Notes under the pieces: model-generated
The model's input: the letters and a program-made list of their open reading frames with translations, nothing else
What the model was told of the DNA's origin: nothing
Databases searched by the model: none
Part shown: one piece after another, positions 1 through 64,000 of the stretch
Numbering within the stretch: position 1 is the stretch's first letter
Layout of the letters: the number at the start of each line of letters is the position of its first letter
Made by a program: the position numbers and the translations under genes
Origin: Modestobacter sp. VKM Ac-2986
Lineage (GTDB): Bacteria; Actinomycetota; Actinomycetes; Mycobacteriales; Geodermatophilaceae
Assembly: GCF_026967795.1 (NCBI RefSeq)
Contig: NZ_JAPVBH010000005.1
Span: 310,771 to 374,770 of the forward strand
DNA: 64,000 nt
Direction of reading: 5' to 3'

Positions 1-508
1 AGTAGGTGACCACCAGCAGGGCGCCGACCACCACGCAGGTGACCAGGTTGACCACGAGGAAGACGGCGCCGAAGCCGACGAACCGGCGGATGGTGGACAC
101 GTCGGAGGTGGCCCGGGACAGCAGCTGCCCCGACGACCAGCCCTCGTGGAAGCCCACCGGCAGCCGCTGCAGCCGCTGGTAGAGGGTGTCGCGCAGGTCG
201 CGCTCGATGGCCAGGCTGCTGTTGCCCATGGCCCAGCGCCGCAGGAACATCAGCGCCGCCTCGGCCGTGCCGAAGAGCAGGGCCAGACCCAGCAGCGGCA
301 CCAGGGCGCCCCGGTCACCGTCGGCGATCGGGCCGTCGACGATGCGCCGGGTGAGCAGCGGGACGGCCAGCTGGGCGAGCGTGGCCAGCAGCGCCCCGGT
401 GAAGGTGAGGGCGATCAGGCCGCGGTACGGCCGGGCGAAGGGCAGCAGTCGCCGCAGGGCCGAGAGCCGCCCCTGCTCGTCGGCGGGGTTCTCGGCAGGC
501 TGGGTCAT
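1..508 (-). CDS. ABC exporter, transmembrane domain (3' part outside window)
   Basis: The first 169 residues are visible; the gene runs off the left edge. After a short soluble start (MTQPAENPADEQGRL) come the hydrophobic helices of a type-1 ABC exporter (GLIALTFTGALLATLAQLAVP; ALVPLLGLALLFGTAEAALM). The coupling-region sequence IERDLRDTLYQRLQRLPVGF and the SGQLLSRATSDVSTIRRF segment are diagnostic of MsbA-like and multidrug/lipid exporters, in which an ATPase domain normally follows the membrane domain. The ATG at 508 is preceded by a 114-bp gap from sepH, so it probably has its own promoter. Substrate unknown. Confidence 0.9.
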   Translation of the reverse strand, partial: MTQPAENPADEQGRLSALRRLLPFARPYRGLIALTFTGALLATLAQLAVPLLTRRIVDGPIADGDRGALVPLLGLALLFGTAEAALMFLRRWAMGNSSLAIERDLRDTLYQRLQRLPVGFHEGWSSGQLLSRATSDVSTIRRFVGFGAVFLVVNLVTCVVVGALLVVTY

Positions 509-622
509 GGCGAGCAGAGGCTATGTCGCCGCACCGACAGCTTCGACCGGTTTTACGCCGAGACCGTCTCGGATCGGCTCATGGCCCGTGGAGGACCCGC
601 GCCGGGCGTGCGGGGAGGTCGT

Positions 623-1576
623 TCAGCGGCGGCGGCGGACGCCGAAGACGATGTCCTCCCAAGCCGGGATCCGGGCCCGCGGGTCCTCGGTCTCGCCGTC
701 CATGAGGGTGCCCAGCACGACGGTCTCCTGGGTGTCCGGGTCGACCTCGTCGTCGTAGGGGCTGCGGGTGTCCTCGGGCAGCTCGGTGCCGTCGAGGTCG
801 TCGGCACCGGGCGGGACGTCGGCCGGGGTGCCGTCGGCGGGGACGACGTCGCGCACGTGGTCGTCGGCGTCGAACCGGTCCTCGGTGTCGAGCTCCTCGG
901 CGTCGGTCAGCTCGGCCGCGGGGACCATCGCCATGGACCGGCGGGGGAGCGGCGCGGGCGGGAGGCCGTGCGGGACGTCGGGGACGACGCGCACCAGCCG
1001 GGTGCCCTCGGCGAAGTCCATGGTGGCCGCGTCCAGCGGGGTGACCGTGCGGGCCGGGATGTCGTAGCGCCAGTGCGTCGTGCCGGACTTGTGGCCGGCC
1101 CGCCAGGCGGCGCGCACCTGCCAGGTGCCGTCCTCGCTGCGGTGGGCGTCCCAGCTGACGGCGTCCAGGTCGGCGCCCAGCAGCCGCAGCCGCTCGGCCA
1201 TGAACTGCTCCAGCGGCACGCTGGGCGTGCCCTCGCTCAGCCGGACGCGGGCGCCGCGGGCCTGCTCGGCCACCCGCTCGCGTTCCTGCAGGACGGGGTG
1301 GGCGAAGCGCATGATCCGCTCGACCCGGGTGCCGGAGGACTCCGCGACCTGCTCGGGGGTCTCCCCGGCGCGGATGCGGGCCTGGATCACCCGCGGCGGC
1401 AGGTCGTCGGCCGGGGCGGGCGCGGGCTTGGCGGCCTCGGCACGCAGCAGCTCGCGGAGGCGGTCGTCCAGCGCCAGCTCGAAGCGCTCGCCGTCCCCGG
1501 TCGGGTCGGGCTCGTCCGCGACGAGCACCAGGTGCTCGCCGTCGTCGGAGAGCGCCACGAGGCGCAAGGAGCGCAT
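623..1576 (-). CDS. sepH: Septation protein SepH (DUF3071 family)
   Basis: 317 aa. The N-terminal DUF3071 domain is clear: MRSLRLVALSDDGEHLVLVA, then RFELALDDRLRELL, then a helix-turn-helix-like segment (PRVIQARIRAGETPEQVAE, RVERIMRFAHPVLQERE) at about residues 60-105. A weakly conserved acidic C-terminus (EELDTEDRFDADDHVRDV and later D/E-rich stretches) follows. In Streptomyces and mycobacteria SepH binds FtsZ and stimulates Z-ring assembly; the acidic tail is usual. The ATG at 1576 begins the conserved domain. The window also holds Glp and GlpR/SepX homologues, two further FtsZ-associated factors. Monocistronic as far as can be seen. Confidence 0.93.
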   Translation of the reverse strand: MRSLRLVALSDDGEHLVLVADEPDPTGDGERFELALDDRLRELLRAEAAKPAPAPADDLPPRVIQARIRAGETPEQVAESSGTRVERIMRFAHPVLQERERVAEQARGARVRLSEGTPSVPLEQFMAERLRLLGADLDAVSWDAHRSEDGTWQVRAAWRAGHKSGTTHWRYDIPARTVTPLDAATMDFAEGTRLVRVVPDVPHGLPPAPLPRRSMAMVPAAELTDAEELDTEDRFDADDHVRDVVPADGTPADVPPGADDLDGTELPEDTRSPYDDEVDPDTQETVVLGTLMDGETEDPRARIPAWEDIVFGVRRRR

Positions 1577-1848
1577 GGGGGCGACCTCCAGCAGGGGTTC
1601 GGTGCGGGCCCGGGGTACGGACCAGCGTCACGCTATCCGCGCAGCGGGAGGCGGTACCTGCCGACACGCCCGGTGCGGCGCGTCGGCTCGACAGCAGGGG
1701 GCGGCTCGTGGTGAGGGCGCGGTCGCAGTCGGGTCACCCGGCCCCGAGAATGGAGCACCACCGTCATCGGGACGCAACACCCGGTGAGCACGGTGGCACG
1801 TCAGGCGGGCGCAACGGCGCGCCGTACCGGGACAGAGCGGAGGCGCAC

Positions 1849-3633
1849 GTGTGCGGCATCTCGGGTGAGGTCCGGTTCGACGGCGGCGTGGCCGACATGG
1901 CCGCGGTGGCGGCGATGTGCGACCAGTTGCAGCGGCGCGGGCCCGACGGCTCCGGCGGCTGGCAGTCCGGCCCGGTGGCGCTGGGGCACCGCCGGCTGAA
2001 GATCGTCGACCTGACCGACGCCGGCGCCCAGCCGATGGTCGACGCCGAGCTCGGGCTCACGCTGGTCTTCAACGGGATGGTCTACAACTACCCGGAGCTG
2101 CGCGCCGAGCTGATGGCCGCCGGCTACCGGTTCTTCTCCACCTCGGACTCCGAGGTGGTGCTGAAGGCCTACCACCGGTGGGGCGCGGCCTGCGTCGAGC
2201 ACTTCCTCGGGATGTTCGCCTTCGTCGTGGTCGAGCGGGACTCCGGCCGGGTGGTGATGGGCCGCGACCGGTTCGGCATCAAGCCGCTGTACCTGTCCCG
2301 CGGACCGGGGCGGCTCCGGTTCGCCTCCTCGCTGCCCGCGCTGCTGCGGGCCGGGGGAGTGGACACCACGATCGACCCGGTCGCGCTGCACCACTACATG
2401 TCCTTCCACGCCGTCGTCCCCGCACCCCGCACGATCCTGGCCGGGGTCCGGAAGCTGCCGCCGGCCACGGTGCGCACCATTGAGCCCGACGGCCGGGAGT
2501 CCGACTGGGAGTACTGGCGGCCGGTGCACTCCCGGCGCAGCGACCTCGCCGGCCTGGACCCGGTCGAGTGGCAGGAGCGGGTGCTGGACTCCCTGCGGGT
2601 CGCCGTCCGCCGCCGGATGGTCTCCGACGTCCCGGTCGGGGTGCTGCTGTCCGGGGGCATCGACTCCAGCCTCATCGTCGGCCTGCTCGCCGAGGAGGGG
2701 CAGCGCGGCCTGGCCACCTTCTCCATCGGCTTCGAGGCGGTCGGGGGGCGCTCCGGTGACGAGTTCGTCTACTCCGACGTCGTCGCCGAGACCTTCTCGA
2801 CCGACCACCACCGGCTGATGGTGCCCACCGCCGACGTCCACGCCGGGCTCGACGGCGCGATCGCGGCGATGAGCGAGCCGCAGACCAGCCACGACGCCGT
2901 CGCCTTCTACCTGCTCAGCCAGCAGGTGAGCCAGCACGTGAAGGTCGTGCAGAGCGGTCAGGGCGCCGACGAGGTGCTGGCCGGCTACGACTGGTACCCG
3001 CCGCTGGACGGCGTCCCGGCCGACCGGGCCGTCGACGCCTACGCGCGGGTATTCGTCGACCGCCCGCACGCCGAGCTGGTCCGGCTGCTGGGGGAGCAGT
3101 GGGCGGTCACCGAGGACGTCAGCCGCGCCTTCGTCGCCGAGCACTTCGCCCGCCCCGGCGCGGACACCACGTTGGACCGGGCGCTGCGGCTGGACTCCAC
3201 GATCATGCTCGTCGACGACCCGGTGAAGCGGGTGGACAACATGACGATGGCCTGGGGCCTGGAGGCACGCGTGCCCTTCCTGGACCACGAGTTCGCCGAG
3301 CTGGTCGCCGCCGTCCCGCCGGAGCTCAAGCTCATGCACGGCGGCAAGGGCCTGCTCAAGGACGCCGCCCGCAAGGTGGTCCCTGCTGCGGTGATCGACC
3401 GGCCCAAGGGCTACTTCCCGGTGCCGGCGATCATCGAGCTGCAGGGCGACTACCTGGAGACGGTGCGCGCCGCGCTCACCGCCCCGGCGGCCCGGGAGCG
3501 CGGGCTGTTCCGGCCGGAGTTCGTCGACCGCCTGCTCGCCGGGCCCAACGCCCACCGCACGACACTGGGGTCCAACCAGCTGTGGCAGATCGGCCTGCTG
3601 GAACTGTGGCTGCAGCGGCACGGGATCTCCTGA
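1849..3633 (+). CDS. N-acetylglutaminylglutamine-type amidotransferase (asparagine synthase family)
   Basis: 594 aa. The GTG at 1849 places Cys2 at the N-terminus (VCGISGEVRFDG), as a class II glutamine amidotransferase needs for its nucleophile, and GCGGAGG lies 5 nt upstream. The GATase domain fills about residues 1-215. The synthetase half has the PP-loop LLSGGIDSS (Ser268-Ser274) and the HVKVVQSGQGADEVLAGY segment. The sequence follows the trio_amidotrans subfamily (the AsnO-type enzyme that makes the C-terminal amide of the osmolyte N-acetylglutaminylglutamine amide) more closely than AsnB, for example ALHHYMSFHAVVPAPRTIL. Expected reaction: ATP- and glutamine-dependent amidation of a dipeptide carboxylate. 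It is first in a three-gene set with an S9 peptidase and a CP-ATP-grasp ligase; the usual GNAT/ATP-grasp synthetase and M42 peptidase are absent from the visible flanks. Confidence 0.88.
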   Translation: MCGISGEVRFDGGVADMAAVAAMCDQLQRRGPDGSGGWQSGPVALGHRRLKIVDLTDAGAQPMVDAELGLTLVFNGMVYNYPELRAELMAAGYRFFSTSDSEVVLKAYHRWGAACVEHFLGMFAFVVVERDSGRVVMGRDRFGIKPLYLSRGPGRLRFASSLPALLRAGGVDTTIDPVALHHYMSFHAVVPAPRTILAGVRKLPPATVRTIEPDGRESDWEYWRPVHSRRSDLAGLDPVEWQERVLDSLRVAVRRRMVSDVPVGVLLSGGIDSSLIVGLLAEEGQRGLATFSIGFEAVGGRSGDEFVYSDVVAETFSTDHHRLMVPTADVHAGLDGAIAAMSEPQTSHDAVAFYLLSQQVSQHVKVVQSGQGADEVLAGYDWYPPLDGVPADRAVDAYARVFVDRPHAELVRLLGEQWAVTEDVSRAFVAEHFARPGADTTLDRALRLDSTIMLVDDPVKRVDNMTMAWGLEARVPFLDHEFAELVAAVPPELKLMHGGKGLLKDAARKVVPAAVIDRPKGYFPVPAIIELQGDYLETVRAALTAPAARERGLFRPEFVDRLLAGPNAHRTTLGSNQLWQIGLLELWLQRHGIS

Positions 3634-3674
3634 CCCGCTGCGCCCGACCGCCACTGCTGCCCCGAGGAGTCGCC

Positions 3675-5546
3675 GTGACCGACGTCCTGCACCCGGCCGT
3701 CCCCCCGAGGACCGGGCTCCCCACCGAGGTCCGGCTCGCCATCGCCGAGATCGCCGGCGCCCCGGGCGCCTGGTGCCCGAGCCTGGCGCCCACCGGCGAC
3801 CGGGTGGCCTACGTCAGCGACCGCTCCGGGCTGCCCCGGCTCGAGGTGGCCACCCTGGACCAGCAGACGCCGCCGGCGGTGCTGTCCGGCTCGGGAGAGG
3901 AGGTCGTCTCCGTCGCCTGGTCCCCGGACGGCGCGTGGCTGGCCTACCTGGTCAGCCCCGGCGGCTCGATCTGCGCCCAGCTGTGGGCCGTGCGCCCCGA
4001 CGGCACCGACCGGCACCTGGTCGCCGGGGAGGACCCGCGGGCCACCGTGTTCGCCGGCGGCTGGACCGCCGCCCCCGGCCACTACGTCTGCTCGATCGCC
4101 TCTGGTGACGGCCCGGACGCCGACGTCGTCCTGGTCGACGTGGTCAGCGGCGCGCGCCGCACGCTGGCCAGCGGCGGGTTCCTGTCGGTGACCGCGGTCG
4201 CCGCCGACGAGCGCACCGTGCTGGCCCGCCGCGGCCCCCGCGGCCACCGGCACGTCGTGCTGGTCGACGTCGCCACCGGCGTGCAGCGGCGACTGCTCCC
4301 GCTCGGCGCGCCGGGCTGGCAGGCGTCCGAGGACGGCCGGTTCGCCCCGGACGGCGCCGCGGTGTACCTGCGCGCGGCCCTGCCCGGGCTCCCCGACGTG
4401 CCGCGCAGCGACCGCACCGGCCTGGTCCGGGTGCCGCTGGGCGAGGAGCGGGTCCCCGGCCCCGGTGAGGTGCTGATCAGCCGCCCGGACGCCGACCTCG
4501 ACGCCTACGCCGTGCGCGGTGACGGCAGCGTGCTCTGCGTGTGGAACGCCGACGGCGTCACCGAGCTCGAGGTCCGCGACCTCGACGGCGGGCTGCGGCA
4601 CGCCGTCCCGCTGCCGCAGCCGGTGATGCCGGGCTGGTCGCTGTCGGCCGACGGGGGCACGCTGCTGGCCGAGCTGACCGGCCCGGGCCGCCCGCGGTCG
4701 CTGTGGTCGGTGCCGGTCGACGGGCCCGCGCCGCAGGCCCCGTTGCCCTCGACCCCGCGCGCGCCGGACCCGCACCTGCTCGTGACCCCGGTCCGGCTGC
4801 GCTACCCGGCGACCGACGGCACCGGGCTGGACGGATGGCTGTACACCCCGCCGGGCGTGACCGGCCCCAACCGCACCGTGGTCAGCTTCCACGGCGGCCC
4901 CGAGGGGCAGGAACGACCGGACTACTCGCCGGTCGCCCAGTCGCTGGTCGCCGCGGGGCTGACCGTCTTCGCGCCCAACGTGCGCGGCTCGGGCGGGCAC
5001 GGCCGGGCGTTCACGGCCGCCGACGACCTCGGTGCTCGGGAGGAGTCCTTCGCCGACGTGCCGGCCACCGTCGACCACCTGGTCGCCGCCGGCATCGCGC
5101 TGCCCGGACGACTGGGGGCGCACGGCTGGTCCTACGGCGGCTACCTGACCCTGGTGGCGCTGACCCGCTGGCCGGACCTGTTCAGCGCCGGCGCGACGCT
5201 GGCCGGGATGAGCGACCTGCGCACCTTCTTCGCCGGCACCGAGCCGTGGATGGCCGCGGCCTCGGTCACCGAGTACGGCGACCCGGTGGCCGATCGCGAG
5301 CTGCTGGCCACCTTGTCGCCGATGACGGCGCTGGACCGGCTCACCGCCCCGGTGCTGCTGGCCCACGGCGACCGCGACACCAACGTGCCGGTGCTCGAGT
5401 CGGTGCAGGCCCACCAGGAACTCACCGCGCTCGGCGCCCCGGCGGAGCTGCTGCTGCTGCGCGGCGAGGGGCACACCGTCGTCGGCCGGGGCAACCAGCT
5501 GCACCTGGCCGAGCGGGTCGCCGAGTGGTTCGACAGGTGGTTGTGA
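3675..5546 (+). CDS. S9 family prolyl-oligopeptidase-like serine peptidase
   Basis: 623 aa. An N-terminal beta-propeller of WD40/TolB-like blades (for example VAWSPDGAWLAYLV) covers about residues 1-365; an alpha/beta-hydrolase peptidase domain follows. Catalytic triad visible: Ser486 in HGWSYGGYL, Asp568 in HGDRDTNVP, His600 in RGEGHTVV; the oxyanion HGGPEGQ motif is present. No signal peptide, so probably cytoplasmic. The GTG at 3675 has an upstream CGAGGAG. It lies 41 bp after the amidotransferase and 4 bp before the ATP-grasp gene, so the three are probably co-transcribed. In the classical NAGGN trio this slot is held by an M42 peptidase; a role in trimming or turnover of the dipeptide amide is an inference. 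Confidence 0.9.
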   Translation: MTDVLHPAVPPRTGLPTEVRLAIAEIAGAPGAWCPSLAPTGDRVAYVSDRSGLPRLEVATLDQQTPPAVLSGSGEEVVSVAWSPDGAWLAYLVSPGGSICAQLWAVRPDGTDRHLVAGEDPRATVFAGGWTAAPGHYVCSIASGDGPDADVVLVDVVSGARRTLASGGFLSVTAVAADERTVLARRGPRGHRHVVLVDVATGVQRRLLPLGAPGWQASEDGRFAPDGAAVYLRAALPGLPDVPRSDRTGLVRVPLGEERVPGPGEVLISRPDADLDAYAVRGDGSVLCVWNADGVTELEVRDLDGGLRHAVPLPQPVMPGWSLSADGGTLLAELTGPGRPRSLWSVPVDGPAPQAPLPSTPRAPDPHLLVTPVRLRYPATDGTGLDGWLYTPPGVTGPNRTVVSFHGGPEGQERPDYSPVAQSLVAAGLTVFAPNVRGSGGHGRAFTAADDLGAREESFADVPATVDHLVAAGIALPGRLGAHGWSYGGYLTLVALTRWPDLFSAGATLAGMSDLRTFFAGTEPWMAAASVTEYGDPVADRELLATLSPMTALDRLTAPVLLAHGDRDTNVPVLESVQAHQELTALGAPAELLLLRGEGHTVVGRGNQLHLAERVAEWFDRWL

Positions 5547-5550
5547 CCCG

Positions 5551-7032
5551 ATGACCAGCGTCTTCGCCCGCTACCCCGGCTCGGTCCGCGACGAGGCCGT
5601 GGCCGCCGACGGCTCGGTGTGCCCGCAGTTCGGGCAGGTCGCCGCCGCGCTCGACCAGCTGGGCGGGGTCGGGCTCACCGCCGTCGTGGGCGCCATGGCC
5701 CAGGAGCGGCGGGTGCACGGCGTCGTCTTCGGCACCTACGTCGACGGCCGGCTGGAGGAGCAGCCCTTCCCGCTCTGCCCGGTGCCGCGGGTGGTCCCGG
5801 CCGCGGACTGGGCGCACCTGGCGCGCGGGGTCGAGCAGCGGCACCGCGCGCTCAACGCCTTCCTCGCCGACGTCTACCGGCCCGGCGGACGCCGCCGCAC
5901 CGACGACGACCGCGCGCCCGAGGTGGTGCGCGCCGGGGTCGTGCCGGAGTGGGTCGTGACCGCCAGCCCGGGTCACCGGCCGTCCGCGGTGGGCTGGGCG
6001 GCCCCCGGTCAGCAGCGGATCACCGTCTCCGGCCTGGACCTGCTCCGCGGCCCCGACGGGTGGGTCGTGCTGGAGGACAACCTGCGGGTGCCCTCGGGGA
6101 TCGGCTACGCGCTCAGCAACCGCGCCAGCGGCCGGGCGGCGCTGCCCGACCTCTACGCCGCGGCCGAGGCCGCCGGGCTGGTCGACCCGACCGAGGCCGT
6201 CGCCCTGCTGCGGGCCGCGCTGGCCGACGCGGCGCCCCCGGCCTGCGACGGCGTCCCGCAGCTGGGGCTGCTCACCGACGGCCCCGACAACACCGCCTGG
6301 TTCGAGCACCGGCTGCTGGCCGAGGCGATGGGCGCCCCGATCGCCACGCCGGACCTGCTGTGGCCGACGCCCTCCGGCGGGGTCGCCGTGCAGGTGGGGG
6401 CCGAGCGGGTGCCGGTCGACGTCCTCTACCGGCGCTTCGACGAGGCCGACCTGGCCGGGCACCTGACGCCCACCGGCATACCGGTCGACGTCCTGCTCGG
6501 TGAGGCGGTGCGCGCCGGGCAGCTGGCCGTGGCCAACGTGCCGGGCAACGGGGTGGCCGACGACAAGGCCACCTACCGCTTCGTGCCGGAGATGATTGAG
6601 TTCTACCTGGGCGAGCAGCCGGTGCTGGCCACCGTGCCCACCTGGCTGCTGGCGGAGGAGGCCGACCTGGCCGCGGTCCGCGACCGGCTCCACGAGCTGG
6701 TGGTCAAGCCGGTCGACGGCTACGGCGGGCAGGGCGTCGTGTTCGGCCCGCAGTGCTCGCCCACCGAGCTGGCCGAGCTGCAGGCGGAGGTGCTCGCCGC
6801 CCCGCACCGCTTCGTCGCCCAGGAGCCGGTCGACTTCTCCACCGTGCCCACCGTCGTCGACGGCCTGGTCGTGCCACGGCGGGCCGACCTGCGGGTCTTC
6901 GCCGTGGCCGGCACGACCACCCGCGCCCTGCCCGCGCCGCTGACCCGGGTGGCGCTGGAGGAGGGCTCGCTGCTGGTCAACTCCAGCCAGGGCGGCGGCA
7001 GCAAGGACACCTGGGTCCTGCCCCCGGCCTGA
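5551..7032 (+). CDS. Circularly permuted ATP-grasp type 2 protein (peptide ligase-like)
   Basis: 493 aa. Family signatures of the CP_ATPgrasp_2 group are clear: the N-terminal cap with RALNAFLADVYRPG, then VLEDNLRVPSGIGYAL, then KATYRFVPEMIEFYL, the ATP-binding VVKPVDGYGGQGVVFGP, and the C-terminal LLVNSSQGGGSKDTWVL. Members are thought to form amide bonds between carboxylates and amines using ATP. They usually sit beside an alpha-E (DUF403) protein and a transglutaminase; neither is here. Instead the gene begins 4 bp after the S9 peptidase stop and ends a set with an NAGGN-type amidotransferase. The set therefore offers both an amide-bond ligase and a terminal amidase, as a dipeptide-amide pathway would need. 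Substrate unproven. Confidence 0.88.
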   Translation: MTSVFARYPGSVRDEAVAADGSVCPQFGQVAAALDQLGGVGLTAVVGAMAQERRVHGVVFGTYVDGRLEEQPFPLCPVPRVVPAADWAHLARGVEQRHRALNAFLADVYRPGGRRRTDDDRAPEVVRAGVVPEWVVTASPGHRPSAVGWAAPGQQRITVSGLDLLRGPDGWVVLEDNLRVPSGIGYALSNRASGRAALPDLYAAAEAAGLVDPTEAVALLRAALADAAPPACDGVPQLGLLTDGPDNTAWFEHRLLAEAMGAPIATPDLLWPTPSGGVAVQVGAERVPVDVLYRRFDEADLAGHLTPTGIPVDVLLGEAVRAGQLAVANVPGNGVADDKATYRFVPEMIEFYLGEQPVLATVPTWLLAEEADLAAVRDRLHELVVKPVDGYGGQGVVFGPQCSPTELAELQAEVLAAPHRFVAQEPVDFSTVPTVVDGLVVPRRADLRVFAVAGTTTRALPAPLTRVALEEGSLLVNSSQGGGSKDTWVLPPA

Positions 7033-7048
7033 CGTGGTCCTTCGTCCA

Positions 7049-7993
7049 CTAGAGAGGCTGGGAGTGGCGCCAGGCGGTCCAGGCGCTGGTGACCACGTCG
7101 TGCAGGTCGCGCCGGGCGCGCCAGCCGAGCTCGCGCCCGGCCCGCCCGACGTCGGGGACGACGTGCGCCGGCTCCTCCGGACGGCGGTCGACCGGCTCGG
7201 GCGTGGTGTCCCCGCCGGTGACCTCCGCGACCACCCGCAGGACGTCGGAGACGCTGCTGCCCCGGCCCGTGCCCACGTTGAGGACACCGCCCGGCGCGCC
7301 CGCCTCCAGCGCCCGGACGGCGGCCACGTGCGCGTCGGCGACGTCGGCGGCGTGCACGAGGTCGCGCACCGCCTCGGCCACGACCGGGGCGGTACCGGCG
7401 TCGAGGGCGGCGAAGACCCGCGGCAGCAGGCCCGACGGGCGGGTGTCCCCGAGCCGCGGGTCGGCCGCGCCGCCGACGTCCGCGCAGCGCAACGTGACCG
7501 CGGCCAGGCCGTACGCGGCGGCGCAGTCGCGCAGCAGCCACTCACCGGCCAGCGCCGTCCGGCCGTACGGCGACAGCGGCCGGAGCGGGGCGTCCTCGGT
7601 CAGCGGGCCGGGGCCCGGGTCGCCGTAGACGGCCGTGCTGCCCGACAGCACGAACCGGCCCACGCCCTTGGCCCGGCAGCTCTCCAGCAGGGCGACCAGG
7701 CCCTCCACGTTCTCGGTCCACGTGGGCAGCGGGTCGGCTCCCGACTCCGCGTCGTCCGCCCGCCCGGCCAGGTGCACGACGCCCTGCACCGCGTGCTCGC
7801 GCAGCACCCGGCGCACCAGGCCCCGGTCGCGCACGGACCCGGCGACCACCGGCACCGCGGGCAGCCCGTCCAGCCGTCCGGCGTCGCCGGTGGACAGGTC
7901 GTCCAGGACGACGACCTGTGCACCGGTGGCGGCCAGGGCGTGCACGACGTGCGCCCCGACGTAGCCGGCCCCGCCGGTGACCAGCCAGCTCAT
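7049..7993 (-). CDS. NAD-dependent epimerase (UDP-glucose 4-epimerase-like), catalytic Lys missing
   Basis: 314 aa, extended SDR fold. The NAD-binding GGAGYVGAH motif (residues 7-15), Asp31/Asp32 for the ribose, the NVEGLVALLESC helix and Ser118-Ser120 are in place. The YxxxK motif reads YGRTA: Tyr143 is present but the lysine expected at 147 is Ala (codon GCG). The C-terminal half is GalE-like (RDLVHAADVADAHV, GGVLNVGTGRGSSVSDVL). Either the enzyme is impaired or the proton relay is rearranged; a binding or scaffold role is possible. It converges on the ATP-grasp gene and lies 13 bp downstream of serC on the same strand, so it may be read from the serC promoter. Confidence 0.82.
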   Translation of the reverse strand: MSWLVTGGAGYVGAHVVHALAATGAQVVVLDDLSTGDAGRLDGLPAVPVVAGSVRDRGLVRRVLREHAVQGVVHLAGRADDAESGADPLPTWTENVEGLVALLESCRAKGVGRFVLSGSTAVYGDPGPGPLTEDAPLRPLSPYGRTALAGEWLLRDCAAAYGLAAVTLRCADVGGAADPRLGDTRPSGLLPRVFAALDAGTAPVVAEAVRDLVHAADVADAHVAAVRALEAGAPGGVLNVGTGRGSSVSDVLRVVAEVTGGDTTPEPVDRRPEEPAHVVPDVGRAGRELGWRARRDLHDVVTSAWTAWRHSQPL

Positions 7994-8006
7994 GCTGCGG
8001 CGGTGC

Positions 8007-9200
<1,194 letters not shown>

Positions 9201-9238
9201 TCACCCGGCGGTGCACGAGGCAACGGTGACAGCATGGA

Positions 9239-9889
9239 GTGGTGCCCGACCTGATCCGCATGCGCAGGGACTACGACGACGGCAGCTTCACCGAGGCGGG
9301 CCTGGCGCCCACCTGGGTCGAGCAGTTCGACCGCTGGTTCGCCGACTCCGTGGCCGCGGAGCTGACCGAGCCCAACGCCATGGTCCTGGCCACCGCGGAC
9401 GCCGACGGGGTGCCCGACGCGCGCATCGTGCTGATGAAGGGCTACGACGAGACCGGGTTCCTGTTCGTGGGCAACTACGCCTCGGCCAAGGGCGCCCAGC
9501 TGGCGGTGAACCCGCGTGCGGCGCTGGTGTTCCCCTGGCACGACCTGCAGCGGTCGGTGCGGGTGACCGGCACCGTCGAGCGGGTGGGCGACGCCGCCTC
9601 CGACGCGCTGTGGGACCCCCGGCCCCGGGGCGCGCAGCTGGCCGCCGCGGCCTCGCTGCAGTCGACCGTCGTGGAGTCCCGCGACGAGCTGGTGCAGCGG
9701 TTCCACGAGCTCGACGCCCAGACCCCGCCCGGGCAGCTGCCGCGGCCGGCGAACTGGGGCGGCTACCGGCTGGCACCGGACAAGGTCGAGTTCTGGCAGG
9801 GCGGGCACGACCGCCTGCACGACCGGCTGGTGTTCGTCCGGGACGACGAAGAGGGCGGCGGCTGGTTCGTGCAGCGCCTGGCCCCGTGA
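9239..9889 (+). CDS. pdxH: Pyridoxamine 5'-phosphate oxidase
   Basis: 216 aa, full length for PdxH. Visible family features: the N-terminal MRRDYDDGSFTEAGL, the FMN-site PNAMVLATADADGVPDARIV and LMKGYDETGFLFVGNYASAKG, LVFPWHDLQRSVRVTGTVER, and the C-terminal LPRPANWGGYRLAPDKVEFW with RLHDRLVF. It oxidises PNP/PMP to PLP with FMN. Divergent from PLP-dependent SerC. The start is GTG at 9239; an ATG at 9234 is out of frame. The stop codon is joined to a hairpin repeat (9887-9952). Confidence 0.95.
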   Translation: MVPDLIRMRRDYDDGSFTEAGLAPTWVEQFDRWFADSVAAELTEPNAMVLATADADGVPDARIVLMKGYDETGFLFVGNYASAKGAQLAVNPRAALVFPWHDLQRSVRVTGTVERVGDAASDALWDPRPRGAQLAAAASLQSTVVESRDELVQRFHELDAQTPPGQLPRPANWGGYRLAPDKVEFWQGGHDRLHDRLVFVRDDEEGGGWFVQRLAP

Positions 9890-9952
9890 AGCGGAAGGAC
9901 CCCGCTGCCCCCCACCACTCGCAGGCTCGCGGCGGGCCCCTGCAGCGGGGCC
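9887..9952 (+). repeat. Stop-codon-linked hairpin repeat, copy A
   Basis: Begins at the pdxH TGA. Outer arms GGACCCCGCTGC (9897-9908) and GCAGCGGGGCC (9942-9952) pair; the interior is C-rich with CTCGCAGGCTCGCGGCGGG. Same design as copies at 42036, 57955 and 62514 (minus). It lies only 15 bp before the MFS start, so it may attenuate or insulate. No U-tract follows. Confidence 0.7.
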
Positions 9953-9966
9953 GCGAGGACGAGCTG

Positions 9967-11307
9967 GTGACGCCGGTGGACCCGGTGGAGCCGGGTGGGC
10001 CGGTCGAGGAGCCACAGCCGCCGCGCCGCCGCGGCTGGGCGCTGGACACCACGCCGCTGCGCAACCGCGCCTTCCGCCGGGTGTTCGGCGGGGTCGCGGT
10101 CACCATGCTCGGCCAGCAGATGACGCTGGTCGCCGTCCCGTACCAGGTCTACGAGCTGACCGGCTCGTCGCTGATGGTCGGGCTGACGTCGGTGGTCGCG
10201 CTGGTGCCGCTGGTGGTGTTCGGCCTGCTCGGCGGGGCGATCGCCGACGCGATGGACCGCCGCCGGCTCATGATCATCACGTCGGTGGGCGCGGCGGTGA
10301 CCAGCGCACTGCTCGCGGTGCAGGCGCTGCTGCCCGGCGACGGCCACCTCAGCGTGCTGTGGCTGCTGGCTGCCGCCGTGTCGGCGTTCGCCGCGGTCAA
10401 CCAGCCCGCCCGCAGCGCGGTGATCCCGGCGATCGTCGGGCCGGACGACGTCGCGGCGGCCAACGCGCTGGCGATGACCGTGCGCTCGGCCGGGGTGATC
10501 GTCGGGCCGTTGCTGGCGGGGCTGCTCATCGGCCTCGGTGACCTGTCGATCCTCTACACCGTCGACGCGATCGGCTTCCTGCTCGCCGTCCTGCTGCTGC
10601 GCGGCCTCCCGCCGCTGCCGCCGGCCGGGGTCTCCGGGCCGTTGCGGCCGGGCGCCGCCGTCCGCGGGGTGGGGGAGGGGTTCTCCTTCCTGCGCACCCA
10701 GCCGGTGCTGCTGATGACCTTCGTCGTCGACGTCATCGCGATGCTGTTCGCCTGGCCGCAGGCGGTGTTCCCGGAGCTGTCGCAGACGACGTACGCGGGC
10801 AACGCCAACAGCCTCGGCTGGCTGTTCGCCGGGGTCTCGATCGGCTCGCTGCTGATGGGCCTGACGTCGGGCTGGGTCAGCCGGGTCGACCGGCAGGGTG
10901 CGGTGGTGCTGGCCGCGATCGCGGTGTGGGGCGTGGCGATCATCGGGTTCGGGCTGGCCTCGACGCTGTGGGTGGCGGTGCTGTGCCTGGCCGTCGCCGG
11001 TGCCGGTGACATGGTCAGCGCGGTGTTGCGCTCCTCGATGCTGCAGACCGCAGCCCCGGACGAGATGCGCGGGCGGATGCAGGGCGTGTTCATCGTGGTC
11101 GTCGCCGGTGGCCCGCGGCTGGGCGACCTGCGCGCCGGGGTGATGGCCAGCAGCGTCGGCGTCAGCGCGGCGATGTGGTCCGGCGGCATCGTGATCGTCG
11201 TGGCGATGGCGGTCGTCGCGGTCGCCGTCCCGTCGTTCTGGCTGTTCCGCGCCTCCCAGGCCGACGACCTCGCCGACGCCGCCCGCAAGCGGATGTCCGC
11301 CGGCTGA
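9967..11307 (+). CDS. MFS exporter (EntS/MFS_3 type)
   Basis: 446 aa. A soluble Pro/Glu-rich start is followed by about 12 hydrophobic helices. MFS_3-type features: PLRNRAFRRVFGGVAVTMLGQQMTLVAVPYQVYELTGSS at the N-terminus (the first part of TM1 and TM2), the inter-helix GGAIADAMDRRRLMI motif A, QPARSAVIPAIVGPDDVAAANAL, and APDEMRGRMQGVF in the C-terminal half. Such proteins export siderophores or drugs; no biosynthetic cluster is adjacent, so the substrate is unknown. GTG start chosen as the last one before the conserved region; the region 9890-9966 is mostly hairpin repeat. Confidence 0.88.
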   Translation: MTPVDPVEPGGPVEEPQPPRRRGWALDTTPLRNRAFRRVFGGVAVTMLGQQMTLVAVPYQVYELTGSSLMVGLTSVVALVPLVVFGLLGGAIADAMDRRRLMIITSVGAAVTSALLAVQALLPGDGHLSVLWLLAAAVSAFAAVNQPARSAVIPAIVGPDDVAAANALAMTVRSAGVIVGPLLAGLLIGLGDLSILYTVDAIGFLLAVLLLRGLPPLPPAGVSGPLRPGAAVRGVGEGFSFLRTQPVLLMTFVVDVIAMLFAWPQAVFPELSQTTYAGNANSLGWLFAGVSIGSLLMGLTSGWVSRVDRQGAVVLAAIAVWGVAIIGFGLASTLWVAVLCLAVAGAGDMVSAVLRSSMLQTAAPDEMRGRMQGVFIVVVAGGPRLGDLRAGVMASSVGVSAAMWSGGIVIVVAMAVVAVAVPSFWLFRASQADDLADAARKRMSAG

Positions 11308-11346
11308 CCGCCCCCGTTCCGGCCGGCCGGGCCCTACCCTGCCGGG

Positions 11347-12126
11347 GTGCCCGTGGACGCTGCTCGGTGGGACGTCGCCGACGACTTCGACGGTGCGGAC
11401 CTCGACCTGGCCGTCTGGGTGCCGCACTACCTGCCCGCCTGGAGCTCGCGGGCGGAGACCGCAGCCACCTACGAGCTCCGGGACTCCTGCCTGCACCTGT
11501 CCGTCCCACCGGGGCAGGGCCTGTGGTGCGGCGGGGACCACCGGCCGGCGATGCGCGTCTCCGGCGTCCAGTCGGGCAACGCGTCCGGGCCGGTCGGCAG
11601 CACGGTGGGGCAGCAGCCGTACCGCGAGGGCCTCGTCGTCCGGGAGGAGCAGCCACCGCAGTGGGGCTGGACGCCGCGCGGCGGGCGTCTGGAGATGCGG
11701 GCACGGTTCGTGCTGTCCCCGCGGTCGATGGCCGCGTGGTGGATGGTCGGCCTCGAGGACCGGCCCGAGCGCTCGGCCGAGATCTGCGTCGCCGAGGTGT
11801 TCGGGGACGCCGTGGTGCCGGGCGAGTCGGCTGCCGTGGGGATGGGGCTGCACCCGTTCCGCGACCCGGACGTCGCCGAGGACTTCGCGGCCGTCCGGCT
11901 GCCCCTGGACGTGGCGGAGTTCCACACCTACGGGGTGAGCTGGACGCCCGACCGCACCGACTTCCTGGTGGACGGCCACCGGGTGAGAAGCGCCGCGCGG
12001 CCACCCTGGTACCCGGTGCAGATGATGCTGGCCGTCTTCGACTTCCCGGAGCGGTCGACCGGGGACGACGCCGAGGCCGTGCCCGAGCTCGTCGTCGATT
12101 GGATCGCCGGGGCCGCCACCTCGTGA
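11347..12126 (+). CDS. Glycoside hydrolase family 16-like protein with altered active site
   Basis: 259 aa, no signal peptide. A concanavalin-type fold is suggested by DDFDGADLDLAVWVPHYLPAWSS at the start, GGRLEMRARFVLSP and AAWWMVGLEDRPE in the middle, and EFHTYGVSWTPDRTDFLVDG near the end, all as in GH16. The catalytic ExDxxE box reads EICVAE: both glutamates are kept but the middle aspartate is Cys. The segment VGMGLHPFRDPDVAEDF resembles an actinobacterial subgroup that I recall having this change. Hydrolytic activity is therefore doubtful; beta-glucan binding is an alternative. It lies 39 bp after the MFS gene and 50 bp before glgC. Confidence 0.75.
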   Translation: MPVDAARWDVADDFDGADLDLAVWVPHYLPAWSSRAETAATYELRDSCLHLSVPPGQGLWCGGDHRPAMRVSGVQSGNASGPVGSTVGQQPYREGLVVREEQPPQWGWTPRGGRLEMRARFVLSPRSMAAWWMVGLEDRPERSAEICVAEVFGDAVVPGESAAVGMGLHPFRDPDVAEDFAAVRLPLDVAEFHTYGVSWTPDRTDFLVDGHRVRSAARPPWYPVQMMLAVFDFPERSTGDDAEAVPELVVDWIAGAATS

Positions 12127-12176
12127 CCGGAGCGGGGTCGGCGCATGCACACGGAGCGTGCGGGTAGCGGGAGCCC

Positions 12177-13355
12177 ATGGCGCTCCCGAAGATCCTCGTG
12201 CTCGTGCTCGCCGGTGGCAAGGGCAGCCGCATGCAGCTGCTCACCGAGACCCGGGCCAAGCCCGCGGTGCCCTTCGCCGGTGTGTACCGGCTCATCGACT
12301 TCCCGCTGTCCAACTGCGAGCACTCCGGCATCGCCGACGTCTGGGTGTCGGTGCAGTACCAGCCGCAGTCGGTCAACGAGCACCTGGCCAACGGCCGCCC
12401 GTGGGACCTCGACCGCACCACCGGCGGGCTGATGATGCTGCCGCCGTTCCAGTCCGGCAGCGACCGCGGGGGCTTCACCTCCGGCACCGCCGACGGGCTG
12501 TGGCGCCAGGCGGAGCTGATCCGCGAGTTCGCCCCCGACGCGCTGGTGGTCGTCAGCTCCGACGCCGTCTACAAGCTCGACTACCGCGAGGTCGTCGAGG
12601 GCCACCTGGCCTCCGACGCCGAGGTCACCATGGTCACCACCGAGGTCGCCCCGGACGACGCCAGCCGCTACGGGATCGTCCAGCTCGACGGCGAGCGGGT
12701 CACCGACTACGTCTACAAGCCCGACGAGCCGGCGACGACGACGGCCACCAACGAGGTGTTCGTGTTCACCCCCGGCCCCACGCTCGACCGGCTGGAGCAG
12801 CTGGCCACCGAGGTGGGCGAGGACGGCCTGGAGGACCTCGGCAGCCACCTGCTGCCCGCGCAGACCAAGGACGGCAAGGCCCGCGCCCACCGGTTCGACG
12901 GCTACTGGCGGGACCTGGGCACGATCGAGTCCTACTGGCAGGCGAACCGGGACTTCCTGTCCGCGGAGCCGCCGCTGGACCTGGACGAGGCGGGCTGGCC
13001 GGTGCACACCCGCGGTGGCCGGCACAGCGCCGCCCGGGTGCTGGACGACGGGCAGATCGAGAACAGCCTGCTCTCCGGCGGGACCCGCATCTCCGGGAAC
13101 GTCCGCGGCTCGGTGCTCTCACCCGGCGTGGTCGTGGAGGCCGGGGCCACCGTCACCGACTCGGTGCTGCTGCCCGGCGTCCGGGTGCGAGCCGGCGCGA
13201 CCGTGACCCGCGCGGTGCTCGACGACAACGTGGTGGTCGGCGAGGGCGCGACCGTCGGCGGCGACGGGGACATCACCCTGGTCGGTCGCGAGGCCGAGGT
13301 CGAGGCCGGCGCCACCCTGGCCCCCGGCACGCGCCTCCCCGAGCCCGAGCGCTGA
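12177..13355 (+). CDS. glgC: Glucose-1-phosphate adenylyltransferase-type nucleotidyltransferase
   Basis: 392 aa. The nucleotidyltransferase domain shows ILVLVLAGGKGSRMQLLTE, then RAKPAVPFAGVYRLIDFPLS with NCEHSGIADVWV, and FDGYWRDLGTIESYWQANRDF; a left-handed beta-helix (hexapeptide repeats such as VLSPGVVVEAGATVTDSVLL) covers about residues 290-390. This is the GlgC layout and length (about 400 aa); the usual product is ADP-glucose for glycogen or maltosyl-phosphate synthesis. MQLLTE replaces the common LxPLT, and no other glg gene is nearby, so a different NDP-sugar cannot be excluded. Start ATG at 12177. Confidence 0.85.
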   Translation: MALPKILVLVLAGGKGSRMQLLTETRAKPAVPFAGVYRLIDFPLSNCEHSGIADVWVSVQYQPQSVNEHLANGRPWDLDRTTGGLMMLPPFQSGSDRGGFTSGTADGLWRQAELIREFAPDALVVVSSDAVYKLDYREVVEGHLASDAEVTMVTTEVAPDDASRYGIVQLDGERVTDYVYKPDEPATTTATNEVFVFTPGPTLDRLEQLATEVGEDGLEDLGSHLLPAQTKDGKARAHRFDGYWRDLGTIESYWQANRDFLSAEPPLDLDEAGWPVHTRGGRHSAARVLDDGQIENSLLSGGTRISGNVRGSVLSPGVVVEAGATVTDSVLLPGVRVRAGATVTRAVLDDNVVVGEGATVGGDGDITLVGREAEVEAGATLAPGTRLPEPER

Positions 13356-13530
13356 CCCACCACGGGGGGCGGGGTTGACCACCCCCGCTTCCTCGGTGGG
13401 CGCGTTGTCCGACCCAGCCGGAGCGCGACTCGGCGCTGTGGTCCGGCAGGTCGCTGGCGAGCCGCCGCCGTTGTGCACTCGATGTCGTCTCATCGGCCCG
13501 GAAGCAGCACCGAACGCACAACGGTGGAGC

Positions 13531-13576
13531 CCCTCCTCAGGGGGCGAAAGTGGCCACTTTCGCCCCCTGAGGAGGG
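13531..13576. terminator. Perfect 46-bp palindrome with AGTGGCCACT core
   Basis: Two perfect 23-base arms with no loop; the centre reads AAAGTGGCCACTTT and the outer part CCCTCCTCAGGGGGCG. It sits between convergent glgC and udgX, 3 bp from the udgX stop. Likely a bidirectional terminator. It shares its core with the palindrome at 16538 and a degenerate copy at 24822. Confidence 0.75.
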
Positions 13577-13579
13577 CGG

Positions 13580-14272
13580 TCAGGCGAGGGCGCCGGCGAC
13601 GATCTTGAGGTCGGCCACGAGGGCGTCGTAGGCGGCGGCGCGGGCGTCTTCCGGTGTCCGGAGGATGGCCGAGGGGTGTGCTGTGGCGAGCATCCAGGTC
13701 TGCGCCGGCACCTCCTCCTCGGGCTCGTCGCCGTCGGCGTCGGGCTCGGTCAGCAGGGTGAGCTGGCGGCCCGGCGGCGTCCACGGCAGGAGCTGGCCGC
13801 GCTCCTTGGTGATCTTGAACGACGGCGAGATGAGCGCCTTGGCGGCGACCGCGCCGAGGCAGACGACGATCTCCGGCTGCAGGACGGCGAACTCCGCTTC
13901 CAACCACGGCTTGCAGGCCCGGATGTGCTCGGCACCCGGGGACTGGTGGATGCGGCGCTTCGGCGTGGGCGTGAAGCGGAAGTGCTTGACCGAGTTGGTG
14001 ATGTAGGCGTCCCGGCGGTCGATCGCAGCGTCGCCCAGCGCGCGGTCCAGCAGCTTGCCGGCCGGGCCGACGAAGGGCTCGCCCGCGCGGTCCTCCTGGT
14101 CGCCGGGCTGCTCGCCGACGAAGACGATCCGGGCGGTTTCCGGGCCCTCGCCGAACACGGTCTGGGTGGCCGGCTCCCACAGTTCGCAGGCGCGGCAGCC
14201 GGCGGCGGCCTCGCGGAGGCCGGCCAGACCGACACCGGTGGGCGGCTGGGCCGGGTGGTTCTCGGTGCTCAT
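13580..14272 (-). CDS. udgX: UdgX family uracil-DNA binding protein / glycosylase
   Basis: 230 aa from the ATG at 14272. Family 4-like UDG fold with motif A GEQPGDQED (from Gly53) and GEPFVGPAGKLLDRAL. The R-loop KRRIHQ places a His at residue 109, the position of the histidine that becomes covalently linked to abasic DNA after uracil excision in Mycobacterium smegmatis UdgX. Iron-sulphur cysteines are visible (Cys26, Cys29, the later IRACKPW and EIVVCLG). The C-terminal motif is ATAHPSAILR. An Asp/Glu-rich insert (EPDADGDEPEEEVP) precedes it. Expected role: suicide-type uracil-DNA repair in the cytoplasm. Monocistronic and convergent with glgC. Confidence 0.92.
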   Translation of the reverse strand: MSTENHPAQPPTGVGLAGLREAAAGCRACELWEPATQTVFGEGPETARIVFVGEQPGDQEDRAGEPFVGPAGKLLDRALGDAAIDRRDAYITNSVKHFRFTPTPKRRIHQSPGAEHIRACKPWLEAEFAVLQPEIVVCLGAVAAKALISPSFKITKERGQLLPWTPPGRQLTLLTEPDADGDEPEEEVPAQTWMLATAHPSAILRTPEDARAAAYDALVADLKIVAGALA

Positions 14273-14415
14273 GGGTCGATGACACAGGACGTCGTGCCGG
14301 TCCGCAGTGTGGAGCGCGACCCGCAGGGAGTCGTTGTCACTTGACGAGTTGGAAAGTGGTGCGACAGTCTCAGCTCGTCGGAGCAGGGTCCGCACGTCGA
14401 CGAAGCGGGGGAGCA

Positions 14416-15324
14416 GTGCTCGAGATCGACGGCCTGGTCAAGGCCTACGGCAGCAACCAGGTGCTCAAGGGGGTGTCCTTCTCCGTCGCGCCCGGGCAGA
14501 TGTTCGGCTTCTGCGGCTCCAACGGCGCCGGGAAGACGACCACGATGCGCATCGCGATGGGCCTGGCCCGGGCCGACGCCGGCGAGGTGCGCTGGACCGG
14601 CCGTCCGGTCGACGACGCCGTCCGCCGGCGGATCGGCTACATGCCGGAGGAGCGCGGGCTCTACCCGAAGATGAAGGTCGGTGAGCAGCTCACCTACTTC
14701 GCCCGCCTGCACGGCATGGACGCCGCCCCCGCCGCCCGCGCCGCCGAGCACTGGGCCGAGCGCCTGGGCCTGGGCGAGCGCCGCAACGACAAGGTGGAGA
14801 AGCTGTCGCTGGGCAACCAGCAGCGTGTGCAGTTGGCCGCCGCGCTGGTCAGCGAGCCCGACGTGCTGATCCTCGACGAGCCGTTCTCCGGGCTGGACCC
14901 GGTCGGCGTCGACTCCCTCGCCGAGGCGCTGCTCGACCAGTGCCGCCGTGGCGTGCCGGTCGTGTTCTCCAGCCACCAGCTCGACCTCGTCGAGCGGCTC
15001 TGCGACGCCGTCGGCATCCTGGCCCGCGGCTCGATCGTGGCCAGCGGCACCGTCGACGAGCTGCGCTCGGGTGCCGTCGGCCGGCAGCTGCGGGTCGTCG
15101 CCCCCGACGCACCCGACGACTGGGCCGCCGCCCTGCCCGGGGTCCGGGTCGTCTCCGCGCAGCGCGGTGACACGGTGCTCGAGCTCGCCCCGGGCGCCGA
15201 CGACCAGCAGGTCCTCGCCGCCGCGCTGGCCACGGGCCGGGTGGCCCACTTCGCCTGGCGCGAGCCCACGCTCGTCGAGCTGTTCCGCGACGCCGTCACG
15301 GCCACCCCGGCGGTGGCGGCGTGA
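14416..15324 (+). CDS. ABC transporter ATP-binding protein (ABC-2 / NatA type)
   Basis: 302 aa from GTG 14416. Walker A GSNGAGKTTTM, signature LSLGNQQRVQLAAAL (LSxGQ-like, with N), Walker B VLILDEPFSGLDP and the switch histidine in SSHQLDL are all present, so it should hydrolyse ATP. A C-terminal extension of about 80 residues after the NBD matches the NatA/CcmA family with a DUF4162-like tail (LVELFRDAV). The stop overlaps the permease start by 4 bp (GTGA). Together they form an ABC-2 exporter of unknown substrate (NatAB-like sodium export or a drug efflux role are possible). Confidence 0.93.
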   Translation: MLEIDGLVKAYGSNQVLKGVSFSVAPGQMFGFCGSNGAGKTTTMRIAMGLARADAGEVRWTGRPVDDAVRRRIGYMPEERGLYPKMKVGEQLTYFARLHGMDAAPAARAAEHWAERLGLGERRNDKVEKLSLGNQQRVQLAAALVSEPDVLILDEPFSGLDPVGVDSLAEALLDQCRRGVPVVFSSHQLDLVERLCDAVGILARGSIVASGTVDELRSGAVGRQLRVVAPDAPDDWAAALPGVRVVSAQRGDTVLELAPGADDQQVLAAALATGRVAHFAWREPTLVELFRDAVTATPAVAA

Positions 15325-16526
15325 GCGCCCCGGCCCCCGCGCACTCCGACGTGACGCCGAACAGCCCGGCCCGGATGGTCCGGCTGGTCGCCGGCCGGGA
15401 GATTTCCACGCGCATCCGGGACAAGGGGTTCCTGGTCGGCTCCGCCGTCCTCGTCCTGCTCATCCTGGGCATGCTGGTCTTCCAGGTGGCCATCAACAGC
15501 GGCACCGACACCACCCGGGTCGCCGTCGTCGGCGGGGACGCCGCGGTCAGCGAGGCGCTGCGGGCCCAGGGCGACGCCCTGGGCACCGAGGTCGAGGTCG
15601 TCGACTATGACGACGAGGGCGCCGCCCGCACCGCGGTCCAGGACGGCGAGGTCGAGGGCGCCCTGCTCAGCCCGTCCGGCGTCCAGCCCGAACTGCTCGT
15701 GGAGAGCGGCGGCGGCCAGGTCGAGACGCTGGTGCAGGGCGCGGTGCAGGGGCTGGCGCTGGACCGGCAGCTGTCCGACGCGGGGGTGCAGCTCGAGGCG
15801 CCACCGGAGGTCGAGGTCGTGGCGCTGGACCCCGACGCGGACGCCGACCTGGAGGCGGCGATCGTGGCGCTCGTCGGTGTGGTGGTGCTCTACAGCCTGC
15901 TGCTGCTGTTCGGTCAGTTCGTCGCCCAGGGCGTGGTCGAGGAGAAGTCCAGCCGGGTCGTCGAGCTGCTGCTGGCGACGATGAAGCCCTGGCAGCTGCT
16001 GTCCGGGAAGATCATCGGGCTGGGGCTGCTCGGCCTGGCGCAGATGCTGGTCATCGCGGTGATCGGGGTGGCCGGCGCGCTGGCCTTCGACGTCGTCGAG
16101 CTGCCTGGCCGGCTCATCGGCACCGTGCTCACCGTGGTGGCCTGGTTCGTCCTCGGCTACGCCTTCTACGCCGCGATCTTCGCCGCCGCGGCATCGCTGG
16201 TGAGCCGGCAGGAGGACCTCGGCAGCGTGCTCACCCCGGCCACGCTGCTGCCGGTCGTCGGGCTGGTCATCGCGCTGCAGGCCGCCCAGGACCCGACCAG
16301 CACCCTGGCCCGCGTGACGTCCTTCGTCCCCGGCCTCTCCCCGATGGTGATGGCCGTGCGCCAGGCCGCCGGTGAGGCCGCGCTGTGGGAGGTCGCGGTG
16401 GCCGTGCTGATCATGCTGGTCTCGATCGCGGTGATCGTGCGGGTCGGTGGCCGCATCTACGCCGGCGCGCTGCTGCGCACCGGCGGCAAGGTCAAGCTCC
16501 GCGACGCCCTCCGCGCGGAGAGCTGA
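15321..16526 (+). CDS. ABC-2 type transporter permease (NatB type)
   Basis: 401 aa. TM1 at about residues 34-55 (KGFLVGSAVLVLLILGMLVF) is followed by a large extracytoplasmic domain to about residue 175, then five or six helices. The cytoplasmic VVEEKSSRVVELLLATMKPW motif marks ABC-2 permeases of the NatB/YhaP group. It starts at a GTG overlapping the ATPase stop, so the two are translationally coupled. The large extracytoplasmic loop is usual for the family. Substrate unknown. Confidence 0.92.
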   Translation: MSAPAPAHSDVTPNSPARMVRLVAGREISTRIRDKGFLVGSAVLVLLILGMLVFQVAINSGTDTTRVAVVGGDAAVSEALRAQGDALGTEVEVVDYDDEGAARTAVQDGEVEGALLSPSGVQPELLVESGGGQVETLVQGAVQGLALDRQLSDAGVQLEAPPEVEVVALDPDADADLEAAIVALVGVVVLYSLLLLFGQFVAQGVVEEKSSRVVELLLATMKPWQLLSGKIIGLGLLGLAQMLVIAVIGVAGALAFDVVELPGRLIGTVLTVVAWFVLGYAFYAAIFAAAASLVSRQEDLGSVLTPATLLPVVGLVIALQAAQDPTSTLARVTSFVPGLSPMVMAVRQAAGEAALWEVAVAVLIMLVSIAVIVRVGGRIYAGALLRTGGKVKLRDALRAES

Positions 16527-16537
16527 CGGGACCCCGC

Positions 16538-16577
16538 GCGTCCGAGGGCAGAAGTGGCCACTTCTGCCCTCGGACGC
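16538..16577. terminator. Perfect 40-bp palindrome with AGTGGCCACT core
   Basis: Two perfect 20-base arms without a loop; centre GAAGTGGCCACTTC, outer part GCGTCCGAGGGCA. Lies between the convergent ABC permease and SMP-30 genes, 11 bp and 6 bp from their ends. Probable bidirectional terminator, same class as 13531-13576. Confidence 0.75.
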
Positions 16578-16583
16578 ACCGCG

Positions 16584-17501
16584 TCAGAGCTGGGACAGCG
16601 CCCCGAGCGGGCCGCGGTAGGGGCGGGCGCCGGGGCCGGTCACCCCGGTGCGCACGGTGAACAGCTTCCCGGCGTCGGGCTGGGCCGCCCTCGCCTCGTC
16701 GCTCATGCCGTGCACCGAGGTGCTGATCACCAGTAGGTCGCCGCTGAACGCGCAGCTGGTGGTGTTCTGCGCGTCGACGTCGACCACGGTCAGCAGCTCG
16801 CCGGTGGGGGAGTAGCGCCGCACCTGCGCCCCGCCCCACAGCGCCGTCCAGAGGCAGCCCTCGTCGTCCACGGTGAGGCCGTCGGCGACGCCGTCCGGGT
16901 CCTCGCTGAAGTCCAACAGCACGCGGCGATCCGTCATCGCGCCGGAGTCCAGGTCGTAGTCGAAGGCCCAGACGCTGGTCTGACCGGAGTCCGACAGGTA
17001 CATCGTGCGGTCGTCGGGCGACCAGCCGATGCCGTTGGAGACGGTCAGCCCGTCGAGCACGGTGCGCACGGTGCCGTCGAGGTCGAGCCGGTAGAGGGTG
17101 CCGCCACCGGGCCGCTCGTCGAAGGCCATCGTGCCGCCGAAGAACCGGCCGGCCCGGTCGCAGGCGCCGTCGTTCATCCGGGTGCCGCCGGTCTCCTCCG
17201 AGCCGCCCTCGTCGGTCAGCTCGATGAGCACGTGCGCCTCGCCGTCCTCGGAGAGCCGGCTGACCCCCGCGCCGGCGCCGAGCAGCCACCCGCCGGCGGC
17301 TGCGGGGACGACGAACCCGACGGTGTCACCGCCCCGGTGGGACGCCAGGTCGAGGACGTCGTCGCCGGAGACGCGGCCGCGGCGGACCTGCCCCTGCGTG
17401 ATGTCCACCCACACCAGCTCGGACCGGGCGGCGTCCCAGATCGGGCCCTCCCCGTGCTCGGCGGGGGAGGCGCTGGCCGGGGTCGCAGTCAGTCGGATCA
17501 C
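16584..17501 (-). CDS. SMP-30/gluconolactonase/LRE family protein
   Basis: 305 aa from GTG 17501; the upstream ATG (17508) is followed at once by a stop. Six-bladed propeller of the SMP-30 family: [17 protein letters not shown], the metal and active-site loop [40 protein letters not shown] with the expected Asn-Gly and Asp-Ser, and [19 protein letters not shown]. These enzymes hydrolyse sugar lactones with a divalent metal. No sugar dehydrogenase is adjacent, so the substrate is open. Divergent from ppc with only 55 bp between starts. Confidence 0.9.
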
Positions 17502-17556
17502 CCGCCCATGGTCCCCAGGCAACCGGGGTGTCACACGCACCCCCGATACTGCGCAT

Positions 17557-20358
17557 GTGTCAGAAGCCACCGTCGACGTCGCCGACCTCCGTACCCCGGG
17601 CGGAGCCGAGCCCGATGAGCGCACCGACGACCCGTTGCGCGCCGACATCCGCCTGCTGGGCCGGGTGCTCGGCGAGGTGATCGGCGAGCAGGCCGGTGCC
17701 GACGTCCTGGACCTGGTCGAGCAGACCCGGGTCGAGGCCTTCCGCATCCGCCGCTCCGAGGTCGACCGGTCCGAGTTGGCCGATCGGCTCGCCACGCTGG
17801 ACCCGAGGTCGGCCAACCACGTCATCCGCGCCTTCAGCCACTTCTCGCTGCTGGCCAACATCGCCGAGGACGTGCACCACGAGCGGCGCCGCCGCCACCA
17901 CCGCCGGGAGGGCTCGCCGCCGCAGAAGGGCAGCCTGGCCGCCTCCTTCGAGCTGCTGGACGCCGCCGGCCTGGACGGCGAGACCGTGGCCGCCGAGCTG
18001 GCCGGCGCGCTGGTCGTCCCGGTCGTCACCGCGCACCCCACCGAGACCCGCCGGCGCACCGTCACCGCGGTGCAGACCCACGTCAGCGAGCTGATCCGGC
18101 AGCGCGACAACGCCGGCCCCGACGGGATCGACGAGCGGGCCTGGGCCGCGCACCTGTGGCGCGAGGTCCTCACCCTGTGGCAGACGGCGCTGCTGCGGCT
18201 GAGCCGGCTGCGGCTGGCCGACGAGATCGAGGAGGCGCTGCGCTACTACGAGCTGTCGCTGTTCGAGGTCATGCCGGCGCTGAACACCGAGCTGCGCCAG
18301 GCCCTGCGCCAGCGCTGGCCGGACGCCGACCTGCTGCCCACCCCGATGCTGCAGCCGGGCTCGTGGATCGGCGGCGACCGCGACGGCAACCCGTTCGTCA
18401 CCGCCGACGCCGTCCGCCGGGCCACCACCAGCCAGGCGGAGACGGCGCTGCGCCACCACCTGTCCGAGCTGGACGCCCTCGGCGGTGAGCTGTCGATGAG
18501 CGACCGGCTGGTCGTCCCGACCGACGCGCTGTACGCGCTGGCCGAGGTCGCCCAGGACGACTCCCCGTTCCGCGCCGACGAGCCCTACCGCCGGGCGATC
18601 CGCGGCATCCACGACCGGCTCGCCGCCACCGCGCTGCGGGTGCTCGGCTCGGTGCCCGACGCCGAGCCGGACGTCGTCCTGCCGCCCTACGCCCTGCCCG
18701 AGGACCTGCTCGCCGACCTCGCGACCGTGGACGCCTCGCTGCGCAGCCACGGCGCCGGGGCGCTGGCCGACGACCGGCTGGCCCGGCTCCGCGACGCGGT
18801 GGAGGTCTTCGGCTTCCACCTGTGCGGGCTGGACATGCGGCAGAACTCCTCGGTGCACGAGGAGGTGCTCGGCGAGCTGCTGGCCTGGGCCGGGGTGTGC
18901 GAGGACTACGCCGCCCTGGACGAGGACGCCCGGGTCGCGCTGCTCACCGCCGAGCTGCAGCTGCGCCGGCCGCTGGTGCGCGCCGACGCCGAGCTGTCCG
19001 AGCTGGCCCGCGGCGAGCTGGACCTGGTGATCGCCGCCGCCGAGCAGGTGCGGCTGATCGGCCCGCGCACCATCCCGAACTACGTCATCAGCATGTGCGA
19101 GTCGGTCAGCGACGTCCTGGAGGTCGCCGTCCTGCTCAAGGAGGTCGGCCTGCTCGAGTTGGACGCCGAGGGGCGGCCGCACTCCAGCGTCGGCATCTCG
19201 CCGCTGTTCGAGACGATCGGTGACCTGCAGGCCTCCGGCGCGATCCTGACCGCGATGCTGGAGCAGCCCCTGTACCGGGCGCTGGTGGCCAACCGGGGCG
19301 ACGCCCAGGAGGTCATGCTCGGCTACTCGGACTCCAACAAGGACGGCGGCTACCTGGCCGCGCAGTGGGCGCTGTACCGGGCCGAGCTGGCGCTGGTCGA
19401 GGTCGCCCGGGCCAACGGCATCCGGTTGCGGCTGTTCCACGGCCGCGGCGGCACCGTCGGCCGCGGCGGCGGCCCCAGCTATGAGGCGATCCGGGCGCAG
19501 CCGCCGGGCTCGGTGGCGGGCTCCCTGCGGATCACCGAGCAGGGCGAGGTGATCGCGGCCAAGTACGCCTCCCCGGACCGCGCCCGCCGCAACCTGGAGG
19601 CCCTGGTCGCGGCGACCCTGGAGTCGACGCTGCTGGACATCGAGGGCCTGGGCTCCGACGCCGAGGACGTCTACGCCCTCTTCGACGACCTGGCCGCCCG
19701 CGCGCAGGGCGCCTACCGCGCGCTGGTGCACGAGACGCCGGGCTTCGTGGAGTGGTTCCGCGCGGCGACCCCGATCCGGGAGCTGGCGGAACTGAACATC
19801 GGCAGCCGCCCGCCGTCGCGCAAGGCCGGGGACAACATCTCCGACCTGCGCGCCATCCCGTGGGTGTTCAGCTGGTCGCAGGCCCGGATCATGCTGCCCG
19901 GCTGGTTCGGCACCGGCTCGGCGCTGGAGTCCTGGGTCGACGGCGACCCCGAGCGCCTGGCCCGACTGCAGGACCTGCACAAGCGCTGGCCGTTCTTCCG
20001 CACCGTGCTGTCCAACATGGGCATGGTGCTGGCCAAGACCGACCTGGAGCTGGCCGCCCGCTACGCCTCGCTGGTGCCCGACCCCGAGCTGCGCGACCTG
20101 GTGTTCGGCCAGATCACCGCCGAGCACGAGCGCAGCGTGCGGATGCTGCTGGCGGTCACCGGCGACGACCAGCTGCTGGCCGACAACCCCTCGCTGCGCC
20201 GGTCGATCCGCAACCGGTTCCCCTACCTGGAGCCGCTGCACCACCTGCAGGTGGAGATGCTGCGCCGCCGCCGCGCCGGGGACGACGACGAGCTGGTGCG
20301 CCGCTGCATCCAGCTGACCATCAACGGCGTCGCCACCGCCCTGCGCAACTCCGGCTGA
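17557..20358 (+). CDS. ppc: Phosphoenolpyruvate carboxylase
   Basis: 933 aa, full length. Catalytic His in [16 protein letters not shown], the [15 protein letters not shown] loop, [16 protein letters not shown], and [20 protein letters not shown] with [20 protein letters not shown] are all intact. The C-terminus is LRNSG where NTG is usual. It fixes bicarbonate onto PEP to replenish oxaloacetate. The GTG at 17557 follows a -10-like GATACT (17545-17550) by 6 bases, so the mRNA is probably leaderless; no Shine-Dalgarno is seen. Divergent from the SMP-30 gene. Confidence 0.97.
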
Positions 20359-20359
20359 C

Positions 20360-20417
20360 GCACCGCATGGAGTCCCAGGGCGCGGTTTCCGCACCCCTGG
20401 GACTCCATGAGCGGTGC
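20360..20417. terminator. Long hairpin, TGGAGTCCCAG class
   Basis: Arms CATGGAGTCCCAGGG (20366-20380) and CCCTGGGACTCCATG (20395-20409) pair perfectly around a 14-nt loop; flanking GCACCGC and GCGGTGC extend the stem with a small bulge. It lies between convergent ppc and the aminotransferase and touches the latter's stop. A second copy of the arm sequence is at 23837-23875. Confidence 0.75.
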
Positions 20418-21547
20418 TACGCGCGCGCGGCCTCGATGGCGGCGGCGAGGCGCTGCACGCCCTCGTCGACGTCGGAGGGCTGGACGGCGGAGTAGGCCAG
20501 CCGGAAGGAGTTCTGCCCACCCTCTAGCAGGAAGTCCGTGCCCGGCACGATCCCCACCCCGCGGGCGGCGGCCTCGGCGGTGATCCGGGCGACGTCGTGA
20601 CCCTCGTCCTCGGGCAGCGACACCCACAGGAAGTAGCCGCCCTCGGGACGGCGGAACGTCGCCTGCGGCAGGTGGGTGCGCAGCGCGGTGTCCAGCAGCC
20701 CGACCCGCTCGGCGAGTGCGGTCTTCACCGTCTCCAGTGCCGCGGGGAACCGGTCGCCGGTCATGAACTCGTAGACCATCGCCTGGGCGACCATGTTCGG
20801 CGCGATGTAGGTGTTGGTGGCCCGCACCCGGATCCGCTCGATGATCGCCGGCGGCCCGACCAGGTAGCCCACGCGCACGCCGGGGCAGACGGTCTTGGAG
20901 AACGAGGACGCGTAGACGACGTGCTCGCTCGCCGCGCCGCCGTCGAGCTCCAGCATCCGCGGCAGCGGCTCCCCGGAGAACCGGATGTCGACGTAGGGGT
21001 CGTCCTCGAACAGCACGAACCCGTGCTCGCGGGCCAGCTCCAGCAGCCGGTGCCGCTTGGCCAGCGACAGCGTGTAGCCCGCCGGGTTCTGGAAGTTCGG
21101 GATGACGTGCGCCATCGTCGGCTTCAGCCCGCCCTCGAGCAGGGCCGCGACCTCGTCGACGGCGATCCCGTCCTCCTCCAGCGTCACCAGGTGCACGTCG
21201 GCGCCGCGTCCGCGCAGCCCCAGCAGGGTGCGGTCGTAGGTGGGCCGCTCGGTGATCACGGCCGCGCCGGAGGTGGCCAGCTCGTCGAAGAGGAAGGCGT
21301 CGGCCTGCATCGAGCCGTTGGTGACCAGCACGTGGTCGACCGGGACGCCGTGCTTCTCGGCGATCCACTTGCGCAGCGGCACGTAGCCGACCGCCGTGCC
21401 GTAGCCGGTGACGCCGGCGGGGTCGTGGTCGAAGGCGGCGACGGCGGCCTGCTTGAGGCCCTCGACGTCGACGATGTCGGTGGAGGGGGCGCCGCGCGCG
21501 AAGGAGATCATCGTGGTCGCCGGGGAGGTCTGCGCTGAGCCGGTCAC
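20417..21547 (-). CDS. PLP-dependent aminotransferase, class I/II
   Basis: 376 aa from GTG 21547. Fold type I: SFARGAPSTDIVDVEGL, TGYGTAVGYVPLRKWIAEKHG, NGSMQADAFLFDEL, IPNFQNPAGYTLSLAKR, the Asp in FEDDPYVDIRF, and the Schiff-base lysine in YASSFSKTVCPGVRVGYL, then C-terminal RLAYSAVQPSDVDEGV. It belongs to the LysN/2-aminoadipate and MocR-catalytic-domain group, but no DNA-binding domain is attached. Substrate not assignable from sequence. It is followed upstream (minus strand) by a DUF1648 gene 34 bp away, so both may be transcribed with fprA. Confidence 0.88.
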   Translation of the reverse strand: MTGSAQTSPATTMISFARGAPSTDIVDVEGLKQAAVAAFDHDPAGVTGYGTAVGYVPLRKWIAEKHGVPVDHVLVTNGSMQADAFLFDELATSGAAVITERPTYDRTLLGLRGRGADVHLVTLEEDGIAVDEVAALLEGGLKPTMAHVIPNFQNPAGYTLSLAKRHRLLELAREHGFVLFEDDPYVDIRFSGEPLPRMLELDGGAASEHVVYASSFSKTVCPGVRVGYLVGPPAIIERIRVRATNTYIAPNMVAQAMVYEFMTGDRFPAALETVKTALAERVGLLDTALRTHLPQATFRRPEGGYFLWVSLPEDEGHDVARITAEAAARGVGIVPGTDFLLEGGQNSFRLAYSAVQPSDVDEGVQRLAAAIEAARA

Positions 21548-21581
21548 GGCGTCGAGTCTGCCGCATCGCGCCACTCGGGGT

Positions 21582-22070
21582 TCAGTCCCGCGGTGGCCGG
21601 TACCGGCGGGTGGCCAGCCAGGTCGCCCAGCCCGCCAGTCCGGCGAGGAAACCGACCAGCAGGACGACGGACCACACCGACAGCCCGCGGCCCGACACGG
21701 CCGCCACCCCGACCAGCGCGGACTCCCCGGCCAGCAGGAACAGCGCGGCCGCACCGACGACGAGCACGTCGGTGCGCACCCGGCGGCGGAGCTCGCCCTC
21801 GTGCTCCGGCGTCTTCCAGTACCGCTCGTGCGGCACGTTCACCAGGTCCAGCCGCACCCCGCCCATCGCCCTGGCCAGGCCGCCGAACACCGCCGCGAGC
21901 AGGAGGCCGGCGAGCCCCACGGCCAGCAGCAGCTCGGTGCGGCTGCCGGTGCGGTCGACCTGCAGGTCGGCGCCGAAGTGCAGCGGCACCCGGTCCGGCA
22001 CCGTGCCGGCGAGGACGGCGACCACCACGGCGTGGACCGCGCAGGAGGCCCGGAACGCGAACGCCGCCAC
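21582..22070 (-). CDS. DUF1648-type membrane protein
   Basis: 162 aa, four hydrophobic segments: about residues 5-24, 46-67, 105-125 and 132-152. The VPDRVPLHFGADLQVDRTGSR loop after TM1 matches the DUF1648 pattern (IPxHxxxxGxxDRxGS) found in SdpI-like immunity and other membrane proteins. The GTG start at 22070 directly follows the fprA TGA (22073-22071), so translation is probably coupled to fprA. No SdpAB-type toxin genes are present, so an immunity role has no support here. Confidence 0.75.
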   Translation of the reverse strand: MAAFAFRASCAVHAVVVAVLAGTVPDRVPLHFGADLQVDRTGSRTELLLAVGLAGLLLAAVFGGLARAMGGVRLDLVNVPHERYWKTPEHEGELRRRVRTDVLVVGAAALFLLAGESALVGVAAVSGRGLSVWSVVLLVGFLAGLAGWATWLATRRYRPPRD

Positions 22071-23453
22071 TCAGCCCTCCAGTCGCCCTGCGGCGGTGCG
22101 GACGGCGGCGAGCAGCTCGCCCCGGTCGTGGATGGTCGTGCGGGCCCGGCCGCGGCTGGCGCCGAGGGCGATCTCGGCGGCGTCGATGGCCCGCCAGTCC
22201 GACAGCAGCACCGGGTGCCCGCCGCGGGCGCGCAGGGTGTCGACCCAGTCGTCGTCCCCACGGGGGGCCAGCGTGCCGGCGGCGACGTCGGCCAGCAGCG
22301 AGGCCACCGTCTCGCGGGCGTCGTGCTTGTTGGTGCCCACCACCCCGGTCGGCCCGCGCTTGATCCAGCCCGCCACGTACTCACCGCGGCTGGGCGCCCC
22401 GTCGCGCAGCACCCGGCCCGCCTCGTGTGGCACCGTCCCACCGTCCAGCGGCAGCCCCGGCAGCGGGTGCCCGCGGTAGCCGACCGAGCGCACCACCAGG
22501 TCGGCCGGGACGACGTCGAGCTCGCCGGTGCCCACCGCGCGGCCGTCGGCGTCGACCGTCGTCCGCTCGACCTCGACGCCGGTGACCCGGTCGGTGCCCA
22601 GCAGTCGCACCGGGCGGGCGTGGAAGCGCAGCCGCACGCCCACCGTGCCCGGCACCGGCTCGTGCCCGGCGTAGTCGGCCAGCGCAGCCAGGTTGCGGGC
22701 GACGTGCCGGTCCTCGGCCGCCAAGGCGACGTCCCCGACGTCGGTCAGGTCGGCGGGGTCCACCAGCACGGTCGCTGCAGCCAGGTGCCCGAGCTCGCGG
22801 AGCTCCTGGGTGGTGAAGGTGGCCTGCGCCGGCCCGCGGCGGCCCAGCACCGTGATCCGCTCGACCGGTGCGGCGGCCAGGGCGTCGAGCACGTGCTGCG
22901 GCATGTCGGTGGGGTGCAGCTCGGCGGGGGAGCGGGCCAGCACCCGGGCGACGTCGAGGGCCACGTTGCCCACCCCGACGACCACGACGTCGCGCGCGCG
23001 GGACACCTGCTGCTCGACCCGCGCCCGGTCGGCGTCGGGGTGGCCGGTGTACCAGGCGACGACGTCGGTGGCGGCCAGGCTGCCGGGCAGGTCCTCGCCG
23101 GGGACGCCCAGCGCACGGTCACCGGCGGCGCCATAGGTGTAGACGACGGCGTCCACGTGGGCGCGCAGCTCGTCCACGCCGAGGTCCGCGCCGATCTCCA
23201 CGTTGCCGACGAAGCGCACCCGCTCGTGGTCCAGGACGTGGTGCAGCGTCTCGCGCAGCGCCCGCATCTTCAGGTGGTCCGGGGCGATGCCGTACCGCAC
23301 CAGCCCGAACGGCGTGGGCAGCCGGTCGACCAGGTCGACGGCCACCGGGACGGCGTCCTGGGAGGTCAGTGCGTCGGCGGCGTAGATGCCGGCCGGGCCC
23401 GCGCCCACCACCGCCACCCGCAACGGTCGTGCGGTCTCGGCCACGTCCGGCAT
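22071..23453 (-). CDS. fprA: Ferredoxin/adrenodoxin-type NADP reductase
   Basis: 460 aa, matching M. tuberculosis FprA in length. FAD-binding GAGPAGIYAADAL near the start, DRLPTPFGLVRYGIAPDH, the NADPH-binding VVVGVGNVALDVARVLAR, and the C-terminal FAD loop GWIKRGPTGVVGTNKHDARE are clear. It moves electrons from NADPH to ferredoxin for P450s and other acceptors. ATG at 23453. Only 69 bp separates it from the divergent monooxygenase-like gene, which must share the promoter region. Confidence 0.95.
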   Translation of the reverse strand: MPDVAETARPLRVAVVGAGPAGIYAADALTSQDAVPVAVDLVDRLPTPFGLVRYGIAPDHLKMRALRETLHHVLDHERVRFVGNVEIGADLGVDELRAHVDAVVYTYGAAGDRALGVPGEDLPGSLAATDVVAWYTGHPDADRARVEQQVSRARDVVVVGVGNVALDVARVLARSPAELHPTDMPQHVLDALAAAPVERITVLGRRGPAQATFTTQELRELGHLAAATVLVDPADLTDVGDVALAAEDRHVARNLAALADYAGHEPVPGTVGVRLRFHARPVRLLGTDRVTGVEVERTTVDADGRAVGTGELDVVPADLVVRSVGYRGHPLPGLPLDGGTVPHEAGRVLRDGAPSRGEYVAGWIKRGPTGVVGTNKHDARETVASLLADVAAGTLAPRGDDDWVDTLRARGGHPVLLSDWRAIDAAEIALGASRGRARTTIHDRGELLAAVRTAAGRLEG

Positions 23454-23522
23454 CGTCGTCCTCACCGGGGGTAGGCGCCAGAGGTGGCTGCCGTCCGGCG
23501 GCCCCGATCTCCAGGAGCCCTC

Positions 23523-23831
23523 GTGTCCCACGTCATCGTCGCCAGCTTCACGCCCAAGCCCGGACGCCGGGACGCCCTGCGGGAGGTGTTCCTGGCGGCC
23601 GTGCCGGAGGTGCACGCCGAGGCAGGCTGCGAGCGCTACGCGGTGCAGGAGGACGAGGAGGGCTTCGTCTTCCTGGAGCGCTGGGAGAGCGAGGAGGCGC
23701 GGCTGGCACACGAGGCGGGCGAGCCCTTCCTCACCATGATGGCCGCGGCGGGCGACGACCTGTCCGGCCCGCCCGCGGTCCGCGTCCTCTCCCTGCTGCC
23801 CGCCGGCGACCCGGCCAAGGGCCAGCTCTGA
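23523..23831 (+). CDS. Antibiotic biosynthesis monooxygenase (ABM) domain protein
   Basis: 102 aa from GTG 23523, with AGGAGCCC just upstream. A single dimeric ferredoxin-like ABM domain: SHVIVASFTPKPGRRDALREVF, EAGCERYAVQEDEEGFVFLE, RWESEEARLAHEAGEPF. Similar small proteins (YgiN type) act on quinols or have heme-degrading roles. It is divergent from fprA, but no functional link can be shown. Ends next to a hairpin terminator. Confidence 0.85.
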   Translation: MSHVIVASFTPKPGRRDALREVFLAAVPEVHAEAGCERYAVQEDEEGFVFLERWESEEARLAHEAGEPFLTMMAAAGDDLSGPPAVRVLSLLPAGDPAKGQL

Positions 23832-23836
23832 GCTCG

Positions 23837-23875
23837 TGGAGTCCCAGCGCGTCGGAGTCGAGCGCTGGGACTCCA
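23837..23875. terminator. Hairpin, TGGAGTCCCAG class
   Basis: Perfect 14-bp stem TGGAGTCCCAGCGC / GCGCTGGGACTCCA with an 11-nt loop, between the convergent ABM and Fpg/Nei genes and 5 bp after the ABM stop. Shares TGGAGTCCCAG with the hairpin at 20360. Confidence 0.75.
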
Positions 23876-23930
23876 TCGACACAGCGGGTGGAGTGGATCC
23901 GTCGGCGTCAGCTCGACGGGGCCACTCCGC

Positions 23931-24740
23931 TCACACCGCCTGGCAGGTGGGGCACCAGAAGAGGTTGCGGCCGACCATGACCTCGGTGCGCACCTCCGTG
24001 CCGCAGATGCGGCAGGGCAGGCCCTGGCGGCGGTAGACGTAGTGCGCGTCCTCGCGCAGTGCCGGGCCGCGGCGGCGTTCGCGGTCCTCGCGCTCGGTGG
24101 TGACGATCCGGCCGGCCTTGACCCCGGCCCGCAGCAGGACGACGAGGTCGGCCCACATGCGCTCCCAGGCGTCGGCATCGACGTCCTTGCCGGGGCGGAA
24201 GGGGCTGATCCGCTGCCGGAAGAGGATCTCGGCCCGGTAGACGTTGCCGACCCCGGCGAGCACGGCCTGGTCCATCAGCAGCGCGCCGATCGAGACCCTG
24301 CTGCGGCTGATCCGGGCGAACGCCTTGGCCGGGTCGGACTTCTTCCGCAGCGGGTCCGGGCCCAGCCGGTCGAGGATCAGCTGCACCTCGCCGTCGGTGA
24401 TCAGGTCGCAGGCGGTGGCGCCGCGCAGGTCGGTCCACACGCCCTCGCCGTCCTCACCCGGTCCCTCCCAGCGCATCCGCAGCGCGCCGCGGGGCTCGGG
24501 CGGCAGGCCGGTGCCGGAGGTGAACTTGCCGTACAGACCGAGGTGGACGTGGACGACGTCCGGGCCGAAGTACGCGAACAGGTGCTTGCCCCAGGACGTG
24601 ACGTCGTCGAGCACGCGGCCGTCGAGCAGCTCGGCCTGGCTGGTGAAGCGGCCCTGCGGGCTGGTCACGTGCACCTCGCGGCCGGCGAAGGCGGCCTGCT
24701 GCTCACGGGCCAGCCGGAACAGGGTGTGGCCCTCAGGCAC
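23931..24740 (-). CDS. Fpg/Nei family DNA glycosylase
   Basis: 269 aa. The N-terminus MPEGHTLFRLAREQQ supplies the catalytic Pro2-Glu3 and the His typical of Nei-like members; HLGLYGKF, the H2TH region SIGALLMDQAVLAGVGNVYRAE, and a C-terminal zinc finger (CRICGTEV...FWCPTCQ, four Cys) are intact. It excises oxidised bases and cleaves the abasic site. The MPEGHT start and RRQGLPCRIC region favour an Nei-type (mycobacterial Nei1-like) enzyme over MutM. GTG start. It lies downstream of phr on the same strand, 113 bp away, with a hairpin between. Confidence 0.93.
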   Translation of the reverse strand: MPEGHTLFRLAREQQAAFAGREVHVTSPQGRFTSQAELLDGRVLDDVTSWGKHLFAYFGPDVVHVHLGLYGKFTSGTGLPPEPRGALRMRWEGPGEDGEGVWTDLRGATACDLITDGEVQLILDRLGPDPLRKKSDPAKAFARISRSRVSIGALLMDQAVLAGVGNVYRAEILFRQRISPFRPGKDVDADAWERMWADLVVLLRAGVKAGRIVTTEREDRERRRGPALREDAHYVYRRQGLPCRICGTEVRTEVMVGRNLFWCPTCQAV

Positions 24741-24821
24741 TCTCGATCACACCGTCCAGCTTTCCTGCGCTCGCACGGCCGTGCCACGACGGGCGGCGTG
24801 ATCGACGCGACACGGCGGCGA

Positions 24822-24851
24822 GCAGGGCGAAGACGGCCACTCTCGCCCTGC
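24822..24851. terminator. Hairpin, degenerate AGTGGCCACT class
   Basis: Arms GCAGGGCGA and TCGCCCTGC (9 bp) flank AAGACGGCCACTC; one side of the core is mutated compared with the perfect copies at 13531 and 16538. It ends 2 bp from the photolyase stop, so it probably terminates phr. Confidence 0.65.
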
Positions 24852-24853
24852 GG

Positions 24854-26224
24854 TCAGCGGTCACGGACGGCGTTGTACCGGTCCAGGGAGACCAGCCGCT
24901 CGTGGGCGTGGTCGACGATCGGCTCCGGGTAGCCGGCCGGGATGCCGCCGGGTGCGGTCCACGGCTCGTGCACGTACTTCGGGTCCAGGTCGCGCAGCTC
25001 GGGCACCCACTGCTTGACGTAGGTGCCGTCGGGGTCGAACTTCTTGCCCTGGGTGACCGGGTTGAACACCCGGTAGTACGGCGAGGAGTCGGTGCCGGTG
25101 CCGGCCACCCACTGCCAGCCGTGCTGGTTGCTGGCCAGGTCGCCGTCGACCAGGTGCTCCATGAACACCTTGGCGCCCACCGTCCACTCCTGGTGCAGGT
25201 CCTTGACCAGGAAGGAGGCGACGATCATCCGCACCCGGTTGTGCACGTACGCCTCGCCGAGCATCTGCCGCATCCCGGCGTCGATGATCGGGAAGCCGGT
25301 GCGGCCGGTGCGCCAGGCCTCGAGCAGCTCGTCGGCGTGCGGGCCGGAGTCGTAGGCCATCGACTGCAGCTCGGGCTTGAGGTAGGCCCGCGCGGAGTCG
25401 GGGCGGTGCCACAGGACGTCGGCGTAGAAGTCCCGCCAGGCGAGCTCGTCGGTGTAGCGGCGCACGGACTCCCCGCCGTCGTCGTGCGCGGCCAGGTCGG
25501 CGACCAGCGTCCGCGGGTGCACGCAGCCGTACTTCAGGTAGGCCGACAGCCGGCTCGTGCCGTTCGTGCCCGGGGTGTTGCGGCCCTCGGCGTACCCGAG
25601 CAGCCGCTCGTCACGGAAGTGCGCCCACGCCTCCAGCCCGGCGGCCTCACCGGCCGGGGGCAGCCGGACGCCGTCCAGCTCCGGCCGCGGCCGCGGGTCC
25701 TCCGAGCGCACCCCGGTCGCCCACGGGACGCCGTCCGGACGCGGGGCAGGAGCGTGCCAGCCGTGCTCGCGCCAGGCCCGGGAGAACGGCGTGAACACCT
25801 TGAAGGGGGTGCCGTCGTTCTTGACCACCCGGCCGGGGGCGACCAGGTACGGCGAGCCGGTGCGCACGAACGGGACGTCGCCCAGCGCCTGCTCGACCGC
25901 GGCATCACGCTGCCGGCCGTAGGGGCCGGCGTCGGCGGTGACGTGCACCGACCCCGCACCCAGCTCCTCGACCAGCTGCGGGAGGACCTGCGCCGGGTCG
26001 CCGTCGCGGAAGACCAGCGCCCCGCCGGTCTGCTCGCGCAGGTCGGCCAGGCAGTCGAGCAGGAACGCCCGCCGCGGGTCTCCCGAGGGGCCGTAGATGC
26101 GGTCGTCGAAGACGAACACCGGCAGGACGGCGCCGTCGGGACCGGCCGCCTCGATCGCGGCCAGCAGTGCCGGGTGGTCGGTCAGCCGGAGATCGCGGCG
26201 GAACCAGAGGACAGCGGTGGGCAC
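24854..26224 (-). CDS. phr: Deoxyribodipyrimidine photolyase (class I CPD type)
   Basis: 456 aa. N-terminal antenna domain AVLWFRRDLRLTDHPALLAA; FAD-binding half with TSRLSAYLKYGCVHPRTL, ELAWRDFYADVLWHRPD, GFPIIDAGMRQMLGEAYVHNRVRM, VASFLVKDLHQEW and the cofactor-site WQWVAGTGTDSSPYYRVFNP. The tryptophan electron-transfer residues sit in these segments. It repairs UV cyclobutane dimers using blue light. GTG start. Near the Fpg/Nei gene. Confidence 0.95.
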   Translation of the reverse strand: MPTAVLWFRRDLRLTDHPALLAAIEAAGPDGAVLPVFVFDDRIYGPSGDPRRAFLLDCLADLREQTGGALVFRDGDPAQVLPQLVEELGAGSVHVTADAGPYGRQRDAAVEQALGDVPFVRTGSPYLVAPGRVVKNDGTPFKVFTPFSRAWREHGWHAPAPRPDGVPWATGVRSEDPRPRPELDGVRLPPAGEAAGLEAWAHFRDERLLGYAEGRNTPGTNGTSRLSAYLKYGCVHPRTLVADLAAHDDGGESVRRYTDELAWRDFYADVLWHRPDSARAYLKPELQSMAYDSGPHADELLEAWRTGRTGFPIIDAGMRQMLGEAYVHNRVRMIVASFLVKDLHQEWTVGAKVFMEHLVDGDLASNQHGWQWVAGTGTDSSPYYRVFNPVTQGKKFDPDGTYVKQWVPELRDLDPKYVHEPWTAPGGIPAGYPEPIVDHAHERLVSLDRYNAVRDR

Positions 26225-26260
26225 AGGGCGAGCCTAGGCAACCCGGTTGCACACCGCAGA

Positions 26261-26581
26261 TCAGCTGGCGGCGGTGACCAGCCCGAACGTGGGCCGGTCG
26301 GCCTCGGCGACCAGGTCGAGGTCCGCGGGGTGCTCGAGCAGGTACTTGCGGATGAACGAGCAGTAGGGGAGCACGTGCAGGTGCCTCTCCCGGGCCGAGG
26401 TCAGCACCCCGGCGACCAGCCGCGTGCCCAGACCGCGCCCGCCCATCGCCGGGTCGACCTCGGTGTGCGGGAGGGTCATCAGCTCGCCGTCCACGTGGTA
26501 CGTGGCGAAGCCGACGACGCGGTCGTCGTCGCGGATCTCGAACCGGCCCCGCTCGGGGACGTCGACCACCGTGATCTCCAT
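26261..26581 (-). CDS. GNAT-type N-acetyltransferase (YjdJ group)
   Basis: 106 aa from the ATG at 26581, which follows GGGAGGTGG. The short one-domain GNAT of the YjdJ type: RFEIRDDDRVVGFATYHVDGELMTLPHTEVDPAMGGRGLGTRLV contains the acetyl-CoA loop (MGGRGLGTRL) and the H-T-E motif; the end VLPYCSFIRKYLLEHP is diagnostic. Substrate unknown for the family. Starts 37 bp upstream of nothing else on that strand, so transcribed alone. Confidence 0.88.
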   Translation of the reverse strand: MEITVVDVPERGRFEIRDDDRVVGFATYHVDGELMTLPHTEVDPAMGGRGLGTRLVAGVLTSARERHLHVLPYCSFIRKYLLEHPADLDLVAEADRPTFGLVTAAS

Positions 26582-26776
26582 GCGCTCTCCACCTCCCGCA
26601 GCCGCGGCGGCGTTGCCGGGCTCGTGCGTGTTGGACAAGGTAACCGTTGCGACACGATGCCGCCCGCATCTCCTCCGACGCGTTCACCCGCGGGGAGGTT
26701 CCCTGCTCCTGCGTGGCGGCCCGCTAGCCTCGTCCCCGCACACCCCGGTCGGGAGCGCTGCTCGCGCACCCGACGA

Positions 26777-26849
26777 GCCCCCGTAGCTCAGGGGATAGAG
26801 CATCGGTTTCCTAAACCGTGTGCCGCAGGTTCGAATCCTGCCGGGGGCA
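26777..26849 (+). tRNA. tRNA-Arg (anticodon CCT)
   Basis: 73 nt. Acceptor GCCCCCG (26777-26783) pairs with CGGGGGC (26842-26848), discriminator A. D-arm GCTC/GAGC, anticodon loop TTCCTAA with CCT, T-arm GCAGG-TTCGAAT-CCTGC. Encoded without CCA. It reads the rare AGG codon. Confidence 0.96.
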
Positions 26850-26956
26850 CCGCCGGGCGTCCAGTCCCGGGACGGCGGCGTCCGGGTGCAGGGGTGTACG
26901 CCCCCGGCCCGCCTGGTGTGTACGACCCGGGGAGTACGCGGGAACCGTCCCGCAGC

Positions 26957-27541
26957 ATGACGCGCCCGCTGTCCGCCGCGGCCAGACTCGACCTCGACGA
27001 CCAGCGGTGCACGCCGGTCCCCGAGCCTGGAGCCGCGACCACCGTGATCACCCTCGTCCGGCCGCCCGTGGAGGGGCCGCGCCAGACCGCCCCCGCACCG
27101 GGCCGGCCCGGCGGGGGAGTGGCGCGGCTGCTCCGCCGCGAGGACGGGATCGGGCAGTTCCTGCGCTTCGTGGCCGTCGGCGGCACCTCGATGCTGCTCT
27201 ACGGGGTCGTCCTCCTGCTGTTGCAGGACCTCGGCACGCAGCCGGCCAACCTGGCCGGGTCGGTGGCCTCGACCGTGCTGGCCAACGAGCTGCACCGGCG
27301 GCTCACCTTCTCCGCCGGTGGGCGCGTCAGCCGGCTCGCCGCCCAGCTCCAGGGCGGCGGCATGGCCGCGGCCGGTGCCGCCCTCACCGCGCTCGTCCTC
27401 GCCTGGGCGGACGCCGTCGCCGGCGACACGGGGGCGGCGACCCAGCTGCTGCTGGTCACCGCCGTCACCGGACTGGTCGGCCTGGGCCGCTTCGTCGGGC
27501 TGCGCTGGGCCTTCGCCGAGCGCACGCCCTGCGCCGCCTGA
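26957..27541 (+). CDS. GtrA family membrane protein
   Basis: 194 aa. A Pro-rich cytoplasmic stretch of about 70 residues precedes a four-helix GtrA domain: FLRFVAVGGTSMLLYGVVLL, then NLAGSVASTVLANELHRRLTF (the family's N-x-x-x-N/W-x-F region), then two more helices (MAAAGAALTALVLAWA; LLLVTAVTGLVGLGRFVGLR). GtrA proteins are thought to flip or present polyprenyl-linked sugars. The gene lies alone between tRNA-Arg and a convergent TetR gene. The long N-terminal extension is unusual; a later start was not chosen because no RBS or start precedes TM1 closely. Confidence 0.85.
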   Translation: MTRPLSAAARLDLDDQRCTPVPEPGAATTVITLVRPPVEGPRQTAPAPGRPGGGVARLLRREDGIGQFLRFVAVGGTSMLLYGVVLLLLQDLGTQPANLAGSVASTVLANELHRRLTFSAGGRVSRLAAQLQGGGMAAAGAALTALVLAWADAVAGDTGAATQLLLVTAVTGLVGLGRFVGLRWAFAERTPCAA

Positions 27542-27566
27542 CCGTCCGTCCCGGGCTCCTGCCGAG

Positions 27567-28145
27567 TCAGCCCAGCGAGGCGGTCGCGGTGCGCAGCTCC
27601 TCCAGGGCGGCCAGCGCGTGCTGGGCCAGCCCGGTGCCGTCGTCGCGGTCGGTGGCCGCCCACCGGGCGTAGCCGCGCTTGAACGCCAGCACCCCCAGCT
27701 CGGCGGCGAGGTGCGCGGTCGGGTCGGCCACGCCCCGGGCGACCAGCGCGGCGGTCATCGCGGCGGCCATCCCGACGCTCTTGAGCGCATCCCGCTCCTG
27801 GAGCTCGGTGCTGGCGGCGACGGCGGCGTGGATGCGGGGACCGAGCTCGCGGTTGGCCGGCCCCATCTCGCTCGAGGCCCGCTCGAGTCCGGCCGCCACG
27901 GCCTGCACCGGGGTGGCGTCGGCGGGCGCCTCGGTGATCCCGTCGGCGAGCAGCCGGCTCAGCGTCTCCTGGCCGGCGACCAGCAGCTCGCGCTTGTCGG
28001 AGAAGTGCCGGAAGAAGGTGCTGCGGGTGACCCCGGCGCGTTCGGCGATCTGCGCGACCGTGGTCGCGTCGTAGCCCTGCTCGGTGAAGAGGTCGACGGC
28101 CGCGACGACGAGCCGCTGCGTCGCGCCCGGTTCCCATCGCCCCAT
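27567..28145 (-). CDS. TetR family transcriptional regulator
   Basis: 192 aa. The N-terminal HTH is canonical: RLVVAAVDLFTEQGYDATTVAQIAERAGVTRSTFFRHFSDKRELL. The ligand-binding part (residues 60-192) is not assignable. Divergent from an epimerase with two near-identical 20-bp operators in the 84-bp gap, so it is probably an autorepressor that also controls the epimerase. Confidence 0.94.
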   Translation of the reverse strand: MGRWEPGATQRLVVAAVDLFTEQGYDATTVAQIAERAGVTRSTFFRHFSDKRELLVAGQETLSRLLADGITEAPADATPVQAVAAGLERASSEMGPANRELGPRIHAAVAASTELQERDALKSVGMAAAMTAALVARGVADPTAHLAAELGVLAFKRGYARWAATDRDDGTGLAQHALAALEELRTATASLG

Positions 28146-28159
28146 GCCCCCAGCCTAGC

Positions 28160-28179
28160 GATGGGACAGGTGTCCCATC
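28160..28179. promoter_or_regulatory. TetR operator 1
   Basis: GATGGGACAGGTGTCCCATC: perfect 9-bp arms GATGGGACA/TGTCCCATC around a GG centre. It lies 14 bp from the TetR start. Centre-to-centre distance to operator 2 is 32 bp, close to three helix turns. Confidence 0.8.
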
Positions 28180-28191
28180 ACTGTGTACGGT

Positions 28192-28211
28192 GACGGGACA
28201 CCTGTCCCATC
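28192..28211. promoter_or_regulatory. TetR operator 2
   Basis: GACGGGACACCTGTCCCATC: same arms as operator 1 with one change and the centre in the opposite sense (CC). It lies 18 bp before the epimerase ATG, so binding would block the promoter, probably around TGTGTACGGT (28182-28191) between the two sites. Confidence 0.8.
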
Positions 28212-28229
28212 ACTCGTCTGGAGCACCCC

Positions 28230-29111
28230 ATGCGCGTCCTCGTCACCGGCGGCACCGGCACCATCGGCTCCGCCGTCGTCACCGAGCTGCTGGCCCACGG
28301 CCACACCGTGCTCGGGCTGGCCCGATCCGAGCGCTCCGCGCAGACCCTCGAGGCCGCCGGCGCCCGGACGCTGCGCGGCGGGCTGGCCGACCTCGACGTC
28401 CTGCGGGCCGGCGCGGCGCAGTCCGACGGCGTGGTCTCCCTGGCCTTCGGCCGCGACTACGGGACGCCGGAGGCCGTGGCCGCGAGCATCGTCGAGGAGA
28501 GCGCCGCCATGGCCGTGCTGGGGGAGGAGCTCGTCGGCAGCGGCCGCCCGCTCGTCGCCGTCTCCGGCACGCCGTGGATCCCGGGCCGCGCGTCCACCGA
28601 GGCCGACCCGCTGCCCACCGAGGGCCCGGTCGCCGGGCGGGCGGTGTCGGTCGCGGCGCTGCTGGCCCTGGCCTCCCGTGGGGTGCGCAGCGCCGCGGTG
28701 CGGATGCCGCGCACGGTCCACGACCGCGGCACCGGCGGGTTCGCCGGCCTGCTGACCGACATGGCCCGCGCCGCCGGGGTGTCCGGGTACCCCGGTGACG
28801 GCACCCAGCGCTGGCCGGCCGTGCACGCGCGGGACGCCGCCGTCCTGTTCCGGCTGGTCCTGGAGTCCGCGCCGGCCGGGACGGCGTGGCACGCCGTCGC
28901 CGACGAGGGCGACGCGGTGCGCGACATCGCGACCGTCATCGGACGCCGGCTGGGGCTGCCGGTGGAGTCCCGGCCGGTCGAGGAGTTCGGCCCGTTCGGG
29001 CCGGTCTTCGCGATGGACCAGCCGGCCTCGAGCGCGCACACCCGCGAGGTGCTCGGCTGGCAGCCCACCCACCCGGGCCTGCTCGCCGACCTCGAGCAGC
29101 TCCGGCCCTGA
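28230..29111 (+). CDS. NAD(P)-dependent epimerase/dehydratase-like (atypical SDR)
   Basis: 293 aa. The nucleotide-binding VLVTGGTGTIGSAVVTELLAHG is at the N-terminus, followed by Arg33 (LARSERSA), which suggests NADP(H). No classical YxxxK is seen; the region around GRAVSVAALLALASRG replaces it, as in atypical SDRs. The end (REVLGWQPTHPGLLADLEQL) is typical of extended SDRs. ATG at 28230, GGAG 6 nt upstream. Controlled by the divergent TetR through two operators. The inducer and substrate are probably the same or related compounds (inference). Confidence 0.85.
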   Translation: MRVLVTGGTGTIGSAVVTELLAHGHTVLGLARSERSAQTLEAAGARTLRGGLADLDVLRAGAAQSDGVVSLAFGRDYGTPEAVAASIVEESAAMAVLGEELVGSGRPLVAVSGTPWIPGRASTEADPLPTEGPVAGRAVSVAALLALASRGVRSAAVRMPRTVHDRGTGGFAGLLTDMARAAGVSGYPGDGTQRWPAVHARDAAVLFRLVLESAPAGTAWHAVADEGDAVRDIATVIGRRLGLPVESRPVEEFGPFGPVFAMDQPASSAHTREVLGWQPTHPGLLADLEQLRP

Positions 29112-29116
29112 CCACC

Positions 29117-29155
29117 CGTCGGCGGCCCGGTCCCGCTGGGGCCGGGCCGTCGACG
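29117..29155 (+). terminator. Hairpin terminator of the epimerase gene
   Basis: Arms CGTCGGCGGCCCGG and CCGGGCCGTCGACG pair with a single mismatch around TCCCGCTGGGG. It starts 6 bp after the epimerase stop and ends 12 bp before the next ATG. Confidence 0.6.
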
Positions 29156-29166
29156 ACACTGGGGGC

Positions 29167-29586
29167 ATGGCAGCTCCCTCCGCCGACCGGGCACCCCGAC
29201 CCCTGACCGGCACCGAGCGCGCACTGCTCGACGCGCTGCTCGCCCACGACTTCACCGGCGCCGGCGTGCTCCGCGCCCAGCTGGACACCGCGACGGCGAC
29301 CCCGGGCTGCACCTGCGGCTGCGGCACGATCGACCTGCACGTCCCCGGCACCGCCCCCAACGCCGGGGTCGCCGGCCCCGCGCCCGTCGAGGGCACGGTG
29401 CACGGTCCCGACGGCCGGCCCACCGGCGGCGTCCTGCTCTTCGTCGAGGACGGCCGGCTGGCCCGCCTCGACGTCACCTCCCACGGCGACCCGCTGCCGG
29501 TGCCGGACCCCGCCGACGTCACCTGGGGCGACACGGCCTGGGCCCGCCCGGACACCGTCCGCCGCCCGGCGCGCTACCGCCGCTGA
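29167..29586 (+). CDS. Conserved hypothetical protein with CTCGC motif
   Basis: 139 aa, soluble. The start TGTERALLDALLAHDFTGAGVLRAQLD is helical; a Cys cluster CTCGCGTIDLHV follows at about residues 43-54, then a beta-rich part ending GDPLPVPDPADVTW. I recognise this layout from small actinobacterial proteins of unknown function. The paired Cys could bind metal. Start ATG 29167. The neighbour 39 bp downstream is another small Cys protein. Confidence 0.7.
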   Translation: MAAPSADRAPRPLTGTERALLDALLAHDFTGAGVLRAQLDTATATPGCTCGCGTIDLHVPGTAPNAGVAGPAPVEGTVHGPDGRPTGGVLLFVEDGRLARLDVTSHGDPLPVPDPADVTWGDTAWARPDTVRRPARYRR

Positions 29587-29624
29587 GGTGGGTGACCGGC
29601 CCGGTCCCGGGTACCGGCCGCCCC

Positions 29625-29921
29625 ATGGCACTGCGCAGCTCGGCGGTCGCGTCCGCCGACCAGTGGGTCGACCCCGACGACGGCGTCCGCTACCCGGCCG
29701 GTGAGGTGCACGGCTGGGTGCAAGGGCACAACGAGACGGTCTGCGGGCTGTCCCTGTCCAGGTCCGGGCTGACCCGGTTCCCGCACGTGAGCTGGGCCGA
29801 CGTGCAGCCCGAGTCCGGGCGGCACGCGGAGGGCGTGCAGGCCGTCTGCCGCCGGTGCGCGGCCGGCCTGGGAGCACGCCGTGACCAGCGGCGCTGGACC
29901 CGTACGGACCCGCGACCCTGA
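29625..29921 (+). CDS. Small conserved hypothetical protein with Cys pair
   Basis: 98 aa from ATG 29625. The conserved core HGWVQGHNETVCGLSLSRSGLTRFPHVSW, then QAVCRRCAAGL, gives one single and one CxxC cysteine site, suggesting metal binding. Similar proteins occur widely in this group of actinobacteria; function unknown. It probably shares transcription with the preceding gene. The N-terminal 20 residues are less conserved-looking. Confidence 0.65.
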   Translation: MALRSSAVASADQWVDPDDGVRYPAGEVHGWVQGHNETVCGLSLSRSGLTRFPHVSWADVQPESGRHAEGVQAVCRRCAAGLGARRDQRRWTRTDPRP

Positions 29922-30020
29922 GCTGACCTGGACCGTTCCTGAGAAAAGTCCTCAAGGACCCCGTTCACCCGGTCGATCTACTGGTTGTCAGCAGTCACCG
30001 AACGTGAGCGGAGTCCCACA

Positions 30021-30764
30021 GTGTCCACCCCCCTGGTCAGCGCCAGCCGCAGCGTCACCCGCGTGCTCATCCTCGCCGACGCTCCGGTCCTGCGCCGCGG
30101 CCTGATCGGCATGGTCAACGAGACCGCCGGTCTGCAGGCGGTCGGCACCCCCGGGGAGCCCCGCCGGGGGCTGACGCTGGCCGAGACCGCCCACCCCGAC
30201 GCCGTGATCGTCGAGCTGGGCACCGGCCGGGCCGCCACCCTCAACGCCTGCCGCGACCTGCGCCGCCGCTTCCCGCAGGTCGCCATCGTGGCGCTGGCCA
30301 CCTCCGAGGACCCCGGTGTGGTCAACGAGGCGCTGGCCGCCGGCGTCCGCGGCTACCTGCTCATGAACACCTCGCCCACGCTCCTGGGCTGGGCCGTGCT
30401 GGCCGCCCGCGCCGGGCGCACCGTCGTCGACCCGCAGATCCGCCGCGGCGAGGGCCACACCGAGCCGGTCTCCCGCGAGCTCACCCTCGAGGTGCCGCTG
30501 ACCCGCCGCGAGTCCGACGTCCTCGACGAGCTCATCCAGGGCCAGTCCAACCGGGTGATCGGCAAGAACCTGTTCATCTCCGAGGACACCGTGAAGTCCC
30601 ACGTCAAGGCCATCCTGCGCAAGCTCGGTGCCCGCGACCGGGCGCACGCGGTCTCCCTCGTGCTGTCGGCCCGCAACCCCGCCGCCTGCACCTGCGGCGT
30701 CCACGCCCTCACCGGCACCCCCGCTCCGGTCCCCGCGCCCGCCGCCACGCCGGCCGACGTCTGA
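30021..30764 (+). CDS. LuxR-type regulator with degenerate receiver domain
   Basis: 247 aa from GTG 30021. The receiver fold (residues 14-130) keeps VLILADAPVLRRGL, but the phosphoacceptor position is Glu65 (DAVIVELGTG), only one of the acidic-pocket residues is left, and the conserved Lys is Met115 (GYLLMNTS). The C-terminal LuxR HTH is intact: PLTRRESDVLDELIQGQSNR, then SEDTVKSHVKAILRKLGARD. Such receivers usually work without phosphorylation, by dimer state or ligand. A Pro/Ala-rich tail (PAPVPAPAATPADV) follows. No histidine kinase is adjacent, consistent with an orphan regulator. Targets unknown. Confidence 0.85.
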   Translation: MSTPLVSASRSVTRVLILADAPVLRRGLIGMVNETAGLQAVGTPGEPRRGLTLAETAHPDAVIVELGTGRAATLNACRDLRRRFPQVAIVALATSEDPGVVNEALAAGVRGYLLMNTSPTLLGWAVLAARAGRTVVDPQIRRGEGHTEPVSRELTLEVPLTRRESDVLDELIQGQSNRVIGKNLFISEDTVKSHVKAILRKLGARDRAHAVSLVLSARNPAACTCGVHALTGTPAPVPAPAATPADV

Positions 30765-30809
30765 CCCCGACGGTCGCCCTGTGCCCCGCGCACGGGGCGA
30801 CCGTCGGGG
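30765..30809 (+). terminator. Hairpin terminator of the LuxR gene
   Basis: Begins at the base after the TGA. Perfect 15-bp stem CCCCGACGGTCGCCC / GGGCGACCGTCGGGG with a loop of 15 nt that can itself pair (CCCCGCGCACGGGG). No U-tract. Confidence 0.75.
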
Positions 30810-30850
30810 ACCGACGGGCCGCGGACCCCGACCGGGGTTAGGTTGCCCCG

Positions 30851-31663
30851 GTGCCGAATGACACCGGTGCCCCGCAGCGGGTCTTCGTGGTCGGGTGCCC
30901 GCGCTCGGGCACGACGCTCCTGCAGTCCTTCCTCGCCGCGCACGGGTGCGTCCACTCCTTCCCGGAGACGCACTTCTTCTACCGGCTGCCCGCCGCCGCG
31001 ACCGCCCCGGTGGGCCCGGACCTGCTCGCCGACCTCCCGCAGGTCGCCGGCTTCCTCGGCCGGCCCGACACCGACTGGCCGCCGCAGCCCACCGTCGGCG
31101 CCGCCGTCGACACCTTCCTGGCCACCGCCGACGCGGTGACCGCAGCCGCGGGTGCCACCGCCTGGGTCGAGAAGACCCCGGCCAACCTCTACGCCATCGA
31201 CCTCGTCGAGGCCCTCGTCCCCGGTGCCCGCTTCGTGCACATCGTGCGGGACGGCGCCGACGTGGTCACCAGCCTGTGCGCCAACGCCGCCGGCTGGGGG
31301 AGCACGTACACCGTCGACCAGGCGCTGGACCTGTGGAGCGAGTGCGTGGCCATCAGCGAGTCCCACCGTGGCCGCCCCGGCCACCACCTCCTCGGCTACG
31401 CCGACCTCGCCCAGCACCCCGAGCCGACCCTACGGTCGGTCTGCGCGGCGGTCGGGCTGGACTACGACCCGGCGATGGTGGCCGGCCGCGCCGAGGCCGC
31501 CCGCGGGTTGATCAAGGACTTCGAGGTCTGGAAGGGCCCGAACCTCGGGCCGCTGGAGTACGCCCCGCGCGCCCGGTTCGCCGAGGCCTTCGACGCCCCG
31601 ACCCGCGCCCACATCGAGCAGCGGGTGGCTGCGGTGGCACTGCCGGGAACCGCTCACCGCTGA
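30851..31663 (+). CDS. Sulfotransferase family protein
   Basis: 270 aa. PAPS-binding 5'-PSB loop VFVVGCPRSGTTLLQSFLA at the N-terminus, WVEKTPANLYAIDLV in the substrate region, and the 3'-PB motif ARFVHIVRDGADVVTSLC. Predicted cytosolic transfer of sulphate from PAPS to a hydroxyl or amine; the acceptor is unknown. Single gene, followed by a GCCCCC-AGGA-GGGGGC hairpin. The next operon concerns cell-surface glycan, but 665 bp and a terminator separate them. Confidence 0.9.
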   Translation: MPNDTGAPQRVFVVGCPRSGTTLLQSFLAAHGCVHSFPETHFFYRLPAAATAPVGPDLLADLPQVAGFLGRPDTDWPPQPTVGAAVDTFLATADAVTAAAGATAWVEKTPANLYAIDLVEALVPGARFVHIVRDGADVVTSLCANAAGWGSTYTVDQALDLWSECVAISESHRGRPGHHLLGYADLAQHPEPTLRSVCAAVGLDYDPAMVAGRAEAARGLIKDFEVWKGPNLGPLEYAPRARFAEAFDAPTRAHIEQRVAAVALPGTAHR

Positions 31664-31730
31664 GCCGGCGCGGCAGGGTCGCCCGCCCGCCGCCATCCTG
31701 CTCCGCGCACGCCTGTGCGGGCCGCTGGTC

Positions 31731-31746
31731 GCCCCCAGGAGGGGGC
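31731..31746 (+). terminator. Short hairpin after sulfotransferase
   Basis: GCCCCC-AGGA-GGGGGC, perfect 6-bp GC stem, 68 bp after the stop codon. Confidence 0.5.
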
Positions 31747-32053
31747 CCGGTGTGGCCGCGACGGTCGATGTCCGGAGCGGTCGATCCCGCACGCGGACGT
31801 CGGCCTCATGACGCGGGTGATGCGGTCCATCACGCAGAGCCACGACTAGCCGTCACGGGTCGCCGGAGTTGTGGCGTAGCCCTCTCATCAGCCGGTTTAC
31901 GACGTAATCGTCGCCGGTAACCCTCGATGCAACGCCTCGTGAACGCGGGGTGGACACGACGACGCAGAGATCCGAATGGTCCTCACCGACACCTCGCGGT
32001 GCACGGAGAACCCGGTCGCCAGACCGTTCGGGGAGCGAGTGGCGAGACCGCCG

Positions 32054-32149
32054 TCCGGCCAGCCCGTCCAGGGCCGGAACAGGAGAGACGTGCAGAACTG
32101 CTGAGACCAGCCCTGCTGGTCCCCGGCACGTCGGACGCAGCGAGGCGTC
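32054..32149 (+). promoter_or_regulatory. Structured 5' leader of the cslA operon
   Basis: Consecutive perfect stems: TCCGGCC/GGCCGGA (32054-32078); an outer stem GACGTGC (32087-32093) with GCACGTC (32126-32132) enclosing the hairpin GACCAGC-CCT-GCTGGTC (32105-32121); and GACGC/GCGTC (32134-32149). A further hairpin TCCGCCG/CGGCGGA (32285-32303) lies about 25 bp before the ATG near the GAGGGG ribosome site. It does not match any riboswitch consensus I know. An RNA-based control element is plausible but untested. Confidence 0.45.
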
Positions 32150-32328
32150 GGGTGTCGCCCCCTCCCCCTTGCTGAGCCCGTCCGCTCGTCCCCTCGACGG
32201 CGGCCTGCTCACCACCCCACTGGTTGACGCGCGCGCGTCCCGGTGTCGATCGATGGGTTCTCCGCATGACTCCGACCACGTCCCTCCGCCGCCTGTCGGC
32301 GGAGCGCCAGCAGCCGAGGGGTTGCTGA

Positions 32329-34131
32329 ATGGGCGCCTCCCTGTTCACCGACCGCGCGCTCCAGCCGCGGCCCGACTACCCCTACGAGGAGTTCAGCGAG
32401 CTGGCCGGGCCGATGCAGGCGCCGCCGTCCGACTCCCGCGTCAGGTTCCAGCTCGTCACCCGCGGCGCGGCCCGCGTCCGGGCCTGGCTCCTGGTGGCCG
32501 CCGCCCTCGTCTTCGAGCTGCTCTTCCTGGTCTGGCTGCTCAAGCCCTCGCACTACCCGGAGTTCGCCGGCGACTGGCGCTCCTGGCTGGCGGTGGGGCT
32601 CATCGCCAGCGTGGGCATCATCGAGGCGCTGCGACTGCTCAACGTCTTCACCCTCGCCACGGCCACCCTCAACGCCCGCGACCCGATCCCGATGACCCCG
32701 GTCACCGGCCAGCGGATCGCCTTCCTGACCACCATCGTGCCGGGCAAGGAGCCGCTGGAGATGGTCCGGCGGACGATGGAGGCCGCGCTGCAGGTGCGGT
32801 ACGAGGGGACGCTGGACGTCTGGTTGCTCGACGAGGGTGACGACCCGGACGTGCGGGCCATGTGCACCGAGCTCGGGGTCCGGCACTTCACCCGGCGCGG
32901 CATCGAGCAGTGGAACCAGAGCACCGGCCGCAACAAGGCCAAGACCAAGCACGGGAACTACAACGCCTGGTTGGACGCCCACGGCGACGGCTACGACTTC
33001 TGGGTCTCCGTCGACTGCGACCACGTGCCACTGCCCAACTTCGCCGAGCGGCTGATGGGCTACTTCCACGACCCCGACGTCGCGTTCGTGGTCGGCCCGC
33101 AGGTCTACGGCAACTCGGAGGAGTTCATCACCCGGGCCGCGGAGTCCCAGCAGTACCTGTTCCACAGCGTGCTGCAGCGGGCCGGGAACCGGTCGACCAG
33201 CGCGATGTTCGTCGGCACCAACAACGCCGTGCGCATCTCCGCGCTCCAGGCCATCGGCGGGCTGCAGGACTCCATCACCGAGGACGCCGCCACGTCCATC
33301 GTCTGGCACTCCAGCCGCAACCCGGAGACCGGCGCGATCTGGAAGTCGGTCTACACCCCCGACGTCCTGGCCGTCGGCGAGGGCCCGAGCACCTGGCGGG
33401 ACTTCCTGGTCCAGCAGGGTCGCTGGGCCCGCGGCACCGACGAGGTCGTGCTGCGCGTGTTCTGGAAGGTCGCCGGCAAGCTGTCCTTCCGGCGGCGGCT
33501 GCACTACGGCCTGCTGATGTCCTACTACCCGTCGGCGGCGATCAGCTGGGTGCTGGGGGTGACCAACCTGGCCGCCTACCTGCTCACCGGCGTCGCCGGT
33601 GTCCTGGTCGCCGCGCAGCTGTGGCTGATGCTCTACGTCAACGCCGCCGTGATGCAGGTCGGCATCTACATCTGGAACCGCAGGCACAACGTCAGCCCGC
33701 ACGAGGAGGAGGGCTCCTCCGGCGTCAGCGGGATGTTCCTGTCGGTCATGTCGACGCCCATGTACGTCAGCGCGCTGTGGGCCGCCGTGCGCAACCGCGA
33801 CATCACCTTCGCCGTCACCCCCAAGGGCGCGGCCAGCCCGGATCGGCTGAGCACCTTCGCCAAGCACCTGCGTTGGGCGGCAGTGCTGCTGGTCGCCCTC
33901 GCGCTGTCGGTGCCGCTGCAGAACTCGCACGTGGCCATCCGCAGCTGGGCGCTCGCCAGCGCCGCGGTCTGCCTCATCCCGCCCGTCATGTGGGCCGTCG
34001 GGCTGCTGCTCGACCGGCTCCGCCGCCGTCCCGAGGTGCACGAGCCCAACGTCGTCGCGGTGCTGCCGCCCGACGTCGGCTCCTCCGAGCTCGTCTCCAC
34101 CGGCACCGTGTCCCGAGAGGACCCCCGATGA
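32329..34131 (+). CDS. cslA: Cellulose synthase-like glycosyltransferase
   Basis: 600 aa, GT2 family. Two N-terminal helices (residues about 53-72 and 86-106) precede the catalytic domain: Asp168 (LLDEGDD), the DxD-type VDCDH (Asp229, Asp231), TED at 317-319 (SITEDAATS) and the processive QQGRW motif (362-366). C-terminal helices follow. Closest in layout to Streptomyces CslA, which polymerises a beta-glucan at hyphal tips together with GlxA. No PilZ domain is seen. The stop overlaps the glxA ATG by 4 bp. ATG 32329 is preceded by GAGGGG and a structured leader. Confidence 0.92.
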   Translation: MGASLFTDRALQPRPDYPYEEFSELAGPMQAPPSDSRVRFQLVTRGAARVRAWLLVAAALVFELLFLVWLLKPSHYPEFAGDWRSWLAVGLIASVGIIEALRLLNVFTLATATLNARDPIPMTPVTGQRIAFLTTIVPGKEPLEMVRRTMEAALQVRYEGTLDVWLLDEGDDPDVRAMCTELGVRHFTRRGIEQWNQSTGRNKAKTKHGNYNAWLDAHGDGYDFWVSVDCDHVPLPNFAERLMGYFHDPDVAFVVGPQVYGNSEEFITRAAESQQYLFHSVLQRAGNRSTSAMFVGTNNAVRISALQAIGGLQDSITEDAATSIVWHSSRNPETGAIWKSVYTPDVLAVGEGPSTWRDFLVQQGRWARGTDEVVLRVFWKVAGKLSFRRRLHYGLLMSYYPSAAISWVLGVTNLAAYLLTGVAGVLVAAQLWLMLYVNAAVMQVGIYIWNRRHNVSPHEEEGSSGVSGMFLSVMSTPMYVSALWAAVRNRDITFAVTPKGAASPDRLSTFAKHLRWAAVLLVALALSVPLQNSHVAIRSWALASAAVCLIPPVMWAVGLLLDRLRRRPEVHEPNVVAVLPPDVGSSELVSTGTVSREDPR

Positions 34132-36050
34132 ACCGCCGCAAGCCCCGCACCCTCCGCCGCGTCCGCAACGGCGCGCTGATCGGTGGTGCGGTCGTCGCCC
34201 TGGTCGCGGTCAACGGCCCCGTGGTCAGCAGCGCGGCCGGCCGCGCCTACACCGCCTACGAGCGCAGCCAGCCCGAGTACAAGGCCGCGCACGGCCACTG
34301 GGAGACCATCGAGCTGCCCGAGCAGTACCGGGCGCAGGCGGTGCACGCCGCCCTGCTCCGCACCGGCAAGGTGCTGCTGGTCGCCGGTTCCGGCAACGAC
34401 GCGGCCGACTTCGAGGCCGGGAGCTTCTCGACCGTGCTGTGGGACCCGGTCACCGGCGACACCAAGGAGATCCCGACCCCGGAGGACCTCTTCTGCTCCG
34501 GGCACGCCTTCCTGCCCAACGGCAACCTGCTCATCGCCGGCGGCACCCGCAAGTACGAGGTGTTGGCCGGTGACGTCACCAACGCCGCCGGTGTGCTCAC
34601 GGTGAAGAACGAGAGCGTGACCAGCGGCGTCACCCTGCCGAAGGGCAGCCGGTTCACGGCCAACGGGAACGTCTACGTCTCCACGGAGGACGTCGCCGTG
34701 CCGGCGGCACACCACATGGCCGGCACGCACATGGCCGGGCAGCAGGACGTCTGGATCCAGGCCGAGGAGGCCGGTGCGGGACCGGTCGTCACCGGTGGCC
34801 AGCAGTTCCAGGTCGAGGGGCTGGACGCCGCGCGGAGTCGCGACCTCTACGGCCAGGGCGACAGCATCACGCTGGACAAGCAGAACTACGGCGGCCTGGA
34901 CGCCTCCTACGAGTTCGACGTCGCCAGCGAGACGTACGTGGCGACCGACCCGCTGACCACCTCGCGCTGGTACCCCACGCTCATCGGCCTGGAGGGCGGC
35001 CGGGTCCTGGCCGTCTCCGGCCTGGACGAGCACGGCAAGATCATCGACGGGGACAACGAGGTCTACGAGCCCGGCAGCCGGTCGTGGAACGACCAGCCCA
35101 GCCTGGACCGGTACTTCCCGACCTACCCGGCGCTGTTCCGGCTGGCCGACGGACACTCGATCTTCTACAGCGGCTCCAACACCGGCTACGGCTCCGACGT
35201 CGAGGGCCGCCAGCCCGGCATCTGGGACCTCGCCGACAACAGCTGGACCGACGTCGCCGGCCTGCGCGACCCGGAGATGAACGAGACCAGCACCTCGTTC
35301 CTGCTCGCCCCGGCGCAGGAGCAGAAGGTCGGCATCGTCGGTGGCGGCGCGGTCGGGGACAGCGAGGAGTCCACCGCCCGGTTCGACGTCGTCGACCTCA
35401 GCGCCGAGAAGCCGGTGTACGGGCCGGTCGCCGACTACCCGAGCGCGGCCCGCTACATCAGCGCGGTCACCCTGCCCGACGACACCACGATGCTCACCGG
35501 CGGTTCCGTGGGCTACCGCGGCAACCACCAGACCGACCTGCACCTGACGAACACGTTCGACCCGGAGACCGGTGCGCTGACCGAGATGGCGCCCAACGAG
35601 GTCGGCCGCAACTACCACTCCACGGCGCTGCTGCTCCCCGACGGCCGGGTCATGACCATGGGGTCGGACCCGCTGTTCGCCGACGCCGACGACACGATCC
35701 CGGGGCAGTTCGAGACCCGGATTGAGGTCTGGTCCCCGCCGTACCTGTACGCCGGGGCACGGCCGGAGGTCACGGCCGCGCCGGAGGAGGTCACCCGGGG
35801 CACCACCTTCCCGGTGTCCGCCACCGGCGAGGTCGCCGAGGCCCGGCTGCTCCGGCCCAGCGCCGTCACCCACCAGACCGACACCGAGCAGCGCTCGGTC
35901 GCCCTCGACGTCACCGCGCAGGCCGGGGGCACCGGCTACGACCTCAGCGTGCCGGTGGAGGAGGGGCTCACCCCCTCCGGCTGGTACATGCTCGTCGTGC
36001 TGGACGGCGAGGGGGTCCCGTCGCCGGCGCGCTGGGTGCACGTCCAGTGA
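34128..36050 (+). CDS. glxA: GlxA-type mononuclear copper radical oxidase
   Basis: 640 aa. A basic start and one membrane helix (residues about 16-36) anchor it outside the membrane. The seven-bladed propeller and C-terminal DUF1929 domain match galactose-oxidase-like GlxA. Copper ligands and cofactor are visible: Cys123 (LFCSGHAF) and Tyr282 (SRWYPTL) for the Tyr-Cys crosslink with Trp281 beside it, axial Tyr496 and His497 (GRNYHSTA), and His582 (THQTDTE). In Streptomyces GlxA oxidises the glycan made by CslA and needs copper delivered by Sco. It overlaps cslA and cslZ by 4 bp each. Confidence 0.94.
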   Translation: MNRRKPRTLRRVRNGALIGGAVVALVAVNGPVVSSAAGRAYTAYERSQPEYKAAHGHWETIELPEQYRAQAVHAALLRTGKVLLVAGSGNDAADFEAGSFSTVLWDPVTGDTKEIPTPEDLFCSGHAFLPNGNLLIAGGTRKYEVLAGDVTNAAGVLTVKNESVTSGVTLPKGSRFTANGNVYVSTEDVAVPAAHHMAGTHMAGQQDVWIQAEEAGAGPVVTGGQQFQVEGLDAARSRDLYGQGDSITLDKQNYGGLDASYEFDVASETYVATDPLTTSRWYPTLIGLEGGRVLAVSGLDEHGKIIDGDNEVYEPGSRSWNDQPSLDRYFPTYPALFRLADGHSIFYSGSNTGYGSDVEGRQPGIWDLADNSWTDVAGLRDPEMNETSTSFLLAPAQEQKVGIVGGGAVGDSEESTARFDVVDLSAEKPVYGPVADYPSAARYISAVTLPDDTTMLTGGSVGYRGNHQTDLHLTNTFDPETGALTEMAPNEVGRNYHSTALLLPDGRVMTMGSDPLFADADDTIPGQFETRIEVWSPPYLYAGARPEVTAAPEEVTRGTTFPVSATGEVAEARLLRPSAVTHQTDTEQRSVALDVTAQAGGTGYDLSVPVEEGLTPSGWYMLVVLDGEGVPSPARWVHVQ

Positions 36051-37099
36051 CGTCGCACCGGACCGGACGGCGGCCCGCGCTGGCCGCCGTCCTGGCCGCG
36101 GCGGCCGTCGCCGCCCTGGCCGCCTGCGGCGCCGACGGCGCACCGGACCCGGCAGCGGGGACGTCGGCGGCGGCTGCCACCAGCACCGAGGACCGGCTCT
36201 CCGGCGAGCTCTGGCTCAACCCGGACGGGCACGCCGCGGTGGCCGCCCGGCAGGCCCGTGAGCAGGGTCGGCCCGCGGAGGCCGACGCCCTCGCCCCCCT
36301 GGCCGACCAGCCCACCGCCACCTGGTTCGCCAATCCCGGCAACCCGTACGCGGAGGTGGCCGCGCTCTCGGAGGCGGCTGCCGCAGCCGGGCAGGTCCCG
36401 GTCGTGGTCGCCTACTTCGTGCCGGTGCGCGACTGCCGCTCCTACTCCGCCGGCGGCGCCCCGGACGCCGACGCCTACCTGACCTGGGTGGGCAGCCTCG
36501 CCGCCGCGCTCGGCGACCGGCCGGCCGTCGTCGTCCTCGAGCCCGACGCCGTCGCCCACGCCGTCGTCGGCTGTGAGGGCGTGCAGCCCGAGCAGCGCTA
36601 CGAGCTGCTGGCCCGCGCGGTGGAGATCCTCGGCCGCCAGCCGGAGGTGCGCACCTACCTCGACGCCGGCAACCCCGGGTGGGTGACCGACCTGCCCGTG
36701 CTGGCCGCGGCCCTGCGCAGCAGCGGGGTCGACGCCGCCGCCGGCTTCGCGCTCAACGTGTCGAACTTCCAGACCACCGAGGACAGCGTCCGGTTCGGCA
36801 CGCAGCTGTCCCGGCAGCTGGAGCAGGACGCCCCGGCGGGCACGCCCCCGGCTCACTTCGTCGTGGACACCAGCCGCAACGGCGCCGGTCCGCCGCCGTC
36901 GGACGGCGGCGCCGACACCGCCTGGTGCAACCCCGCCGGCCGCCGGCTCGGCGAGGCGCCGACGACCGACGTCGACCGGGAGCGGGTGGACGCCCTGCTG
37001 TGGGTCAAGCAGCCCGGTGACTCCGACGGCACCTGCGCCGGCGGCCCGCCGGCCGGGCAGTTCTGGCTGCCGGCCGCGCTGGAGCTGGCCGGCAGCTGA
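36047..37099 (+). CDS. cslZ: Lipoprotein endoglucanase, GH6 family
   Basis: 350 aa. The N-terminal signal with lipobox LAAC (Cys at about residue 26) predicts a surface lipoprotein. GH6 motifs: VVVAYFVPVRDCRSYSAGG with the catalytic-acid Asp, VVVLEPDAVAH, RTYLDAGNPGWV, FALNVSNFQTT, HFVVDTSRNG and LLWVKQPGDSDGTC. Corresponds to CslZ of the Streptomyces cslA-glxA-cslZ operon, where it processes the glucan as it is exported. Starts at a GTG overlapping the glxA stop. Confidence 0.92.
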   Translation: MTSHRTGRRPALAAVLAAAAVAALAACGADGAPDPAAGTSAAAATSTEDRLSGELWLNPDGHAAVAARQAREQGRPAEADALAPLADQPTATWFANPGNPYAEVAALSEAAAAAGQVPVVVAYFVPVRDCRSYSAGGAPDADAYLTWVGSLAAALGDRPAVVVLEPDAVAHAVVGCEGVQPEQRYELLARAVEILGRQPEVRTYLDAGNPGWVTDLPVLAAALRSSGVDAAAGFALNVSNFQTTEDSVRFGTQLSRQLEQDAPAGTPPAHFVVDTSRNGAGPPPSDGGADTAWCNPAGRRLGEAPTTDVDRERVDALLWVKQPGDSDGTCAGGPPAGQFWLPAALELAGS

Positions 37100-37224
37100 C
37101 GGTCCGGGGAGCACCGGAACGGGCGAGTCACAGGGCCACCTGTTCTCCCGGCCGACGAGGCGACGGCGCTGCTGCTGGCCGGGGTCCTGCTGCCCGGCTG
37201 AGCCCGCGGGGGCAGGATGGGGGC

Positions 37225-37671
37225 ATGGGTCAGGTCGTCGCCACAGCCGAACGGGTCGTGCGGGCACCGGCGGACGTCGTCCGCGCCGCGCTCGCCGACT
37301 ACACCACCACCCGCCCCGCGGTGCTGCCCGAGCAGTACAGCGATTACCGGGTGACCGAGGGCGGCACCGGCGCCGGCACCCGCGTGCACTGGAAGCTGCA
37401 GGCGACGTCCAAGCGCGTGCGCGTGCAGGACGTCGTCGTCACCGCCGGCCCCGACGGCGCGCTCGTGGAGAGCGACAGCAACTCCTCGATGGTGACCACC
37501 TGGACCGTGCACCCCGCCGACGCCGGCGTGAGCACCGTGCGGGCGCGCACCACCTGGACCGGGGCGACCGGCATCGGCGGCTTCTTCGAGCGCACGTTCG
37601 CGCCCAAGGGCCTGTCCCGCATCCACCAGGCACTGCTGGAGAAGCTGGAGCACGCGGTCTCCGCAGGCTGA
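37225..37671 (+). CDS. SRPBCC family protein
   Basis: 148 aa. START/Bet v1-like fold: QVVATAERVVRAPADVVRAALADYTT at the N-terminus, GAGTRVHWKLQATSKRVRVQDVVV, a central strand pair, and a long C-terminal helix (GLSRIHQALLEKLEHAV). Members bind small hydrophobic ligands or act as polyketide cyclases; no such cluster is here. ATG 37225. Stands alone between cslZ and the sirtuin gene. Confidence 0.85.
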   Translation: MGQVVATAERVVRAPADVVRAALADYTTTRPAVLPEQYSDYRVTEGGTGAGTRVHWKLQATSKRVRVQDVVVTAGPDGALVESDSNSSMVTTWTVHPADAGVSTVRARTTWTGATGIGGFFERTFAPKGLSRIHQALLEKLEHAVSAG

Positions 37672-37705
37672 GGCACGACGGCCTCCGGGCAGGGACCATG
37701 GAGGG

Positions 37706-38548
37706 GTGACCGCACCCGCCACGCTCGCCGGCGTCGCCGAGCTCACCGACCTCCTCGCCGACGGCGGGGCCCTGGTGCTCTCCGGCGCGGGGCTCTCGAC
37801 CGACTCCGGCATCCCCGACTACCGGGGCGCCACCGGGTCGCTGCGCCGGCACACCCCGATGACCTACCAGACCTTCACCCGCGACCCGCGCGGCCGGCAC
37901 CGCTACTGGGCGCGCAGCTTCGTCGGCTGGCGGCAGATCGGCGACGCCCGCCCCAACGACGGGCACCGCGCCGTGGCCGCGCTCCAGCAGGCCGGGTGCG
38001 TGGGCGAGGTGATCACCCAGAACGTCGACGGGCTGCACCAGGCCGGCGGTGCCCGTGACGTGCTGGAGCTGCACGGCGGGCTGGACCGCACCGTCTGCCT
38101 GGGCTGCGGCGACGTCGCCTCCCGCGCCGACCTCGACGTCCGGCTGCGGGCGGTGAACCCCGGCTTCCGGCCCGACGTGGGCGACGAGGTCAACCCCGAC
38201 GGCGACGTCGAGCTGCCCGAGGAGGCCCTCGACGGCTTCGTGATGGTCGACTGCCTGGCCTGCGGTGGCGGCCCGCTCAAGCCCGACGTCGTCTTCTTCG
38301 GCGAGACGGTGCCGCGGGACCGGGTCGACCGCTGCTTCGACCTGGTGGCGGAGGCGGACTCGCTGGTGGTGCTGGGGTCGTCGTTGACCGTGATGAGCGG
38401 CTACCGGTTCGTCATCGCCGCGGCCAAGCGCGGCATCCCGGTCGCCATCGTCAACTCCGGACCCACCCGCGGGGACGCGAAGGCCACGGTCCGGGTCGAC
38501 GCCCCGCTGGGGCTCGTGCTGCCCGAGCTGGCCGGCCGGCTCGCGTGA
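37706..38548 (+). CDS. NAD-dependent protein deacetylase, Sir2 family
   Basis: 280 aa. GALVLSGAGLSTDSGIPDYRG (NAD site), ITQNVDGLHQAGG, the catalytic His in LELHGGLDRTVCLGC, two CxxC zinc pairs (CLGC and CLAC), and KPDVVFFGETVP are intact, so an active deacetylase or related deacylase is expected. An insert of about 25 residues between the zinc pairs (NPGFRPDVGDEVNPDGDVEL) is typical of this bacterial class. The stop overlaps the next gene by 4 bp, implying a shared transcript. Confidence 0.95.
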   Translation: MTAPATLAGVAELTDLLADGGALVLSGAGLSTDSGIPDYRGATGSLRRHTPMTYQTFTRDPRGRHRYWARSFVGWRQIGDARPNDGHRAVAALQQAGCVGEVITQNVDGLHQAGGARDVLELHGGLDRTVCLGCGDVASRADLDVRLRAVNPGFRPDVGDEVNPDGDVELPEEALDGFVMVDCLACGGGPLKPDVVFFGETVPRDRVDRCFDLVAEADSLVVLGSSLTVMSGYRFVIAAAKRGIPVAIVNSGPTRGDAKATVRVDAPLGLVLPELAGRLA

Positions 38549-38853
38549 CCCGGGAGGTCGAGCACACCGCCGACGGCCGCTGGATCGTCGTCGACGGACG
38601 GCGCTGGCGGACGGCGGACCCGTCGCTGCCCGAGGACGTGCGGGCGCGCCTGCTGCACCACCTGGGCGTGGGCCGCTCCGGCGTGCGCGCCGCCAAGGGC
38701 GACGATGCCGCCGTGACCGCGGCCCGGGCGCGGGTGCAGCTGGCCAAGACCGGGCTGGGCGAGCGCGGCACCGCCTGGTGGGAGCAGGACGACGCCGAGC
38801 GGCAGGCCCGCTGGGGAGCGGCGCTGGAGCAGCTGGACGCGCTGGACGCCTGA
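38545..38853 (+). CDS. Conserved small protein of unknown function
   Basis: 102 aa, GTG start overlapping the sirtuin stop. EVEHTADGRWIVVDGRRWRTADPSLPEDVRARLLHHLGVGR is followed by helices with RARVQLAKTGLGERGTAWWE. The WRxxDPxLPE pattern is common in short actinobacterial proteins that are sometimes labelled Tol transporters without good reason. Soluble, highly charged. Coupling to the sirtuin gene is the only functional hint. Confidence 0.8.
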   Translation: MTREVEHTADGRWIVVDGRRWRTADPSLPEDVRARLLHHLGVGRSGVRAAKGDDAAVTAARARVQLAKTGLGERGTAWWEQDDAERQARWGAALEQLDALDA

Positions 38854-38878
38854 GGGCCGTGTCGGCGAACACGGCCCT
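38853..38878 (+). terminator. Hairpin terminator overlapping a stop codon
   Basis: AGGGCCGTGT (from the A of the TGA) pairs perfectly with ACACGGCCCT across the loop CGGCGA. It ends the sirtuin operon. Confidence 0.7.
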
Positions 38879-38929
38879 GAGGGAGCCTGGGCGGTTGATC
38901 GCGGCGCGCTCCGGGCAGGAGGTCCGGCG

Positions 38930-39844
38930 ATGCAGACCTTCCTGCCGGTCGCCGACTTCACCGAGTCCGCCCGGCTCCTCGACAACCCCCGCCTCGGCAA
39001 GCAGCGCGTGGAGTGCCTCCAGGTGCTGCGTGCCCTGGAGCTCCCCGACTACGGCTGGGCCAACCACCCGGTCGTGATCATGTGGCGCGGGTACACCGCC
39101 GGCCTGGTCGTCTACTCCCTGGCCATGGTGCGGGTCTGGAAGGAGCGCGGTTTCGCCGACTCGACCGAGGCGCTGATCTCCGAGTTCGCCCCCGAGGCCG
39201 CGGCCATGACCCAGGCCGAGGCGGCGGAGGCGGGGCTGCTGCCCAGCTGGGTGGGCGACGCCGAGCTGCACCTGTCACACCGGTCCAACCTCGTCGCCAA
39301 GGACCCGGAGTTCTACCGGTCGAGGTTCCCCGAGGACCCCGACGACCTGCCCTACAAGTGGCCCGGTGCGGACGACGTCCCGCCCGCCCCCGCACCGGAG
39401 GGGACTCCGGTGTGGGTGGTTCGGCCGCGGGCGCACAACGAGCTGGGCGCGGCGGTCTTCGGCGGGATCGTCGGGCTGGGCACCCAGTCCGGCATCGACG
39501 TCGACGCCACCGGGCAGTCGCCGGCCGAGCTGCGGGCGTTGTCGAAGGAGCTGTCCGGCAAGCGCCCGGCCAAGGACCTGCGCCAGCTCACCGCCTTCCT
39601 CGACGAGGTCGCGCCCGGTGACCTGGTCGGCCTGCCGATCGAGGTGGGCGCCGGGCTGCTGCTCGGCCGGGTGGTCGGCGACTACTCCTTCCACGGCCGC
39701 GAGCTGCTGCCGCACCGCCGTCCGGCCCGGTTCGAGGCGGTCGTGCCCCGCTCCGCGGCGCGGCCACCGGCGACGCTGCAGGACCCGCGCGCGCTGTTCC
39801 GGGTGACCCTCGACCCGGACGCCGTCCCGCCCGGTCTGCGCTGA
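38930..39844 (+). CDS. MSMEG_6728-type pyrimidine-dimer glycosylase fused to a PUA-like reader domain
   Basis: 304 aa. Residues 1 to about 150 match the MSMEG_6728 / pyrimidine-dimer DNA glycosylase-related family: MQTFLPVADFTESARLLDNPRLGKQRVECLQVLRAL, NHPVVIMWRGYTAGLVVYSL, VWKERGFADST. Residues about 160-304 (VWVVRPRAHNELG, TAFLDEVAPGDLVGLPI, GAGLLLGRVVGDYSF, HRRPARFEAVVPR) resemble the PUA/EVE-like domain found at the N-terminus of some Mrr-type restriction proteins, thought to sense modified bases. A link of about 15 Pro-rich residues joins them. Predicted role: damage or modified-base processing of DNA. ATG 38930 with AGGAGG upstream. Confidence 0.75.
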   Translation: MQTFLPVADFTESARLLDNPRLGKQRVECLQVLRALELPDYGWANHPVVIMWRGYTAGLVVYSLAMVRVWKERGFADSTEALISEFAPEAAAMTQAEAAEAGLLPSWVGDAELHLSHRSNLVAKDPEFYRSRFPEDPDDLPYKWPGADDVPPAPAPEGTPVWVVRPRAHNELGAAVFGGIVGLGTQSGIDVDATGQSPAELRALSKELSGKRPAKDLRQLTAFLDEVAPGDLVGLPIEVGAGLLLGRVVGDYSFHGRELLPHRRPARFEAVVPRSAARPPATLQDPRALFRVTLDPDAVPPGLR

Positions 39845-39866
39845 CGCCTCCTCGGCGCCGCCCCGG

Positions 39867-39894
39867 CCTGGCGCCGTCCCCGGCCGGCGCCAGG
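39867..39894. terminator. Hairpin between convergent genes
   Basis: CCTGGCGCCG / CGGCGCCAGG, perfect 10-bp stem with an 8-nt loop, 23 bp after the glycosylase fusion and 95 bp before the phosphotransferase stop. Confidence 0.6.
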
Positions 39895-39988
39895 GCGGGC
39901 CGCCGTCCGGTGTCCGTCCATCCGGGTCGAGCCCGGTCACCGGACGTGGGGCCGCGCCGCGGCACGGACTCACGTCCGGTGGTGCGCA

Positions 39989-40852
39989 TCAACCCAGCGC
40001 GGCGCCGACCTCCCGGACCGCCTCGGCGAGCCGGGCGCGGGCCAGGGGCAGGTCCGCCGGCACCCGCGCCGCGTGCGGGAACCACCAGGCGGTGGCGTGC
40101 AGTCGCCTCAGCAGGAGGAAGGGGCGGAGCTCCTCGTCGGTCATCGGGTCGGGCATGGCGTCGACCGCGGCCTGGCCGTCCAGCCGCTGCGTGTGGCGCA
40201 GGCAGGCGACGTCCCAGCCGCGCGGGCCCAGCGCGGTGTCCTCCAGGTCGGCCCAGACCCAGCCCGCCGGGGTCGCGAGGAGGTTGCCCGGGTGGGCGTC
40301 GCCGTGCAGGGGCTGGACATCGCCGCCCAGCAGCGGGCGCAGCCGCTCCGTCAGCTCCGCGGTCCGCGCCACCAGGTCGGCCGGGGCGCCCAGCCCGACG
40401 CCGTGTCGCGCGAAGCCGGCCAGGTCCTCGAGCGGGGTGTCCAGCGGCTCGCCGGACCAGCCGGGGTCGACCGAGGCGAGCACCGTCAGCAGGTCGGCCA
40501 GGGTGCGCCCGGCGACCTCGGCGGTGGGGCGCTCGGGGAGCACCTCGACCCACTGCCAGAACGCGATGCTGGACCCGCCCTCGGTGTGCGGGCCCGGCGG
40601 CAGCAGGTCGGTGGGCCGCAGCACCGGGGCACCGGCCGAGGACAGCGCCGCGGCCAGCAGCAGGTCGCGGCGCTGGGCGCGGGCCGGGTCGGGGCGCACC
40701 AGTGGCAGGTACGTGGCGACCCGGGCCACCACGGGAGCCGGCCGCAGGTGGACCACCAGGTTGATGCCGTCGGCGAGCACCACCGGGTCGGTGACGGTGA
40801 GCCCGTGGGCCCGGGCGACCGCGACGGCCGCAGCGACCGCCCGCTCGGTCAC
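39989..40852 (-). CDS. Aminoglycoside phosphotransferase (APH) family protein
   Basis: 287 aa from GTG 40852, which overlaps the VOC gene stop by 4 bp. The kinase-like catalytic loop LHGDAHPGNLL (HGDxxxxN) and the metal-binding WADLEDTALGPRGWDVA (Asp) are present; the N-lobe is short. Family members phosphorylate antibiotics, choline or other small hydroxyl compounds, or are of unknown role; resistance cannot be inferred from this alone. Co-transcribed with the VOC protein. Confidence 0.85.
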   Translation of the reverse strand: MTERAVAAAVAVARAHGLTVTDPVVLADGINLVVHLRPAPVVARVATYLPLVRPDPARAQRRDLLLAAALSSAGAPVLRPTDLLPPGPHTEGGSSIAFWQWVEVLPERPTAEVAGRTLADLLTVLASVDPGWSGEPLDTPLEDLAGFARHGVGLGAPADLVARTAELTERLRPLLGGDVQPLHGDAHPGNLLATPAGWVWADLEDTALGPRGWDVACLRHTQRLDGQAAVDAMPDPMTDEELRPFLLLRRLHATAWWFPHAARVPADLPLARARLAEAVREVGAALG

Positions 40853-41208
40853 ACGGCGTCCCAGACAAAGCAGAAGGGGTGCCCGACGGGGTCGGCGTAG
40901 ACCCGGAAGTCGCCGCCACCGCCGGGCAGGCGGCGCGCGCCCAGGGCGAGCGCCTTCGGCTCCGCCTCCTCGACGTCGGCCACCCGGATGTCGAGGTGGA
41001 ACTGCTGCGGGTGGTCGGGGTCGGGCCACTCGGGCACCTGCAGGTCCGGTGCCTGCTGGAAGGCGATCCGGTAGCCGGCGCCGGTGACGACCACCCAGTC
41101 GTCGCCGGGGGAGCCCTTCACCTCCATCCCGAGCACCTCGGCGTAGAAGCACGCCAGGGCGTGGGCGTCGGGGGCGTCGATGACGATGGAGTGCAGCTGA
41201 CCGATCAT
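40849..41208 (-). CDS. VOC family (glyoxalase/bleomycin-resistance-like) protein
   Basis: 119 aa from ATG 41208. One VOC unit made of two beta-alpha-beta-beta-beta modules: MIGQLHSIVIDAPDAHALACFYAEVLGMEV, then HPQQFHLDIRVADVEEAEPKALALGAR, then DFRVYADPVGHPFCFVW. The usual metal-binding pattern H...E...H...E is partly visible (His6, His71 region). Function not assignable; the close coupling to an APH-type gene is common for this family pair. Confidence 0.85.
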   Translation of the reverse strand: MIGQLHSIVIDAPDAHALACFYAEVLGMEVKGSPGDDWVVVTGAGYRIAFQQAPDLQVPEWPDPDHPQQFHLDIRVADVEEAEPKALALGARRLPGGGGDFRVYADPVGHPFCFVWDAV

Positions 41209-41298
41209 GGGGCCATCTTCTCCGGCGACCGGGTGGCCGCGACAGCGGAGGGCGACCCCGGGCGAGGGCCAGGCGCGCACGTGTCGCACGATCAGCGC

Positions 41299-41856
41299 AT
41301 GGCCGCACCGGACCCCGCACCCCAGCTCGGCACGCTCACCTGGCTGCCGGCGCACGAGCACCGGCACCTGCTGGGCGACCCGGTCGCGGCGGCCGTCGCC
41401 GGGCTGTCCGGCCCGGCGTGGGTGGCCGAGATCGACGACACGGCTGCCGACACCGCTGCGTTCACCGAGACCTACGAGGTGCCGCTGACCGCCTCGGCCA
41501 ACTGCGTGGTGGTGGCCGCGCGCCGGGGCGGGGAGACGACGCTGGCCGCGTGCCTGGTCCTGGCCACCACCCGCGCCGACGTCAACGGCCTGGTGCGCCG
41601 GCACCTGGGCGCCCGCAAGGCCTCCTTCGCACCGCAGGACGTCGCGGTCGCCGAGAGCGGGATGGCCTACGGGGGCATCACCCCGGTCGGGCTGCCGGCG
41701 TCCTGGCCGGTGCTGGTCGACGCCGCGGTGGCCGCGAGCGAGCTGCTGGTGGTCGGCTCGGGCACCCGCGGCAGCAAGCTCGCGGTGCCCGGCTCGGTGC
41801 TCGCCGCGCTGCCCGGTGCCGAGGTGCTCGAGGGCCTCGGTCAGCCGCTGGACTGA
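41299..41856 (+). CDS. YbaK/EbsC family aminoacyl-tRNA deacylase-like protein
   Basis: 185 aa from ATG 41299. YbaK-type fold: ADTAAFTETYEVPLTASANCVVVAARRGGETTLAACLVLATTRAD, then LGARKASFAPQDVAVAESGMAYGGITPVGLPASWPVLVDAAV. GGITPVGLP is the family's GxxxPxG motif. Such proteins edit mischarged tRNAs (Cys-tRNAPro or similar) in trans. The N-terminal 45 residues are unique. Followed by a 51-aa gene 26 bp away. Confidence 0.88.
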   Translation: MAAPDPAPQLGTLTWLPAHEHRHLLGDPVAAAVAGLSGPAWVAEIDDTAADTAAFTETYEVPLTASANCVVVAARRGGETTLAACLVLATTRADVNGLVRRHLGARKASFAPQDVAVAESGMAYGGITPVGLPASWPVLVDAAVAASELLVVGSGTRGSKLAVPGSVLAALPGAEVLEGLGQPLD

Positions 41857-41882
41857 CCCGGTCCCGGCCTAGGCTCGGGGAC

Positions 41883-42038
41883 GTGTCCGCACCACAGCAG
41901 CCCGCCGACGACGCCGCCCGACGCCCCGTCCGCGCACCGGACGACAGCGACGTCGGCTGGGGTGAGCGGCTCACCGACCCCGACGACGACGACCGCCGCT
42001 ACCTGGAGGACCGCCCGCCGCACTGGGGCAGCGACTGA
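41883..42038 (+). CDS. Small acidic conserved protein (51 aa)
   Basis: 51 aa from GTG 41883. The C-terminal DVGWGERLTDPDDDDRRYLEDRPPHWGSD-like tail, with WGE, an Asp run and DRPPHW, is a conserved pattern of small actinobacterial proteins of unknown function. The rest is low complexity. Its TGA begins hairpin repeat copy C. Confidence 0.75.
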   Translation: MSAPQQPADDAARRPVRAPDDSDVGWGERLTDPDDDDRRYLEDRPPHWGSD

Positions 42039-42098
42039 GGGAGGACCCCCGTCCCCCTCATCCCTCGCGAGCTCGGGACGAGCCGCTGGACGGGGGCC
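42036..42098 (+). repeat. Stop-codon-linked hairpin repeat, copy C
   Basis: Starts TGAGGGAGGACCCC at the small gene's stop codon. Outer arms GGACCCCCGTCC (42043-42054) and GGACGGGGGCC (42088-42098) pair; the interior has TCATCCC and GGGACGA. Lies between the convergent 51-aa gene and mscL. Confidence 0.75.
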
Positions 42099-42125
42099 GG
42101 GCCGGGACGTGCTGGAGAGGTGCGG

Positions 42126-42569
42126 CTACGGGCGGGGGAACTCCCCGGTGTGGGCGTGCCGGCCGCCGTCCTCGCCGGGCACCTGGTCGAGGCCCTGCTG
42201 GGCGCGGAGGAGGTCGCGGATCTCGGCCAGCAGCTCGACCTGGGTCGGGGCGACCGGGCCGGCCTCCTCGCCGCGCCGGCGCCGCTCGACGACGACCTTC
42301 ATCGGCACGACCACCACGACGTAGATGACCGCGGCGGTCAGCACGAAGGTGATGACCTGGTTGACGAACGCGCCCCAGGTGAAGACCTGCTCGTTGACGA
42401 CGAAGGTGCCGCCCGTGGCGCCGCCGCCGCCGACCAGCCCGATCAGCGGCTGCAGGAACGACGTGGTGAACGAGGTGACCACCGCGGTGAACGCGGCACC
42501 GATGACCACCGCCACCGCCAGGTCGACGACGTTCCCGCGCAGCAGGAAGTCCTTGAAGCCCTTGAGCAC
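42126..42569 (-). CDS. mscL: Large-conductance mechanosensitive channel
   Basis: 147 aa from GTG 42569. TM1 with the gate motif (FLLRGNVVDLAVAVVIGAAF) and TM2 (FVLTAAVIYVVVVVPM) are clear; the loop carries FTWGAFVNQ. The C-terminal helix LLAEIRDLLRAQ is the usual MscL bundle. It opens on hypo-osmotic shock. Downstream of the SAF remnant on the same strand, as in the conserved actinobacterial block. Confidence 0.96.
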   Translation of the reverse strand: MLKGFKDFLLRGNVVDLAVAVVIGAAFTAVVTSFTTSFLQPLIGLVGGGGATGGTFVVNEQVFTWGAFVNQVITFVLTAAVIYVVVVVPMKVVVERRRRGEEAGPVAPTQVELLAEIRDLLRAQQGLDQVPGEDGGRHAHTGEFPRP

Positions 42570-42610
42570 GTCTGCACCTCTCGTGTCGTGCCGGGCGGCC
42601 TGCCCGGGGG

Positions 42611-43202
42611 TCACGGCCGGCCGAGGGTAACGGTGAGCGTGGCCGAGGCGGACGCAGCCGCCAGCCGGCCGGCCGTGTCCGGGGGCACGGCGAGCACCAG
42701 CAGCCCGTCGGGCTCGGGCGCACCTCCCGCCGGGCCGTCCCCGCCGGTGGCGGCCGGCGCGGTGAGCACCAGGGCGCCGGTGGCGACCACCTGCACGGCG
42801 GGGCCGGCGCCTCCCGCGGCGACGTCGCCGGTGGCGAGCACGTCGACCCGGTCCCCGGCCCGCAGCAGGGTCGACACCGCGAGGTCGGCCAGCCGCACCG
42901 GGGCCGCGACCTGACCGGCCGGCACCGCCGACCACAGCCCCGCGCCGACGACGCGCACGTCGGTGACCGGCTCGCCGGAGCGCACCGGCGAGGCCAGCAC
43001 CGCGCCGGTCAGCTGCGGCACGTCGGTCACCGGGCAGGTCGGCTGCGGCCACGACCACCGGGACGGTCGTGGCGACCGGGGCGGCGCCGGGCGGGGGTGG
43101 CCGCAGCGCCAGCACGAGGGCCAGGCAGGCGAGGGCGGCAGCGGCGACCTGCCGGAGCAGGTGCACCGGCGAGCGGGGACGGCGCAGTCGTGGGAGCGGC
43201 AC
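42611..43202 (-). pseudogene. Broken SAF-domain (CpaB/RcpC-like) protein gene
   Basis: Two halves of one protein lie in different frames. The 5' part (GTG 43202) gives a basic start, one TM helix (LRQVAAAALACLALVLAL) and the SAF start VPVVVAAADLPG. At about 43040-43050 the frame changes and the rest reads VTDVPQLTGAVLASPV, SGEPVTDVRVVG, LADLAVSTLLRAGDRVDVLATG and so on to 42611. Compared with intact family members, about 20-25 residues between DLPAG and the TDV segment are missing, so a deletion of a length not divisible by three is likelier than a base-call error. The C-terminal frame lacks its own start. Confidence 0.75.
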
Positions 43203-43308
43203 GCGGTCATGCTCCGCGGCGGAGCGGGCGACCGGCGCGCTCCGCCGCGGGCTGTGGACCGCGGGTCCCGGTGTGGACGGGCGGCAGCGCGCCGCCGTCG
43301 TCCGTGGT

Positions 43309-43635
43309 TCAGCCGGCGGTGCTGCCGCTGCTGGAGGTGGAGGGCTTCGCCGCGGGGGCCGGGGAGCTGGACTCCTTGCCGGCGCTGCCCGAGGACTCCT
43401 TCTTCGCGGTCGACTCCTTGGCCGGGGCCGATGCGCTGGTGGCGCTCTCGGCCTTGCGGCTGTCGGTGCGGTAGAAGCCCGAGCCCTTGAACACGACACC
43501 GACCGAGCCGTAGACCTTGCGCACGGCCGAGCCGTCCTGCGGGCAGGTGGCCACCGCGGGGTCGGTGAACGACTGCACGACCTCGAACTCGTGCTTGCCC
43601 TCGGGGTTGGAGCAGACGTACTGGTACGTGGGCAC
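43309..43635 (-). CDS. FmdB-family (Ruc-like) protein with reduced zinc ribbon
   Basis: 108 aa from GTG 43635. PTYQYVCSNPEGKHEFEVVQSF, ATCPQDGSAVRKVYGSVGVVFKGSGFYRTDSR match FmdB/Ruc (Rv0991c). Only one Cys remains at each knuckle: the first CxxC is CSNPEGKH and the second CPQDG, so a four-Cys zinc site cannot form within one chain. The C-terminal 45 residues are Ser/Lys/Ala-rich and disordered, as in Ruc, a redox-regulated chaperone. Upstream of the SAF remnant. Confidence 0.85.
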   Translation of the reverse strand: MPTYQYVCSNPEGKHEFEVVQSFTDPAVATCPQDGSAVRKVYGSVGVVFKGSGFYRTDSRKAESATSASAPAKESTAKKESSGSAGKESSSPAPAAKPSTSSSGSTAG

Positions 43636-43905
43636 GGTGCTGCGAGCTCCTCGATCCGATCCGGACCGGAGCTGGCACTCTGCTCCGGCGACTGCCAATC
43701 ATGCGCTGTCGGTCCACCTGCCGTCCACGCATGTCGACGAACGTCACCTCGGCGCGCGCTGCGAGCGGGACGGCGATCGCTGGGCACGTCCGAGTGCGGG
43801 CTCGGGGAACTCACGACACCCGGTCGTGGAGCGCGGATGGCCGCGGACCGGGTCGTCCGCTCGGGACAGGGCGCGGCCACCTGGACGAAGAGGCTGCAGC
43901 ACCCG

Positions 43906-43924
43906 GGGACGCGTGAGGCGTCCC
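43906..43924. terminator. Hairpin at end of hydrolase gene
   Basis: GGGACGC-GTGAG-GCGTCCC, perfect 7-bp stem, 6 bp beyond the hydrolase stop. The 295-bp gap 43636-43930 holds nothing else that I recognise. Confidence 0.5.
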
Positions 43925-43930
43925 ACGTCG

Positions 43931-44839
43931 TCAAGCCGCTCGGCGGAACCAGTCGAGCGTGAGGTCGGCGACGGCAGCAGGGGCGTCATCGGTGACGAAG
44001 TGCGCAGCGTCCTCGACGTAGGCGAACTCGACCCGATCGGCGTACCGCTCCGGGTGCCGGCAGATGCGTCCCATGACGTCCTCGTTCCAGTAACGGTCCA
44101 GGCGACCGAAGGCGAACAGGGTGGGCACCGTGAGCCGGCGGTGGCGGTAGACCCCGCGGGCCATGCGCATGCCCTCGGGCACGACGACGCCACGGGTGAG
44201 GGTGCGGACCGCGGCGTCGATGTCTGGACGGCGCATCGGGACGAGGTGGGCGTCGATGGTCGCCTGCGCCATCGGGCGCGCGACGTACCTCTCGGAGAAG
44301 ATGCCGTTCAGTGGGGCGCCAGGGCGGTGCCAGATGAACGAGGGGAGGTGCCGGAAGCCCGGCACGACCCTGGGGCTCACCGTCATGAAGGCCGGCGGGA
44401 CGGAGAGCTGCACCGCCGTCCGCACCCTCTCTGGGTGGTCGTACGTCAACTGCATCGCAGTGAGGGCACCCAGATCGTGCGAGACCAGGTGGGCGCGCTC
44501 GATGCGGAGGACGTCGAAGAGGGTGAGCAGATCGCGTAGACGGGTCTCGCGTCCCACCCGTGGATCGTCGGCCACGGTCCAGCCGGCCCCGCGCAGATCG
44601 GGACAGAAGACGCGGTAGCCGCTCTCGGCCATGGCCGGAGCCACTGCACGCCACTGCCACCAGTGCTGCGGGAAACCGTGCAGCAGCACGACGGGTTCGC
44701 CCGCGCCGATGACGGCGAGGTGAGTACGGAGGCCGGGCGCCTCGACGACGAGGTGGTCGAAACCGGAGGCCTCTGGCAGCGGCGGCGACCAGGTCGACGC
44801 GTCGTCAGGGCGTGTGACACGAGACTCGGTCGTGGCCAT
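43931..44839 (-). CDS. Alpha/beta hydrolase, epoxide hydrolase-like
   Basis: 302 aa from ATG 44839. HGFPQHWWQWRAVAPAMAESG carries the oxyanion HGxP, and the nucleophile elbow VSHDLGALTAM has Asp as nucleophile, typical of epoxide hydrolases and haloalkane dehalogenases. The catalytic His is in VEDAAHFVTDDAP. A cap domain lies between. Divergent from a TetR gene that probably controls it. By eye the gene uses more A/T at third positions than its neighbours, so recent acquisition is possible. Confidence 0.87.
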   Translation of the reverse strand: MATTESRVTRPDDASTWSPPLPEASGFDHLVVEAPGLRTHLAVIGAGEPVVLLHGFPQHWWQWRAVAPAMAESGYRVFCPDLRGAGWTVADDPRVGRETRLRDLLTLFDVLRIERAHLVSHDLGALTAMQLTYDHPERVRTAVQLSVPPAFMTVSPRVVPGFRHLPSFIWHRPGAPLNGIFSERYVARPMAQATIDAHLVPMRRPDIDAAVRTLTRGVVVPEGMRMARGVYRHRRLTVPTLFAFGRLDRYWNEDVMGRICRHPERYADRVEFAYVEDAAHFVTDDAPAAVADLTLDWFRRAA

Positions 44840-44865
44840 GTCGACCTCTTTCGCGCAGAAGATCG

Positions 44866-44881
44866 TACTACGTTCATAGTA
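44866..44881. promoter_or_regulatory. Candidate TetR operator/promoter of the hydrolase-TetR pair
   Basis: TACTACGTTCATAGTA: inverted repeat TACTA/TAGTA with a 6-bp spacer in the 65-bp gap between two divergent starts. It is one of the few AT-rich spots in the region and overlaps possible -10 elements. Confidence 0.5.
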
Positions 44882-44904
44882 AGCCGTGCAGTGAGGAGGT
44901 GTCC

Positions 44905-45486
44905 ATGCCCGCAACCACCCGCGAACGCGCGCTCGAGGCGGCCGTGGAGTTGCTGGGCGCAGAGGGCGTGCGCGCTCTGAGTCATGCTCGGGTCGATCGA
45001 CGAGCGGGCCTCCCGGCCGGGTCGACCTCGAACTGGTACCGCACCCGGCGGGCGCTGCTCGGGGGCGTCGTCGACTGGATCGCCGAGCGCGAGCGCGCCG
45101 ACTTCGACGCGAGCGCGATGCCGTCGATCCGGGACGTCGGCGGGCTGATCGAGAGGCTCTCCGCCATGGCGGAGATCCAGTCCGGGCCGTTCGCCGCGCG
45201 CACCCGCGCGCGCTATGCACTCTTCCTCGAGCTCGCTGATGACCCTGAGCTCAGCGAGCCGCTGCGGAGGCAACGTCGCGAGTTCGAGCGGTGGACCGAG
45301 CAGATCGTGGTCGCCGTCGGTGTGGCTGACCCCGTACCGGCCACCCGGGCCTTGATGGCCCTCGCTGACGGCCTCCTGCTGCACCGGCTCACCGTCGACC
45401 CAGGACTCGACATACGCCCCGCCATCGAACGGGCAGTGCGCGCCCTGGCAGAGCGTCCGGGCACGACCACCCCCACGCCCGGTTGA
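44905..45486 (+). CDS. TetR family transcriptional regulator
   Basis: 193 aa from ATG 44905, with AGGAGG 5 nt upstream. HTH: RERALEAAVELLGAEGVRALSHARVDRRAGLPAGSTSNWYRTRRALL, of the TetR class with a C-terminal domain (ELADDPELSEPLRRQRREFERW) typical of the TetR_C_16-like group. Divergent from the hydrolase, which is its probable target. Slightly more A/T than average. Confidence 0.9.
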   Translation: MPATTRERALEAAVELLGAEGVRALSHARVDRRAGLPAGSTSNWYRTRRALLGGVVDWIAERERADFDASAMPSIRDVGGLIERLSAMAEIQSGPFAARTRARYALFLELADDPELSEPLRRQRREFERWTEQIVVAVGVADPVPATRALMALADGLLLHRLTVDPGLDIRPAIERAVRALAERPGTTTPTPG

Positions 45487-45882
45487 GTCACGGTGCCGAC
45501 CGCGGAGGACCTGTCCGGCGCAGTCCATGGCCCCACGGTCTCGAGCTGCTGTGTCATCCGAGGCGGACGACACCCAGGACCTGCCGGGCACGCTGTCACG
45601 GCTGCGCCGGCACCGGGCCTCACGCGCACGGTGCTCACGGCCGCCCCCGCCGGCGAGTGGCGCAACGACCAGGCGTCACACTCGTGGCCGCACGGGTCGC
45701 CCACCCCCGCGATGGCGCCGTCAGGTGCGACTGCCGCTGCGCGTGCAGAGCCCCACTCACCGACGTCTGGCGTCTGACCCAGCCTCGGCAGGACCACCGC
45801 GATCGTGACGCCCGCCGATCGCGTCGGGCGCGCGAGTCCCCGTTCGCACGTGGTGTCTCGGACGCGGCGGTACGGTTCCGGC
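45487..45882. other. 396-bp region without an intact gene; possible HAF-repeat remnant
   Basis: No convincing start and conserved domain on the plus strand. On the minus strand a frame reads VLPRLGQTPDVGEWGSARAA then AVAPDGAIAGVGDPCGHECDAWSLRHSP, like the HAF extracellular repeat pattern (LGxLG...AxAINxxGxIVG). It has no start codon with an RBS and merges with the TetR antisense strand, so it may be debris of an exported repeat protein. Confidence 0.35.
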
Positions 45883-46365
45883 GTGGTCCAGCAGTGGCTC
45901 GACGAGCAGCAGCAGCGCACCTGGCGGGCCTGGCTGGCCGTGACGGAGCTGCTGCCGCGCGCGCTCGACGCCCAGCTCCAGCGTGACGCCGGTCTGACCC
46001 ACCCGGCCTACGTGGTGCTGGCGATGCTGTCCGAGGCCCCCGACCGCAGCCGCCGGATGAGCGACCTGGCGCGGGTGGCCAACCAGTCGCAGAGCCGGCT
46101 CTCGCACACCGTAGCCCGGCTGGAGGAGCGCGGCTGGGTGCGCCGGGAGAAGGCGACCGAGGACCGGCGCGGCAACCTCGCCGTCCTCACCGACGCCGGC
46201 CAGGACGTCGTGTCCCGGGTGGCGCCCGGGCACGTCACCGCGGTGCGCGAGGGCCTGTTCGCCGCGCTCACCCCCGAGCAGACCGAGCTGCTGGAGGTCG
46301 CGCTCACCGCCGTCCTGGAGCGGCTGGACCCCGACGCGACGCTGCGGGTGCCCGAGGCCGGCTGA
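45883..46365 (+). CDS. MarR family transcriptional regulator
   Basis: 160 aa from GTG 45883. Winged HTH of MarR: LTHPAYVVLAMLSEAPDRSRRMSDLARVANQSQSRLSHTVARLEERGWVRREKATEDRRGNLAVLTDAG, with the wing Arg and DRR. N-terminal helix QWLDEQQQRTWRAWL is for dimerisation. Next gene, an LLM oxidoreductase, begins 43 bp later and is the probable target. Confidence 0.92.
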   Translation: MVQQWLDEQQQRTWRAWLAVTELLPRALDAQLQRDAGLTHPAYVVLAMLSEAPDRSRRMSDLARVANQSQSRLSHTVARLEERGWVRREKATEDRRGNLAVLTDAGQDVVSRVAPGHVTAVREGLFAALTPEQTELLEVALTAVLERLDPDATLRVPEAG

Positions 46366-46408
46366 CCGGCCGGGAAGCGTCCCGGACGGGGCGGCGTTGC
46401 CGCCGGTG

Positions 46409-47434
46409 ATGTCCGAGACCCCGCTGCCCCTGTCCGTCCTCGAGCTGGCCACGGTCGGCACCGGGCAGACCACCGCCGACGCGCTGGCCAACACCACGGC
46501 CGTGGCCCGGGCCGCCGACCGGCTGGGCTACCGCCGGCTGTGGGTCGCCGAGCACCACAACATGCCGGCGGTGGCCAGCACCAACCCGCCGGTGCTGATC
46601 GCGCACCTGGCCGCGGTGACCGAGCGCATCGTCGTCGGCTCGGGCGGGGTGATGCTGCCCAACCACGCCCCGCTCGTGGTCGCCGAGCAGTTCGCGCTGC
46701 TCGAGGCGCTGCACCCGGGCCGGATCGACCTGGGCATCGGGCGTGCGCCGGGCACCGACCAGCACACCGCGCTCGCGCTCCGCCGGGACCCGAAGGCGCT
46801 GTCGGCCGAGGACTTCCCGCAGAACGTGCTCGACCTGCTCGGGCTGTTCGGTGACGCCCGGGTCGAAGGCGGCCTGGCCGAACGGTTCAGCGCCACCCCG
46901 GCTGCGGCCACCGCGCCGCGGGTCGTGCTGCTGGGCTCCAGCAGCTTCTCCGCCCAGCTGGCCGGTCAGCTCGGGCTGCCGTTCACCTTCGCCCACCACT
47001 TCGGCAGCCCGCACACCGTGGCCGCGCTGGAGGTCTACCGGGACGCCTTCGTGCCCTCGGACCACCTGGCGCAGCCCTACGCGGTGGTCACCGCGAACGC
47101 ACTGGTCGCCGACACGGACGCCGAGGCCGCCCGGCTGGCGCTGCCCGGTCAGCTGATGCGGCTGTCGATCCGGACCGGCCGGCTGCGCCCGGTGCCGAGC
47201 CTGAAGGAGGCGGCGGTGCACCCCGAGCGGGCCGCCGCGGAGAACATGCCGAGCAACGCCGTCCTCGGTGGACCGGAGCGGGTCGTGGCCGAACTGCGCG
47301 CGCTGGCCGCCGAGACCGGGGCCGACGAGCTGATGGTCACCGCGTCCACCCACGGGGTGGCCGAGCGAGTGCGCAGCCTGGAGCTGCTGGCCGCGGCCTG
47401 GGGTCTCCCGACCGTCGAGCAGGTCGCTGCCTGA
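46409..47434 (+). CDS. LLM-class flavin-dependent oxidoreductase
   Basis: 341 aa from ATG 46409. Luciferase-like TIM barrel: PLPLSVLELATVGTGQTTADAL, RLWVAEHHNMPAVASTNPPVLIAHLAAVTERIVVGSGGVMLPNHAPLVVAEQFALL, and RIDLGIGRAPGTD, all of the group that uses FMN or F420. C-terminal ETGADELMVTASTHGVAERVRSLELLA is typical. The MarR gene upstream suggests a redox or detoxification role. Confidence 0.92.
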   Translation: MSETPLPLSVLELATVGTGQTTADALANTTAVARAADRLGYRRLWVAEHHNMPAVASTNPPVLIAHLAAVTERIVVGSGGVMLPNHAPLVVAEQFALLEALHPGRIDLGIGRAPGTDQHTALALRRDPKALSAEDFPQNVLDLLGLFGDARVEGGLAERFSATPAAATAPRVVLLGSSSFSAQLAGQLGLPFTFAHHFGSPHTVAALEVYRDAFVPSDHLAQPYAVVTANALVADTDAEAARLALPGQLMRLSIRTGRLRPVPSLKEAAVHPERAAAENMPSNAVLGGPERVVAELRALAAETGADELMVTASTHGVAERVRSLELLAAAWGLPTVEQVAA

Positions 47435-47436
47435 AC

Positions 47437-47472
47437 CCGTCGTCCCGCGCCCGTGGGGGCGCGGGACGACGG
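47437..47472. terminator. Perfect 16-bp hairpin between convergent genes
   Basis: CCGTCGTCCCGCGCCC / GGGCGCGGGACGACGG with the loop GTGG, 2 bp after the LLM stop and 10 bp from the stop of the convergent membrane protein gene. Bidirectional terminator. Confidence 0.8.
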
Positions 47473-47482
47473 AGGCCGTGGA

Positions 47483-48076
47483 CTACGCGGCCTTGAGGAC
47501 GGCGGCCTTCAGGCTGGTGAGGCCGGCACCGAAGGCGCCCCGGACGGTGGAGGCGGTGCGCTGCTGCTCGCCCTGCTGGGCGGCGAGCACGATCAGCACC
47601 GCGGTCAGCGCGGGGTTGACCCACTGCAGCGGCTTCTGCGCCTTCTGCGCGTCGGCGACGTCGGCCGGGGTGCCGGCGGAGGGCTCGGTGGCGGTCGCGC
47701 TGGGCACGCCGCCGCTGACCGACTTGGCGCCGATCTTCGCGCCGAACGCGCCGCTGGTGGCGGTGGTGACGATGGCGGAGACGGTGAGCACGCTCTTGAC
47801 CACGGTGTTCAGCGTCGCGCCGGACTCGGTGGCCACCCGGCCACGGTCGGCGCGCAGCATGCCGACCGAACCGATGAGGTGGGCGCCGATGGCCGCGGCC
47901 TGGACGGGACCCCAGGCGCCCCAGCCGATCGAGGACAGCCGGGTGCGCTCGGTGCTGTCCTTCGCGGCGGCGGCGGCCTTGTTCAGACCGACCGCGCCCA
48001 TCAGGTTGCCGCCGAACCAGGCAGCCAGGCCCAGGTCGTGCATCGAGCGGAGGACGGTGTGCTGGTCGTTCGACAT
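47483..48076 (-). CDS. Hypothetical membrane protein
   Basis: 197 aa from ATG 48076. Start MSNDQHTVLRSMHDLGLAAW, then four hydrophobic stretches (GWGAWGPVQAAAIGAHLIGSV; SVLTVSAIVTTATSGAFGA; WVNPALTAVLIVLAA; others weaker). Gly/Ala-rich, with a polar loop (GGVPSATATEPSAGTPAD). I know no function. Follows the AAA gene on the same strand after 118 bp. Confidence 0.75.
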   Translation of the reverse strand: MSNDQHTVLRSMHDLGLAAWFGGNLMGAVGLNKAAAAAKDSTERTRLSSIGWGAWGPVQAAAIGAHLIGSVGMLRADRGRVATESGATLNTVVKSVLTVSAIVTTATSGAFGAKIGAKSVSGGVPSATATEPSAGTPADVADAQKAQKPLQWVNPALTAVLIVLAAQQGEQQRTASTVRGAFGAGLTSLKAAVLKAA

Positions 48077-48194
48077 GAGATCTCCTCGTGGGGCTCGGCC
48101 CGGAGGGCCGCTGCAGTGGCCGGACGGTCTCCCCGGCTCCCCGACAGCCGTGCCCGCTCGCTGCGCCGAGCAACCCCGTTGCGGGCCACCGAGT

Positions 48195-48911
48195 TCACCC
48201 CAGGTGACGGAGGAACGAGCCCGGGGCGCCCAGGAACTGCCGCCAGCTGCGGGTGAGCTCCAGCTCCTCCCACGTCGTCGGGCGCAGCCCCCACTCACCG
48301 ACCTCCAGCAGCGTCGCGCCGGGCAGCGCCGCCACCACGGGGGAGTGGGTGGCGACGACCACCTGGGCGCCGCGGTCGACCAGGGCGAGCAGGTGGGACA
48401 CCAGCGCCAGGCTGCCGCCGAAGGACAGCGCCGCGTCGGGCTCGTCGAGCAGGTAGGTGCCCCGCCCGGCCGCCCGGCTGGTGAGCACCTCGAGGAACGC
48501 CTCGCCGTGGGAGAGCTCGTGGAAGGAGGTCGGCTCGCCGCCGACGGACTCCAGGTGGCTGTACAGCCCGTGCAGCGTCTCGTCGCGGAGGAAGTACCCC
48601 CAGCGGGACGCCCCAGGGCTGCGCTCGACGATCAGACCGAGGGACTCCGGCTCGCTGGGGCGCGTGCTCATCCGGGTGTTCCGCGACCCGCCCTCCGGGT
48701 TGAGGCCGAGCGTGACCGCGAGCAACTCCATCACCGTCGACTTGCCCGAGCCGTTCTCCCCGACCAGGACGAGCGCCCCGGCCGGGAGCTCGAGGCCCTC
48801 GTCGACCAGTTGAGCCACCGCCGGCACGGTCAGCGGCCAGCTCCGACGCTGGGGGTCCGTCGGCAGGGCACCCGGGTCGGGGCGGACACGGCGGATCGGG
48901 CGGGAGTCCAC
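48195..48911 (-). CDS. AAA/ABC-type ATPase, stand-alone
   Basis: 238 aa from GTG 48911. Walker A GALVLVGENGSGKSTVMELLAVT, signature-like ELSHGEAFLEVLTSRA, Walker B GTYLLDEPDAALSF and switch His in VVVATHSPVVAALPG. The region between (GSRNTRMSTRP, GYFLRDETLHGLYSHLESVG) belongs to the AAA_23/Rad50-like subgroup (OLD-like without nuclease). No partner gene, membrane domain or nuclease is fused. Two palindromes of 27-36 bp precede its start. Function unknown; a defence role is possible but has no direct support. Confidence 0.82.
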   Translation of the reverse strand: MDSRPIRRVRPDPGALPTDPQRRSWPLTVPAVAQLVDEGLELPAGALVLVGENGSGKSTVMELLAVTLGLNPEGGSRNTRMSTRPSEPESLGLIVERSPGASRWGYFLRDETLHGLYSHLESVGGEPTSFHELSHGEAFLEVLTSRAAGRGTYLLDEPDAALSFGGSLALVSHLLALVDRGAQVVVATHSPVVAALPGATLLEVGEWGLRPTTWEELELTRSWRQFLGAPGSFLRHLG

Positions 48912-48961
48912 GCGGTGATCCTGGCCCGTGGGTACGACGCGCCGTCCTACTGCACCAATGG

Positions 48962-48997
48962 CTGTCCTCCCTCACCAACGCTGGTGCGGGAGGACAG
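48962..48997. terminator. Hairpin 1 between the carboxyltransferase and AAA genes
   Basis: CTGTCCTCCCTCACCA / TGGTGCGGGAGGACAG: 16-bp arms with a single mismatch and a 4-nt loop (ACGC). Lies 51 bp upstream of the AAA GTG and 104 bp past the carboxyltransferase stop. Confidence 0.6.
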
Positions 48998-49025
48998 ACG
49001 TGGATCAGGTCACCTGATCCACGTC
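48997..49025. promoter_or_regulatory. Perfect 29-bp palindrome
   Basis: ACGTGGATCAGGT-C-ACCTGATCCACGT extended by one G-C pair on each side: 14-bp arms around one base. Immediately abuts hairpin 1. Could be an operator for the AAA gene or part of a double terminator for the carboxyltransferase operon. Confidence 0.55.
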
Positions 49026-49100
49026 ACGACCACCGACCGACTCCGGACGGACGACGGGCCACGTCCACACGGCGGTGACGCCGGAGGACGGCGCGGGACG

Positions 49101-50621
49101 TCAGGTGCCGAGGTGGCGCCAGCGGCGGGTGCGGCTGCGCATCCGCTCGACGTCGTCGCGGCCCAGCAGCCCGGCCAGCTCCTGGGCGAGGACCCGCCCC
49201 AGCCGTTGGCAGAACTCCACCGGCTCGTCGGCGGCGTCGGGCCGCTCGGGCACGACGCGGTCGACGATCCCGGCCCGCCACAGGTCGGTCGCCCGCACGC
49301 CCTGGGCGGCCGCCATCTCGTCGGCCCGGTCGACGGTGCGGTGCACGATCGCCGAGGCGCCCTCGGGTGGCAGTGGGCCCAGCCAGCCGTTGGCCGCGGC
49401 CAGCACCCGGTCGGCCGGCACCAGTGCCAGCGCGCCGCCACCGGTGCCCTGCCCGAGCAGCACGGCCAGCGTGGGCGCGGGCAGCGTGACCAGGTCGGAC
49501 AGGCAGCGGGCGATCTCCCCGGCCAGCCCGCCCTCCTCGGCGGCCACCGACAGCGCGGCACCGGGGGTGTCGATCAGGGTGAGCAGCGGCAGCCGCAGCT
49601 CCGCGGCCAGCCGCATCCCGCGGCGGGCCTCGCGCAGCGCGCCCGGGCCCAGCGGGGCGGTGGGGGACTGGTCGCGGCGGTCCTGGCCGAGCACCACGCA
49701 CGGGGCGCCGCCGAAGCGGGCCAGCGCGAGCATCAGGCCGGGGTCGGACTCCCCGGCGCCGGTGCCGTTGAGCGGGACGACGTCGGTGGCCGCGGCGCGC
49801 AGCAGCTCGCGCACCCCGGGGCGGTCGGGACGGCGGGAGGCGGTGACGACGTCCCAGGCGCTGCGGTGGTCCTCGGGGTCGTCGGCGTCGGTGCCGTCGT
49901 CGGGGTCGGGGGCGGCGACCGGGGCGTCCCGGTGCCAGGTCGCCCGGGCCGACAGCACCCGCAGCGCCCGGTCGGCGACGTCGGCGATCTCCGCGTGCGG
50001 GACGACGCCGTCGATGAGCCCGTGGGCGGCCAGGTTCTCCGAGGTCTGCACGCCCTCCGGGAACGGCTCGCCGTAGAGGGCGGCGTAGACCCGCGGGCCC
50101 AGGAAGCCGATGGCGGCACCGGGCTCGGCGATGGTCACGTGGCCCAGCGACCCCCAGGAGGCCAGCACACCGCCGAACGTCGGGCCGCGCAGGTAGACGA
50201 GGTAGGGCAGCCCCGCCTCCTTGTGCCGGGCGATGGCGGCGGTGATGCCGACCATCTGCAGGAAGGCGACCGTGCCCTCCTGCATGCGGGTGCCGCCGGA
50301 GACCGGGGCGGCCAGCAGCGGCAGCCCCTCGGCGGTGGCCCGCTCGATCGCCGCCATCAGCCGCTCGGCGGTCGCGGTCCCGATGGAGCCGGCCAGGAAG
50401 CCGAACTCACCGGCGACGAGTGCGACCCGGCGTCCGCGCAGCGTCGCCTCACCGGTGACGACCGCCTCGTCCTGCTGCGTCTTCTCCGCCGCCCGCGCCA
50501 GCTCGGCGGCGTAGGCGTCGTCGACCTCGCGCGGCGGCACCGGGGTGTCCCAGGACCGCCAGGACCCCTCGTCCAGCACCAGGTCCCGCAGCGACCGGGC
50601 GTCCAGCCGGGACGTGTTCAC
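49101..50621 (-). CDS. Acetyl-CoA carboxylase-type carboxyltransferase, beta-alpha fused
   Basis: 506 aa from GTG 50621, overlapping the CoA-transferase stop by 4 bp. Two crotonase-like halves in one chain: the beta-like half (FGFLAGSIGTATAERLMAAI, APVSGGTRMQEGTVAFLQM, VYLRGPTFGGVLASWGSLGHV) and the alpha-like half (GMRLAAELRLPLLTLIDTPGAALSVAAEEGGLAGEIARCL, APTLAVLLGQGTGGGALAL, ANGWLGPLPPEGASAIVHR). It lacks the AccD zinc finger. No biotin carboxylase or BCCP is nearby. With MatC and CaiB a role in malonyl- or methylmalonyl-type CoA chemistry, or in decarboxylation as in MdcDE, is possible. Confidence 0.85.
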   Translation of the reverse strand: MNTSRLDARSLRDLVLDEGSWRSWDTPVPPREVDDAYAAELARAAEKTQQDEAVVTGEATLRGRRVALVAGEFGFLAGSIGTATAERLMAAIERATAEGLPLLAAPVSGGTRMQEGTVAFLQMVGITAAIARHKEAGLPYLVYLRGPTFGGVLASWGSLGHVTIAEPGAAIGFLGPRVYAALYGEPFPEGVQTSENLAAHGLIDGVVPHAEIADVADRALRVLSARATWHRDAPVAAPDPDDGTDADDPEDHRSAWDVVTASRRPDRPGVRELLRAAATDVVPLNGTGAGESDPGLMLALARFGGAPCVVLGQDRRDQSPTAPLGPGALREARRGMRLAAELRLPLLTLIDTPGAALSVAAEEGGLAGEIARCLSDLVTLPAPTLAVLLGQGTGGGALALVPADRVLAAANGWLGPLPPEGASAIVHRTVDRADEMAAAQGVRATDLWRAGIVDRVVPERPDAADEPVEFCQRLGRVLAQELAGLLGRDDVERMRSRTRRWRHLGT

Positions 50622-51853
50622 GTGGCGTGCCCGTCCTCGACGTCGCCGCCCTCGCCCTCGGGCTGGGGGACGCCGTCCGGGTGCGACAGCCACGCCCGCA
50701 GCGCGTCACCGTCAGCGCCCAGGACCGGCGGGGGAGTGTGCTCGCGGCGGGTGGTCTCGACCTCGCCGTCCGGGCTGGGGGCGAAGAAGCGCAGCGGCGG
50801 CCCGGGCAGCGTGAGCTGCCCGGCGGTCGGGTGGTCGACGCTGATCGCCAGGCCCTGGGACAGCGTCTGCTCCCAGGCGTAGACCTCGTCGAGGGTGCGC
50901 ACCTTGCCGGCCGGCACGCCCGCGGCGTCGAGCCGGGCCAGCAGCTCGGGGGCCGGGATGTCGGCGAACGTGCGCTCCAGCAGCTCGATGACCTCGTCGC
51001 GGTGCTCGACCCGCTCGCCGTTGGTGGCCATGCCCTCGGCCGCCGGGTCCAGCCCGAACTCGGTGCACAGCCGCTTCCAGAGTCCCTCGCTGCCGCAGGA
51101 CAGCTGCACGCTCCCCTCCGCGCAGCGGAACAGCCCGTACGGGGCGATCGAGGGGTGGTGGTTGCCCTGCCCGCGGTTGACCTTGCCGGCCACGGTGTAC
51201 GCCGTGCCCTGAAAGGCGTGCACGCCGACGACGGCGGCCAGCAGCGAGGTGCGCACGACCTGGCCGCGGCCGGTGCGCTCGCGCTCCAGCAGCGCGGCGA
51301 GCACCCCGTAGGCGCCGTACATGCCGGCCAGCAGGTCGCCGATCGGGACGCCGACCTTCTGCGGGTCCTCGGGCCCCGAGCCGGTCAGCGACATCAGCCC
51401 GGCCTCGCCCTGGGCGATCTGGTCGTAGCCGGCCCGCTGCCCCTCGGGGCCGTCGTGGCCGAAGCCCGAGATCGACAGCTGCACCAGCCGCGGGTTGAGC
51501 TCGGCGAGCACGTCGGTGCCGAAGCCGAGTCGGTCCAGCGTGCCGGGGCGGAAGTTCTCCAGCAGCACGTCGGCCCGGCGCACCAGCTCGGTCAGGACCG
51601 CCTTGTCGGCGTCGTCCTTGAGGTCGAGGGTGATCGACTCCTTGTTGCGGTTGGCCGAGAAGAAGTACGTCGACTCCCGGCCGGACCCCGTCTCGACGAA
51701 CGGCGGGCCCCAGCCGCGGCTGTCGTCGCCGGCGCCGGGGCTCTCCACCTTGATCACGCGGGCGCCCAGGTCGCCGAGCATCATCCCGGCGTGCGGGCCG
51801 GCGAGGGCCCGGGTCAGGTCGACGACGAGCACGCCGTCCAGTTGTCCGGTCAC
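50618..51853 (-). CDS. CaiB/BaiF family CoA-transferase
   Basis: 411 aa from ATG 51853. GVLVVDLTRALAGPHAGMMLGDLGARVIKVESP, LLENFRPGTLDRLGFG, GFGHDGPEGQRAGYDQIAQGEAGLMSLTG, and VGVPIGDLLAGMYGAYGVLAAL (with the catalytic Asp) are all family class III motifs. It moves CoA between carboxylates. Flanked by MatC (9 bp upstream) and a carboxyltransferase (4-bp overlap), so one operon. If MatC imports malonate, this enzyme could make malonyl-CoA (inference). Confidence 0.92.
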   Translation of the reverse strand: MTGQLDGVLVVDLTRALAGPHAGMMLGDLGARVIKVESPGAGDDSRGWGPPFVETGSGRESTYFFSANRNKESITLDLKDDADKAVLTELVRRADVLLENFRPGTLDRLGFGTDVLAELNPRLVQLSISGFGHDGPEGQRAGYDQIAQGEAGLMSLTGSGPEDPQKVGVPIGDLLAGMYGAYGVLAALLERERTGRGQVVRTSLLAAVVGVHAFQGTAYTVAGKVNRGQGNHHPSIAPYGLFRCAEGSVQLSCGSEGLWKRLCTEFGLDPAAEGMATNGERVEHRDEVIELLERTFADIPAPELLARLDAAGVPAGKVRTLDEVYAWEQTLSQGLAISVDHPTAGQLTLPGPPLRFFAPSPDGEVETTRREHTPPPVLGADGDALRAWLSHPDGVPQPEGEGGDVEDGHAT

Positions 51854-51862
51854 GGGAGCCTC

Positions 51863-53194
51863 CTACAGCCAGCCGGGGACGACGAAGACCAACCAGGCCA
51901 CGAGCGGTCCGATGACCACCACGGCACCCGAGTAGCCCAGCATCTGCTTGTAGAACCGGTCGCGGTCGATGTCCTGGGCGTTGGCCAGCACCAGCGCGCC
52001 GTTGGTGGAGAACGGGCTGACGTCGACGATCGTGGCGGCCACGGCCAGGGCGGCCACCACCCCGACGGCACCGATCGACCCGTCGAGCAGGAACGGCACG
52101 GCCAGCGAGATGGCCACGCCGAGGATCGCGGTGGAGGAGGCGAAGGCCGAGACGACCGCGCCGATGTAGGCCAGCAGCAGGGCCACCAGCAGCGGGCTGC
52201 CCAGCTTCGTGACGGACTCACCGACGTACTCGATCGTGCCGGCCTCCTGCAGCACGTAGACGAAGGTCAGCACCCCGGCGATGAGCAGCACGGTCGACCA
52301 GCTGATCTGCATGACCGCGCCCTTGTGCCGGGCGGCGGAGAACAGCGCCAGCACGGTGGCGATGGTGATCGAGACGAAGCCGATGTCGAGGTCGAAGGCC
52401 AGGGCCAGCACCGCCAGCGTCACCAGCCCGACCAGCGTGAGCGCCTGCTCGGCGGTGATCCGCCCGGTGGACGGCTCGTCGTCGGCGTCGCCGGTGGTGC
52501 GCACCCCGTGGCCCTTGACGACCTGCCCCGCGCCACCGGCGGTGGCCAGCTCGCGCTCGGTGGCGACCTCCTCCTCGCCGACCCGGCGGCTCAGCAGCTC
52601 CCGGCCCCCGAAGACCAGGAACAGCACGACGGCGATGGCGATGTTGAAGACCAGGCTGGCGAGGAAGACCGTCAGCGGGCTGCCGGGCAGGCCGTTGTCG
52701 GCGACGACCTTGTTCACCGTGACGCCGTAGACGCTGATCGGGGAGAAGCCACCGCCCTGGGCGCCGTGGACGACCATCATGCCCATCAGGAGCGGGTTGA
52801 TCCGGTACTTCGCGGCGAAGCCCAGCGCGATCGGCGCGACGATCGCGACCGCGGCGGGGGACAGGGCGCCGATCGCGGTGAGCACCGCGGTGACGGCGAA
52901 CATGATCCAGGGGATCAGGGCCACCCGGCCGGCCACCAGCTTCACCGCACCGCGCACCAGCAGGTCGACGGTGCCGTTGTTCTGCGCGATGGCGAAGAGG
53001 TAGGTGACGCCGATCAGCGTCAGCACCAGCCCGGCCGGGAAGCCGTCGAGGATGTCGGCGGTCGTCATCCCGACGGCGAGCGTGCCGACCAGGAAGGCCG
53101 CCACGAACGCCAGGGCGCCCATGTTGATCGGCAGCACGGTGGCGATCGCGAAGATCGCCACGAGGGCGAGGATGGAGATGATCTCGGCGGACAC
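51863..53194 (-). CDS. MatC-like dicarboxylate/malonate transporter (SLC13-type permease)
   Basis: 443 aa from GTG 53194, about 12 hydrophobic helices. The start SAEIISILALVAIFAIATVLPINMGALAFVAAFLVGTL is the MatC N-terminal domain of the malonate carrier family; the rest is an IT-superfamily permease with a duplicated helix pattern (AIGALSPAAVAIVAPIALG; VVSAFASSTAILGVAISLAV). A hydrophilic loop of about 60 residues (GVRTTGDADDEPSTGR) lies midway. First gene of the operon with caiB and the carboxyltransferase. Confidence 0.88.
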   Translation of the reverse strand: MSAEIISILALVAIFAIATVLPINMGALAFVAAFLVGTLAVGMTTADILDGFPAGLVLTLIGVTYLFAIAQNNGTVDLLVRGAVKLVAGRVALIPWIMFAVTAVLTAIGALSPAAVAIVAPIALGFAAKYRINPLLMGMMVVHGAQGGGFSPISVYGVTVNKVVADNGLPGSPLTVFLASLVFNIAIAVVLFLVFGGRELLSRRVGEEEVATERELATAGGAGQVVKGHGVRTTGDADDEPSTGRITAEQALTLVGLVTLAVLALAFDLDIGFVSITIATVLALFSAARHKGAVMQISWSTVLLIAGVLTFVYVLQEAGTIEYVGESVTKLGSPLLVALLLAYIGAVVSAFASSTAILGVAISLAVPFLLDGSIGAVGVVAALAVAATIVDVSPFSTNGALVLANAQDIDRDRFYKQMLGYSGAVVVIGPLVAWLVFVVPGWL

Positions 53195-53272
53195 GGAGCT
53201 CCTACGGCGACGGCGCTGCGGACGGCTGTCGCCCGGAGACGTGGGTCACCCTCTCATGATCGCCAGGAGCAC

Positions 53273-53854
53273 TCAGCCCAGGCTCAGCCAGCCCCCGGAG
53301 GGCGTGACGACGGCGTCGACCCGGCGGTCGTGCTCCCCGACCGGCAGCTCGGCGACCAGTTCCTCGTCGAACACCAGCGCCACCAGGACGGCGTCGGGTC
53401 GCGCGTGCCGCAGGGCCCGGTCGTAGTACCCGCCGCCGCGGCCCAGCCGGGCGCCGTCGGCGGCGACCGCGAGCGCCGGGACGACGACGACGTCGGCCTC
53501 GGCGAGCGCGCCGGCCGGCAGCCGGGGACCGGTGGGTTCCTGCAGCCCGAAGCGGCCGGGGACCAGCTCGCCCCCGGCCACCGCCCAGGACAGCTCCCGG
53601 CCCTGCCCGGGCACCACGGGCAGCAGCACCCGGCCGGGCAGCGCCGCCGGCAGCCGCCCGGCGCCGGGCTCCTCGGCCAGCGGCACGTACCCGGCGAGGA
53701 CGGCGGCGGCCTGCACGGCAGGGGCCGCGACGAGGGCCGCGGCGAGGGCGTCGGCGGCGGCCGCCCGCTGTCCGGCCGGGCGGACAGCACGCCGGGCCTG
53801 GACGGATGTGCGCAGCGTCGCCTTCGTGTTCACCACGACGGGGGAGTCGGCCAC
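53273..53854 (-). CDS. 5-formyltetrahydrofolate cyclo-ligase
   Basis: 193 aa from GTG 53854. NTKATLRTSVQARRAVRP at the start and the ATP/folate loop GARLGRGGGYYDRAL, then VALVFDEELVAELPVGEHDRRVDAVVTPSGG, are typical of YgfA/MTHFS. It recycles 5-formyl-THF with ATP. Divergent from galU, as in M. tuberculosis (Rv0992c/Rv0993). A palindrome lies in the 26-bp gap. Confidence 0.93.
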   Translation of the reverse strand: MADSPVVVNTKATLRTSVQARRAVRPAGQRAAAADALAAALVAAPAVQAAAVLAGYVPLAEEPGAGRLPAALPGRVLLPVVPGQGRELSWAVAGGELVPGRFGLQEPTGPRLPAGALAEADVVVVPALAVAADGARLGRGGGYYDRALRHARPDAVLVALVFDEELVAELPVGEHDRRVDAVVTPSGGWLSLG

Positions 53855-53860
53855 GGCGGC

Positions 53861-53874
53861 AGGGTAGTTACCCT
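53861..53874. promoter_or_regulatory. Palindrome in the 5-FCL/galU promoter region
   Basis: AGGGTA-GT-TACCCT, perfect 6-bp arms, filling most of the 26-bp gap between two divergent starts. TAGTTA (53865-53870) could be a -10 for a nearly leaderless galU mRNA. Confidence 0.5.
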
Positions 53875-53880
53875 CGCCGC

Positions 53881-54813
53881 ATGTCGAGCCCTTCCGAGCC
53901 GCGTCCGACCGTCAAGGCCGTCATCCCGGTCGCCGGGATGGGCACCCGCTTCCTGCCCGCCACCAAGGCGGTGCCCAAGGAGCTGCTGCCCGTCGTCGAC
54001 CGCCCCGCCCTGCAGTACATCGTCGAGGAGGCCGCCCGCGCCGGCCTGTCCGAGGTGCTCATGGTCACCGGGCGCAACAAGGGCGCCATCGAGGACTTCT
54101 TCGACCGCACGCCCGAGCTCGAGGCGGCGCTGGAGAAGAAGGGCGACCAGGCGCGCATCGACGCCGTCAACGAGTCCACCGACGTCGCCCAGGTCTTCTT
54201 CGTCCGCCAGGGCGAGGCCAAGGGCCTGGGTCACGCCGTCCTGCAGGCCGCCGCGTTCGTCGGCGACGAGGCCTTCGCGGTGCTGCTGGGCGACGACATC
54301 ATCGACGCCCGCGACCTGCTGCTGGAGCAGATGCTCGCCGTCCAGGCCGAGCACGGCGGCGCGGTCATCGCGCTGCTCGACGTCGGCGCGGAGAACATCT
54401 CCAAGTACGGCGCGGTCGCCGTGGAGGACGTCCAGGTCGCCGGTGACGGTGACCAGGTCTTCCGGGTGACCGGCATGGTCGAGAAGCCCCCGGCGGGCGA
54501 GGCGCCCAGCTCGCTGGCGATCATCGGCCGCTACGTGCTGCCCGCCGAGGTCTTCGACGCCATCCGCGCGACCCCGCCCGGCCGCGGTGGCGAGATCCAG
54601 CTGACCGACGCGCTGCTGAAGCTGGTCGAGGACGGCGTCCCGGTGCACGGCGTGGTCTTCTCCGGCCGCCGTTACGACACCGGCGACAAGCTCGACTACC
54701 TCAAGGCCGTCGTCCAACTCGCCGTCGAGCGCGAGGACCTGGGTCCGGACTTCGGGCCGTGGCTGCGGTCTTTCGTCACAGACCTGCCCACCGAGGGCGC
54801 GTCGCCGGCCTGA
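53881..54813 (+). CDS. galU: UTP-glucose-1-phosphate uridylyltransferase
   Basis: 310 aa from ATG 53881. VKAVIPVAGMGTRFLPATKAVPKELLPVVDRPALQYIVEEA, VTGRNKGAIEDFFDR, QGEAKGLGHAVLQA, LLGDDIIDA and YDTGDKLDYLKAVVQLA are all GalU signatures. Makes UDP-glucose, needed for CslA-type glucan, trehalose and cell-wall sugars. Followed by glp/moeA, rimJ and glpR, the order seen in mycobacteria. Confidence 0.97.
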   Translation: MSSPSEPRPTVKAVIPVAGMGTRFLPATKAVPKELLPVVDRPALQYIVEEAARAGLSEVLMVTGRNKGAIEDFFDRTPELEAALEKKGDQARIDAVNESTDVAQVFFVRQGEAKGLGHAVLQAAAFVGDEAFAVLLGDDIIDARDLLLEQMLAVQAEHGGAVIALLDVGAENISKYGAVAVEDVQVAGDGDQVFRVTGMVEKPPAGEAPSSLAIIGRYVLPAEVFDAIRATPPGRGGEIQLTDALLKLVEDGVPVHGVVFSGRRYDTGDKLDYLKAVVQLAVEREDLGPDFGPWLRSFVTDLPTEGASPA

Positions 54814-54903
54814 CGAGGCGGGTCAGGAGGCACCATCGCTCCCTGAGAGGTCCGTCGAGCGGCGGGTCCTGGCCGATCTCTGGCCGCGGAGGGAGCGACG
54901 ACG

Positions 54904-56400
54904 GTGGCGGGCATGACCGACGACACGACACGTGGGTGGTTCTCCAGGTCCAGCCGGGACACGACCCAGCTGGACCTGGAGCAGGGCGGCCTCGTCCCCC
55001 AGCCGCGCGAGGTGCACCAGGTCTCCGGCCCGGCGCCCACGGTCAGCCACGACACCGTGCAGGTCGACCGGTCGGTGTTCGCCTCCGACCGGGTGCCCTC
55101 CCCGGCGATCGCCACCGGTGACCGCTCGCCGGACCCGCTGGCCGACACCGGCTCGGTCGACGTCTCCGGCGTCCGGCTGCGCACCGTCGAGCACCACCTG
55201 GACGAGATCCTCGGTGCGGTGCCCACCCCCGAGCCGATCGAGCTGGCGGTCCTGGACGCCCAGGGCCTGCTCTGCGCCGAGCTGGTCACCAGCGAGCGCG
55301 CCCTGCCCTCCTTCGACCAGGCCGGGCTCGACGGGTACGCCGTGCGCTCGGCCGACGTCGCGACCGCCACGGTGGAGACCCCGGTCGCCCTGCACGTCGT
55401 GGGGGAGAGCGCTGCCGGCTCCGGCGACGCCACCGCGATCGGCCCGGGCCTGGCGTGGAAGGTCGCCGTCGGCGCGATGATGCCCGCCGGCGCCGACGTC
55501 GTGGTGCCCGCCGCGTGGACCGACCAGGGCCTGGCCCGGGTGGCCGTCTACGCCGCGCTGGCCCCGGGCAGCTACGTGCGCCGGATCGGTGACGACGTCG
55601 CCCCCGGGGACGTCGCCGTGCAGGTCGGCACCCCGATCGGCCCGGCCCAGATCAGCCTGCTCGCCGCCGTCGGCCGCGAGCGGGTCGCCGTGCGCCCGCG
55701 GCCGCGGATCGCCGTGCTGTGCGCCGGTGACGAGCTGGTCGACGTCGGGCGGATCGCCGGCCCCGGCCAGCAGGTCGACGTCAACAGCTACGCGCTGGCC
55801 GCCGCCGCCCGGGACGCCGGGGCCGAGGCCTACCGCGCCGGCATCATGCCCAACGACCGCCGCCGCATGGTGGAGCTGCTCGAGGGCCAGATGCTGCGCA
55901 GCGACGTCGTCCTCATCGCCGGCACCTTCGCCAACGGCGGCCCGGACCTGCTGCAGGAGGCCCTCGCCGAGCTCGGTGGGCTGGCCTTCACCCAGGTCGC
56001 CATGCACCCCGGTCCCGTGCACGCCTTCGGCCGGCTCGGCCCCGAGGGGGTGCCGGTGATCTGCGTGCCCGGCGAGCCGGTCGCGGCACTGGTCGCCTTC
56101 GAGGTCTTCGTCCGTCCCGCCATCCGGCTGATGCTGGGCAAGCGCCAGCTCTTCCGGCGCACGGTCCAGGCGGTCTCGGCCGAGCAGCTGCTCTCCCCGC
56201 TGGGTTACCGGCAGTACCTGCACGGGCAGGTCATGCGGCACCCCGACGGTGGCTACGTGGTCGAGCCGATCGGCGACGGCGACCAGGCGATGCTGGCTCG
56301 GATGGCGCGCGCCAACTGCCTGATCGTGGTGGACGAGGACGTCACCGAGGTCGCGGCCGGCGGGCTGGTCACCGTCATGCCCATGCTGCTCGGCGGCTGA
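54904..56400 (+). CDS. glp: Glp: MoeA/gephyrin-like protein with degenerate active site
   Basis: 498 aa from GTG 54904 (an ATG at 54913 is also possible). An N-terminal extension of about 90 residues, rich in Thr/Asp (RSSRDTTQLDLEQGG, VSHDTVQVDRSVF), precedes the MoeA fold (SVDVSGVRLRTVEHHLDEIL, SFDQAGLDGYAVRS, RRIGDDVAPGD). Catalytic loops differ from true MoeA: SGGVSVGD is AGTFANGG, PGNP is PGEP, and the GADAVVRxEDT segment is GADVVVPAAWTD. The position between galU and rimJ-glpR matches Glp of corynebacteria, which binds FtsZ and the membrane receptor GlpR. A division role is therefore more likely than molybdenum insertion. Confidence 0.85.
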   Translation: MAGMTDDTTRGWFSRSSRDTTQLDLEQGGLVPQPREVHQVSGPAPTVSHDTVQVDRSVFASDRVPSPAIATGDRSPDPLADTGSVDVSGVRLRTVEHHLDEILGAVPTPEPIELAVLDAQGLLCAELVTSERALPSFDQAGLDGYAVRSADVATATVETPVALHVVGESAAGSGDATAIGPGLAWKVAVGAMMPAGADVVVPAAWTDQGLARVAVYAALAPGSYVRRIGDDVAPGDVAVQVGTPIGPAQISLLAAVGRERVAVRPRPRIAVLCAGDELVDVGRIAGPGQQVDVNSYALAAAARDAGAEAYRAGIMPNDRRRMVELLEGQMLRSDVVLIAGTFANGGPDLLQEALAELGGLAFTQVAMHPGPVHAFGRLGPEGVPVICVPGEPVAALVAFEVFVRPAIRLMLGKRQLFRRTVQAVSAEQLLSPLGYRQYLHGQVMRHPDGGYVVEPIGDGDQAMLARMARANCLIVVDEDVTEVAAGGLVTVMPMLLGG

Positions 56401-56401
56401 G

Positions 56402-57019
56402 CTGGACCCCGCACTGCACCCCGGCTGGCCGGCCCGGCTGGCCTGGGGGCCGGTCGAGCTGCGGCCGCTGGAGCGCTCCGACGCTCGGGAGTGGTCCCGG
56501 CTGCGCACGGCCAACGAGGCGTGGCTGACCCCCTGGGAGCCCTCGGGCGCCGTGCCCTGGGCGGAGCGCCACACCCCGGCGGTCTACCGCGGCATGCGCC
56601 GGGCGACGTCCGCCCGCGCCCGGGCGGGCACCACGCTGCCCTTCGCCGTCCGGCACGATGGCCGGCTGGTCGGGCAGGTGACGGTGGACAACATCGTGCG
56701 CGGCGCGCTGCGGTCGGGGCACCTGGGCTACTGGGTGGACTCCGCGGTCGCCGGGCGGGGCGTGGCCTCGCTGGCCGTGGCGCTGGTCTGCGACCACGCG
56801 TTCGGCCCGGCCGGGCTGCACCGGCTGCAGGCCGACATCCGCCCCGAGAACGGGCCGAGCCGGCGGCTGGTCGAGCGGCTGGGCTTTCGTCAGGAGGCGC
56901 TGTTCCGCGACTACCTGGACATCGACGGCGCGTGGCGGGACCACCTGGGCTACGCCCTGCTCGCCGGTGACGTGCCCGGCGGCGTCCTGGCCCGGTGGCG
57001 GGCCCGCGTCCCGTCCTGA
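56402..57019 (+). CDS. rimJ: RimJ/RimL-type GNAT acetyltransferase, probable CTG start
   Basis: 205 aa if read from CTG 56402, one base after the glp stop. The conserved N-terminus of the family (GPVELRPLERSDAREWSRLRTANEAWLTPWEPSG) lies before the first GTG (56552) and has no ATG, GTG or TTG in frame, so the CTG is the best candidate. The GNAT core is clear: HLGYWVDSAVAGRGVASLAVAL, HRLQADIRPENGPSRRLVERLGF, LFRDYLDIDGAWRDHLGYALL. RimJ acetylates ribosomal protein S5 N-termini; specificity here is unproven. Coupled re-initiation from the glp stop is likely. Confidence 0.85.
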   Translation: MDPALHPGWPARLAWGPVELRPLERSDAREWSRLRTANEAWLTPWEPSGAVPWAERHTPAVYRGMRRATSARARAGTTLPFAVRHDGRLVGQVTVDNIVRGALRSGHLGYWVDSAVAGRGVASLAVALVCDHAFGPAGLHRLQADIRPENGPSRRLVERLGFRQEALFRDYLDIDGAWRDHLGYALLAGDVPGGVLARWRARVPS

Positions 57020-57164
57020 GGCCGCCCGAGTGCGCAGTGTGCCCGCTCCCTGACCACCCGTTACCGGGTCGAGACCGGATCTGGACGGCGGCACGCCGGA
57101 TCGTCGTGCGGACCACGCCGACACACCGGGCGCGTCCCCGACATCGGCAGTCGCCGCCCTTACC

Positions 57165-57190
57165 GTGACTCCCGAGTGACTGATGTGACT
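57165..57190 (+). promoter_or_regulatory. GTGACT direct repeats upstream of glpR
   Basis: Three GTGACT hexamers at 57165, 57176 and 57185 (start spacing 11 and 9). The last two are GTGAC-TGAT-GTGAC, similar to the direct-repeat form GTAAC-N4-GTAAC bound by the actinobacterial regulator MtrA. About 60-85 bp before the glpR ATG. Confidence 0.4.
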
Positions 57191-57249
57191 CGTGGTGCCC
57201 CAGGGATGGGGTCCTTCCGGTGTGCCAGGGATGGATCGAGGTGTTCGTG

Positions 57250-57957
57250 ATGGGTTCGGGCGTTCTGCTGGCCGCTCTCGTCGTGCTGTGGTTCGTGGTC
57301 CTCGTGCCGATGGTGGTCACCCGCGGTGACTCCCACGCCGGCACGGGTGCCGCCGACTCGGGACGGACCCTGCAGCGTCGTCGTCCCGTGGACCCGGTGG
57401 TCCATGCGGAGACGGAGCGGGTGGACATCGACCGCGCGCAGTTGCGCAGCAGCGGCGAGCTCAAGGTCGACGTGCACGCGGTGCGCCGGCGCACGCTGGC
57501 CGGCCTGGTCGCCCTCGCCGTGCTCGCCCTGGTCGGCGCGCTGGCCTACCGGTCCTGGATGTGGGCGCCGCAGGTCCTGCTCGACCTCGCGGTCGTCGGT
57601 TACCTCGTGGTGCTGCGCGCCGCGGCCAAGCGGGAGCACCGGGCCGCCGCCCGCCGCGCCGCCCGCCTCGCGCAGCGTCCGCCGATGCGCGCCCCGGCCC
57701 CGCGCCGCGCCGCCTCCCCGGCGCCCGCCCCGCGGTCGGCCCCGGCGGCCGCCCCGGTCGTGGTCACCGAGACCGGCCCGGTCCACCCGAGCCTGCCGCT
57801 GGCCCCCGTGCACCCGCTGCGTCCGGGCCGGGTCGTCGCGGCCCGCACCCCGGCCCCGGCCGGGTGGCAGCACAGCGCCGTCGTCGGGCTGGACGACGAC
57901 GACATCGGCTTCGCCGAGATCGACACCTACGCCCCGCGACGGGTCGTCAACGGCTGA
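57250..57957 (+). CDS. glpR: GlpR/SepX-type membrane protein
   Basis: 235 aa from ATG 57250 (GAGGTG 6 nt upstream). TM1 (GVLLAALVVLWFVVLVPMVV) faces out; a cytoplasmic region with ERVDIDRAQLRSS follows, then two helices (AGLVALAVLALVGALAY; WAPQVLLDLAVVGYLVVL) and a disordered Ala/Pro/Arg tail that ends in an acidic segment (LDDDDIGFAEIDTY). The layout and the galU-glp-rimJ neighbourhood match Rv0996/GlpR and Streptomyces SepX, which bind Glp and help build division sites. The stop begins repeat copy B. Confidence 0.85.
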   Translation: MGSGVLLAALVVLWFVVLVPMVVTRGDSHAGTGAADSGRTLQRRRPVDPVVHAETERVDIDRAQLRSSGELKVDVHAVRRRTLAGLVALAVLALVGALAYRSWMWAPQVLLDLAVVGYLVVLRAAAKREHRAAARRAARLAQRPPMRAPAPRRAASPAPAPRSAPAAAPVVVTETGPVHPSLPLAPVHPLRPGRVVAARTPAPAGWQHSAVVGLDDDDIGFAEIDTYAPRRVVNG

Positions 57958-58016
57958 GGGAGGACCCCCTCGCCCCCGCCACGAGCAAGCTCGCGGCGGG
58001 TCCCTGCGAGGGGGCC
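57955..58016 (+). repeat. Stop-codon-linked hairpin repeat, copy B
   Basis: TGAGGGAGGACCCC from the glpR stop. Outer arms GGACCCCCTCGC (57962-57973) and GCGAGGGGGCC (58006-58016); inner arms CCCGCCACGAGC and GCTCGCGGCGGG around AA. The fullest copy; no U-tract. Confidence 0.8.
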
Positions 58017-58070
58017 GCGCCGCCCCCGTGACGGGGGCGACGGAGTCGGACGGTAAGCTCTCCGACGCAA

Positions 58071-58144
58071 GGGGCTGTGGCGCAGTCCGGTAGCGCACCT
58101 CGTTCGCATCGAGGGGGTCAGGGGTTCAATTCCCCTCAGCTCCA
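58071..58144 (+). tRNA. tRNA-Ala (anticodon CGC)
   Basis: 74 nt. Acceptor GGGGCTG pairs with CAGCTCC (one G-T), discriminator A. Anticodon arm CCTCG-TTCGCAT-CGAGG gives CGC; T-arm AGGGG-TTCAATT-CCCCT. Encoded without CCA. A -10-like TAAGCT lies at 58054-58059. Reads GCG. Confidence 0.95.
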
Positions 58145-58149
58145 CCCTG

Positions 58150-58181
58150 GTCAGGCCGGGTCCTCACGGACCCGGCCTGAC
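58150..58181 (+). terminator. Hairpin terminator of tRNA-Ala
   Basis: GTCAGGCCGGGTCC-TCAC-GGACCCGGCCTGAC: perfect 14-bp stem, 6 bp after the tRNA. Confidence 0.85.
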
Positions 58182-58326
58182 GCGTTCCCGGGTCCGTGCA
58201 CCTGTGGCCCGGGTCCTCCCCCGGGCGGGTGAGGGCACCGTCGCCGCCGCACAGGTGGCGTGCGCCGGTGCCGATGTCGGCCCCAACGGGTGCAGACGGC
58301 TGCACCCCCGGGTCCGAGGAGCGAGC

Positions 58327-58974
58327 GTGCACCGGTCCACCCCGCGGGCGCGTCGCACCCTGCTGGCCGCGGCCGTCCCCGTGGGGCTGGTGCTCAGCGG
58401 CACGCTGGCCTGGCAGTCGACCCACGCCGCCTTCTCGGTCACCGACCGGAACGCCGACAACTCCTGGCAGAGCGGCCGCGTCGTGCTCGGCACCGGCGGC
58501 ACGGGCGGGGCGCTGTTCGCCGGCCCGGCCGACGGGGACCTCCGGCCCGGGTCCAGCCGGTCCCGGTGCATCCGGGTCGACTACACCGGCGACGTCGCGG
58601 CCGAGGTCCGGGTGCACGTGAGCACGCCGACGGCAGCCCCCTCGACCCTGGACCCCTACCTGGTGATGAGCGTCGAGCGGGGAGCCGACGTGGCCGCCGG
58701 TGCCGCGGTGGCCCCTGACTGCAGCAGCGGCTTCACCCCGCGGACCCTGGTCTGGAACAGCGCCCGGGCCGACACGGTGGCCGCCGACCCCGAGCGCACC
58801 CTGGCCGACCTCAAGAGCAGGCACCACGACTTCGCCACCGGCCTGCCCGTGGCCCCGACGATCGCGCCGGGCACCCACCTCACCTTCCGGATCACCTACG
58901 AGGTGGCCGACGACGACGCCGCCCAGCGTGCGCAGTCCCGCGCGACGTTCACCTGGGAAGCGCACAGCACGTGA
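58327..58974 (+). CDS. SipW-type exported surface protein (CalY/TasA-like), paralogue 1
   Basis: 215 aa from GTG 58327. A basic start and a hydrophobic signal (TLLAAAVPVGLVLSGTLAWQ) run into AAFSVTDRNADNSWQSGRVVLG. This GTxAxx...F...N.W..G.V.L pattern is that of SipW-dependent signal peptides (TasA, CalY). The mature part has GGALF...PGSSRSRCIRVDYTG, DPYLVMSVERG and two Cys (one in DCSSGF) that could form a disulphide. The C-terminus ends in a beta strand (SRATFTWEAHST). The stop overlaps the sipW-like gene by 4 bp. Predicted to assemble outside the cell; function unknown. Confidence 0.75.
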   Translation: MHRSTPRARRTLLAAAVPVGLVLSGTLAWQSTHAAFSVTDRNADNSWQSGRVVLGTGGTGGALFAGPADGDLRPGSSRSRCIRVDYTGDVAAEVRVHVSTPTAAPSTLDPYLVMSVERGADVAAGAAVAPDCSSGFTPRTLVWNSARADTVAADPERTLADLKSRHHDFATGLPVAPTIAPGTHLTFRITYEVADDDAAQRAQSRATFTWEAHST

Positions 58975-59597
58975 CCGCGGCACGGACCCCCCGCCGGGCG
59001 GGTCGTCACGGCCGGCACCGTCCCACGGCCGAGCCGGTGGCCGCGGCCGTCGGGTCGTGGGCCTCGGCGCTGGCCCGCGCCGTCGTCCTGGCCGCCCTGG
59101 TCGCGCTGGCCGGGCTGCTGGTGCTGTGCCTGGTGCCCCAGGCGTTCGGCCTCCGGGCGGACGTCGTCGTCTCCGGCTCCATGCAGCCCCGGATCGCCCC
59201 GGGTGACGTCGTGCTGACCGCCCCGGTCACCCCGCAGGAGCTGGAGCCGGGCCAGGTGCTGCTGTTCCGCGACCCCGCGGACCCCGGCCGCACGCTGCTG
59301 CACCGGCTCGTCGCCTTCGACGCCCGTGGCGACCTGGTGACCCGGGGAGACGCCAACCAGGGCGACGACCCCAGCCCGGTCCCGGCGGCCGAGGTGGTCG
59401 GCCGGGCGCACCTGCGGGTGCCCCACGTCGGGCTGCCGGCGTACTGGTGGCGCACGGGGGACCGGGGCGCCGCGGTCCTCGCCACCGCGCTGCTCGCCGG
59501 GGTGACGGTCTGGGCCACCCGCCGGCACGGCACCGGTCCAGAGCCTGCCCGCCCCGGGCGCCACCGGACCGGCCCGTGGCCGGTGCCGGCCGGTTGA
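58971..59597 (+). CDS. sipW: Signal peptidase I, SipW/ER type
   Basis: 208 aa from GTG 58971. One N-terminal TM (ARAVVLAALVALAGLLVLCLVP), then the catalytic Ser70 in VVSGSMQPRIAPGDVVL, His111 in RTLLHRLVAFD instead of the usual Lys, and the Asp box TRGDANQGDDPSP (Asp127). The Ser-His form is typical of archaeal, ER and SipW enzymes. A second TM lies near residues 160-178. Its position between two exported paralogues shows its likely substrates. Confidence 0.9.
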   Translation: MTAARTPRRAGRHGRHRPTAEPVAAAVGSWASALARAVVLAALVALAGLLVLCLVPQAFGLRADVVVSGSMQPRIAPGDVVLTAPVTPQELEPGQVLLFRDPADPGRTLLHRLVAFDARGDLVTRGDANQGDDPSPVPAAEVVGRAHLRVPHVGLPAYWWRTGDRGAAVLATALLAGVTVWATRRHGTGPEPARPGRHRTGPWPVPAG

Positions 59598-59602
59598 TGG
59601 AC

Positions 59603-59629
59603 CACATGTCGGGCGCAACTCAACATGTG
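59603..59629. promoter_or_regulatory. Inverted repeat before the second paralogue
   Basis: CACATGT and ACATGTG (7-bp arms, 13-bp spacer) in the 122-bp gap 59598-59719. Possible operator or internal regulatory site; otherwise the gap shows only the GAGAGGAG ribosome site. Confidence 0.4.
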
Positions 59630-59719
59630 CGCCTCCCGGCCGAAGACGAGGACGTGGCGGTGCAGTCGCCACCGCCCGCCGCACCCTGCGGACGGGTACC
59701 GCACCGAGAGGAGAGCACG

Positions 59720-60853
59720 GTGTCCCGAGCAGCCCGGGCAGGTGGACGGCGTCCTCGCCGTGCTGCCCTGGCCGCCGGCTGGGTGGCCGCCGCGGCCCTG
59801 CTCGCCCAGGCGTCGGTGGGCCTGGTGCCCGCGGAGCTCCTGCCCGCCGCCGAGAACTCGACGTCCGTGCGGCTGGTCGACGACCGTGCCGGCGGGGCCC
59901 TGTTCACCTCCACCGGGCTGGTGCCCGGGCAGGTGGAGCAGCGCTGCGTCGCCCTCGAGGTGACCGGGGCGGCACAGTCCTTCAGCGGCGTCGGGCTCAG
60001 CGCCGAGGTGTCCCAGGCCGACCTCGCCCCCTACCTGTCCCTGACCGTCGAGCGCGGCGCCCTCGCCGACCCCACGCGGTGCGAGACGTTCACCGGTCAG
60101 CAGGTGTGGACCGGCACGCTGGCGCAGCTCCCGGGCACACCGGCCACCGACGTCCCCACCGGGTGGCGGCCCGGCCGCGAGCAGCAGGCGGTGTTCCGCT
60201 TCTCCGTCGGCGTGCTCGACGACCCGCGGGCCCAGGGCCGGACGGCGCGGGCGTCGTTCGTCTGGTCCCTCGACGTGACCCCGACCCCCGTGCCGGTGGT
60301 CGTCGCCGAGCCGGTGCCCGCCCCCGTGCCGGCACCGGCCCCGGCGCCGGCCCCGATGCCCTCGGCGACACCGGTCCCGGTGCCCTCCGCGGCACCCACC
60401 GCGGCACCGGCGACCGGCCGGGTCCCGGTCCCGGTGCGCACGTCGGCCCCGGCCCGCGCCTCCGGGTCGGCACCGGCGCCTGCCGTGCAGCCGGTCCCGT
60501 CCGCCGAGCCCGCCCCGAGCCCCGGGGCGGCCGTACCGGTCACCGGCTCCGGGCCCTTCGGGGGCGGCAGCCTGCCCCGACGCGGCGGGACCTCCGGCGA
60601 CGTCCTGCTCGCGCCCCCGATCGACACCACGCCGTCCTCGCTGGTCGAGGTGGCCGCCGCCGTGGGCGAGGTCGCGTTGGCCGTGGCCGACGACGGCCAG
60701 TTCCCGCTCGCCCTGGTGGCGGTCGTGATCGGCTTCGTGTTCCTGCAGGGCCGGCTGGACCGCCGGGACCCCAAGCTCGCCCTGGCGCCGGTCCGGCACG
60801 ACCTCAGCAGCTTCCCCGACTTCCCAGAGAGCCCGCGGAGGGCACCGTCATGA
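59720..60853 (+). CDS. SipW-type exported protein with Pro-rich linker and C-terminal anchor, paralogue 2
   Basis: 377 aa from GTG 59720 (GAGAGGAG upstream). Signal (RRAALAAGWVAAAALLAQASVG), then a domain that shares GGALF...PG..RC..V..TG and PYLxxxVERG with paralogue 1 (GGALFTSTGLVPGQVEQRCVALEVTG; PYLSLTVERGALAD). Residues about 190-290 are a Pro/Ala/Val repeat linker (VPAPVPAPAPAPAPMPS). Near residues 328-344 a TM (FPLALVAVVIGFVFLQ) with a basic tail anchors it. So paralogue 1 may be secreted and paralogue 2 membrane-bound. The stop overlaps the GGDEF gene start. Confidence 0.75.
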   Translation: MSRAARAGGRRPRRAALAAGWVAAAALLAQASVGLVPAELLPAAENSTSVRLVDDRAGGALFTSTGLVPGQVEQRCVALEVTGAAQSFSGVGLSAEVSQADLAPYLSLTVERGALADPTRCETFTGQQVWTGTLAQLPGTPATDVPTGWRPGREQQAVFRFSVGVLDDPRAQGRTARASFVWSLDVTPTPVPVVVAEPVPAPVPAPAPAPAPMPSATPVPVPSAAPTAAPATGRVPVPVRTSAPARASGSAPAPAVQPVPSAEPAPSPGAAVPVTGSGPFGGGSLPRRGGTSGDVLLAPPIDTTPSSLVEVAAAVGEVALAVADDGQFPLALVAVVIGFVFLQGRLDRRDPKLALAPVRHDLSSFPDFPESPRRAPS

Positions 60854-62508
60854 CGCAGACGCCCAGCTCCTCGCGCGGCTCGCTGGACATCCTGCCGCTG
60901 GCCGACCGGCTCCGCTGGATGCTCGCCGTCCGGATCGGTGTGCTCACGCTGCCGCTGCTGGCCTGGCTCCTGACCCGGTCGGGCACGCCGGCCACCGTCG
61001 GCTCGGTGTGGGTGCCGGCGGTGTCGGGCGTGGTGGTGCTGACCACCGGGCTGGTGCTGTCCCAGCTGTCCTCCTTCGGCCGGCGCTGGGCGATCGTGGC
61101 CCTGACCGTCCCGGCCCTGCTCGACGCCGTCCACCTGGGACTGGCCATGTACCTCGCCGGCGGGCTCGACGGGCCGGTCGTGTACGTCGTCGTCCTGCAC
61201 GTGCTGGCGGTGTCGCTGCTCGGCTCGTTCCGCAGCGGGCTGCGGATCGCCCTGTGGCACTCCCTGGTCGTGATGTGCGTGCTGGAGGCGGTGGCCACCG
61301 GGCTGCTCCCGGCGCAGCCGGGCATCGCCGGGTTCGACACGATCGGCTACAGCGTCTTCCTGGTCGTGGTCTGGGTGACCGCGGTGACCACCGCCGGCCT
61401 GGGGGCGGTCAACGAGCGCGAGCTGCGCCGCCGCCGGTACGACGAGGCGGCGCTGCGCCGGCTGTCGGCCGCCCTCCACGAGGCCGACAGCGGCGCCAAG
61501 GTGGCCGAGGCGCTGCTCGACTTCGCCGTCGACGCCGCCGACGCCTCGATCGCCGCGGTGCAGTACCACCTGCCCGACGGGGGTGGCCGGCCCTCGGTCG
61601 ACCTCGCCGTCCGCATGCACGCCGACCGCGCCGCGGAGAACCTGCGGCTGAGCGGGACGCCGCAGCCGGGCACCCTGCTGCACCTCGCCCAGGAGCGGGG
61701 CAGCACGGTGCTGGCCACCATGACCGCCCCCGACCCGTGGGTCGAGGAGGTGCTCGAGGGCGCCGGACGGGTCGTCGTCGTCCCGTTCGCGCTCGAGGGG
61801 CAGGGGTCGGGGACGCTGAGCTTCGCCGACGACGCCCGCAGCGGCTCGCGCATCGAGCAGCGCCGGGTGGGTGTGGCCGAGCAGGCGGTCGCCCACGCCG
61901 CCACCGCCTTCGCCCGCGTCGCGCTGCTGGAGCACCTGCAGCAGAGCGCGCTCACCGACGGGCTCACCGGGGTCGCCAACCGCCGGGCCTTCGACACCGC
62001 GCTGGAGCGGGAGGTCACCGACGCCGTCCGGGCCGACGCGGCGCTGGCCGTGGTGATCATCGACCTGGACCACTTCAAGTCGCTCAACGACACCTTCGGC
62101 CACCAGGCCGGCGACGACGTGCTGCGCGCGGTGGGTGCCGCGCTGCGCTCCTGCGTCCGCCGCGGTGACGTCGTCGCCCGCTACGGCGGCGAGGAGTTCG
62201 CCCTGGTGCTGCCCGGCGCCAGCGTGGACGACGCCGTCGAGGTGGCCGACCGGGTGCGCGCCTCGCTGCGGGAGATCGACGGGCCGCGCGCCGTGACCGC
62301 CAGCCTCGGCATCGCCTCCCGTGCCACCGCCGGGGACACCGGCACCGCACTGCTCACCGCGGCCGACGCGGCGCTGTACTCGGCCAAGGACGGCGGGCGC
62401 GACCAGGCCTGGCTCGCCGGCACCGAGGGTCCGGTGACCGCGGTGGTGTCCCGGTACACCGCGGCCCAGGTGCCGGTGCCGCGCTCGGAGCGGGTCCCCG
62501 TCGTCTGA
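60850..62508 (+). CDS. Membrane-bound diguanylate cyclase (GGDEF)
   Basis: 552 aa from ATG 60850. About six TM helices in residues 25-200, then a GAF-like segment (residues about 220-380, SAALHEADSGAKVAEALLDF; VVVVPFALEGQGSGTLSF), and a GGDEF domain (395-525). The active loop is GGEEF (446-450), the product-inhibition I-site RRGD lies at 437-440, and NRRAFDTALEREV and DLDHFKSLNDTFGHQAGDDVL are intact, so it should make c-di-GMP and be feedback controlled. ATGA overlap with the previous gene places it in the SipW operon. Confidence 0.93.
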   Translation: MTQTPSSSRGSLDILPLADRLRWMLAVRIGVLTLPLLAWLLTRSGTPATVGSVWVPAVSGVVVLTTGLVLSQLSSFGRRWAIVALTVPALLDAVHLGLAMYLAGGLDGPVVYVVVLHVLAVSLLGSFRSGLRIALWHSLVVMCVLEAVATGLLPAQPGIAGFDTIGYSVFLVVVWVTAVTTAGLGAVNERELRRRRYDEAALRRLSAALHEADSGAKVAEALLDFAVDAADASIAAVQYHLPDGGGRPSVDLAVRMHADRAAENLRLSGTPQPGTLLHLAQERGSTVLATMTAPDPWVEEVLEGAGRVVVVPFALEGQGSGTLSFADDARSGSRIEQRRVGVAEQAVAHAATAFARVALLEHLQQSALTDGLTGVANRRAFDTALEREVTDAVRADAALAVVIIDLDHFKSLNDTFGHQAGDDVLRAVGAALRSCVRRGDVVARYGGEEFALVLPGASVDDAVEVADRVRASLREIDGPRAVTASLGIASRATAGDTGTALLTAADAALYSAKDGGRDQAWLAGTEGPVTAVVSRYTAAQVPVPRSERVPVV

Positions 62509-62513
62509 CCTCC

Positions 62514-62551
62514 GGCCCCCTCGTCGGCCTCTGCGAGGGGGTCCTCCCTCA
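62514..62551 (-). repeat. Stop-codon-linked hairpin repeat, copy D
   Basis: On the minus strand it reads TGAGGGAGGACCCCCTCG from the pmt stop, closing with CGAGGGGGCC (arms 62534-62544 and 62514-62523). The shortest copy; lies between convergent GGDEF and pmt genes. Confidence 0.75.
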
Positions 62552-64000
62552 GAACCAGGAGGGGAACCACATCCGCTGCAGCCACTCGCCGTGGGTGAGC
62601 GGCTGCCCGGTGAGCACCGGGTAGAAGAAGACGAACGTCATCGCGACCACCGCGACGTAGGTGCACACCGCGGCCAGCCCGATCTGGCGGCGCAGCACCG
62701 GGGCGTCCCGCGGGCCGAGGACGTCGGCGAGCACGAGCACCACGGCCAGCACGAAGAACGGCAGCGCCGGGGCCATGTAGAACAGGAACATCGTCCGGTC
62801 GAGGTTGACGAACCAGGTCAGCCAGCCGGCGGCGACGGCCACCGCGACGGTCAGCGCGGTGGGGTCCCGGCGGGCCACGACCCGCCAGAGCAGCCACAGC
62901 ACCGCCGGCACGAAGGCGAACCACAGCGTCGGCGTCCCGACCATCAGGATGTAGCGGATCACCGGGTTGCCGTCGGCGTCGGTGAGCCCCTGCGGGTTCC
63001 ACAGCAGGATCGGTCGGCCGTCGACGACCCACGACCACGGCCCGGACTCCCACGGGTGCGGGCTGGACAGCCCGTTGTGGAAGCGCAGCCACTCGCCGTG
63101 CATGTGCCACAGCGAGCGCAGCGCGCCCGGGACGAACCCGTACGCGGTGTCGGGGTGCTGGTCGGCCCAGTGCCGGCCCTGCGCGCCCTCGCCGCGGAAC
63201 CAGCCGGTGAAGGAGGCCAGGTAGGTCAGCACCGGGACCGCCCCCAGCGCCCAGGCGGCGCCGGGCAGCCCGCGGCGCAGCGCCACCAGGCTCGGCCGCT
63301 GCACCCCGGCCTCGCGCCAGGCCGCCCGGTCCCAGAACAGCGACAGCACGCCGAAGAACGCGAGGAAGTAGACCCCGCTCCACTTGACCGAGCAGGCGGC
63401 GCCGAACATCAGCCCGGCGGCCAGCCGCCAGCCGCGTGGGCCGAGGGCGAAGCCGCTGGCGCCCACCCGGTCGGCGGCGTCGCGCACCCGCTGGCGCACG
63501 GAGTCCCGGTCGACGACCAGGCAGGCCACGGCGCTGAGGACGAAGAGCTGGAGGAAGACGTCGAGCAGGCCGATCCGGCCCAGGCTGAAGGAGAAGCCGT
63601 CGAGGGCCATCAGCAGGCCGGCGACCAGCCCCAGCAGCGTCGAGCCGGTCAGCCGGCGGGCCAGCCGCACCAGGACGACGACGGCGATCGTGCCCGCCAC
63701 CGCCGAGGGCACCCGCCAGCCGAGGGAGTTGTCGCCGAACAGCTGCTCGCCGATCGCGATCAGCCACTTGCCCAGCGGCGGGTGGACGATGAACGTGTAG
63801 CCGCGGTTGGCCTCGTAGCCGTACTCGAGCATCTCGGCGGCCTCGGGCGGGTAGTACGCCTCGTCGAACACCAGCTCGGCCGGGTACCGGATGTCCCACA
63901 GCCGGGTGACCAGCGTGGCCACGGCCAGCACCGTGGTGAGCACCGCGGCCAGCACCCGGTCGGTGGGCAGCGGCGGCACGACCTCGCGGCGCGGCCGGGG
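62549..64000 (-). CDS. pmt: Protein O-mannosyltransferase (PMT family), 5' end outside window
   Basis: At least 483 codons; the frame stays open to the right edge, and the GTG at 63979 may be internal since family members are about 500-520 aa. GT39 features: LWDIRYPAELVFDEAYYPPEAAEML (catalytic Asp-Glu), YTFIVHPPLGKWLIAIGEQLFG, SFSLGRIGLLDVFL, and many TM helices; C-terminal QRMWFPSWF. Transfers mannose from polyprenyl-phosphate to Ser/Thr of exported proteins, coupled to Sec. The Pro/Ala/Thr-rich neighbours would be plausible targets (inference). Confidence 0.93.
   Translation of the reverse strand, partial: PRPRREVVPPLPTDRVLAAVLTTVLAVATLVTRLWDIRYPAELVFDEAYYPPEAAEMLEYGYEANRGYTFIVHPPLGKWLIAIGEQLFGDNSLGWRVPSAVAGTIAVVVLVRLARRLTGSTLLGLVAGLLMALDGFSFSLGRIGLLDVFLQLFVLSAVACLVVDRDSVRQRVRDAADRVGASGFALGPRGWRLAAGLMFGAACSVKWSGVYFLAFFGVLSLFWDRAAWREAGVQRPSLVALRRGLPGAAWALGAVPVLTYLASFTGWFRGEGAQGRHWADQHPDTAYGFVPGALRSLWHMHGEWLRFHNGLSSPHPWESGPWSWVVDGRPILLWNPQGLTDADGNPVIRYILMVGTPTLWFAFVPAVLWLLWRVVARRDPTALTVAVAVAAGWLTWFVNLDRTMFLFYMAPALPFFVLAVVLVLADVLGPRDAPVLRRQIGLAAVCTYVAVVAMTFVFFYPVLTGQPLTHGEWLQRMWFPSWF

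Follow-up and report, generated by a model that had tools for sequence, protein, structure and literature searches.

The nucleophile of phage T4 endonuclease V (DenV), a pyrimidine dimer glycosylase/AP-lyase, is the alpha-amine of Thr2, exposed by removal of the initiator methionine; Glu23 is also catalytic. Many of the sampled proteins of the MSMEG_6728 family (NF038085), from Streptomyces-like genomes, mycobacteria and phages, are stand-alone forms of about 135-180 aa, and the Mycobacterium smegmatis member is given as a cytoplasmic or conserved hypothetical protein (PMC7174638, PMC4694148). Readers attached to DNA-attacking enzymes are found in VcaM4I (EVE-HNH) and other PUA-superfamily modification-dependent endonucleases, the enzyme half of VcaM4I-type proteins being a nuclease, and PDC-S02 and the Mrr-type and McrB-type type IV restriction proteins have an N-terminal reader. 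A glycosylase acting on a modified base is exemplified by Brig1, a defence enzyme of the uracil DNA glycosylase superfamily that is found in defence loci and removes glucosyl-hydroxymethylcytosine (PMC11078745). The protein analysed here joins an MSMEG_6728 domain to a PUA/YTH-like domain. Each part is of a known kind, and the fusion is new to the sources that we searched: no paper describing it, and none pairing a pyrimidine dimer DNA glycosylase with an EVE domain, was found in the open-access literature, and a survey of EVE-domain contexts makes no mention of glycosylases or pyrimidine dimers (PMC7641849).

The window, the whole 64,000-nucleotide stretch of DNA that we analysed, comes from a stone- and desert-dwelling type of bacterium. 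The fusion gene, defined by its open reading frame, profile matches and structure model, occupies positions 38930-39844 of the forward strand and encodes 304 aa; its closest sequenced relatives are in Modestobacter and Blastococcus (96% to M. muralis), which places the window in Geodermatophilaceae. Because the gene is a single uninterrupted reading frame and is conserved across genera and families, we can rule out a chance fusion or an assembly join. An AGGAGG ribosome-binding site (38917-38922, forward strand) lies 7 nt 5' of the ATG. Between the upstream 102-aa gene and the fusion, RNAalifold predicts a hairpin with a perfect 9-bp stem (38854-38877, no strand assigned), with compensatory change in seven of 13 pairs across six species with Modestobacter-type genomes. 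The hairpin lacks a T-run and is probably a transcription terminator; since it separates the fusion gene from the gene upstream, the fusion gene is probably its own transcription unit. A candidate promoter, GTTG-N15-GGGCA (38894-38917, forward strand), is conserved 5' of the gene in several Modestobacter loci and may be weakly SigF-like. We considered whether the window gene has a SigF-type promoter of its own, and the case for it is weak. The core sequence of the SigF -10 element is GGGTA; the region upstream of the window gene has GGGCA.

The N-terminal half (residues 1-145; 38930-39364, forward strand) is an all-helical domain and a full member of the MSMEG_6728 family, scoring 215.4 bits with NF038085 against a cut-off of 100 and covering positions 1-148 of the 149 in the profile. 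It scores 71.1 bits with PF03013 (Pyr_excise), for which the gathering score is 23 and T4 DenV itself (L059) scores 53.3. The sequence-only reading had placed this half in the MSMEG_6728 family, as a relative of pyrimidine-dimer glycosylases, and both profiles agree. On these matches we assign it to the Pyr_excise family with high confidence, and we have moderate confidence that it works like endonuclease V. Scans with Pfam and NCBIfam detected no uracil DNA glycosylase superfamily domain. What the protein has in common with Brig1 is the concept of a glycosylase directed at a modified base, and neither the enzyme superfamily nor a defence-locus setting.

The near-invariant N-terminus, M1-Q2-T3-F4 (38930-38941, forward strand), lines up with the N-terminus of processed T4 DenV. 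The start and the sequence M/V-Q-T-F are common to 53 loci, many of which have an in-frame stop 1-6 codons before the start, which fixes the N-terminus in place. We built a bridging alignment from DenV relatives, intermediate actinobacterial members of the family (L160, L164, L168) and MSMEG_6728 members; in it, M1 falls next to DenV Thr2 at the start of the chain. The threonine at position 2 that serves DenV as nucleophile once methionine is removed is absent, and position 2 is glutamine. Glutamine as second residue normally blocks methionine removal, so Met1 should stay in place. The fixed position of the N-terminus suggests that a free amine on Met1 may act as the nucleophile. Glu28 (39011-39013, forward strand) aligns with the catalytic Glu23 of DenV, a correspondence made by alignment through the intermediates and not by structure; the spacing from Glu28 to an NHP motif is equal, and ungapped, in the intermediate members and the window protein. 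Glu28 is invariant in cellular copies and in 80 viral copies, although the viral search pattern covered that stretch. The window protein thus shares with DenV the PF03013 model, an alignable catalytic glutamate, an N-terminus at the same alignment position and phage-borne relatives, and differs from it in lacking Thr2, in having Val27 for Arg22, and in an added helical insert and the C-terminal reader.

Structural comparison gave no such link. The N-terminal half modelled alone has a pLDDT of 96, and a Foldseek search of the PDB with this model found no structural relative, endonuclease V included. Against a viral library, the model matched phage and giant-virus proteins of similar type with E-values down to 3e-8; the single annotated pyrimidine dimer glycosylase in that library was a weak match (E 0.66, probability 0.77). 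Shallow profiles of the N-domain and of DenV relatives, compared with each other, gave no signal, and a PHROGs search gave no match.

The N-domain also matches at least 590 viral contig stretches. The best 80 of these matches (L282-L361) are all stand-alone proteins of 135-181 aa; plasmids, phages and the best viral contigs yielded no fused copy. MSMEG_6728-type proteins are thus abundant, stand-alone and very conserved in environmental phages. In the 80 viral copies T3, F4, D18, W52, Y62, W70, H117, K124, Y129, Y142 and W144 are invariant; these positions lie outside the search patterns, whereas positions 21-28 and 41-47 of the viral copies lie inside them. Such invariance is as expected of an active enzyme, and with invariant residues in cellular and phage copies alike we consider a pseudo-enzyme unlikely. 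In annotated actinophages the N-domain gene lies near genes for dUTPase, thymidylate kinase, MazG, DNA helicase, RecA and DnaE, a position that may be likened to that of denV as a phage-borne repair gene.

A proline-rich linker (residues 146-158; 39365-39403, forward strand), variable in length and sequence in the alignment, leads to the PUA/YTH-like reader domain (residues ~159-296; 39404-39817, forward strand), which we delimited by Foldseek, a PDC-S02 match and alignment. Its motif consists of W162, GDxV (230-233), Y252, HxR (262-264), R274 and LQDP (283-286). Residues 161-275 match the PADLOC model PDC-S02 (E 2e-6; relatives reach 1.7e-11); the matched part is the first ~125 positions of PDC-S02, which precede an Mrr_cat nuclease in two loci (L061, L062), bearing out the likeness to an Mrr-type reader module that had been proposed earlier. 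An AlphaFold2 model built with 17 relatives has a pLDDT of 93 and a pTM of 0.88. All 50 Foldseek matches listed from the PDB are YTH domains (probability 0.93-1.00, ~130 columns aligned), with modest E-values, from 4e-3. YTH domains belong to the PUA superfamily, so the PUA-like fold that the sequence-only reading had predicted for this half holds, with nearest solved relatives that are YTH rather than EVE or SRA domains. Sequence searches of the PDB did not pick up this relationship: no YTH or EVE chain was matched by profile, and single-sequence, whole-protein and C-domain profile searches returned nothing or chance matches.

Elsewhere the reader domain has other partners: in L063 a HEPN-like region (below the curated cut-off), in L064 a CBS region with a weak likeness to DS11 anti-phage proteins, and in L065 an McrB-like AAA protein. 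This last protein (L065:1-1995, reverse strand) apparently has two PUA/YTH-like readers with an Mrr_N domain between them. W162, G230-D231-x-V233, P236, G246, Y252, H262 and R274 are common to the fusion and the Mrr-, McrB-, HEPN- and CBS-associated copies, whereas the LQDP-like C-terminal motif is present in all PUA forms of the fusion and absent from the restriction-associated copies. The reader is thus homologous to that of PDC-S02 and of Mrr-type and McrB-type proteins, but it is C-terminal where theirs is N-terminal, its effector is a glycosylase-family domain, and it is encoded by a core gene; the window protein has no AAA or nuclease domain, Mrr_cat included, and PF03013 is its sole Pfam match. 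No relatives of the C-domain were found on plasmids.

The fusion is old and conserved. It is present in 26 of the 30 Geodermatophilaceae loci that we fetched, the other four being three with a basic coiled tail and one that was not parsed. It also occurs in Kineosporiaceae (Kineococcus, Pseudokineococcus and probably Quadrisphaera, whose contig is truncated) and in families f4, f17, f32 and f48. Stand-alone forms of ~160 aa dominate Streptomyces-like and mycobacteria-like genomes, and in another clade a degenerate DEAD/RecQ-like module replaces the PUA domain (L243, a weak DEAD match). This last architecture was seen in other actinobacteria (L229, L231, L233-L236, L238-L244, L246 and L247), and we know of no description of it. 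Basic coiled C-terminal tails, ending like RRRSRAAKxGWxTRRAN, were seen in L176-L178, L032, L033 and L232. On a tree of the N-domain the PUA label needs two changes, with one possible; many forks of this tree are unresolved. Row L020 of the tree and rows L199 and L216 of the tail table were start-finding artefacts and were left out. Purifying selection acts on both domains (dN/dS about 0.1-0.45).

Within Geodermatophilaceae the gene has the character of a core gene. Of the 99 species of the family, 90 have an NF038085 match (104 of 395 in the class), the gene is single-copy, and its neighbours are fixed: SRPBCC, SIR2, the 102-aa gene, the fusion, a phosphotransferase (APH), a glyoxalase-like protein (VOC), MscL and a zinc-ribbon protein. 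This housekeeping synteny is constant in 26 loci and rules out a defence-island context. The 102-aa gene (38545-38853), between SIR2 and the fusion, is conserved in position and has no Pfam match. Outside Geodermatophilaceae, GGGTA lies upstream, within 45 nt of the start, in eight of 26 relatives, against 0.38 expected. In M. smegmatis, MSMEG_6728 needs SigF, a stress sigma factor, and falls strongly when sigF is mutated (-5.57/-4.75; PMC4694148).

The glycosylase-family domain, the phage DNA-metabolism context, the stress-sigma control, the core status and the reader are together best fitted by stress-induced DNA repair. We propose, with roughly even confidence, that the protein is a stress-response DNA base-excision enzyme, a lesion glycosylase/lyase positioned by a nucleic-acid reader. 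The N-terminal half would be a divergent T4 endonuclease V family member that probably uses its exposed N-terminal amine to attack a damaged pyrimidine, Glu28 serving as catalytic acid. The PUA/YTH-like domain would grip the DNA, probably where a base is flipped or altered, and deliver the enzyme half to its substrate; the likeliest job would be to repair UV or oxidative lesions in the dark, in actinobacteria that are exposed to the sun and tolerate desiccation. Against this stand the loss of Thr2 and Arg22 of DenV and the lack of any Foldseek or profile-profile link between the N-terminal half and DenV. In its favour, UvdE was not found in the organism's own genome. A 456-aa photolyase gene, the only PF00875 match in the genome, lies ~13 kb from the fusion (24854-26224, reverse strand), so UV repair does not depend uniquely on the fusion gene.

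A narrower version of this explanation, and one that does not exclude it, is that the protein is a repair enzyme whose C-domain serves as a general DNA-binding module and reads no base. We regard this as plausible, at somewhat less than an even chance. It would accord with the replacement of the domain in other lineages by a helicase-like module or a basic coiled tail, or its absence there, with the conserved arginines R165, R212, R218, R264 and R274, and with the erosion of the first third of the reader domain in family f17 (L048, L049, L051). On the other hand, purifying selection maintains the C-domain, and characterised members of the superfamily with this fold and motif often read modified bases.

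Less probably, the target of the protein under stress is RNA or the nucleotide pool, with a C-domain that binds RNA and an N-terminal half that is a nuclease or hydrolase chemically unrelated to T4 endonuclease V. YTH domains bind m6A RNA in eukaryotes, and neither the structural searches nor the residues at DenV positions 2 and 22 connect the N-terminal half to endonuclease V; in addition, MSMEG_6728 falls 4-fold on zinc depletion in M. smegmatis (PMC7174638). We nonetheless consider an RNA or nucleotide substrate unlikely, given the Pyr_excise membership by sequence, the degenerate DEAD/RecQ-like helicase segment among the sister C-terminal modules, the Mrr and McrB partners of the reader and the location of phage copies in DNA replication modules.

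The sequence-only reading had offered phage defence beside repair as a use for the fusion, and our analysis favours repair and weakens defence. An anti-phage base-excision enzyme would work like Brig1, with the reader recognising a modified phage base and the glycosylase half removing it. Glycosylase-based defence exists (PMC11078745, PMC13160076), and the same reader, part of the PADLOC candidate PDC-S02, has anti-phage partners elsewhere: Mrr_cat, McrB-type AAA, HEPN and CBS/DS11. The fusion gene, however, is near-universal, single-copy and syntenic, lies outside defence islands, has a homologue in a stress-sigma regulon and gave no fused copy among plasmids, phages or the best viral contigs. 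Defence genes tend to be mobile and patchily distributed; the fusion gene is neither, so defence fits less well. We judge it improbable, kept alive only by the reader module's other partners. Least probable in our view is that the reader guides an endonuclease V-like half, with the unprocessed Met1 amine as nucleophile, to excise an enzymatically modified base, be it for demethylation-like base removal or in a system directed at modified phage DNA. Such a protein would be to type IV restriction what glycosylases are to nucleases.

The MSMEG_6728 family is common in phages and in many actinobacteria, and the fusion ties it to nucleic-acid recognition. Should modified bases prove to be what the fusion excises, type IV restriction readers would be guides of glycosylases as well. 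The repair inventory of Kineococcus radiotolerans lists no UV endonuclease (PMC2587704); if the fusion repairs UV damage, an unlisted enzyme would join the repair kit of radiation- and desiccation-tolerant actinobacteria.
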